Shown in pieces: positions 1-32,517 of a DNA stretch of 32,517 nucleotides. Numbering within the stretch: position 1 is the first letter of the stretch; each line of letters opens with the position of its first letter. The notes below the pieces were generated by a model. The model saw only the letters and a program-made list of their open reading frames with translations. It was not told where the DNA came from and ran no database searches. The stretch covers positions 1 through 32,517 of the forward strand of contig JAJBVI010000093.1 in NCBI GenBank assembly GCA_020859905.1, in the 5' to 3' direction. A program made the position numbers and the translations under genes. The stretch is from Lachnospiraceae bacterium. GTDB taxonomy: Bacteria > Bacillota > Clostridia > Lachnospirales > Lachnospiraceae.

Positions 1-126
1 GCCTTGCGGAATGACGGCATATCCAGCACTATAACTTAAAAAATGATTGAGACGCTACACTAGTAGCCGGTCTGTCTGCCCGACACACGAACTCCTGCCT
101 GATTCGGCGGTCTGAGGAGACTTTAC

Positions 127-2076
127 ATGTTTGATATTCAGGAAGAGTTGAAAAAGCTGCCCGATCATCCGGGCGTCTATCTGATGCATGACGCGAGGGA
201 CGTGATCATCTACATCGGAAAAGCAGTCAGCCTGCGAAACCGTGTGCGGCAGTATTTCCGGCCGGGCCGGAACAAGGGCGTGAAGATCGAAAAGATGGTG
301 ACGCAGATTGCGCGTTTTGAATATATTCTCACGGATTCCGAGCTGGAAGCGCTTGTTTTAGAATGCAATTTAATCAAAGAGCATCGTCCGAAATACAATA
401 CGATGCTGAAGGACGACAAGACTTATCCGTATATCAGGGTGACTCTGGGAGAGGACTATCCCAGAGTCCTCTTTTCGCGTCAGATGAAAAAGGATAAGTC
501 CCGCTACTACGGTCCGTACACCAGCGCGGCGGCCGTGCGGGATACCATTGATCTGCTCCGCCGCCTGTATCAGATCCGGAGCTGCAGCCGTGTCCTGCCG
601 CGGGACATCGGGAAGGAGCGGCCGTGTCTGAATTATCACATGCATCAGTGTACGGCGCCCTGCCGCGGCGGCGTTTCGCCGGAGGAATACCGTGAGAGGG
701 TGCGGGCGGCGACGGATTTCCTAGGCGGCAGGTTTTCTCCTGTGATCCGGGAACTGGAGGACAAGATGGAGGCCGCCGCGGCCGCGCTTGATTTTGAGAA
801 GGCGGCGGAATACAGGGATCTGCTGGGCAGTGTGAAGCAGATTGCGCAGAAACAGAAGGTCACGAGCCCGGACGGCGAGGACCGGGATGTCATCGCCCTG
901 GCGATGGACGACCGGGATGCGGTGGTTCAGGTGTTTTTTGTCCGCCGGGGCAGGCTGATCGGGCGGGAACATTTCCATGTCATGATCGGAGCCGAGGATA
1001 CGCAGAGGGAGGTTATGTCCGCCTTTATCCGCCAGTATTACGCGGGAACGCCATTCATTCCGCGTGAGATTATGCTGCAGACGGAGATCGACGACGCGGA
1101 AATCATGGAACGCTGGCTCTCCGGACGGCGCGGACAGAAGAGTACGATCCGCGTTCCGCGGAAGGGCAGCCGCGAAAAGCTGGTAGAGCTGGCGGCCCGG
1201 AACGCGCAGATGGTTCTGACACAGGACAGGGAGAAGATCCGGCGCGAGGAGGGGCGCACCATCGGAGCGGTTAAAGAGATTGCATCCCTGTTGGATATCG
1301 GGACGGTCCGCCGGATGGAAGCCTACGATATTTCCAATACAAACGGTTTCGAATCGGTGGGATCTATGGTAGTATATGAGAAGGGAAAGCCCTGCCGCAG
1401 TGATTACCGGCGTTTTAAGCTTCGCACGGTGGCCGGACCGGATGACTACGCGTCCATGCGCGAGGTGCTGACGCGCCGTTTTACCCACGGAATGGAGGAG
1501 AGGGAAGAAAACTGCGCAAAGCAGCTGGGGGAGGAGTATGGCAGCTTTACCCGTTTTCCGGATCTGATCCTGATGGACGGAGGAAAAGGTCAGGTCAATG
1601 CCGCGCTTCAGGTGCTGGATGAACTCGGACTGAGCATACCGGTCTGCGGGATGGTGAAGGATGATCATCACAGAACCCGCGGACTGTATTACGGGAATGA
1701 GGAGATACCGATCGATACACATTCAGAGGGTTTCCGGCTGATCACCCGGATCCAGGATGAGGCGCACCGGTTTGCCATTGAATATCACCGCTCCCTGCGG
1801 AGCCGGGAGCAGGTGCATTCCGTGCTGGACGATATCCCGCTCATCGGACCGGCGCGGAGGAAGGCGCTGATGCGGCATTTCCGGTCGCTTGAGGAGATCC
1901 GGGAGGCGGATTTGGAGTCGCTGAGGCAGGTGGATGCCATGAATGAACGCGCTGCCGAGTCGGTCTATCGGTTTTTCCGCGAGAGTTTTACGTCAGAGAG
2001 GGGAGATTATGCAGAAAATCAGTGTACAGCAGTTTGCGGAGAAAATGAGGCTTACCTGCCTGACGCCGGGGATTGA
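127..2076 (+). CDS. uvrC: UvrABC excinuclease subunit C
   Basis: UvrC makes the two incisions around a DNA lesion once UvrB is loaded, in nucleotide excision repair. The 649-aa product shows the full family order: an N-terminal GIY-YIG nuclease (GVYLMHD...IYIGKA, residues ~16-35), the cysteine cluster (CSRVLP...[15 protein letters not shown], ~155-180), a UVR domain ([12 protein letters not shown]), the RNase H-like endonuclease domain ([24 protein letters not shown]) and C-terminal helix-hairpin-helix ([16 protein letters not shown]). The ATG follows GAGGAG at a normal distance. The last ~22 codons run into hprK, giving a 68-nt overlap and a tail (after VYRFFRES) that I do not recognise as part of the family; it is probably read-through into the neighbour after loss of an earlier stop. 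It appears to head an operon with hprK. Upstream (1-126) I see no clear promoter. Confidence 0.97.
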
Positions 2077-2935
2077 TCTGTCAGAGCGGTATATCACGAA
2101 ATCGGAGGTCAACCGGCCGGCGCTGGAACTGACCGGGTTTTACGACTGCTTTGCGAAGGAGCGTATCCAGGTGATCGGCAAAGTGGAAGCTGCCTATATG
2201 GAGCATTTGTCAAAGGATATCAGCCTGCATCGGTTTCAGCAGCTCATGGAAATGGATATGCCCTGCCTAGTGCTGTGCCGCGGCTATCAGCTGAAACCGA
2301 AGGGGCTAGAGATTGCTGAGAAGGTGGGCGTTCCCGTTCTGGGGACCAGGAGGGCCACTTCCAATTTTCTGTCGGAGGCGATCCTGTATCTCAGCGGCGA
2401 GCTGGCTCCGGGCATATCGATTCACGGAGTTCTGGTCGATATCTACGGCGAGGGGATCCTGATCATGGGCGAGAGCGGAATCGGAAAGAGTGAGGCGGCG
2501 CTGGAGCTGATCCGCCGCGGACACCGCCTGGTCACGGATGACGTGGTAGAGATCCATAAGCTGAGCGACGATACCCTGATCGGGAAATCGCCGGAGATCA
2601 CCCAATATTTTATAGAGCTGAGGGGCATAGGGATCATTGATGTCAAAACCCTGTTCGGTATCGAGGCGGTGAAGGAAAAGCAGGCCATTGACCTGATCAT
2701 CAGGCTGGAGACGTGGACGAAGGAGCAGGAGTATGACCGCCTCGGACTGGAGGAGCAGTACATGGAGATTCTCGGGACTAAGATCGTCTGTCACTCGGTT
2801 CCCATCCGTCCCGGACGGAACCTGGCAGTGATCTGTGAGGCTGCCGCGGTTAACCACAGACAGAAGAAGATGGGATATAATGCGGCGGAGGAACTGTACA
2901 GACGCGTACAGCGGGATATGATCCGGGCGGAATAA
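2009..2935 (+). CDS. hprK: HPr kinase/phosphorylase
   Basis: HprK phosphorylates Ser46 of HPr (and Crh) in response to glycolytic intermediates and removes the phosphate when Pi is high, driving CcpA-dependent catabolite repression in Firmicutes. The 308-aa product has the Walker A loop GESGIGKSE (~residue 155) and the family signature [15 protein letters not shown]. The start at 2009 (MQKISVQQF) is preferred over the upstream one at 1943 because AGAGGGGAG lies 5 nt before it and HprK proteins begin this way; the length also fits the family (~310 aa). It overlaps the end of uvrC by 68 nt, so translational coupling is likely. No ptsH gene is in the window. Confidence 0.96.
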
Positions 2936-3021
2936 CGGCTGTACAGACGCCGTGTTTTGTGAGAACAGTCTGCTGCGGAGAGATCCGCATACGGGGCAGA
3001 CAGGATTTGAAAGGAGTATTC

Positions 3022-4443
3022 ATGATGGAAAGAAAGAGTGCATGGGAGAAATACAGTGAGGAGGATGTCCGCAGGGTGTTTGATTTTGCGGAGGAATACC
3101 GGGTGTTTCTGTCTGCCTGCAAGACGGAACGGGAGTGCGTGTCCGAGCTGAAGGCGCGGGCAAAAGCAGCCGGTTTCAGGGATATGGAGGAAGTGATACG
3201 GGAAGGAGCCGCGCTGAAGCCCGGCGACCGCGTGTTCGCGGATAATCAGGGGAAAAACCTTGCCCTGTTTGTGATCGGGAGCAGGCCGTTTGAGGAGGGC
3301 ATGAATATTCTCGGCGCGCATATTGATTCGCCGCGTCTGGATCTGAAGCAGAATCCGCTGTATGAGGATACGGAACTGGTTCTTCTGGATACCCATTATT
3401 ACGGTGGTGTGAAGAAGTACCAGTGGGTGACGCTCCCGCTGGCGCTGCACGGTGTTGTCGCTAAAAAAGACGGAACGGTGGTACAGATTCATGTCGGCGA
3501 GAAGCCGGAGGATCCGGTTTTCGGCATCAGTGACCTGCTGATTCATCTCTCCGGTACGCAGATGGAAAAGAAAGCGTCGAAGGTGATCGAGGGCGAGGAT
3601 CTGAATGTCCTGGCCGGCAGCATACCGTTGAGGAACTCTGCGAAGGACGATGAGCAGGCAGATGCGCAGGCAAAGGAAGAAAAGAAAAAGGTCCGGGCGA
3701 ATATCCTCCGGATCCTGAAAGAGCAGTATGATATCGAGGAGGAGGATTTCCTCTCCGCGGAGCTGGAGGTAGTCCCCGCGGGAACGGCGCGGGATTACGG
3801 GTTTGACCGCAGCATGATCATGGGATACGGCCACGACGACCGCGTCTGCGCCTATCCGTCCTTTGCCGCCATGCTGGAGACAGAGACACCGGAGCGCACG
3901 TGCGCATGCCTGCTGGTGGATAAGGAGGAGATCGGCAGTGTCGGCGCGACCGGCATGCAGTCCCGCTTTTTCGAAAATATCACGGCGGAGGTTATGCGTG
4001 CCCGCGGTGTTTACGATGAGCTGAGGCTGCGGCGCACCCTGCAGAATTCCCGGGCGCTTTCCTCCGATGTCAGCGCGGCCTATGACCCGAACTATCCGTC
4101 GGTAATGGAAAAGAACAATGCCGCATATTTTGGTAAGGGACTTGTCTTTAATAAGTACACAGGAGCCCGCGGCAAATCCGGCTCCAATGATGCCGGCGCC
4201 GAGTATGTGGCGCGCATTCGCCGCATTATGGATGACGGCAATGTAAGCTTCCAGACTGCCGAACTCGGGAAAGTGGACGCGGGCGGCGGCGGCACCATCG
4301 CGTACATACTCGGGAATTATAACATGCAGGTAATCGACAGCGGCGTGGCTGTCCTGAATATGCACGCGCCGTGGGAGATCATCAGCAAGGCGGATCTGTA
4401 TGAAGCGAAGCGCGGCTATGAGGAGTTCCTGAAGGATGCCTGA
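3022..4443 (+). CDS. M18 family zinc aminopeptidase (apeA type)
   Basis: Cytoplasmic metallo-aminopeptidase of family M18, which forms large oligomers and trims peptides with acidic or neutral N-termini. Of 473 residues, visible zinc-site motifs are GAHIDSPRLDLK, THYYGG, GHDDRVCAY, DKEEIGS and the C-terminal NMHAPWE. The start at 3022 (MMERKSAWEKYS) follows AAGGAG by 5 nt; the second ATG three bases on is equally possible. The tracked start at 2959 adds residues unlike the family. Unusual for this neighbourhood, it sits between hprK and murB. A short terminator-like hairpin follows at ~4455, so the transcript probably ends here. Confidence 0.95.
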   Translation: MMERKSAWEKYSEEDVRRVFDFAEEYRVFLSACKTERECVSELKARAKAAGFRDMEEVIREGAALKPGDRVFADNQGKNLALFVIGSRPFEEGMNILGAHIDSPRLDLKQNPLYEDTELVLLDTHYYGGVKKYQWVTLPLALHGVVAKKDGTVVQIHVGEKPEDPVFGISDLLIHLSGTQMEKKASKVIEGEDLNVLAGSIPLRNSAKDDEQADAQAKEEKKKVRANILRILKEQYDIEEEDFLSAELEVVPAGTARDYGFDRSMIMGYGHDDRVCAYPSFAAMLETETPERTCACLLVDKEEIGSVGATGMQSRFFENITAEVMRARGVYDELRLRRTLQNSRALSSDVSAAYDPNYPSVMEKNNAAYFGKGLVFNKYTGARGKSGSNDAGAEYVARIRRIMDDGNVSFQTAELGKVDAGGGGTIAYILGNYNMQVIDSGVAVLNMHAPWEIISKADLYEAKRGYEEFLKDA

Positions 4444-4454
4444 GCCGGCGCGGC

Positions 4455-4475
4455 AAAAAGCCCGAAGCGGGTTTT
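4455..4475 (+). terminator. terminator after the M18 aminopeptidase
   Basis: A stem of AAAAGCCCG and CGGGTTTT with one bulged G and loop AAG, 12 nt after the aminopeptidase stop codon; the T run forms part of the stem. A family-2 repeat begins 5 nt later. Confidence 0.6.
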
Positions 4476-4479
4476 CGGA

Positions 4480-4567
4480 TGCACAGGGGACGCGTAAGGG
4501 AGTTTTGCAGCTTGCGCTGCACGCGCCCCGCGCGGCGGGTATGAGGCAAAAGCTGCCTCCTGCTCGA
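4480..4567 (+). repeat. family-2 double-hairpin repeat, copy 1
   Basis: About 88 nt starting TGCACAGGGG. The first arm folds as GGGG(A)CGCGT with ACGCGCCCC enclosing an inner hairpin TGCAGC-TTGC-GCTGCA. The second arm pairs CGGGTA with TGCTCG (two G-T wobbles) and GAGGCA with TGCCTC around AAAGC. Three further copies are in the window (10282, 18662, 31292), each directly after a terminator-like hairpin. It fills most of the gap between the aminopeptidase and murB. Confidence 0.85.
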
Positions 4568-4570
4568 TTT

Positions 4571-4578
4571 TGTATAAT
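4571..4578 (+). promoter_or_regulatory. possible extended -10 promoter for murB
   Basis: TGTATAAT directly after the repeat gives a good -10 hexamer (4573-4578). The TG lacks the usual one-base gap expected of an extended -10, and no convincing -35 is seen at 17 nt, where the upstream position falls inside the repeat hairpin. It lies 31 nt before the murB start. Confidence 0.4.
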
Positions 4579-4608
4579 CGGCAGTGAACGGACGGAAAGG
4601 AATGGCGG

Positions 4609-5517
4609 ATGAGTGCGTGTATCTATGAGGAGCTATGCCGGATTGCGGGAGAGGAATATGTGCTGCGTGACGAACCCATGAGCCGCCATACGACATTTCG
4701 GGTCGGCGGTCCGGCGGCGTATTATGTGACGCCGGACCGGGAGAGCCTGCCGGGGGTGACGGCATTCTGCCGGGAGCATGAGATTCCCTGTCTGGTGATC
4801 GGAAACGGCAGCAATCTCCTGTGCGGCGACGGCGGCGTGGAGGGCGTTGTCGTTGAGATAGGAAAACGGATGTCTGAGGTTCGGGTCGACGGCGCCTGCG
4901 TGACAGCGGAGGCGGGGGCTCTTCTTTCCGCGATTGCGGCGAAAGCCGCGGCGGAGGGGCTGGCCGGCTTTGAGTTCGCAGCGGGGATTCCCGGAAGCAT
5001 CGGGGGAGCCGCGGTGATGAACGCCGGGGCCTACGGAGGAGAGATGTGTGATGTTCTGACGGAGGCGACAGTCCTGACGGAGAACGGAGAGATTTGCACG
5101 CTGCCCGCGGAGGAATTGCAGCTTTCTTATCGGCACAGCGTTATCCCGGAAAAGCATTATATTGTCCTGCGCCTTTCTCTGACGCTGCGGAGAGGCAGCC
5201 GGGAGGACATTCTGGCACGCATGGCTGCGCTGAGGGAAAAGCGGGTTTCAAAACAGCCCCTGGAATATCCGAGCGCGGGCAGCACCTTTAAGCGGCCGGA
5301 AGGCCATTTCGCCGGAAAGCTGATTGAGGATGCCGGGCTGAAGGGATATTCGCGCGGCGGAGCGCAGGTCTCGGAAAAGCACTGCGGATTTGTGATCAAC
5401 CGCGGCAATGCCACGGCGGAGGACATCCGCAGTCTGATGCTCCATGTGCAGCGGACGGTCAGGGAAAAATGCGGCGTTGAACTGGAACCCGAAGTGAAGT
5501 TTATCGGGAAAAGCTGA
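4609..5517 (+). CDS. murB: UDP-N-acetylenolpyruvoylglucosamine reductase
   Basis: MurB reduces UDP-GlcNAc-enolpyruvate to UDP-MurNAc with NADPH and FAD, the second committed step of peptidoglycan synthesis in the cytoplasm. The 302-aa protein has the FAD-binding features of the family: RHTTFRVGGPA (~28-38), VIGNGSNLL, GFEFAAGIPGSIGGAAVMNAGAYG, and the C-terminal substrate segment SAGSTFKRPEG...AGLKGYSRGGAQVSEKHCGFVIN. It is a type II (short) MurB typical of Firmicutes. The start follows GGAAAGGAATGGCGG. In many relatives murB is followed by rapZ/yvcK and whiA; here whiA follows directly after a MITE-like inverted repeat. Confidence 0.97.
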   Translation: MSACIYEELCRIAGEEYVLRDEPMSRHTTFRVGGPAAYYVTPDRESLPGVTAFCREHEIPCLVIGNGSNLLCGDGGVEGVVVEIGKRMSEVRVDGACVTAEAGALLSAIAAKAAAEGLAGFEFAAGIPGSIGGAAVMNAGAYGGEMCDVLTEATVLTENGEICTLPAEELQLSYRHSVIPEKHYIVLRLSLTLRRGSREDILARMAALREKRVSKQPLEYPSAGSTFKRPEGHFAGKLIEDAGLKGYSRGGAQVSEKHCGFVINRGNATAEDIRSLMLHVQRTVREKCGVELEPEVKFIGKS

Positions 5518-5529
5518 GGATTTCAGTAA

Positions 5530-5603
5530 GGAACTGCTGGAAAATAACTTGTGCAGATTGTGCCGGATAATGCGTGAAGCACAGGTTATTTTCCAACAGT
5601 TCC
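5530..5603 (+). mobile_element. MITE-like inverted repeat between murB and whiA
   Basis: A 74-bp element whose 25-nt ends, GGAACTGCTGGAAAATAAC... and its inverse ...GTTATTTTCCAACAGTTCC, match with only two differences around a 24-nt centre. It begins 13 nt after the murB stop. The same end sequence, interrupted by a short insert, appears at 32470 where the methyltransferase gene breaks off, and a partial GGAACTG end lies at 20609. There is no coding capacity, so any movement would depend on a transposase elsewhere. Confidence 0.8.
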
Positions 5604-5644
5604 TGACAGCGTCTGAAATTGAGAGACGAAAGGGCGGGACCGGC

Positions 5645-6745
5645 ATGTCGTTTTCCGGTGATATTAAAAATGAGATTGCGCGGCAGCTTCCGGACGAATA
5701 CCATTGCCTGCTTGCGGAGATCGCTGCCGTGATCCGGTACGCGGGAACGCTATCGGGCGATGCCGGGCAGGGGCGGATCATGGTAGAAACCGAGAACGTG
5801 ACGCTTGCGAAGAAATATCTGCGTCTGATCAAAAAGGCATTTGAGATCCCGGTTGATCTGAACATAAAGAATTATCCGTCCGGGAAGAGCCATCTGTACC
5901 GGATCGTGTTGTCCTCCGAGGATGAAAAAACGCCAGTTCCGCACGCATCGCCAGCCGATGCAGACAGATCCCGCGCCGCGTCTCCCGAGGATGAGAAAAC
6001 GCCGGTTCCGTACACGGGGCAAACGGCGGATCCGGAACGGCAGCCGGCCATGGGGGATGCCGGGCGGGAGGAATTTTTCTCGAACATCGATGCGGGGGAC
6101 AGGTTTTCCCGCGTCTGGATGGAGACGGCGGACTGGGTAAGACCCGGTTTCCGCGAGTGCCTGCTGGAATATCCCTGCTGCCGCCGGGCGTTTATACGGG
6201 GCGCTTTCCTGACGGCCGGTTCCATGAGCAATCCCGGGAAATCCTACCATTTTGAGATTGTCTGCCGGGATCGGCGGGGGGCGGAGGAACTCTGCCGGGT
6301 CATAGAGACATTTGAGATCCGGCCGAAGATCATAGAGAGAAAACATAAATATGTGGTATATCTGAAGGACAGTGAGTCTATTGTGGATATCCTGAATGTG
6401 ATGAGCGCCGCGAACGCGCTGATGCGTCTGGAAAACATACGGATCATCAAGGATATGAAAAACAGTGCGAACCGGCAGTATAACTGCGACTCCGCGAATA
6501 TCAATAAAATGGTGCTTACCGCGACGCGGCAGCTGGAGGATATCCGGCTGATTGAGCGGAATCTGGGGCTTGACCGGCTGACGCCGGCACTGCGGGAGAT
6601 GGCGGTTGTGCGGCTGGAGCATCCGGAGGAGTCCTTAAAGGAGCTGGGGGTCTACCTGGATCCGCCGGTCGGAAAGTCGGGTGTGAACCACCGCCTGAAA
6701 AAACTGGGGGAGATCGCGGAAGCACTGAGACAGGAGGATGCATGA
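5645..6745 (+). CDS. whiA: DNA-binding protein WhiA with an internal insertion
   Basis: WhiA is a conserved Gram-positive protein with a degenerate LAGLIDADG-type N-terminal domain and a C-terminal HTH; it affects cell division, chromosome segregation and, in actinomycetes, sporulation transcription. Here it is 366 aa against ~315 usual. N-terminal MSFSGDIKNEIARQ, the middle RRAFIRGAFLTAGSMSNP and the C-terminal HTH (ESLKELGVYLDPPVGKSGVNHRLKKL) are clear. The extra length is a hydrophilic insert at ~91-150 containing EDEKTPVP twice, encoded by a 69-nt-offset repeat. The start at 5645 is chosen because family homology begins there; the tracked upstream start lies in the inverted repeat. The stop overlaps the RBS region of the next gene, indicating an operon. 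Confidence 0.93.
   Translation: MSFSGDIKNEIARQLPDEYHCLLAEIAAVIRYAGTLSGDAGQGRIMVETENVTLAKKYLRLIKKAFEIPVDLNIKNYPSGKSHLYRIVLSSEDEKTPVPHASPADADRSRAASPEDEKTPVPYTGQTADPERQPAMGDAGREEFFSNIDAGDRFSRVWMETADWVRPGFRECLLEYPCCRRAFIRGAFLTAGSMSNPGKSYHFEIVCRDRRGAEELCRVIETFEIRPKIIERKHKYVVYLKDSESIVDILNVMSAANALMRLENIRIIKDMKNSANRQYNCDSANINKMVLTATRQLEDIRLIERNLGLDRLTPALREMAVVRLEHPEESLKELGVYLDPPVGKSGVNHRLKKLGEIAEALRQEDA
5916..6013 (+). repeat. in-frame tandem duplication inside whiA
   Basis: CCGAGGATGA(A/G)AAAACGCC(A/G)GTTCCG(C/T)AC occurs at 5916-5944 and again at 5985-6013, an offset of 69 nt (23 codons). It encodes the repeated EDEKTPVP within the whiA insert. Confidence 0.85.
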
Positions 6746-6746
6746 C

Positions 6747-7646
6747 ATGGAGAGAAAAAAATTATTTTTTATCTATAATCCGCAGTCCGGGAAAGGGCTG
6801 ATCCGGGTTCATCTTGTAGATATCCTGGACGTTTTTGTGAAAGCCGGTTACGAGGTGACGGTTTATCCAACTCAGGGAAAAGGCGACGCGACGCGGGTGA
6901 TTTCGGCCTGTGCAGACGAGTATGACCGGATCGTCTGCAGCGGCGGGGACGGCACGCTGGATGAAGTGGTTACCGGGATGATACAGGGGGATTCGCTGAC
7001 ACCGCTCGGCTATATTCCGGCGGGTACGACCAATGATTTTGCCCAGTCCTTAAAGATACCGGGGAATATGGCGGAGGCGGCAGAGATCGCCGCGCACGGT
7101 AATCTGATTCCCTGTGATGTGGGGGAATTCAACGACGACGCTTTTATCTATGTGGCCGCATGCGGGATTTTTACCGGCGCGTCCTATCAGACGAACCAGA
7201 GGCTGAAACACATTCTCGGGCACGCGGCTTATGTGATTGAGGGAGCCAGGCAGCTCACGGACATACAGACACAGACCTACTCCCTTGAGATTCAGGCGAA
7301 CGGCGAGACGGTGCGGGGGAATTTTGTCTACGGCATGGTGTCCAATTCGCTCTCTGTCGGCGGGATGAAAAATCTGGTCGGAAAGGATGTGGAGCTGGAT
7401 GACGGCCTGTTTGAGGTGAAATTCATCCGCATGCCGCAGAACCCGCTTCAGATCAATGAGATCATGCAGCATCTGTTCCGGCCGCGGGACTGCGATACGC
7501 CTTATATTTATTCCTGCAAGTCGGATCAGGTCGAGATACATTGCGAGGTTCCCGTGCCCTGGACGCTGGACGGGGAGTTCGGCGGGGAGCATAAGGATGT
7601 GCGGATCATCAATCATTACAGGAGAATTACCTTTATGGTAGAGTAA
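6747..7646 (+). CDS. diacylglycerol/lipid kinase (DagK/YegS family)
   Basis: A 299-aa member of the DAGK-catalytic lipid kinase family, which phosphorylates diacylglycerol or related lipids with ATP at the inner face of the membrane; in Gram-positives the DgkB branch recycles diacylglycerol from lipoteichoic acid synthesis. Motifs seen are IYNPQSGKG (~10-18), CSGGDGTLDEV (~70-80), IPAGTTNDFAQSL and the C-terminal WTLDGEFGG. The start at 6747 is preferred because AGGAGG at 6732-6737 is 9 nt away, whereas the ATG at 6738 abuts it. The gene follows whiA with 1 nt between, so they are co-transcribed. Exact substrate cannot be read from sequence. Confidence 0.9.
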   Translation: MERKKLFFIYNPQSGKGLIRVHLVDILDVFVKAGYEVTVYPTQGKGDATRVISACADEYDRIVCSGGDGTLDEVVTGMIQGDSLTPLGYIPAGTTNDFAQSLKIPGNMAEAAEIAAHGNLIPCDVGEFNDDAFIYVAACGIFTGASYQTNQRLKHILGHAAYVIEGARQLTDIQTQTYSLEIQANGETVRGNFVYGMVSNSLSVGGMKNLVGKDVELDDGLFEVKFIRMPQNPLQINEIMQHLFRPRDCDTPYIYSCKSDQVEIHCEVPVPWTLDGEFGGEHKDVRIINHYRRITFMVE

Positions 7647-7666
7647 ACGGAAATGACTGCTGCGGC

Positions 7667-7714
7667 CTTTATAGATGTTGGTGTGCTGCGGCAGCAGCGC
7701 ATGGGAATTTATAA
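7667..7714 (+). repeat. family-1 hairpin repeat, copy a
   Basis: ATAGATGTTGGTGTGCTGC-GGCA-GCAGCGCATGGGAATTTATA, beginning 20 nt after the lipid kinase stop. The stem TGTGCTGC/GCAGCGCA includes one G-T wobble and closes a GGCA loop. It matches copies at 12900, 17657, 20562 and 23773 and a reversed, degenerate copy at 10516. Confidence 0.8.
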
Positions 7715-7731
7715 CGGAACAGAAACGATTT

Positions 7732-7748
7732 TGTTGTGACATATAACA
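7732..7748. promoter_or_regulatory. candidate GlnR/TnrA-like operator
   Basis: TGTTGTGACATATAACA resembles the TGTNAN7TNACA box used by GlnR/TnrA in Firmicutes, with one departure at the fifth base. It lies upstream of the glutamine synthetase leader, which is where such a site would make sense. Weak on its own. Confidence 0.3.
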
Positions 7749-7806
7749 AAAATTCCTTTAACGGCGGATATTTTTTGTAAAAAAGAGCAAAATTTTATTT
7801 TAGCCC

Positions 7807-7835
7807 TTGCAATTTCCGGGAAATTGTACTATGTT
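7807..7835 (+). promoter_or_regulatory. candidate glutamine synthetase leader promoter with palindromic operator
   Basis: TTGCAA, 17 nt, then TATGTT. The spacer contains a perfect 7-3-7 palindrome CAATTTC-CGG-GAAATTG (7810-7826) that would place a repressor or activator exactly between -35 and -10. The region around it is AT-rich compared with the genes. Confidence 0.45.
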
Positions 7836-7863
7836 AATTGCATAATATAAGTGAGACAGAACA

Positions 7864-7896
7864 AGGGCGTTCCGGTTTTTGGAATGCCCTTTTTTC
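7864..7896 (+). terminator. rho-independent terminator in the glutamine synthetase leader
   Basis: AGGGCGTTCC, loop GGTTTTT, GGAATGCCCT, then a run of seven T including the stem end. It ends 142 nt before the glnN start and lies downstream of the candidate promoter at 7807, so it could act as an attenuator or end a ~55-nt transcript. It could also simply terminate transcripts coming from the lipid kinase. Confidence 0.8.
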
Positions 7897-8038
7897 TATG
7901 CGCAATGCTGTGTAAGGCACCAGGCAGCCTGTGCGGCGAGTGCGGGGGAACATCTCCCGCCTGACCGGCATCACTTTGTTTACCTGAGTACTTTTAAGGG
8001 GATATATTTGAAAACCGGAAGAAAGAGAGGAAACGAAA
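7897..8038 (+). other. leader region before glutamine synthetase
   Basis: Non-coding stretch between the terminator and the start codon. It can form GCGGG(G)GAACATCTCCCGC at ~7941, and holds a second weak promoter candidate TTTACC-N18-TATATT (7979-8008). I see no match to a known riboswitch class, although I cannot search for one. Confidence 0.4.
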
Positions 8039-10153
8039 ATGAGTGAGTATTTCAATGTATCTGAAATCTTTGGCGAGTACGTGTTTAACGACACCGCGAT
8101 GCGGGAACGTCTGCCGAAGAAAGCGTACCAGAAGCTCCGCGAGGCTATGGAGGATGGTACGGAATTAGACCCCGCCACTGCGGATATCATTGCCCACGAG
8201 ATGAAGGAGTGGGCCATCGAGCAGGGCGCGACCCATTATACACACTGGTTCCAGCCGCTGACCGGCGTCACCGCTGAGAAGCATGACTCCTTTATCACGT
8301 CCCCGGACGCGGGCGGCAATGTTCTGATGAGTTTTTCCGGCAAGGAGCTGATCAAGGGCGAGCCGGATGCGTCGTCCTTCCCCTCCGGCGGCCTGCGCGC
8401 CACCTGTGAGGCGAGAGGCTATACGGCATGGGACTGCACGTCCTACGCCTTTGTGAGACATGACGCCGCGGGCGCGACGCTCTGCATTCCCACCGCGTTC
8501 TGTTCCTACACCGGTGAGGCGCTGGATCAGAAGACGCCGCTGCTGCGTTCCATGCAGGCGATCAGCGAACAGGCGGTACGTCTGCTCAGGTTATTCGGAA
8601 ATACTACTTCGAAAAAGATCATTCCTTCCGTCGGTCCGGAGCAGGAGTACTTCCTGGTTGACCGTGAGAAATATTTAAAGAGAAAAGACCTGATCTACAC
8701 CGGCCGTACCCTGTTCGGTTCCATGCCGGCAAAAGGGCAGGAGATGGACGACCATTATTTCGGGGCGATCCGTCCGCGCATCGCCGCTTTTATGAAGGAT
8801 GTGAACGAGGAGCTGTGGAAGCTGGGTGTTCCGGCCAAGACACAGCACAACGAGGTTGCCCCGGCGCAGCATGAGCTGGCGCCGATCTATGAGACCTGCA
8901 ACCTTGCCGTCGATCACAACCATATGGTGATGGAGGTGCTGAAGAAAAAAGCGAATGAGCACGGACTTCAGTGTCTGCTGCATGAGAAACCCTTCGCGGG
9001 CGTCAATGGTTCCGGCAAGCACAACAACTGGTCTATCACGACGGACGACGGCATCAATCTGCTCGATCCGGGCGACACGCCGCATGAGAACCTGCAGTTC
9101 CTGCTGGTGCTGACCTGTATCCTGAAAGCGGTTGACCGTCATGCGGATCTGCTGCGCGAGTCCGCTTCCGATGTCGGCAATGACCACAGGCTCGGAGCGA
9201 ATGAGGCGCCGCCGGCGATTATCTCCATCTTCCTCGGGAACCAGCTGGACGATGTGATCAACCAGCTCACCAGCACCGGTACGGCGACGCATTCCCTCGA
9301 GGGCGAGGTGCTGCACACCGGCGTGGATACGCTGCCTGATTTCATGAAGGACGCGACTGACCGGAACCGTACGTCGCCGTTCGCTTTTACCGGAAACAAG
9401 TTTGAGTTCCGTATGGTCGGCTCCCAGGATTCCATCTCCCAGCCGAACGTGGTGCTGAACACCATTGTGGCTGAGGCTTTCCAGGAGGCCTGTGACGAGC
9501 TGGAGGCGGCCGACAACTTCGAGAAAGCGCTGCATGACCTGATCAAGCGGCAGGCGATCGAACACCAGCGGATCATCTTCAACGGCGACGGTTATGCGCA
9601 GGCATGGGTTGAGGAGGCGGAGCGCAGAGGTCTTCCGAATATCACCAACATGGTGGATGCGATCGGCGCCCTGACGACACAGAAAGCGTTTGACCTGTTT
9701 GAAAAATTCAGCGTATTCACCGAGGCTGAGCTGAGATCCCGCGCGGAGGTTCTCTATGAGAACTATGCGAAATCCATCAATATCGAAGCGAGAGCCATGA
9801 TCAATATCTCACATAAGACACTGCTTCCCGCAGTGATCAAATACATAACCTCGCTGGCGGATTCCATCAACTCCGTGAAGGCTGCCTGCGACTGTGAGTT
9901 CAGCGTACAGGCAGAGCTGCTCACCGAGAGTTCCGCTCTGCTGTCCGACGCGAAGGTGGCGCTTGCCAGACTGGAGGAAGTGACGGACAGGGGGCTTGCC
10001 ATGGAAGAGGGCAAGGCGCAGGCCGAGTATTACAGAGACGAAGTGAGAGCCGCCATGGCCGAGCTGCGTGAGCCAATCGATAAGCTGGAGATTATCGTGG
10101 ACAAGAAAATGTGGCCGATGCCTTCTTACGGCGATCTGCTGTTTGAAGTTTAG
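8039..10153 (+). CDS. glnN: type III glutamine synthetase
   Basis: ATP-dependent ligation of ammonium to glutamate. At 704 aa this is the long GSIII class found in Bacteroidetes, Clostridia and cyanobacteria, not the ~470-aa GSI. Seen: the GSIII N-terminal domain (FNVSEIFGEYVFND), the catalytic domain GPEQEYFLVD (~198-207), AQHELAPIYETCN, GVNGSGKHNNWSI, DRNRTSPFAFTGNKFEFRMVGS, and the long helical C-terminus. RBS is AGAGAGG. It appears to be a single-gene unit with its own long leader and a strong terminator 90 nt downstream, as expected for a nitrogen-regulated gene. Confidence 0.97.
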   Translation: MSEYFNVSEIFGEYVFNDTAMRERLPKKAYQKLREAMEDGTELDPATADIIAHEMKEWAIEQGATHYTHWFQPLTGVTAEKHDSFITSPDAGGNVLMSFSGKELIKGEPDASSFPSGGLRATCEARGYTAWDCTSYAFVRHDAAGATLCIPTAFCSYTGEALDQKTPLLRSMQAISEQAVRLLRLFGNTTSKKIIPSVGPEQEYFLVDREKYLKRKDLIYTGRTLFGSMPAKGQEMDDHYFGAIRPRIAAFMKDVNEELWKLGVPAKTQHNEVAPAQHELAPIYETCNLAVDHNHMVMEVLKKKANEHGLQCLLHEKPFAGVNGSGKHNNWSITTDDGINLLDPGDTPHENLQFLLVLTCILKAVDRHADLLRESASDVGNDHRLGANEAPPAIISIFLGNQLDDVINQLTSTGTATHSLEGEVLHTGVDTLPDFMKDATDRNRTSPFAFTGNKFEFRMVGSQDSISQPNVVLNTIVAEAFQEACDELEAADNFEKALHDLIKRQAIEHQRIIFNGDGYAQAWVEEAERRGLPNITNMVDAIGALTTQKAFDLFEKFSVFTEAELRSRAEVLYENYAKSINIEARAMINISHKTLLPAVIKYITSLADSINSVKAACDCEFSVQAELLTESSALLSDAKVALARLEEVTDRGLAMEEGKAQAEYYRDEVRAAMAELREPIDKLEIIVDKKMWPMPSYGDLLFEV

Positions 10154-10242
10154 TCTGTCGGAGCCGGCACACCAGGCGGCGGACACGGGCTGAAAGCATC
10201 ATGGATAAAGGTAACTATCTAATCCCCTTAGTTAGTATACAT

Positions 10243-10280
10243 CACGAAAAGACCGGAGAGAGATCTCCGGTCTTTTCGTG
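10243..10280. terminator. strong hairpin after glutamine synthetase
   Basis: Perfect 17-bp stem CACGAAAAGACCGGAGA / TCTCCGGTCTTTTCGTG around loop GAGA. The A and T runs are inside the stem, so it could act on either strand. The family-2 repeat copy 2 starts 2 nt later. Confidence 0.75.
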
Positions 10281-10281
10281 G

Positions 10282-10367
10282 TGCGCAGGGGTGCGAGAGG
10301 AATATGACAGCTGAGATGTCCGCACCCCGCGCGGCGAGTATGAGGCAAAAGCTGCCTCCTGATCGAT
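10282..10367 (+). repeat. family-2 double-hairpin repeat, copy 2
   Basis: The same layout as copy 1, but the first helix reads GGGGTGCG/CGCACCCC in place of GGGGCGCG/CGCGCCCC, a two-sided change that keeps pairing. The second arm (GAGGCA/TGCCTC) is unchanged, with one mismatch in the outer stem CGAGTA/TGATCG. Confidence 0.85.
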
Positions 10368-10444
10368 TCGGTTCGGGAATAAAAGTGAATGCCGCTGCAG
10401 GAATATAAGAAAACGCACAGGCGCTGCTGTCGGAAAAATCAGTC
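10368..10444 (+). other. remaining gap before the thioesterase promoter
   Basis: Together with the neighbouring repeat and terminator this is part of a 442-nt gene-free stretch. I see no ORF, conserved motif or hairpin of note in these 77 nt. Confidence 0.5.
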
Positions 10445-10473
10445 TTTACACATGGCCGCATTTTTTTTATAAT
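10445..10473 (+). promoter_or_regulatory. sigma-A type promoter for the thioesterase gene
   Basis: TTTACA, exactly 17 nt, TATAAT. The spacer ends in a T run. The start of transcription would fall near 10480, leaving a ~115-nt leader holding a reversed family-1 repeat. Confidence 0.8.
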
Positions 10474-10515
10474 GGGGAAGATGACGGGTGTACCCGTGGA
10501 ATTCACGGTCTGATT

Positions 10516-10550
10516 CGCCGCGCGGCGCGTCAGCATCTATGAAAGTCGAT
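10516..10550 (-). repeat. family-1 repeat, reversed degenerate copy
   Basis: On the minus strand this reads ATCGACTTTCATAGATG then CTGACGCGCC..., matching the left half of copies at 12900 and 23773; the hairpin is reduced to CGCC-GCGC-GGCG. Directly after it (10552-10573) comes CAGCTTTGCATAAGTTCGAT, which recurs at 28256. Confidence 0.65.
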
Positions 10551-10595
10551 GACAGCTTTGCATAAGTTCGATTACGGAAAAGGAGGTAACAGCAA

Positions 10596-10985
10596 ATGCT
10601 GGAAAAGGGAATCAGAGGAGAACAGAAGGTAGAAGTAGTGTATGAGAATACGGCGACTGCGGTGGGCAGCGGAGTCCTGAAGGTGTTTGCGACGCCGTGC
10701 ATGCTTGCACTGATGGAGAAAACGGCCTGCGACAGCGTCCTCCCGTATCTGGATGCCGGGAGCGGCACGGTCGGCACGCAGGTCGACATCAGACATCTGG
10801 CCGCGACGCCCATCGGGATGACGGTGCGCTGCGAGAGTGAGCTTCTCGAGGCGGACGGCCGCCGGCTGGTTTTCTCGGTGAAAGCCTATGACGACACCGG
10901 CCTGATCGGAGAGGGTACGCATGAACGTTTTATTGTGAATAATGAGAAATTCCAGAGTAAGGCGGACGCGAAGACCGCAGAATAG
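10596..10985 (+). CDS. hot-dog fold thioesterase (FlK-like)
   Basis: A 129-aa single-domain hot-dog protein of the thioesterase family that includes fluoroacetyl-CoA thioesterase FlK. The landmark ATPCMLALMEKTACDSV (~28-44) carries the family's central helix with its catalytic-type glutamate, and GTQVDIRHLAATPIGMTVRCESEL follows. It probably hydrolyses a small acyl-CoA; the substrate cannot be inferred. A near-perfect RBS AAAGGAGGTAAC precedes the ATG and a consensus promoter lies upstream, so it is likely well expressed as a single gene or with ispE. Confidence 0.85.
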   Translation: MLEKGIRGEQKVEVVYENTATAVGSGVLKVFATPCMLALMEKTACDSVLPYLDAGSGTVGTQVDIRHLAATPIGMTVRCESELLEADGRRLVFSVKAYDDTGLIGEGTHERFIVNNEKFQSKADAKTAE

Positions 10986-11032
10986 AAATGTTTGTGAGAA
11001 AACGGGATAACGATATTTGTCAGAAATCAGGA

Positions 11033-11061
11033 TTGACAAAAGACAGGATTGTATCTATTAT
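11033..11061 (+). promoter_or_regulatory. promoter upstream of ispE
   Basis: TTGACA, 17 nt, TATTAT, with an overlapping TATAAT at 11059-11064. It lies between the thioesterase stop and ispE. Confidence 0.7.
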
Positions 11062-11062
11062 A

Positions 11063-11080
11063 ATACAATAGTTGTATACA
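11063..11080. promoter_or_regulatory. palindromic site at the ispE promoter, possible GntR operator
   Basis: Perfect inverted repeat ATACAA-TAG-TTGTAT at 11063-11077, overlapping TTGTATACAT, which resembles the GTATAC-centred operators of GntR/FCD regulators. It covers the expected transcription start of ispE, whose downstream partner is a GntR/FCD gene. A second palindrome, ATGTATATACAT, lies near 11943 upstream of that gene. Confidence 0.45.
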
Positions 11081-11106
11081 TAATACATATGGAATGAGGA
11101 AATGAC

Positions 11107-11979
11107 ATGGATGAGATCAGCTTAAAGGCTTTGGCGAAAATCAATCTGGGACTGGACGTGCTCGGACAGCGGGAGGACGGATATCACGAGGTGCGCATGG
11201 TCATGCAGTCGATTCATCTGTATGACCGGGTGGAGATTAAAAAGACCAGATCTCCGCACATACACGTACAGACGAACCTGTATTATCTGCCGGTGGATGA
11301 GAATAATCTCGTCTACAAAGCCGCTGCGCTGATGAAGGACGAGTTTAAGATCAGGGAGGGTGTGCGGATCACACTTCAGAAGTTTATCCCGGTGGCGGCG
11401 GGTATGGCGGGCGGGAGTTCGGATGCCGCGGCTGTTCTGGTCGGGATGAACCGGATGTTCCATCTCGGTCTGAAGCAGACGAAGCTGATGGAACTGGGTC
11501 TGAGGCTCGGCGCGGATGTGCCGTTCTGTGTCATGCGCGGTACTGCGCTGGCGGAAGGGATCGGTGAGAAGCTGACGGCTCTTCCTCCCATGCCGAAGTG
11601 TCCGGTTCTGATTGCGAAGCCCGCCGTTTCCGTTTCTACGAAAAATGTATACGATCAGCTGAAGCTGACGGAGGGGACAAAGCATCCGGATATCGACGGT
11701 ATTATCGTTCAGATCAAAGGTAAAAACCTCCGCGGCGTGGCTGACAGTATGGGCAATATCTTAGAGACCGTTTCTGTGCGGCAGTATCCGGTGATCCGGG
11801 AGATCAAATCTCTGATGAAGCATAACGGCGCCATGAATGCCATTATGAGCGGCAGCGGTCCCACCGTATTCGGCCTTTACCAGAGTGAGAAGGATATCCG
11901 GGGTGCGTATGATGCTCTGAAACAGTCCGGGCTTGCCAGGAATGTATATACATCAGAGATTCACAACAATCGCAGGTAA
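11107..11979 (+). CDS. ispE: 4-diphosphocytidyl-2-C-methyl-D-erythritol kinase
   Basis: IspE phosphorylates CDP-methylerythritol in the MEP pathway to isoprenoid precursors. The 290-aa protein is a GHMP kinase: N-terminal LKALAKINLGLDVLGQREDGYHEV, the ATP-binding VAAGMAGGSSDAAAVL (~95-110), GADVPFCV, and C-terminal MSGSGPTVFG. The ATG follows GAGGAAATGAC. It is followed by a GntR-family gene 139 nt on, a pairing common in clostridial genomes, and the two are likely co-transcribed because no terminator is seen between them. Confidence 0.96.
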   Translation: MDEISLKALAKINLGLDVLGQREDGYHEVRMVMQSIHLYDRVEIKKTRSPHIHVQTNLYYLPVDENNLVYKAAALMKDEFKIREGVRITLQKFIPVAAGMAGGSSDAAAVLVGMNRMFHLGLKQTKLMELGLRLGADVPFCVMRGTALAEGIGEKLTALPPMPKCPVLIAKPAVSVSTKNVYDQLKLTEGTKHPDIDGIIVQIKGKNLRGVADSMGNILETVSVRQYPVIREIKSLMKHNGAMNAIMSGSGPTVFGLYQSEKDIRGAYDALKQSGLARNVYTSEIHNNRR

Positions 11980-12118
11980 CAGACGCGGTGTTTGGACAGA
12001 TTCATCCATAAAAGTTCAGAGACGGAGTTTTTACGGGTATTGGGGAAGAGGTCAGATTGCTTCCTGAAAGACTGCCTGCATATGGCTTTTATGGATATTG
12101 GGGAAAGGGGACAAAAGG

Positions 12119-12793
12119 ATGACTGACAATCTGGAATTGCAGACGGCTGCTTATCTGCCGCTGCGCGATGTGGTTTTTCAGACACTTCGCACGGCGATTC
12201 TGAAAGGAGATCTGAAGCCGGGAGAACGGTTGATGGAGCTGCAGCTCGCATCAAAGCTGGGGGTCAGCCGCACGCCGATCCGGGAGGCCATCCGCATGCT
12301 GGAGCAGGAGGGGCTGGCGGTTATGATTCCGCGCAAGGGTGCGGAGGTGGCGCGCATGACAGAGAAGGATATGGAGGATGTACTTCAGATCCGCTGCTCT
12401 CTGGAGGAACTGGCGGTTCGTCTGGCCTGCCGGAGCATCACGCAGATGGAGATGCAGGAGCTGCGCGTTGCCATGGAGCAGTTCCGGGAAAAGACGAACA
12501 CCGATGATATCGCGGTGATCGCGCAGGCGGACGTGAATTTCCATGATGTTCTTTACAGGTCCGCGGACAATCCGAAGCTGCTGGGACTTCTGAATAATCT
12601 GCGCGAGCAGATGTACCGGTACCGTGTGGAGTATCTGAAGAATCCGTCCATTTATCCGCAGCTGATCTCGGAGCATTACCGGCTGTACGAGGCAGTGCGG
12701 GGTAAGGACGAAGAGAAAGCGGCGGCGTATACCAGAAAGCATCTGGAAAACCAGGCGGAGAGTATGAAAAAGGTAATCCGGGAACAGGAGTGA
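12119..12793 (+). CDS. GntR family (FadR/FCD) transcriptional regulator
   Basis: A 224-aa one-component regulator with an N-terminal winged HTH (LRTAILKGDLKPGERLMELQLASKLGVSRTPIREAIRMLEQEGL, ~20-65) and an all-helical FCD ligand domain (VNFHDVLYRSADNPKLLGLL, EHYRLYEAV...HLENQ) with the metal-binding-type Asp/His positions of the family. The start at 12119 is chosen because AAAGGGG lies 8 nt before it. Ligand unknown; the adjacent ispE and palindromes suggest autoregulation of an ispE-gntR unit. A terminator closes the transcript. Confidence 0.93.
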   Translation: MTDNLELQTAAYLPLRDVVFQTLRTAILKGDLKPGERLMELQLASKLGVSRTPIREAIRMLEQEGLAVMIPRKGAEVARMTEKDMEDVLQIRCSLEELAVRLACRSITQMEMQELRVAMEQFREKTNTDDIAVIAQADVNFHDVLYRSADNPKLLGLLNNLREQMYRYRVEYLKNPSIYPQLISEHYRLYEAVRGKDEEKAAAYTRKHLENQAESMKKVIREQE

Positions 12794-12835
12794 CCTTACA
12801 CGAGCCGCGTGCTTTTGCCCAAAAAGAACATTGAG

Positions 12836-12867
12836 CCGGGTGATTTTGTACAGAATCACCCGGTTTT
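12836..12867 (+). terminator. rho-independent terminator after the GntR gene
   Basis: CCGGGTGATT, loop TTGTACAG, AATCACCCGG, then TTTT. It lies 43 nt after the stop codon and abuts the candidate germination promoter. Confidence 0.9.
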
Positions 12868-12897
12868 GAATATTTGTAGATAAATGTGTATATAATA
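12868..12897 (+). promoter_or_regulatory. candidate sigma-G type promoter for the gerK operon
   Basis: GAATA, 18 nt, TATAATA fits the sigma-G pattern GHATR-N17/18-CATNHTA apart from the first C. Forespore control by sigma-G is the rule for gerA-type operons. The -10 also passes as a sigma-A hexamer, so the call is tentative. Confidence 0.5.
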
Positions 12898-12899
12898 GA

Positions 12900-12958
12900 C
12901 GGAGCAATCGACTTTCATAGATGTTGGCGCGCTGCGACAGCAGCGCATGGGGGTTTAT
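12900..12958 (+). repeat. family-1 hairpin repeat, copy b
   Basis: CGGAGCAATCGACTTTCATA then GATGTTGGCGCGCTGC-GACA-GCAGCGCATGGGGGTTTAT; perfect 7-bp stem GCGCTGC/GCAGCGC with loop GACA. The GGGGG of its tail sits 5 nt before the gerKA ATG and probably serves as its RBS. Confidence 0.9.
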
Positions 12959-14446
12959 ATGGAAAATCAGGCTGTTTCCGAAAAACTGGATGAAAATATC
13001 GCGTGGTGGGAAGCGCAGTTTTCCGACTGCGCGGACATCAAGAAGATCAGCATGCGTCTGGGCAGGGATATGGATGTGTGCGCTTATCTGACTTACATTG
13101 AGGTGACCGGCGGGAGCAGTATGCTTGAAAAAAGCACACTGGGGAATCTGATCTCGAGTCTTTGCCGGCTTCCGGGCGATGAGGTGATTGAGAAGGTACG
13201 GGAAAACGGGATGGGCATCTCGGATGTCGTTCCGTTTGCGACGATGGCGGAGGCGGCCGACGGGATGCTGGCGGGGGAATGCATTCTGTTCATCGACGGG
13301 TTTGACCGGGCGGTGAAAATTCCGGACAAGGGTTACCCGTCTATGTCCCTGCAGGAAGTGGAATCGGAGAAATCGGTTCGGGGAAGCAATGAGAAATTTT
13401 CCAACTCCGTGAAGCAGAACGCGGCGCTGATCCGGAAACGCATCCGCTCCCCCGAGGTGCGGGTGAGACAGAAAAAGGCGGGCGTGCGTTCCAATACGAC
13501 GCTGTATATCATGTATTATGAAGGACTGATCTATCCCGAGTTTCTGGAAGAGATGGAACGGAGGCTGGAAAGCTTTTCGGTAGACGGGGTGCAGGACGCG
13601 GGCGTCGTACAGCAGCTCTCGGAGAAATACTGGTATTCGCCGTTTCCGCAGTTTCAGGTGACGGAACGCCCGGACAGGGCGGCCATGGCGCTGCTGGAGG
13701 GGCGAATGGCGGTACTCACGGATAATTCCCCGGAGGCGCTGATTTTCCCGACGGATTACAATTCGTTCATTAAGACCGCGGATGATTATTACAGCCGCTG
13801 GGAGATCGCCTCGTTCACGAGGATCCTGCGCTATGTCGCTTCGTTTTTCGCCATGGTGCTGCCGGGACTGTATCTGGCGGTGACAAATTTTCATACACAG
13901 GTGCTGCCGACGAAGCTGCTGCTTTCTTTTGCCGCCGCACGGCAGGGTGTGCCGTTCCCGGGCGTCGTTGAGATCCTTTTGATGGAACTGTCCTTTGAAC
14001 TGCTGCGGGAAGCGGGCGTGCGTCTGCCAGGAGCCCTGGGCAATACGATCGGTATTGTGGGCGGACTGATTATAGGACAGGCTGCGGTGGACGCCAATAT
14101 CGTCAGCCCGATGGTGGTGATCATTGTCGCCTTCACGGCGCTGTGCTCCTTCGCCATCCCGAATGAGGATTTCGCGACCGCGTTCCGGCTGCAGAAATTC
14201 GTATTCATCGGGCTGTGTGCGGCCTGGGGATACTACGGATTCCTGATCGGTCTGCTGTTTGTGCTGATCCATCTGGCGCAGCTGGAGAGCTTCGGCATGC
14301 CGTATTTTACGCCGTTTGTCGGCGCGGATCTGAATGAAAACGCGGATGAGGAGGATACGTTCGTCCGCCCTCCTTCGGAACTCCTGAAACGCCGGCCGGT
14401 CTACGCGAACCGGAAAAACCGGGTGCGTCTGCGGATACGGAAGTGA
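12959..14446 (+). CDS. gerKA: spore germination protein GerKA (GerA family A subunit)
   Basis: A subunit of a germinant receptor in the spore inner membrane; with the B and C subunits it senses nutrients and opens the path to germination. The 495-aa product has the cytoplasmic N-domain (CADIKKISMRLGRDMDVCAYLTYIEV, ~22-46), RGSNEKFSNSVKQNAALIRKRI and TLYIMYYEGLIYPE, then membrane segments from ~280 (FTRILRYVASFFAMVLPGLYLA, LGNTIGIVGGLIIGQAAVDANIVSP, FIGLCAAWGYYGFLIGLLFVLIHL). The start at 12959 is preferred over the ATG at 12947, which lies in the repeat hairpin tail. The 3' end is part of a 54-nt tandem repeat that continues past the stop. It heads gerKA-gerKB-gerKC. Confidence 0.93.
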   Translation: MENQAVSEKLDENIAWWEAQFSDCADIKKISMRLGRDMDVCAYLTYIEVTGGSSMLEKSTLGNLISSLCRLPGDEVIEKVRENGMGISDVVPFATMAEAADGMLAGECILFIDGFDRAVKIPDKGYPSMSLQEVESEKSVRGSNEKFSNSVKQNAALIRKRIRSPEVRVRQKKAGVRSNTTLYIMYYEGLIYPEFLEEMERRLESFSVDGVQDAGVVQQLSEKYWYSPFPQFQVTERPDRAAMALLEGRMAVLTDNSPEALIFPTDYNSFIKTADDYYSRWEIASFTRILRYVASFFAMVLPGLYLAVTNFHTQVLPTKLLLSFAAARQGVPFPGVVEILLMELSFELLREAGVRLPGALGNTIGIVGGLIIGQAAVDANIVSPMVVIIVAFTALCSFAIPNEDFATAFRLQKFVFIGLCAAWGYYGFLIGLLFVLIHLAQLESFGMPYFTPFVGADLNENADEEDTFVRPPSELLKRRPVYANRKNRVRLRIRK

Positions 14447-14560
14447 GAGCCGGGCTGTGCAGGCCGGAAGAGGCGCAGATGGCTGCGGATACGAAAATGA
14501 AGAGTGGGCTGTGCGAACCGGGAAACCGGGAGCGGCAGCGGATATGAAGTATGGGAAGAA
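14403..14560 (+). repeat. 54-nt tandem repeat spanning the gerKA 3' end
   Basis: Imperfect units with GCGAACCGG / GCAGGCCGG / GCGAACCGG at 14405, 14459 and 14513, and CTGCGGATACG at 14429 and 14483 (CAGCGGATATG at 14536). The first unit encodes the last residues of GerKA; the others are untranslated and fill the gap to gerKB. Confidence 0.75.
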
Positions 14561-14608
14561 ACGAAGACATAGCGGCGAAACTCTACCGGGAGAAAATAAG
14601 GAGGCAGC

Positions 14609-15769
14609 ATGAAACAGGAAGACAGCGGTGCTGTGTTTGACTCAGCACACACGATTTTCTCACAGAACCATAAAATCTCACCGCGGCAGATCCGGCGTGC
14701 GCTGACCCTGGAGCTGTTCGGGGTCAGCAGCCTGCTGCTGCCGCCTTACCTCGCGGGAACGGGCGGAATCCTCGGGGCGGCGGCGCTGATTGTCGGGGCG
14801 GCCGGAGCCTGTGCGCTGGTGTGCGTGTGGGATCAACTGTCAGAGCACTGTGATTTTGAGGGAAATGAGATTGCGCGGGACAGAACAGGATTATTCCGTG
14901 CCGGGCTCCTGCGCAGGATTCTGCTGCTGCTTGCGGGAATCGGCCTGCTGGAACTGGCCGGGTATGTCCTTTACCTGCTGACAGTACTCCTTCGTGAGCA
15001 GCTGCTGACGGAACGGTATGAAGCGGCAATCCTGATCACATTGACGGCGGCGGGGATTTTCGGCCTCCGCAAAGGGCTGGAATTGAGAATCCGCGTCTAC
15101 GAGGTTCTGTTCTGGTTCCTGATCGTGCCGCTTGTCATCATGCTGATCTTGGCCTGTTTCAGCGTTCACCCCCGGTACTGGACGATCACATCCTTTTCCG
15201 GTCCGGGATTCCTGAAAGGCTGCGGGATTTCTTTTCTGTTTTTTTCCGCCGCATCGCTGATCCTGTTTTTCAAACCTCATTGCAGCCAGCCGAAAAAAGC
15301 GATACAGAGCGCGAGGCGGAGTATTCTTCTGGCGCTGGTCCTGAATGCGGCCGTGTATCTGATCCTGATCGGAGTATTTCAGGATGCGCTTCTGGCAGAA
15401 CTGGAATTCCCGGTCATTCTCCTGATGGCGGTTGTGAAGCTGCCGGGAAAATTTTTCGAGCGTCAGGACGCGTGGATGATCGGCATCTGGTTTTTCTGCC
15501 TGTTTGCCCTGTTTCACTCCCTGCTGTATTACGGGAGCCGGACGGTGCAAAACGCGTTCCGAAAAAAAGATGCGCCGGAACAGGGAGGTATCCCGGTCTC
15601 CGGCGGCATCTGCGGGGCGGCTGTCTTTATCAGTGCGGTGCTGCTGCTGGGCAATGAGGCGCTGGCCGGGCGCTGTCTGAGCGTGCTGTTAAGCGTGGTC
15701 GGACCGCTGCTGCTGGTTCTGCCGTTTTTATATTTCTTTCTTTCAGAAAAGGCGCGGAAAACCGGCTGA
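14609..15769 (+). CDS. gerKB: spore germination protein GerKB (GerAB family permease)
   Basis: B subunit of the germinant receptor, an APC-superfamily integral membrane protein thought to bind the germinant. Length 386 aa; after a soluble start, ISPRQIRRALTLELFGVSSLLLPPYLAG is the typical first segment, followed by about ten hydrophobic helices (for example VYEVLFWFLIVPLVIMLILACF and GISFLFFSAASLILFF). RBS AAGGAGG lies 4 nt before the ATG. It follows gerKA by 162 nt of tandem repeat, yet no terminator is seen, so co-transcription is expected. Confidence 0.9.
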   Translation: MKQEDSGAVFDSAHTIFSQNHKISPRQIRRALTLELFGVSSLLLPPYLAGTGGILGAAALIVGAAGACALVCVWDQLSEHCDFEGNEIARDRTGLFRAGLLRRILLLLAGIGLLELAGYVLYLLTVLLREQLLTERYEAAILITLTAAGIFGLRKGLELRIRVYEVLFWFLIVPLVIMLILACFSVHPRYWTITSFSGPGFLKGCGISFLFFSAASLILFFKPHCSQPKKAIQSARRSILLALVLNAAVYLILIGVFQDALLAELEFPVILLMAVVKLPGKFFERQDAWMIGIWFFCLFALFHSLLYYGSRTVQNAFRKKDAPEQGGIPVSGGICGAAVFISAVLLLGNEALAGRCLSVLLSVVGPLLLVLPFLYFFLSEKARKTG

Positions 15770-15906
15770 TCCGACATCCGGCGGACGTTCGTTTCCGCAA
15801 GGGATGCCTTCGGTGCGGCGCGGACCGAAACGAAGTGCAGACCAACGTGAACGCGGCGGATGGCGGGTGGGTGAACAAAAAGCTGATCCGGCATCCGATG
15901 GACATC
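15765..15906 (+). repeat. direct repeat spanning the gerKB stop and the gap to gerKC
   Basis: GCTGATCCGACATCCGGCGG at 15765 recurs as GCTGATCCGGCATCCGATGG at 15882 (offset 117). The first copy contains the gerKB stop codon. The DNA between has a broken inverted repeat around TTCGTTT...AAACGAA. I see no gene in the 202-nt gap. Confidence 0.65.
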
Positions 15907-15971
15907 TGTTCAGCGCCTGCCGGAGTGCATAAAACTCGAAGAGCGGATCAGTGAGATACAAGGGGGTATGC

Positions 15972-16673
15972 ATGAGGAAATGGATTTTTATGATATGTAT
16001 GATTCTGCCGCTCAGCCTTGCCGGGTGCGTGAGCAATGAGGTGGAGAGCAACGCGTTTCCGCTGGCGATCGGCATTGCGGCGGAGCAGGACGGAGGGTTC
16101 CATATGTATGTGGCTTACCCTGACCTGGAGGATCCGGACGCGGCGGAAGACGCGCTTTCAAAGGACGCGTACTGGGATGAGAGTCTGGAAAATCTGACAG
16201 AGGGGACAGAACTGATGTCAAAAGTAAGCAGCCGGAATGTGGACATGAATCATCTGAAGGTGCTGATCCTGGACAGCCGGATGCTGGATGGCGGCACAAA
16301 TGCGGACTGCCTGATCCAATATTTTCGCGAAGAAAAAGATATCGCATGGAACGCGTATGTGCTTTTGGCGGACGCGGAGATGGAAGACCTTTTTTCGGAT
16401 GAGGTACAGATAAATGCCTGTCTCGGAATCTATCTGGAGGATCTGATCGAGGGCTGGGAGGATATAAAATCAGGCTCTCTGGTCACGGTGGGCAGTCTGG
16501 TAAGCCAGTATTATAACGAAAATGAAACGCTGCTGGTTCCTGTGGCCGGCATAGAGGAAAGTCAGCCTGTCGTGGAAAATTTTGCGGCGGTGAGCGGTCT
16601 GCGTGTGACCGGGGAGCAGAGTATGGAAGAGGTGTTTGCGTCCCATGACAGCCTGATCCTGTTCGAGGGCTGA
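15972..16673 (+). CDS. gerKC: spore germination lipoprotein GerKC, N-terminal domain only
   Basis: C subunit of the receptor, a lipoprotein on the outer face of the spore inner membrane. The start at 15972 follows AGGGGG by 5 nt and gives a lipoprotein signal MRKWIFMICMILPLSLAGC with Cys19 as the lipidation site. NEVESNAFPLAIGIAAEQDG and NVDMNHLKVLILDSRML mark the GerAC N-terminal domain. At 233 aa the protein stops where the C-terminal domain (normally ~160 aa more) should begin; the stop codon lies inside the first unit of a 33-nt direct repeat. Either a lineage-specific short form or a truncation. Confidence 0.85.
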   Translation: MRKWIFMICMILPLSLAGCVSNEVESNAFPLAIGIAAEQDGGFHMYVAYPDLEDPDAAEDALSKDAYWDESLENLTEGTELMSKVSSRNVDMNHLKVLILDSRMLDGGTNADCLIQYFREEKDIAWNAYVLLADAEMEDLFSDEVQINACLGIYLEDLIEGWEDIKSGSLVTVGSLVSQYYNENETLLVPVAGIEESQPVVENFAAVSGLRVTGEQSMEEVFASHDSLILFEG

Positions 16674-16766
16674 GTTCCTGTCACACAGCGGAAATGTGTG
16701 ATGTAGTATTCTGTGTGTGCTAATATCAAATCCGGCTGAGTCCCTGTCACACAGCGGAAATGTGTG
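16668..16766 (+). repeat. direct repeat with REP-like hairpins after gerKC
   Basis: GGCTGAGTTCCTGTCACACA...GTGTG at 16668-16700 and GGCTGAGTCCCTGTCACACA...GTGTG at 16734-16766, offset 66 nt. Each copy can pair CACAC with GTGTG around AGCGGAAAT. The following GATTGCGGGGACGGTTTTT resembles the GGGGACGG-type repeats common in Clostridia. The first unit overlaps the gerKC stop. Confidence 0.8.
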
Positions 16767-16970
16767 TTCTGAGGATTGCGGGGACGGTTTTTAAGAACAA
16801 CCCGCGGCAACGGATCTTTTGAAATCCGGCATCATCTGAATAACCCGGGAAAATCCGGCAATACTTCATCATGTGCAGACATGCGGCACCGGAATGAAGA
16901 TCTGTTTGAAAGAAAGCGGACGCTCATTCTTATTTGTGCCGCAAAAAAAGTGTCGGAATGGAGATCAATT

Positions 16971-17579
16971 ATGAAGAAATATGTAGTCGGAACCCTGGCA
17001 GCGGCATTTTGCTGTGTGCTGCTTTCGGGAATCATACAGGCACGGTCACTGCAGCGGGGTATTTCAGATAAAATTCTGCGTTTTCACGTGCTGGCAAACA
17101 GTGACAGCAGCGCCGATCAGGCGCTCAAACTGAAGGTGCGCGATGAGGTGGGGGCTTACCTGTCCGCACAGCTTAACGCCGCCGAATCTCTGCAGGAAAG
17201 TGAAACAATCGTGCTGGAAAACCTGACTGAAATCGAGCAGGCCGCTTCGGAGCTGATACAGGAAGAAGGCTATGATTACGCGGTGGCTGCTTCTCTGGAA
17301 ACCTGTCTTTTTCCGGAAAAAACATACGGTATCTATACTTTCCCGGCGGGTAATTATGAGGCGCTCCGGGTGGTGATCGGGGATGGAGCCGGGCAGAACT
17401 GGTGGTGTGTCCTGTATCCGAATCTGTGCTTCGCGGGAAGCATGTATGCGGTAGATGAGACATCCGGAGAAGAATTGAGTGCGGAGTTGACAAATGAGGA
17501 GTATGCGGCAATTCTGGGAAACGGGGATTATGAAGTGAGTTTTAAGATATTGAAATTTATGAATCGCCTTGTGGAATAA
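16971..17579 (+). CDS. spoIIR: stage II sporulation protein R
   Basis: SpoIIR is made in the forespore and secreted into the intermembrane space, where it triggers SpoIIGA to process pro-sigma-E in the mother cell. The 202-aa protein starts with a signal/anchor segment (MKKYVVGTLAAAFCCVLLSGIIQA) followed by the hallmark ILRFHVLANSDSSADQALKLKVRDEV (~40-65), then GAGQNWWCVLYPNLCF and the C-terminal VSFKILKFMNRL. The start at 16971 has GGAG 7 nt upstream; the tracked extension to 16776 is repeat-derived DNA. Adjacent to a germination operon; I could not find a convincing sigma-F promoter. Confidence 0.94.
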   Translation: MKKYVVGTLAAAFCCVLLSGIIQARSLQRGISDKILRFHVLANSDSSADQALKLKVRDEVGAYLSAQLNAAESLQESETIVLENLTEIEQAASELIQEEGYDYAVAASLETCLFPEKTYGIYTFPAGNYEALRVVIGDGAGQNWWCVLYPNLCFAGSMYAVDETSGEELSAELTNEEYAAILGNGDYEVSFKILKFMNRLVE

Positions 17580-17603
17580 TCTCGTCTGTTATTAAAAATC
17601 CCC

Positions 17604-17632
17604 TTTACACTTTATCAGATTTTCTTTATAAT
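17604..17632 (+). promoter_or_regulatory. sigma-A type promoter for murI
   Basis: TTTACA, 17 nt, TATAAT, beginning 25 nt after the spoIIR stop. The transcript would start near 17639 with a ~145-nt leader that includes a family-1 hairpin. Confidence 0.85.
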
Positions 17633-17656
17633 GAACTGGCAAATAACGCGGAACAG

Positions 17657-17687
17657 AGATATTGGCGCGCTGCGTCAGCAGCGCATC
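17657..17687 (+). repeat. family-1 hairpin repeat, copy c
   Basis: GATATTGGCGCGCTGC-GTCA-GCAGCGCAT: perfect 7-bp stem with loop GTCA. The flanks are more diverged than in other copies. It lies ~18 nt after the expected murI transcription start. Confidence 0.75.
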
Positions 17688-17784
17688 GAAGCGTTCAGAG
17701 CAGACATGTGCCGGATGTGTCAGGAGACCAGATGGCGGACTGTGAGCTCTCAATGAGAGTTATGCCTGGAACGGAGGGTCAGGA

Positions 17785-18621
17785 ATGGAGATTATCATGA
17801 AAGATATAAAATATGCCCCCATCGGCGTGTTTGACTCCGGTGTGGGCGGTCTGACCGTGGCGCGGGAGATCATGCGCCAGATCCCGGACGAGCGCATTGT
17901 TTATTTCGGGGACACGGCACGCGTCCCTTATGGAAGCAAATCGCAGGATACGATCATCCGCTTTTCGCGCCAGATTGTACATTTTCTGAGGACGAAGGGC
18001 GTGAAGGCGGTGGTGGTCGCCTGCAATACGGCCAGCGCACTGGCGCTGGAGACCCTGCAGCCGGAGCTGGACATCCCGATCATCGGTGTGGTGACGCCCG
18101 GGGCGAAGGTGGCCGCGGAGACGACCGTGAACGGCAAGATCGGCGTGATCGCCACGGAGAGTACGATCGAGAGTCAGCTGTATACAAAGGTGATCCGTTC
18201 TCATAACCCGCGCGCGCAGGTGTTTGGGAAGGCATGTCCGCTGTTCTGCCCGCTGGTGGAGGAGGGATGGCTGAAGGATCCGGTGACTGTGGAGGTGGCG
18301 AACCGTTATCTGGAACCGCTTCTGGCGACGGGGATCGATACGCTGGTCATGGGGTGCACGCATTATCCGCTGCTCCGCGGTACACTGCACCAGATTATGG
18401 GTGAGAAGGTGACGCTCGTGAATCCCGCCTATGAGACGGCGCGGGAGCTGAAATGCCTCCTGGAGGAGGAGGGCATCTCGAATGACGGCATGAAGCCCGT
18501 GAAAGAGAATATGCATCAGTTCTATGTCAGCGACGCGGCGAACAAGTTCCGGCAGTTTGCGAACTCAATTCTCCCGTTCGGCGTGGACACGACGCAGCTG
18601 ATCCATATTGAGGATTACTAA
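17785..18621 (+). CDS. murI: glutamate racemase
   Basis: MurI interconverts L- and D-glutamate to supply D-Glu for peptidoglycan. The 278-aa protein has both catalytic cysteine regions: VVVACNTASALALE (~70-83) and VMGCTHYPLLRG (~188-199), plus PIGVFDSGVGGLTVAREI near the start and YFGDTARVPYG. Two start codons are reasonable: 17785 (GGAGGG 6 nt upstream) and 17797; the first is kept. It has its own consensus promoter and a terminator immediately after the stop, so it is probably a single-gene unit. Confidence 0.96.
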   Translation: MEIIMKDIKYAPIGVFDSGVGGLTVAREIMRQIPDERIVYFGDTARVPYGSKSQDTIIRFSRQIVHFLRTKGVKAVVVACNTASALALETLQPELDIPIIGVVTPGAKVAAETTVNGKIGVIATESTIESQLYTKVIRSHNPRAQVFGKACPLFCPLVEEGWLKDPVTVEVANRYLEPLLATGIDTLVMGCTHYPLLRGTLHQIMGEKVTLVNPAYETARELKCLLEEEGISNDGMKPVKENMHQFYVSDAANKFRQFANSILPFGVDTTQLIHIEDY

Positions 18622-18623
18622 AA

Positions 18624-18656
18624 AACCGGAGCAGGCCGTTTTTGCCTGCTCCGGTT
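18624..18656. terminator. bidirectional terminator between murI and the convergent gene
   Basis: 13-bp perfect stem AACCGGAGCAGGC / GCCTGCTCCGGTT. On the minus strand it is followed by a T run, so it best serves the convergent minus-strand gene; on the plus strand it lies directly after the murI stop. Confidence 0.85.
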
Positions 18657-18661
18657 AATAT

Positions 18662-18749
18662 TGCACAGGGGCGCGTAAGGAAATTTTGCAGCGTGTGCTG
18701 CATGCGCCCTGCGCGGCGAGCATGAGGAAAAAGCTGCCTCCTGCTCGAT
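18662..18749 (+). repeat. family-2 double-hairpin repeat, copy 3
   Basis: Starts TGCACAGGGG, 5 nt after the murI hairpin. First helix GGGGCGCGT/ATGCGCCCT pairs through two G-T wobbles, inner hairpin GCAGC-GTGT-GCTGC, second arm CGAGCA/TGCTCG perfect. It lies between two convergent genes, so it cannot be a 5' leader of a + strand gene here. Confidence 0.85.
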
Positions 18750-18763
18750 ATTCAGCAGATTGT

Positions 18764-19207
18764 CTACCGCCCTCCCATGAAACGGGAGAGGAGACCCTTT
18801 TTCTTCTCCGGCTTGTCCAGAGGACCGCGGATGCCGCGGACATCTGTGATGTAGATGCCGGAGACGGTGGCTTTTACTTCCTTTTTGACAGGAATGTAAT
18901 CAAATATATCCGCGTCCGCTACCATGGTGAAGATCTTTGGACCGATCTTTACTTTTACTATGGGGAGTTTGGAACGCTTTGAGTACCATGGCGCCTCGTC
19001 GATCACCTGTCTGGGAAGACCGGAATCCTTCAGCCGCATTTTCTTTTTATCGATGATGAGCATCGTGCAGTTCTGCTTCATCTCGTCGATGGCTGCCTGC
19101 TGTTCATCCCGCTTCTTTTCATTTCTTTTTGCGAGAAGATAAAGAGCAATGATCATTGCGACAAGCGCCGCTATGACAACAATTACTATGATAATTCTGG
19201 TATTCAC
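18764..19207 (-). CDS. small membrane-anchored protein of unknown function
   Basis: The only confident minus-strand gene. Starting from GTG at 19207, preceded by AGGAGG 7 nt away, it encodes 147 aa: an N-terminal membrane helix (IIIVIVVIAALVAMIIALYLLA, ~4-25), a charged stretch (KRNEKKRDEQQ), and a soluble domain with MLIIDKKKMRLKDSGLPRQVIDEAPWYSKRSKLP and a basic tail. The longer tracked start adds residues with no RBS. I do not recognise the family. It is divergent from the trigger-factor-like lipoprotein gene, so shared regulation in the 187-nt gap between them is possible. Confidence 0.75.
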   Translation of the reverse strand: MNTRIIIVIVVIAALVAMIIALYLLAKRNEKKRDEQQAAIDEMKQNCTMLIIDKKKMRLKDSGLPRQVIDEAPWYSKRSKLPIVKVKIGPKIFTMVADADIFDYIPVKKEVKATVSGIYITDVRGIRGPLDKPEKKKGLLSRFMGGR

Positions 19208-19283
19208 AAATCCGCCTCCTGTGTTTTGTAATGCGCTCCCGGAATCATCCCGGAAAAACCGGCTGCATAAACGAATCTGGTAC

Positions 19284-19312
19284 ATTTTATCATCTAATAT
19301 ATAAAATTACAA
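19284..19312 (-). promoter_or_regulatory. promoter for the minus-strand membrane protein
   Basis: On the minus strand: TTGTAA, 17 nt, TAAAAT. It lies ~75 nt upstream of the GTG start in an AT-rich divergent region. Confidence 0.65.
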
Positions 19313-19342
19313 GAAGAATCTCTTCCCTTTTTCAATAAAATG

Positions 19343-19351
19343 TGTTATGAT
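19343..19351 (+). promoter_or_regulatory. extended -10 promoter for the lipoprotein gene
   Basis: TGTTATGAT is an extended -10 (TGN + TATGAT). The -35 region is poor. It lies ~43 nt before the start codon. Confidence 0.5.
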
Positions 19352-19394
19352 AGAAAACAGTTATCTAATAACGAAACAGAAAGGAAAGCAGAAA

Positions 19395-20555
19395 ATGAAG
19401 AAAAAAATAGCGGCACTTTTAGTCTGTGCCATGGCTGGAGCGGCGATATTGGGGGGTTGCGGCTCAGATGAGACAGCCGGCAGCGCGTCGGCAGAATCAG
19501 AAGGGGAAGTGATCACGGCGGCTGTCGTTCTGGCGGCTACGGATTATGATGTGACGGATTATGTCACTCTTATGGATGGTTATATGAATCTGTCCGTGGA
19601 GATCAGTTCTGATTATGAGGTGACGGACGAGGATGTACAGGAGTATATCGAGTCCTATGTCCTGCCGTACTATCCGCAGTATGCAGAGTCGGACAAGACT
19701 ACGGTTGAGGACGGCGATACCGTGAACATTGATTATGTCGGTACGATAGACGGCGAGGAGTTTGACGGCGGTTCCGCGGAAGGGTATGACCTGGAGATCG
19801 GATCTGACAGCTTTATTGACGGTTTTGAGGACGGTCTGATCGGTGCGGAGGTCGGCAGCACGCTTGACTTAAACCTCACCTTCCCGGATGATTATTCCAC
19901 GGAGGAGCTGGCCGGTCAGGCTGTTGTGTTTACAGTGACGATCAACAGCATTGTCGAGGAGCAGACTCTTACATATGATGAGATAACGGATGATTATGTG
20001 GCGGAGACGTTCAGTTCTTACGGTTTTACCACGGTGGATGATCTGATCGCGGACATCACTTCCAGCTTGGAGAGCTCTTATGAGAGCAGTAAGGAGAGCG
20101 AGATTCAGAGCGGGATCATGGAACAGCTCGAGGAGGGATGTACGGTGACGCTGCCGGACGGCCTTCTGGATGAGAGAGTGGCGGCCACGATCGCGGATAT
20201 TGAGTCTTACGCGGAAGAGTCTGATATGGAGTATATGGATTACGTTTACAACTACTACGGATACGATGATGAGGACGAGTTTTCCGAGTATGTTTCCGAG
20301 ACGCTGGAGGAGCAGCTGATTCAGGAACTGATCCTGGAGGCGGTTGTTGCGGATCAGGATATTTCCATCACGACGGATGATCTGGCGGAGTTTGTCGACA
20401 GCTATGTGTCTTATTATGGATATGATGACGCTGAAGCGTTCTATGAGGCATATGGCGGAGAAGAGTATGTACAGCTGGGCTTCGCGGAGAACCGCGCACT
20501 GAATCTGCTGATGGAGTCAGCTGAGGTTACGGTGGCGGAGACGGCTGAAGAGTAG
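19395..20555 (+). CDS. secreted trigger-factor-like lipoprotein with FKBP domain
   Basis: A 386-aa lipoprotein resembling trigger factor without its ribosome-binding domain. MKKKIAALLVCAMAGAAILGGC is a lipoprotein signal with Cys22. An FKBP-type peptidyl-prolyl isomerase domain follows (VEDGDTVNIDYVGTIDGEEF and GFEDGLIGAEVGSTLDLNLTFP), then a helical trigger-factor-type C-terminal region. The protein is strikingly acidic, with many Glu, Asp and Tyr (YNYYGYDDEDEFSEYV). Such proteins probably fold or hold secreted proteins outside the membrane, a role filled by PrsA in Bacillus. The start at 19395 follows AAGGAAAG; the tracked upstream start would spoil the signal peptide. Confidence 0.85.
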   Translation: MKKKIAALLVCAMAGAAILGGCGSDETAGSASAESEGEVITAAVVLAATDYDVTDYVTLMDGYMNLSVEISSDYEVTDEDVQEYIESYVLPYYPQYAESDKTTVEDGDTVNIDYVGTIDGEEFDGGSAEGYDLEIGSDSFIDGFEDGLIGAEVGSTLDLNLTFPDDYSTEELAGQAVVFTVTINSIVEEQTLTYDEITDDYVAETFSSYGFTTVDDLIADITSSLESSYESSKESEIQSGIMEQLEEGCTVTLPDGLLDERVAATIADIESYAEESDMEYMDYVYNYYGYDDEDEFSEYVSETLEEQLIQELILEAVVADQDISITTDDLAEFVDSYVSYYGYDDAEAFYEAYGGEEYVQLGFAENRALNLLMESAEVTVAETAEE

Positions 20556-20561
20556 GACGGG

Positions 20562-20605
20562 CTTTCATAGCTGCCGGCGCACTGCGGCAGCAGCACATGG
20601 GAGTA
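20562..20605 (+). repeat. family-1 hairpin repeat, copy d
   Basis: CTTTCATAGCTGCCGGCGCACTGC-GGCA-GCAGCACATGGGAGTATA; it starts 7 nt after the lipoprotein stop. The outer stem has two mismatches, making this the weakest hairpin of the family. Confidence 0.65.
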
Positions 20606-20765
20606 TAAGGAACTGTTCAGTTTGGTTGAGAGCGATTGCGGGATGGTTATTTCGCAGTCGCTTTCCTGTCTCACAGGAAAGGTATTATGAGAACCTGTTA
20701 AAGCAGAAACTCTTAATCATGAATTATGAGATAAGAAACGCTCGCGGGAAAGGTATGGGTACGCC
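20606..20765 (+). other. structured leader upstream of recJ
   Basis: Contains GCGATTGCG...CGCAGTCGC (20631-20662) and a perfect 9-3-9 hairpin CTTTCCTGT-CTC-ACAGGAAAG (20661-20681). The words GATTGCGGGAT and GAGATAAGAAA are shared with the insert at 28255-28407 read on its other strand, suggesting a decayed repeat. A four-codon ORF MGTP at 20755 ends overlapping the recJ start. Confidence 0.5.
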
Positions 20766-22535
20766 ATGAGGGAAAAATGGGTGGTAGCCGCAAAGAGAGC
20801 AGATTTTGACAGAATCGGCACACATTTCGGAATTGATCCGGTGATTGCGCGGGTGATGAGAAACCGCGGCATGACGGATATTTCCGAGATGGAGATTTAT
20901 CTGCACGGAACAGGAGCGGATCTCCACGACCCGCATCTGATGAAGGATGCGGACCGGGCGGCGCGGATCATCCTGGAGAAAATTCACTCGGCGAAAAGGA
21001 TCCGGATCATCGGGGATTATGATATCGACGGCATTCAGGCCGCGTACATATTGCTGAAAGCCCTGCGGCGTCTGGGCGCGGAGGCGGATACCGTGCTGCC
21101 GGACCGGATTCGGGACGGCTACGGGCTGAACGATCATCTGGTGACGAAGGCTTCAGCGGACGGGATCGATACAATTCTGACCTGTGACAACGGGATATCC
21201 GCCGGTGAGCAGATTCGCATGGCAAAGGGGCTGGGTATGACCGTGATCGTGACAGATCATCATGAAATCCCTTTTGAGGAAACAGACGGCCTGCGGCGTG
21301 AGGTGCTGCCGGAGGCGGATGCCATCGTGAATCCGAAACAGCGGGACTGCACCTATCCCTTCACCGGTCTGTGCGGCGCGGCGGTTGCGTTTAAACTGGT
21401 GCAGATTCTCTATGAGCAGGCCGGTATCCCGGTTTCCGAAGCGGATGTGTTTCTGGAAAACGCCGGTTTTGCCACAGTGGGAGATGTGATGGACCTGCAG
21501 GGAGAAAACAGGATTCTCGTGAAGCTGGGCTTAAGCAGGCTGAGAAAGACGCAGAATAAAGGGATGCGCGCCCTGATCCTGCAGAAAAATCTGGATCCCG
21601 CGCAGCTGAAAAGCTATCACATCGGCTTTGTCCTCGGTCCCTGCCTCAATGCCGGCGGGCGCCTGGAGACGGCCCGCCTGTCTCTGGAACTGCTTTTGTG
21701 TGAGGAGGCACCCCGGGCGGCGGTTCTGGCGCAGGAGATCGCGGAACTGAATGAGAGCCGGAAGCTGATGACGGCGCAGGCGGTGCGCCAGGCGGAGCAG
21801 ATCATTGAGGAGCGGGGGTACGGGCAGGAGAAGGTGATCGTCGTTTTTCTTCCGGACTGCCATGAGAGCCTTGCCGGGATCGTGGCGGGGAGGATCCGCG
21901 AATCACATTACCGGCCGGTCTATGTGATCACCAGAGGCGAGGAGGCCTGCAAGGGGTCCGGGCGCTCCATAGACGGATACTCCATGTATGAGGAAATGTG
22001 TAAATGCAGGGAACTTTTCCTGAAATTCGGAGGGCATCCGATGGCAGCGGGATTTTCTGTTGAAGAAAAGAACATTGATCTGCTGAGACGCAGCCTGAAC
22101 GAACAGGCATCCCTGACAGAGCAGGAACTGATTCCGAAAGTGACGATCGATGTCCCCATGCCCATTGACTATCTGTACGAAGATCTGATCCGGCAGCTCG
22201 AACTGCTGGAGCCGTTCGGAAAAGGAAATGAGAAACCGGTGTTCGCAGACCGGAATCTGGAGATTGAGAGCCTGAAAACCTTCGGGGCGGAGGGGCGCGT
22301 GATCCGCATGAGGCTGAAAAATGAGCGGGGAACGAGAATGGACGCCGTGTATTTCGGAGACATAGAGAATCTGAGGCTGGCGCTGGAGGAGAAGTATGGC
22401 AGAGCGGCGGCGGAGGATACGGTAAACGGAACACGCAGCCGCCATGTGTCTCTGGATTTTCTGTATTATCCGGAGATTGATACTTATTACGCGCAGCCGC
22501 GGATTCAGATGAAGATCATCGGCTTCAGTGCCTGA
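20766..22535 (+). CDS. recJ: single-stranded-DNA-specific exonuclease RecJ
   Basis: RecJ degrades ssDNA 5' to 3' in recombinational and base excision repair. The 589-aa protein has the DHH phosphoesterase motifs IIGDYDIDGI (~81-90), LTCDNGIS and VTDHHEIP, the connecting CLNAGGRLETARLSLELL, and the DHHA1 segment GSGRSIDGYSMYEEM...KFGGHPMAAGFS. The C-terminal nucleic-acid-binding portion ends around KMKIIG. The start at 20766 has GGGAAAGG 12 nt upstream, which is distant; the tiny MGTP ORF overlapping it (stop TGA in CCATGAGG) may provide coupling. Confidence 0.95.
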   Translation: MREKWVVAAKRADFDRIGTHFGIDPVIARVMRNRGMTDISEMEIYLHGTGADLHDPHLMKDADRAARIILEKIHSAKRIRIIGDYDIDGIQAAYILLKALRRLGAEADTVLPDRIRDGYGLNDHLVTKASADGIDTILTCDNGISAGEQIRMAKGLGMTVIVTDHHEIPFEETDGLRREVLPEADAIVNPKQRDCTYPFTGLCGAAVAFKLVQILYEQAGIPVSEADVFLENAGFATVGDVMDLQGENRILVKLGLSRLRKTQNKGMRALILQKNLDPAQLKSYHIGFVLGPCLNAGGRLETARLSLELLLCEEAPRAAVLAQEIAELNESRKLMTAQAVRQAEQIIEERGYGQEKVIVVFLPDCHESLAGIVAGRIRESHYRPVYVITRGEEACKGSGRSIDGYSMYEEMCKCRELFLKFGGHPMAAGFSVEEKNIDLLRRSLNEQASLTEQELIPKVTIDVPMPIDYLYEDLIRQLELLEPFGKGNEKPVFADRNLEIESLKTFGAEGRVIRMRLKNERGTRMDAVYFGDIENLRLALEEKYGRAAAEDTVNGTRSRHVSLDFLYYPEIDTYYAQPRIQMKIIGFSA

Positions 22536-22633
22536 GGTTATCATATGAATAAAAATGTGGTAAGGTATACCGTGAACCGGAGAAATCGGCATGACAGCCT
22601 GCAAATAAAAAGTCAAGAGAAAGGAGAATCACA

Positions 22634-23737
22634 ATGAAAACCGGATTTTTAAAGAGATTAACCGCACTGATCCTGGTCGGGACCCTGAGCGCGGGATTCT
22701 GCGTGAGCGCCTGGGCGTCTGAGACAGAGTCGGGCACAGGCATGGCTGCGGGGATGGTGGCCACAGCTGCGGAAACAATGGCCGCGTCAGCGGCGGCGGA
22801 GACGGTTTCCACGGCAACGGCTGTGGAGACGGTTTCTGCGGTTGCGGCAGCGGAGACGGCGACCATGTCTGCGGATGAGGAGGCAGCCGGGGATGAGGTT
22901 ACGGTAGACGAGGATGACAGGCCGTACATTGCGCTGGGCGCGGATCTGAGTTCCGACGAGCGGGCGACGGTACTGAGCCTTCTTGGTGTGACGGAGGAGG
23001 ATCTGGAGAATTACGACGTTGTAACGGTCACCAATGACCAGGAGCATGAATATCTGGATTCCTACATTTCTTCGAGTACGATCGGTACCCGCGCACTTTC
23101 CTCTGTTGTGGTGATGGAGGCTGAGGATGGCACCGGCATCACTGTGACGACGAAAAATATCTCCTACTGTACGGCTGGCATGTATGAGAACGCGCTGGCG
23201 ACGGCCGGCGTGGAGGATGCTGAAGTGATCGTGGCGGGTCCGTTTTCGATATCCGGCACAGCCGCGCTGATCGGAGCGCTGGAAGCGTATTCCGTGATGA
23301 CCGGCGAGGATATCGACGAGGATGTGGTTGACGGCGCGATCAACGAGATCGTGATTACCGGAGCCATCGAGGAGTCTACCGGGACGACCGATGAGGTGGA
23401 AGGCATGGTTGCCTATCTGAAGGATCAGGTCGGCGGCGAGGACGATCTGACGGACGAGGAGATGGAGGAAGCGATTCAGGACGCGGCGGATGAGTTCGGG
23501 GTGACCCTCACGGATGAAGAGATTCAGCAGCTGAAGGAGTTACTGAGAAAGCTGCAGGGACTGGATCTGGACTGGGATACGCTGGCGAGCCAGGCGCAGA
23601 GCGTATATGACCGGCTGACCAATATGGGCTTTGATCTGAGTTCCATTGATACGGATGAGCTGGCGGAGGAGGCAAGCGGATTTTTCGCGAAGATCGCTGC
23701 GTTTTTCAAAAGCCTGTTCAGCCGCCTCGCGGGCTGA
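22634..23737 (+). CDS. secreted DUF1002 protein (YpuA-like)
   Basis: A 367-aa exported protein with a Sec signal peptide (LKRLTALILVGTLSAGFCVSAWAS) and the DUF1002 domain seen in Bacillus YpuA: IALGADLSSDERATVLSLLGV (~97-117), YISSSTIGTRALSSVVV, and a VIVAGPFSISGTAALIGALEAY stretch. Function is unknown. Between signal and domain lies a 9-residue repeat of the type AETVSTATA, four units, a likely flexible linker. The C-terminus is helical and ends in FAKIAAFFKSLFSRLAG, which looks amphipathic. RBS AAAGGAG is 7 nt before the ATG. Confidence 0.85.
   Translation: MKTGFLKRLTALILVGTLSAGFCVSAWASETESGTGMAAGMVATAAETMAASAAAETVSTATAVETVSAVAAAETATMSADEEAAGDEVTVDEDDRPYIALGADLSSDERATVLSLLGVTEEDLENYDVVTVTNDQEHEYLDSYISSSTIGTRALSSVVVMEAEDGTGITVTTKNISYCTAGMYENALATAGVEDAEVIVAGPFSISGTAALIGALEAYSVMTGEDIDEDVVDGAINEIVITGAIEESTGTTDEVEGMVAYLKDQVGGEDDLTDEEMEEAIQDAADEFGVTLTDEEIQQLKELLRKLQGLDLDWDTLASQAQSVYDRLTNMGFDLSSIDTDELAEEASGFFAKIAAFFKSLFSRLAG
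22769..22876 (+). repeat. 27-nt tandem repeat in the DUF1002 gene
   Basis: Four diverged 27-nt units starting GCGGAAACA / GCGGAGACG / GTGGAGACG / GCGGAGACG at 22769, 22796, 22823 and 22850, encoding a nine-residue Ala/Thr/Glu repeat. Confidence 0.8.
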
Positions 23738-23772
23738 GAGATAAACGGCGGTCATCGCGGGGACTCGAAGAG

Positions 23773-23832
23773 CGGAGCGATCGACTTTCATAGATGTTGA
23801 CGCGCTGCGACAGCAGCGCATGGAGGTTTATA
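23773..23832 (+). repeat. family-1 hairpin repeat, copy e
   Basis: CGGAGCGATCGACTTTCATA then GATGTTGACGCGCTGC-GACA-GCAGCGCATGGAGGTTTATA, nearly identical over 60 nt to copy b. It ends 13 nt before the hslO start; the GGAGG in its tail is an additional RBS-like word. Confidence 0.9.
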
Positions 23833-23845
23833 CAGGAGATACAGT

Positions 23846-24736
23846 ATGAGTGAGGATTATGTCGTAAGGGCTGCGGCGGCGGACAGTGCCGTCCGCGCCT
23901 TTGCCATTACTTCAAAGGAGATTGCGGAGGAGTCCAGACAGCGGCACGGCACCAGTCCGGTCGTCACGGCGGCACTCGGACGGCTGCTCTCCGGAGCGGC
24001 CATGATGGGCGTTATGATGAAGGGAGAAGAGGATGTGCTGACGCTGCAGGTAAAGTCCGGCGGACCGATCCGCGGCATGACGGTGACCGCGGATTCCCGC
24101 GGCCATGTCCGGGGCTATGCGCAGGTTCCGGATGTGATGCTGCCGCCCAGAAACGGAAAGCTGGATGTCGGCGGGGCGGTCGGCCCGGGCATCCTGAATG
24201 TCATAAAGGATCTGGGCCTGAAAGAACCATATGCGGGGCAGACGGATCTGCAGACCGGCGAGATCGCGGAGGATCTGACCTATTACTTTGCCGCATCTGA
24301 GCAGGTTCCCTCGTCGGTCGGACTCGGCGTCCTGATGAATAAGGACAATACAGTCCGGCAGGCAGGCGGTTTCATCATTCAGCTCCTGCCGTATACGGAG
24401 GAGAAGGTGATCGATGCGCTGGAGAAAAAGATTGCGGGACTCTCCTCAGTCACAGAGATGCTGGAGCAGGGCTATACGCCGGAGAGCATGCTGGAGTATA
24501 TCCTGGGGGAGTTTGGTCTGGAGATCACGGAGCACATACCGGCCTCCTTCCTGTGCAATTGTTCCCGTGAACGCATCAGAAAGATGCTGATCAGCCTGGG
24601 GCGTGAGGATCTGCAGGAGATGGTTGACGATGGCGAGCCGGTGGAGATCCGGTGTGATATGTGCAGTTCGGCGTACACCTTTGAGACGGATGAGATCAGA
24701 GCGTGCCTGGATTCGATTGAACGAGCTGTACGATGA
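23846..24736 (+). CDS. hslO: redox-regulated chaperone Hsp33
   Basis: Hsp33 holds unfolding proteins during oxidative stress; oxidation releases zinc from four cysteines and activates it. The 296-aa protein has the N-terminal core (VRAFAITSKEIAEESRQRHGTSPVVTAALGRLL, GGGPI-like region KSGGPIRGMTVTADSRGHVRGY) and the complete zinc tetrad: CNC at 237/239 and CDMC at 270/273. AGGAGA precedes the ATG. Its 3' end has been partly duplicated downstream of the stop. Confidence 0.96.
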   Translation: MSEDYVVRAAAADSAVRAFAITSKEIAEESRQRHGTSPVVTAALGRLLSGAAMMGVMMKGEEDVLTLQVKSGGPIRGMTVTADSRGHVRGYAQVPDVMLPPRNGKLDVGGAVGPGILNVIKDLGLKEPYAGQTDLQTGEIAEDLTYYFAASEQVPSSVGLGVLMNKDNTVRQAGGFIIQLLPYTEEKVIDALEKKIAGLSSVTEMLEQGYTPESMLEYILGEFGLEITEHIPASFLCNCSRERIRKMLISLGREDLQEMVDDGEPVEIRCDMCSSAYTFETDEIRACLDSIERAVR

Positions 24737-24778
24737 GCAGGCTGAACTTTATGAGATCAGAACGTGCCTGGATGCGAT
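24691..24778 (+). repeat. duplicated 3' end of hslO
   Basis: TGAGATCAGAGCGTGCCTGG at 24691 (coding for EIRACLDSI) recurs as TGAGATCAGAACGTGCCTGG at 24752, 25 of 27 bases equal, offset 61 nt. The second copy lies beyond the stop codon. Confidence 0.85.
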
Positions 24779-24801
24779 AGCGTGAACGCGGAGGCGCGGG
24801 G

Positions 24802-24878
24802 CAGAAATCGAGAAGAGTGTTTTGTGCGAGTACGGGACAACAGAAACCGAGAAGAACGGATTTCATGAGTACGGGAGA
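24802..24878 (+). repeat. 39-nt tandem repeat before nadE
   Basis: CAGAAATCGAGAAGA...GAGTACGGGA at 24802-24839 and CAGAAACCGAGAAGA...GAGTACGGGA at 24841-24878. The second unit ends 8 nt before the nadE ATG and supplies its GGGAGAG RBS. Confidence 0.8.
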
Positions 24879-24886
24879 GACATCAT

Positions 24887-26956
24887 ATGAATCATGGTTT
24901 TATCAGGGTGGCCGCGCTCACACCGAAGGTGCGGGTGGCGGATCCGACATATAATAAAGAAAGAATCTGTGAGCTGATCAGTGCGGCGGAGGAGGAAGGG
25001 GCGCAGGTGATGGTGTTCCCGGAGCTTTGCATTACCGGATATACCTGCGGCGACCTGTTTTATCAGGAGCTTCTGCTTTCCGAAGCGAAGGAGGCGCTGT
25101 TTGACATTGCATCCTGTTCAGAGAAGGCGGATGCGGTTATTTTTGTGGGACTTCCTCTGGAATACAACGGGAAACTGTACAATGTGGCTGCCGTTGTCTG
25201 CGGCGGAGCTATTCTCGGTCTGGTTCCGAAGACCCATATTCCGAATTATAATGAGTTTTACGAGCACCGCCATTTTGTGAGCGGACCGAAAGAGCCGGTG
25301 CCGGTTCGGCTTGATGATGATCATATCGTCCCAATGGGGACACAGATTTTATTTGGCTGCCGGCAGATGCCGGGATTGAAGATCGGCGTGGAACTTTGCG
25401 AGGATCTCTGGGCGCCGGATCCGCCCAGCATCGGCCTTGCGATGGCGGGGGCGACACTGATTGTAAATCTCTCCGCCAGCGATGAGACGACCGGGAAGGA
25501 TATGTACCGCCGCGATCTGGTCAGCGGACAGTCCGCACGGCTGATCTGCGGCTATGTGTATGCGAGCGCGGGGGACGGCGAGTCCACGCAGGATGTGGTG
25601 TACTCCGGCCATAATCTGATCGCGGAGAACGGAATCGTCCTGGCGGAGTCCGCGCGGTTTGTCAATGAGAGCATTTACACGGAGATTGATATACAGCGGC
25701 TGAGAGAGGAGCGACGGCGCATGTCCACCTACGGGACGACGGATGCCGTGTATCTCGCCGCGGAGTTTAACCTGGGTGAGCGGCGCACGGAGCTGACCCG
25801 TTTTGTGGATCCGGCGCCCTTTGTGCCGGGGAAAAAGGCGGATCGCGAAAAGCGTTGCGAAGAGATATTCATGATCCAGGCGATGGGATTAAAAAAACGT
25901 CTGGAACACACCGGCAGCCGGGCTGCGGTGGTCGGCATTTCCGGCGGTCTGGATTCCACGCTGGCATTGCTGGTCACAGTGAAGGCATTTGATCTGCTGG
26001 AGAAAGACCGCAGCGGTATCGTCGCTGTCACTATGCCCGGGTTCGGCACGACCGACCGCACTTATGAGAACGCGGTCAGCCTGATCCGGTCTCTCGGCGC
26101 GACCTTCCGGGAGGTAAATATCGGGGATGCGGTGCGGATCCATTTCCGCGATATCGGACAGGACGAGAGCGACCACGATGTCACTTACGAGAACGGACAG
26201 GCCAGGGAGCGCACGCAGATTCTGATGGATATCGCAAATAAACTCGGCGGCATGGTCATCGGCACCGGCGACATGTCGGAGCTGGCGCTGGGGTGGGCGA
26301 CCTACAACGGAGATCATATGTCCATGTACGGTGTAAATGCCTCCGTGCCGAAGACGCTGGTGCGCCATCTCGTGCGTTATTACGCAGATGCCTGCGTGGA
26401 AAAATCCCCGAATGGAGATGTCGCGGAAACGGTTATGCGGCGCCATTACGCGGATGCCTGCGTGGAAAAAAACCTGCGGGATGTTTTACTCGATATCCTG
26501 GATACCCCGGTCAGTCCGGAACTGCTTCCGCCCGAGGACGGGGAGATTTCTCAGAAGACGGAGGATATCGTGGGTCCCTACGAGCTGCATGACTTTTTCC
26601 TGTACTATGTGCTGCGCTTCGGCTGCACGCCGAAGAAAATATATCGCCTGGCAAAATATGCGTTTGCCGGGACATACAGCAATGAAACCATCGAAAAATG
26701 GCTGCGGACATTTTACCGCCGGTTTTTCAGCCAGCAGTTCAAGCGTTCCTGCCTGCCGGACGGTCCGAAGGTAGGTACCGTTGCAGTGTCTCCGCGCGGC
26801 GATCTGCGTATGCCGTCTGATGCCAGCGCACGAATCTGGCTGGATGAGCTGGATACACTGCAGGAGGATGATGCGGCGGAGCATGAGAATGAAGATAAAT
26901 TGGATACCCTTGATAAAAAGTTAGATGCTGTATTTAAGGGGTTTATGAACGGGTGA
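24887..26956 (+). CDS. nadE: glutamine-dependent NAD+ synthetase
   Basis: NadE amidates nicotinic acid adenine dinucleotide to NAD+, using ammonia released from glutamine by its N-terminal nitrilase-type domain. The 689-aa two-domain form shows the glutaminase triad regions ([26 protein letters not shown], ~45-180) and the synthetase P-loop [13 protein letters not shown] (~350), then [23 protein letters not shown] and [15 protein letters not shown]. Between them a 22-residue in-frame tandem duplication repeats YADACVEK (~500 and ~522). If this loop tolerates it the enzyme is probably active. The DUF5674-like gene starts 23 nt downstream. Confidence 0.96.
26380..26470 (+). repeat. 66-nt in-frame duplication inside nadE
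   Basis: TTACGCAGATGCCTGCGTGG at 26380 recurs as TTACGCGGATGCCTGCGTGG at 26446, followed by AAAAA in both. The offset is exactly 22 codons, so the frame is kept. Confidence 0.9.
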
Positions 26957-26979
26957 GCCGGAACCGGGAGGAGTATGTC

Positions 26980-27324
26980 ATGTTAATTTTAGATAAAGAA
27001 GTCACAACAGATGAGCTGATGCACATGGAACCTCATATGTTTTTCGGCGATATGGTGAAATGTGTTGTTGATATTAAAAAAGAAATTCTGGCAGTGAACG
27101 CCGAGCTGCATGCTGATCTGGAATCTTATTTGCTGGAGCAAGGGTCTGCTCAATCAGATCTATATGGAATAAATATCCTGGATGACGGTGAAATAGAGTT
27201 TGATTCACTGATCAATCCGCCGCGCAACCGGGAAGCGGGATTCCCGAGAGCCGGGCGCTATGTGGCAGATCCTGCAGCGCGGAAAAAGATTGAGGAGGTT
27301 GTCGGACGATGGCTGAAGAAATGA
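26980..27324 (+). CDS. DUF5674-like protein, first gene of a two-gene cassette
   Basis: A 114-aa protein from ATG 26980, which has GGGAGGAG 6 nt upstream; the tracked GTG at 26953 overlaps nadE and adds non-family residues. The core FFGDMVKCVVDIKKEILAVNAELHADLES (~20-50) with SDLYGINILDDGEIEFDSLINPPRN matches my memory of DUF5674, a small widespread family without known function. The product lacks a signal peptide or membrane segment. Base use is AT-richer than in flanking genes. It overlaps the next gene, with which it forms a pair; such overlapping small-gene pairs are often toxin-antitoxin modules, but that is inference. Confidence 0.75.
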   Translation: MLILDKEVTTDELMHMEPHMFFGDMVKCVVDIKKEILAVNAELHADLESYLLEQGSAQSDLYGINILDDGEIEFDSLINPPRNREAGFPRAGRYVADPAARKKIEEVVGRWLKK

Positions 27325-27602
27325 AGTGGTGGAAAATGTCGATCGGTGAACAGATCGGAAATGCCGGCAGTGAAGTGGCAAGGGCGATTCGCCGCAAAAA
27401 TAAGAATGATATATTAGGTGCACAGGAGTTCTGTATTCATGCCATAGAAATGCTGTGCTATACGAAACAGGATCCGAAAAATGTAAACCGCAGGAATGAA
27501 TTATCTTATGCACAGGAGGAAATTCTGGATTATGTGTTAGGTGAGAATTTATATCAGAATGATGATCATTCCATTATGAAATGGTATGATGCTTTTTTGT
27601 AA
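27309..27602 (+). CDS. small protein, partner of the DUF5674-like gene
   Basis: A 97-aa cytoplasmic protein whose N-terminus (KWWKMSIGEQIGNAGSEVARAIRRKNK) matches a small unnamed family I recall as common next to DUF5674 genes in scattered bacteria. The rest is helical and ends MKWYDAFL. Start choice: 27309 has GAGGAGG about 9 nt upstream; 27321 gives an exact ATGA overlap with the first gene's stop and the family-like start MKWW. Either way the genes are translationally coupled. Base use is AT-rich compared with the flanks. Function unknown. Confidence 0.7.
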   Translation: MAEEMKWWKMSIGEQIGNAGSEVARAIRRKNKNDILGAQEFCIHAIEMLCYTKQDPKNVNRRNELSYAQEEILDYVLGENLYQNDDHSIMKWYDAFL

Positions 27603-27628
27603 TGAGTGCAAATGAGTCATAAGCTTGC

Positions 27629-27742
27629 ATGAATTTGACGTGCGATGAAGAGAATCGTGATGAAATTACGATATATGATCTGTTTGCAGGATACAGAAAA
27701 CGTTTCGGAAAACATTCAGATTCGAAGCGGAAGAAAGGATAA
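27629..27742 (+). pseudogene. 37-aa ORF, possible antitoxin C-terminal remnant
   Basis: ATG to TAA encoding MNLTCDEENRDEITIYDLFAG followed by a basic tail. The piece TIYDLFAGY resembles C-termini of some AbrB/MazE-type antitoxins, whose DNA-binding part is missing here. No good RBS precedes it. Too short for certainty; it may be a decayed fragment carried with the adjoining cassette. Confidence 0.3.
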
Positions 27743-27745
27743 CAT

Positions 27746-28198
27746 ATGCGCCTGACAACATTATGTTATATTGAGCGGGATGGGGCATATCTGATGCTGC
27801 ACCGCACGAAAAAGATAAACGACCAGAGCGGCGGGAAATGGCTCGGTGTCGGAGGTAAGTTTGAGGATGGGGAGAGCCCGGAGGAGTGTATGCTGCGGGA
27901 AGTGCGGGAAGAAACCGGACTGACGCTGACGAAATATGCTTTTCGGGGAATAGTCACGTTTGTGTCTGACTGCTGGGAGACGGAATATATGCATCTGTTC
28001 TCCGCCACAGAGTATGAGGGCGAGCTTCGCGGGTGCGACGAGGGAGTCCTTGAATGGGTGCCGATCAAAAAGGTGTGCAGCTTAAAACTCTGGGAGGGAG
28101 ACAGGATTTTCCTGAAACGCCTGCAGGAGAGCCGGGAGTATTTCTCCCTCAAGGTGGTGTATGAGGGAGAACGGCTTGCTGACTGGAGGTTTTTCTGA
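27746..28198 (+). CDS. NUDIX hydrolase, probable 8-oxo-dGTP diphosphatase
   Basis: A 150-aa MutT-type NUDIX enzyme. The box GKFEDGESPEECMLREVREETGL (~38-60) fits GX5EX7REUXEEXGU completely, so metal-dependent pyrophosphohydrolase activity is expected. The N-terminus LTTLCYIERDGAYLMLHRTKK and the C-terminal WEGDRIFLKRLQE are typical of the Firmicutes MutT/YtkD-like group that sanitises oxidised dGTP or related nucleotides. RBS AAGAAAGGA lies 6 nt upstream. Probably single; a repeat-rich gap follows. Confidence 0.9.
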   Translation: MRLTTLCYIERDGAYLMLHRTKKINDQSGGKWLGVGGKFEDGESPEECMLREVREETGLTLTKYAFRGIVTFVSDCWETEYMHLFSATEYEGELRGCDEGVLEWVPIKKVCSLKLWEGDRIFLKRLQESREYFSLKVVYEGERLADWRFF

Positions 28199-28221
28199 CA
28201 TATCAGTTTGAAATACATATG

Positions 28222-28453
28222 ATTCGGGCGACAAAAGGGTATGATACTACGGATTGCAGCTTTGCATAAGTTCGATAACAGAAATCAGAGATTTCTTATC
28301 TCACTTATCCCGCAATCCTAAAAACATTCGGAATCCGCTAAATTTGACCAAAAAACGGTCAAATTTGCTACTTCCTCATGTTTTTGCGGCTCCCAATGTC
28401 AGAAATGCGGATGCGAGCATCTGATTTCTGACATTTTGTCCCTTGTATCATAC
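28222..28453 (+). repeat. family-4 repeat, copy A, with a ~153-bp insert
   Basis: The left part (ATTCGGGCGACAAAAGGGTA... to CGGAT at 28254) and right part (CGGATG at 28408 ... GTATCATAC) match, inverted, the compact 72-bp copy at 31077-31148. Between them is an insert (28255-28407) bordered by CGGAT on both sides. The insert holds a long imperfect hairpin (GGATTGC...GCAATCC with inner AGAAATC-AGA-GATTTCT), a perfect 10-bp hairpin AAATTTGACC/GGTCAAATTT, and a right end AATGTCAGAAAT that pairs perfectly with ATTTCTGACATT in the element. It fills the gap between the NUDIX gene and pcrA. Confidence 0.8.
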
Positions 28454-28497
28454 ATATCATTAAGCTGAAAAGGATGAATTTGTGTGGGAGGAATACA

Positions 28498-30738
28498 TTG
28501 GCAAATTATGATACTTTAAACGAACAGCAGAGGGAGGCGGTTTTTCAGACGGAAGGACCGGTTCTGATCCTGGCGGGAGCCGGATCCGGGAAAACCCGTG
28601 TACTGACGCACCGCGCTGCTTATCTGATCGAGGAGAAGGGGGTGAATCCCTGGCATATTCTGGCGATCACATTCACAAATAAGGCGGCGGGGGAGATGCG
28701 GGAGCGCATTGATGATCTGGTCGGGTTCGGGTCGGAGAGCATCTGGGTCAGCACGTTTCACTCCGCCTGTGTCCGTATCCTGCGCCGCTACATCGACCGG
28801 CTGGGCTATGACAATAATTTTACCATCTACGATGCGGACGATCAGAAAACCGTGATGAAGGAGATCTGCAAGCGTCTGCGGATCGACACAAAGATGTATA
28901 AGGAAAGAACCTTTCTCCATGTAATATCTGCCGCCAAGGACAATCTCGTTTCACCGGAGGAGTATACACAGCAGGCCGGTTCGGATGTCAAACTGAAGAA
29001 GCAGGCGCAGGTGTACCGGGAGTACCAGCAGACGCTGAAGAAAAATAACGCGCTCGACTTTGACGATCTCATTGTCAAATGTGTGGAACTCCTGCAGAAC
29101 GACAACCAGGTGCTGGATTACTATCAGGAGCGGTTCCGTTACATCATGGTGGACGAATATCAGGATACGAACACCGCCCAGTTTCATCTGATCCGCCTGC
29201 TGGCGGGCAAGTATCAGAACCTCTGTGTGGTGGGCGACGACGACCAGTCCATCTACAAATTCCGCGGGGCGAATATCCACAACATTCTGCATTTTGAGCA
29301 GTATTTTCCGGATGCCGTTGTCATCAGGCTGGAGGAAAACTACCGTTCCACACAGAATATCCTGGATGCCGCGAACGCGGTGATTCGTAACAACCTTGGC
29401 CGGAAGGACAAGTCACTGTGGACACAGAAGGGAGCCGGGGATAAGATCGTGCTCCGGCAGGTCGACACCGCATATGAGGAGGCGGAGGTCATCGCTTCTG
29501 GCATACAGTCCTTTGTGAGGAAAGGGATTTATACATACGGCGACTGTGCGGTTCTGTACCGGACCAATGCCCAGTCCCGGCTCCTGGAGGAACGTTTCAT
29601 TCATGAAAATATTCCGTACCGGATTTTCGGCGGTGTGAATTTCTACGCCCGCAGAGAGATCAAGGATCTGCTGGCTTACCTGAAAACCATCGAGAACGCC
29701 GGCGACGATCTGTCGGTGCGCAGGATCATCAATGTGCCGAAACGGGGGATCGGAACGACGACGATCAGCCGCGTGCAGGAGTACGCGGACGAAAACGGCC
29801 TGAGCTTCTATGAAGCACTGAAGCGGGTGGATGAGATCCCGGCCGTCAAAAGGGCGGCGGCATCCAAAGTGCAGCCGTTTGTCACATTCATCCAGACCAT
29901 GCGGAGCAAGCTACCCTATATCAGTATTGAAATGCTGATGCAGGAGATCCTGGATACGACCGGCTATCTCGATGATCTGAAAGCGGAAGACACAGAGGAA
30001 TCCCGTGCCAGAATTGAAAACATTGACGAACTGATCAGTAAGATTGCCTCTTACGAAGAGTCGGAGGAAATGCCGACGCTGGGAGGGTTTCTGGAGGAGG
30101 TGGCGCTCGTCGCTGATATTGACAGCCTGGAGGAGGGCAGTGATTACGTGGCTCTCATGACGCTGCACAGCGCGAAAGGGCTGGAGTTTCCGAATGTTTA
30201 CATGTCCGGTATGGAGGACGGATTGTTCCCCGGCTATATGACGATCATGGCCGAAGATCCGGCTGAGATGGAAGAGGAGCGCCGTCTCTGCTATGTGGGA
30301 ATTACCCGCGCAAAGGAGCATCTGACGCTGACCGGCGCAAAACAGCGTATGATTCGCGGCGAAACGCAGTATAATAAAATATCCCGTTTTGTGAAAGAGA
30401 TTCCGCGGAACCTGCTGAGCGGATATATCCCAAGCCGGCAGGAGTGCGCGGCGCAGATACCGCACGGGAAAGCGGATGCCGATTACGTCTCATCGTCCCC
30501 GGGGGCCGCCACGAATTTCAGAAAGCCGTATGCTTCGGCGGCCAGGCAGTTTGGGAACGCCGGCAGGCTGACTTCCCTGGATTATAAGGAGGGAGACCGT
30601 GTCCGCCATACGAAATTCGGCGACGGAACCATGACCGCAATTGTTTCCGGCGGAAGGGATTTTGAAGTGACTGTGGACTTTGACAAATCCGGCCGGAAAA
30701 AAATGTTCGCATCGTTTGCAAAATTGATCAGACTGTGA
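28498..30738 (+). CDS. pcrA: ATP-dependent DNA helicase PcrA (UvrD family)
   Basis: SF1A 3'-5' helicase for repair and plasmid replication, also clearing stalled transcription. The 746-aa product has all motifs: LNEQQREAV, AGAGSGKTRVLTHRAA (Ia/Walker A), VDEYQDTNTAQ (II), GDDDQSIYKFRGA (III), RLEENYRSTQNIL (IV), LMTLHSAKGLEF (V) and CYVGITRAKEHL (VI), ending in the Tudor-like GDRVRHTKFGDGTMTAIVSGG. A TTG start at 28498 is preferred because GGGAGG lies 5 nt upstream; the tracked ATG at 28474 has no good RBS and adds MNLCGRNT. Confidence 0.96.
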   Translation: MANYDTLNEQQREAVFQTEGPVLILAGAGSGKTRVLTHRAAYLIEEKGVNPWHILAITFTNKAAGEMRERIDDLVGFGSESIWVSTFHSACVRILRRYIDRLGYDNNFTIYDADDQKTVMKEICKRLRIDTKMYKERTFLHVISAAKDNLVSPEEYTQQAGSDVKLKKQAQVYREYQQTLKKNNALDFDDLIVKCVELLQNDNQVLDYYQERFRYIMVDEYQDTNTAQFHLIRLLAGKYQNLCVVGDDDQSIYKFRGANIHNILHFEQYFPDAVVIRLEENYRSTQNILDAANAVIRNNLGRKDKSLWTQKGAGDKIVLRQVDTAYEEAEVIASGIQSFVRKGIYTYGDCAVLYRTNAQSRLLEERFIHENIPYRIFGGVNFYARREIKDLLAYLKTIENAGDDLSVRRIINVPKRGIGTTTISRVQEYADENGLSFYEALKRVDEIPAVKRAAASKVQPFVTFIQTMRSKLPYISIEMLMQEILDTTGYLDDLKAEDTEESRARIENIDELISKIASYEESEEMPTLGGFLEEVALVADIDSLEEGSDYVALMTLHSAKGLEFPNVYMSGMEDGLFPGYMTIMAEDPAEMEEERRLCYVGITRAKEHLTLTGAKQRMIRGETQYNKISRFVKEIPRNLLSGYIPSRQECAAQIPHGKADADYVSSSPGAATNFRKPYASAARQFGNAGRLTSLDYKEGDRVRHTKFGDGTMTAIVSGGRDFEVTVDFDKSGRKKMFASFAKLIRL

Positions 30739-30776
30739 TAAACTGGATACAGAGGTTTGGAATTTTTCCAGAACAA

Positions 30777-30805
30777 TTGATACAGTTTCAGAAGTACATT
30801 GTATT
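30777..30805 (+). promoter_or_regulatory. weak promoter for the small acidic membrane protein
   Basis: TTGATA, 17 nt, TGTATT. Marginal -10, but spacing is right and it lies between pcrA and the next gene. Confidence 0.35.
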
Positions 30806-30823
30806 TTGAAAGGAGAATATTCT

Positions 30824-31075
30824 ATGAGTAAAGTGGAAGAAATGCTCAGCACAGCAAAATTATCGGAGATCATATCCAAAAACGACAGGGATAAAAAACA
30901 CAACAAGCTTTTGTGCATACTCACCATTGTTGGTATCGTAGTCGCGATTGTGGTTGTGATAACCCTCCTTTACAGATTCTTCGCTCCGGATTATATGGAT
31001 GATTTTGAGGACGAGTTCGAGGATGAGTTCGAGGATGATTTTTTTGATGACGACGAGGACGAATACGACGAATAA
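30824..31075 (+). CDS. small single-pass membrane protein with acidic tail
   Basis: An 83-aa protein from ATG 30824 (AAAGGAG 8 nt upstream). Order: an amphipathic N-terminal helix (MSKVEEMLSTAKLSEII), a basic patch KNDRDKKHNK, one membrane helix (LLCILTIVGIVVAIVVVITLLYRFF, ~33-57), then a tail almost only of Asp, Glu, Phe and Tyr (DDFEDEFEDEFEDDFFDDDE). The basic patch before the helix predicts the acidic tail faces outside. Part of the tail is coded by a 12-nt near-repeat GAGGA(C/T)GAGTTC. Family not recognised. It follows pcrA by 85 nt and may be co-transcribed. Confidence 0.75.
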   Translation: MSKVEEMLSTAKLSEIISKNDRDKKHNKLLCILTIVGIVVAIVVVITLLYRFFAPDYMDDFEDEFEDEFEDDFFDDDEDEYDE

Positions 31076-31076
31076 G

Positions 31077-31148
31077 ATGATACAGGAGACAAAAGGTCAG
31101 AAATCGGATGCTTACATCCGTAGTATCATACCCTTTTGCCGCCCGAAT
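31077..31148 (-). repeat. family-4 repeat, copy B, compact form
   Basis: On the minus strand it reads ATTCGGGCGGCAAAAGGGTA...CTACGGATGTAAGCATCCG... to ...CTGTATCATC. It has a central hairpin CGGATG-TAAG-CATCCG where copy A has the insert. It begins 1-2 nt after the stop codon of the small acidic gene, in the opposite orientation to copy A. Confidence 0.85.
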
Positions 31149-31245
31149 GATAAGAATGTATAAGTGCGGGACGGATGCCGGCGTTTGATGCAGTCCGGAA
31201 TGCACAGGGAGAGTGCCGGAGTTCGTGTAATGACAGGATAGACAG

Positions 31246-31290
31246 ACAGCCTTTCGCAAGTTTGTTTGCGGCGGGCTGTTTTCTTTTTTT
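31246..31290 (+). terminator. rho-independent terminator before the methyltransferase gene
   Basis: ACAGCC...CGCAA, loop, TTGCG...GGCTGT followed by TTTTCTTTTTTT. It is 170 nt after the small acidic gene. Family-2 copy 4 starts right after. Confidence 0.85.
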
Positions 31291-31291
31291 A

Positions 31292-31355
31292 TGCACAGGG
31301 GCGCGTAAGGAAATTAGCAGATTACGCTGCACGCGCCCCGCGCTGCGAGCAGGAG
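31292..31355 (+). repeat. family-2 double-hairpin repeat, copy 4, 3' truncated
   Basis: TGCACAGGGG start and first helix GGGGCGCGT/ACGCGCCCC intact, inner stem GCAG/CTGC. The second arm is cut short: GCGAGCA is followed by GGAGGAG, which acts as the RBS of the methyltransferase gene. Confidence 0.8.
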
Positions 31356-31364
31356 GAGACCGAT

Positions 31365-32517
31365 GTGAAAAAAGGGCAGATTTATGACGGTGTGGCCGAA
31401 AAAGTAAAATTTCCGAACCGGGGGATTGTGACGAGCTGTTGTTTTGCGGCGGAGAACCGGGAAGATCTGGAAAATATCGAAGGCGGTGCCGTAAAATACG
31501 AAAGCGCGGGAGACAGACCAGAAAAACCAAAACAGCGAACCGGCGCGTCCGGCGGAGTGGCACAGACCGCGGAGGAAACCGACCCGGTGACTGTAAAAAA
31601 TGTGATTCCCGGTCAGAGAGTCCGTTTTGCTGTCCGGAAAAAACGAGGCGGAAAGACAGAGGGTCAGCTGCTGGAGGTTCTGGAGAAATCTCCGCTGGAG
31701 AAAGACGTTCCCGATTGCCCGCATTTCGGTGTCTGCGGCGGATGCAATTACCAGACTCTTCCCTATGCGGAACAGTTAAACATCAAAGCGGGGCAGGTGC
31801 TGGAGCTGATGCAGGAGACTGTGCCGGATGCTGCGGATGTTTTTGAAGGAATCAAAGCGAGTCCGGCGCAGTTCGGTTACCGCAATAAGATGGAGTTTAC
31901 CTTCGGTGATGCGGAGAAGGATGGTCCGCTGACGCTCGGTATGCACAAGAGAGACGGATTTTATGATATCGTGACCGTGGATCGGTGCCGGATTGTGGAT
32001 GAAGACTACCGCAGGATCCTCACTTCGACAGAAGCATATTTCCGTGAAATGAGCACACCGTTCTACCATCGGATGCGCCATGAGGGATATCTGCGCCATC
32101 TTCTGATCCGGAAAGCTGCGAAAACGGGGGAGATACTGATCGTTCTGATCACAACGACACAGGCCTGTTTTTCTCAGATAAATGGAAATGAAAGTACGGA
32201 TGAGGATGGAAAAAGGAATTTTCAGAGGAACATTTCTGACAATTGCCGGACGGAAAAGGATTTGCTGGACGGGTGGCGACAGCGGCTGTTTTCTCTTGAA
32301 TTGCACGGGAAGATTGCGGGAATCCTGCATACAAGAAATGACAGCCCGGCGGATGCCGTCAAAAATGAGGGCACACAGGTGCTGTACGGACAGGATTATT
32401 TTTATGAGGAGATTCTGGGCCTGAAATTTCGCATCCACCCGTTTGGGTTTTACAGCACAACCCCGTTGGTTAGGAACTGCCTGACCACCAGGAAAATAAT
32501 CACATACTCCGAGCCAA
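31365..32517 (+). CDS. rlmD: 23S rRNA (uracil-5-)-methyltransferase RlmD/RlmCD family, incomplete
   Basis: Absent from the ORF track because it starts with GTG and runs off the window. KGQIYDGVAEKVKFPNRGIV and VKNVIPGQRVRFAVRKKRGG mark the N-terminal TRAM-like domain, and CPHFGVCGGCNYQTL the 4Fe-4S cluster; FGYRNKMEFTF, LHKRDGFYDIV-like and GILHTRNDSPADAV follow. About 45 residues (SCCFAAENREDL...) are inserted within the TRAM domain and ~28 more near residue 270. After LKFRIHPFGFYSTT the family sequence (normally like SFFQTN..GAE) is lost and the DNA matches the end of the murB-whiA inverted repeat, so the gene is probably interrupted before the SAM-binding domain. AGGAGGAG lies 6 nt before GTG. 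Confidence 0.85.
   Translation, partial: MKKGQIYDGVAEKVKFPNRGIVTSCCFAAENREDLENIEGGAVKYESAGDRPEKPKQRTGASGGVAQTAEETDPVTVKNVIPGQRVRFAVRKKRGGKTEGQLLEVLEKSPLEKDVPDCPHFGVCGGCNYQTLPYAEQLNIKAGQVLELMQETVPDAADVFEGIKASPAQFGYRNKMEFTFGDAEKDGPLTLGMHKRDGFYDIVTVDRCRIVDEDYRRILTSTEAYFREMSTPFYHRMRHEGYLRHLLIRKAAKTGEILIVLITTTQACFSQINGNESTDEDGKRNFQRNISDNCRTEKDLLDGWRQRLFSLELHGKIAGILHTRNDSPADAVKNEGTQVLYGQDYFYEEILGLKFRIHPFGFYSTTPLVRNCLTTRKIITYSEP
32470..32517 (+). mobile_element. sequence related to the MITE-like end, at the window edge
   Basis: TAGGAACTGC...CAGGAAAATAATCAC resembles GGAACTGCTGGAAAATAAC at 5530, with a ~10-nt insert CTGACCACCA. It begins where the methyltransferase reading frame leaves family homology. 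The rest lies beyond the window. Confidence 0.5.

What the first reader, a model, noticed from the sequence alone, without database searches (positions are those of the whole stretch)
26980..27602. AT-rich overlapping DUF5674-like/partner two-gene cassette
Two small cytoplasmic proteins of unknown function, overlapping by ATGA or 16 nt, sit in an AT-richer patch inserted between nadE and a NUDIX gene. I recall both families co-occurring in distant bacteria, which would mean a conserved but undescribed two-component module, possibly toxin-antitoxin or stress/defence related. A possible antitoxin-like fragment (27629) is adjacent. This is the best candidate in the window for an undescribed protein system.
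Basis: partly seen in the sequence, partly recalled or inferred. Interest (0 to 1): 0.6.

Follow-up and report, generated by a model that had tools for sequence, protein, structure and literature searches.

The report
DUF5674 and helical partner gene pair
Two tiny overlapping genes of unknown function travel together as one unit through more than 20 bacterial phyla, plasmids and a virus-derived contig, and the first gene is often found broken beside an intact second but never the reverse, which points to an undescribed poison-and-antidote pair.

Summary
Window 26980-27324 encodes a DUF5674 protein (PF18924, E=1e-20). It overlaps by 16 nt a 97-aa protein at 27309-27602 that matches no family in Pfam, NCBIfam, PHROGs or PADLOC. 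The two form a real, almost obligate gene pair. Of 80 DUF5674 loci from about 22 phyla, 77 carry a partner of one profile family and the other 3 a diverged one. In 50 whole genomes the two occur essentially 1:1 and adjacent. Distances of the two families correlate (r=0.86). The pair sits alone at unrelated sites: in this genus it occupies two different chromosomal sites, both with empty-site relatives, and the shared DNA is just ribosome-binding site plus two genes. It is also on Nostocales plasmids and an IMG/VR viral contig. DUF5674 is broken beside an intact partner at 16 loci; the reverse was never seen. Solo intact partners also exist. This one-sided decay fits a toxin-antidote module with DUF5674 as the harmful part and the helical partner as antidote (about 0.55). 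Toxicity was not tested. No paper in the held library mentions DUF5674. The 'antitoxin-like fragment' at 27629 is most likely a chance ORF.

The parts
26965..27602 (+). the minimal mobile unit: ribosome-binding site plus two genes, the only DNA shared between the two insertion sites in this genus (638 nt, 77% identical to G001)
   Evidence: blastn against L002/L003; empty sites in G006 and G024, remnants in G022 and G002
26980..27324 (+). gene 1: DUF5674 protein, 114 aa; predicted harmful component. Invariant in 48 aligned relatives: D31 H44 E48 L51 L52 G55 S56 Q58 N79
   Evidence: PF18924 E=1e-20; alignment A9; AF2 monomer pLDDT 91, pTM 0.85
27309..27602 (+). gene 2: 97-aa all-helical partner; predicted antidote. 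Overlaps gene 1 by 16 nt
   Evidence: start conserved in relatives; partner profile family; no hit in family libraries
27309..27324 (+). 16-nt gene overlap; most distant copies overlap by 4 nt (NTGA type, 49 of 77)

Best explanation
The two genes are a self-contained, horizontally moving two-gene module that works like a toxin-antitoxin pair. DUF5674 is the conserved, probably enzymatic or ligand-binding alpha/beta component that is harmful when free. The downstream, faster-evolving helical protein, translated from the overlapping start, binds it one-to-one and keeps it harmless. The unit carries no promoter and no transposase; it inserts between or behind chromosomal genes and relies on their transcription. 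Shown here: gene pair, near-obligate co-occurrence, correlated divergence, mobility, purifying selection, one-sided decay. Inferred: direct binding, toxicity of DUF5674, neutralisation by the partner, and the cellular target (unknown).
For: Pairing: 77 of 80 DUF5674 loci from about 22 phyla have a partner of one profile family immediately downstream and the other 3 a diverged equivalent; in 50 genomes the partner was found beside DUF5674 in 48, with extra partners in one Calothrix only. Overlap at 62 of 77 loci, 49 of them NTGA type. Mirror-tree r=0.86, permutation maximum 0.26. Stand-alone: no flanking gene family recurs in more than 3 of 80 loci. Mobility: two insertion sites in one genus with empty sites and remnants; Nostocales plasmids; a 124-kb IMG/VR contig; patchy presence (Omnitrophota 64/145, Patescibacteria 50/192, Cyanobacteria 14/146, the window's phylum 1/349); starred clades mixing phyla. 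Decay: DUF5674 broken with partner intact at 16 loci, reverse 0; solo intact partners L311, L312, L314, L318. Partners beside broken DUF5674 stay constrained, dN/dS about 0.12-0.3. Complex: AF2 of a pair joined by reading through a natural in-frame stop gave pLDDT 89.5, pTM 0.73, which is high for two domains on a disordered linker.
Against: No toxicity, binding or phenotype data. Neither protein shows a known toxin motif; the partner has no recognisable DNA-binding domain, and the cassette has no promoter or operator of its own, unlike classical autoregulated type II systems. Most genomes hold one copy only (47 of 50), whereas addiction modules are often multicopy. Partner retention could mean that the partner has a function of its own. 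The interface rests on pTM of a fused chain; no inter-domain error map or coordinates were available. Broken loci come mostly from Nostocales and are not fully independent.
Confidence: 0.55

Rival explanations
1. A useful, non-toxic two-subunit complex (enzyme with a small chaperone-like subunit, or a stress regulator) that spreads by transfer and is lost when not needed.
For: Mostly single copy, also in Patescibacteria genomes below 1 Mb; strong purifying selection; no addiction-type promoter; invariant or nearly invariant polar residues K27, D31, H44, D46, E48, S56, Q58, N79 look like an active or binding site.
Against: Does not explain why DUF5674 breaks first and the partner stays intact at 16 of 16 loci; very patchy presence and erosion in this genus.
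Confidence: 0.28
2. An anti-phage (abortive-infection type) or phage-borne counter-defence module, where the harm is unleashed on infection.
For: Present on a 124-kb viral contig and on conjugative plasmids; distant partner homologues sit directly behind an NsnB-like ATPase of PADLOC in two Nostoc plasmids.
Against: No PADLOC hit for the pair beyond chance-level scores; no recurrent defence-gene neighbours within 4 kb.
Confidence: 0.1
3. The roles are swapped: the helical partner is the toxin and DUF5674 the antidote.
For: HEPN-type toxins are also small helical proteins (general knowledge).
Against: Intact partners without DUF5674 are common, intact DUF5674 without a partner was not seen; no RX4-6H motif in the partner alignment.
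Confidence: 0.05

Closest known systems
Pfam PF18924 (DUF5674)
   Same: Gene 1 is a member well above the curated cut-off; all 47 aligned relatives hit it.
   Different: The family has no assigned function; the window's clade lacks two residues before the conserved P80 and carries an insertion (EAGFPRAG) after the conserved N-R.
Type II toxin-antitoxin systems (BrnTA, HigBA, MazEF and others)
   Same: Two small overlapping genes, obligate pairing, patchy mobile distribution, plasmids, one-sided decay.
   Different: No known toxin fold or motif, no DNA-binding antitoxin, no own promoter.
HEPN/MNT modules (HepT/MntA)
   Same: Helical protein next to an alpha/beta protein, no DNA-binding part.
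   Different: No RX4-6H in the partner and no GSX10DXD in DUF5674; order and folds not shown to match.
FliS flagellin chaperone
   Same: Best fold hits for the helical half (TM 0.57-0.63 to FliS chains); weak profile similarity.
   Different: Foldseek E 0.7-9, hhalign probability below 10%; no link with flagella, and the window's genome has no FliS hit.
Cytidine deaminases
   Same: Weak fold hits to the DUF5674 model (TM 0.3-0.43); beta-beta-helix with H44-A-D46 lines up with the HAE segment.
   Different: Not significant (Foldseek E about 4-8, hhalign P 0.05); no PCxxC and no conserved cysteine.

Membership tests
DUF5674 (PF18924) | score above the curated cut-off over the full model | tested here: met
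   74.2 bits vs 27, residues 3-110, model 2-108/109
Type II toxin-antitoxin | two adjacent, co-translated small genes that occur together | tested here: met
   (co-translation inferred from overlap)
Type II toxin-antitoxin | toxin not retained without its antitoxin (one-sided decay) | tested here: met
   16 loci with broken DUF5674 and intact partner, 0 the other way
Type II toxin-antitoxin | mobile, patchy distribution | tested here: met
Type II toxin-antitoxin | antitoxin binds toxin directly | tested here: inconclusive
   AF2 of the joined pair pTM 0.73; no inter-domain error map
Type II toxin-antitoxin | DNA-binding antitoxin and autoregulated promoter (usual, not universal) | tested here: not met
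   no DNA-binding family hit for 45 partners; no promoter-like site on the + strand upstream of or within the genes
Type II toxin-antitoxin | toxin stops growth, antitoxin rescues | not testable with these tools
   needs expression assays
HEPN/MNT | RX4-6H in the helical protein and GSX10DXD in the other | tested here: not met
   alignments A7 and A9
FliS | significant profile or fold match | tested here: not met
   no FliS hit in Pfam scan; hhalign prob 1-8%; Foldseek E >= 0.7
Cytidine deaminase fold | [HC]AE ... PCxxC zinc site | tested here: not met
   HAD instead of HAE, no PCxxC
Known anti-phage systems (PADLOC) | model hit of either protein | tested here: not met

The most novel reading that the evidence does not exclude
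A previously undescribed toxin-antidote family found in more than 20 phyla, whose toxin (DUF5674) has a fold without a close solved relative, distantly deaminase-like at most, and an unknown target; its antidote is a small FliS-like helical chaperone whose relatives have also been recruited next to a defence ATPase (NsnB-like).
Probability: 0.3. Interest if true: 0.75.

Novelty: new variant of a known kind. Interest (0 to 1): 0.62.

Why it matters
If DUF5674 is a toxin, it would give a function to a Pfam family of unknown function and add a two-gene system spread over more than 20 phyla, carried by about 44% of sampled Omnitrophota and 26% of sampled Patescibacteria, lineages in which few such systems have been studied. 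The prediction is cheap to test with two genes of about 100 codons. Even if it is not toxic, the near-obligate pairing says the two proteins must be studied together.

Tried and rejected
Antitoxin fragment at 27629: no family, no counterpart in relatives. PADLOC SIR2 hit for DUF5674 (E 0.0018, 15.6 bits, in 1 of 48 members): taken as chance. Deaminase and FliS kinship: tested by hhalign with controls, not significant. HEPN/MNT: motifs absent. Solved structures: no sequence relative of DUF5674; hits of the partner profile are mostly designed or coiled-coil helical proteins. Viral structure library: nothing. A first joint alignment of single and joined chains was misaligned (A5) and replaced by A6. 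Conserved neighbours: none. Pair in the phage genome collection: none found with the window's sequences. Papers: none on DUF5674; the search for 'NsnB' returned nothing relevant.

Full report
What is there. The window holds, between nadE (24887-26956) and a NUDIX gene (27746-28198), two overlapping ORFs: 26980-27324 and 27309-27602. The first is DUF5674, PF18924, E=1e-20. The second has no match in Pfam, NCBIfam, PHROGs or PADLOC. The start of gene 2 at 27309 is the one kept in relatives, so the overlap is 16 nt rather than 4.

It is an insertion. In G006 nadE and the NUDIX gene are about 22 nt apart; in the nearest relative, G022, a short remnant shows both ends of the cassette with most of both genes deleted. 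In G001 and G007 the intact pair lies elsewhere, between a radical-SAM gene and a 378-aa gene; G024 has that site empty and G002 keeps only a fragment of gene 2 there. DNA shared between the two sites is 26965-27602: ribosome-binding site plus both genes. No + strand promoter and no terminator was seen in it. Only 3 of 20 same-genus genomes carry an intact pair, and 1 of 349 genomes of the phylum sample has DUF5674. GC and GC3 are lower than in the flanking genes.

The pair is conserved far beyond this genus. A scan of GTDB contigs with a DUF5674 alignment, which included one probe sequence written from memory, gave 80 loci from about 22 phyla. Immediately downstream 77 of them encode a protein of one profile family; the other three (L099, L109, L110) carry a short helical ORF of a third subtype. 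At 62 of the 77 loci the genes overlap, at 49 by the NTGA type. In 50 of these genomes searched whole, both families are found essentially 1:1 and side by side; only one Calothrix has more partners than DUF5674 genes. Tree distances of the two families correlate with r=0.86, permutation maximum 0.26. No other gene family recurs nearby. The pair is also on Nostocales plasmids and on a 124-kb IMG/VR contig whose copy falls in the window's clade. Prevalence is patchy: 64/145 Omnitrophota, 50/192 Patescibacteria, 14/146 Cyanobacteria.

Which part is dangerous. Broken DUF5674 genes (frameshift, in-frame stop, deletion or fragment) sit beside an intact partner at 16 loci: L014, L295, L296, L297, L298 (the same locus as L324), L299, L300, L301, L303, L305, L306, L307, L321, L323, L327, L328. 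No locus had an intact DUF5674 and a broken or missing partner. If either gene were equally likely to break first, 16:0 would have a one-sided chance near 1.5e-5, ignoring relatedness. Intact partners without any DUF5674 also exist (L311, L312, L314, L318), and two distant ones lie behind an NsnB-like ATPase (L317, L326). Partners next to broken DUF5674 still show dN/dS about 0.12-0.3, similar to partners next to intact ones. This is what a toxin-antidote module leaves behind; it would also arise if the partner had a function of its own.

Structure. The DUF5674 monomer is predicted well (pLDDT 91, pTM 0.85) but has no significant PDB match; the best TM-scores are weak ones to cytidine deaminases, and a profile comparison lines up the same beta-beta-helix segment with P=0.05 only. 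The zinc-site cysteines of deaminases are absent. Invariant residues include D31, H44, E48, G55, S56, Q58 and N79. The partner is an all-helical bundle resembling FliS weakly. A natural copy (L087) with both genes in one frame, its stop read as glutamine, was modelled as one chain: pLDDT 89.5, pTM 0.73, linker disordered. That suggests, but does not prove, a defined interface.

Conclusion. Best reading: a mobile two-gene toxin-antidote-like module, DUF5674 harmful and helical partner protective (0.55). Main rival: an accessory non-toxic two-subunit complex (0.28). It shares the anatomy and evolutionary behaviour of type II toxin-antitoxin loci but lacks a DNA-binding antitoxin and any known toxin motif, so it is not filed under a known family. 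The target and chemistry of DUF5674 remain open.

Noticed in passing
window 26373-26470: nadE carries a near-duplication (YYADACVEK...HYADACVEK, about 22 extra residues, in frame) that 18 same-genus nadE copies lack at this place; a recent duplication or an assembly artefact.
   Followed up: partly
L317 1501-1842 and L326 1486-1821: Distant homologues of the partner sit 4-5 nt behind a gene for a DUF3696 ATPase that matches PADLOC NsnB (E about 1e-105 or better) on two Nostoc plasmids.
   Followed up: partly
L112 4494-5734 and L324 1837-2703: Two partner genes follow one DUF5674 gene in Calothrix loci, as if the partner had been duplicated.
   Followed up: no
L013 2998-5254: A TnpB gene lies between a shortened DUF5674 gene and its intact partner on a Nostoc plasmid.
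   Followed up: no
L099, L109, L110, L306, L309: A third, strongly diverged partner subtype of about 90 aa with a shared C-terminal segment follows DUF5674 in some Omnitrophota and Patescibacteria.
   Followed up: partly
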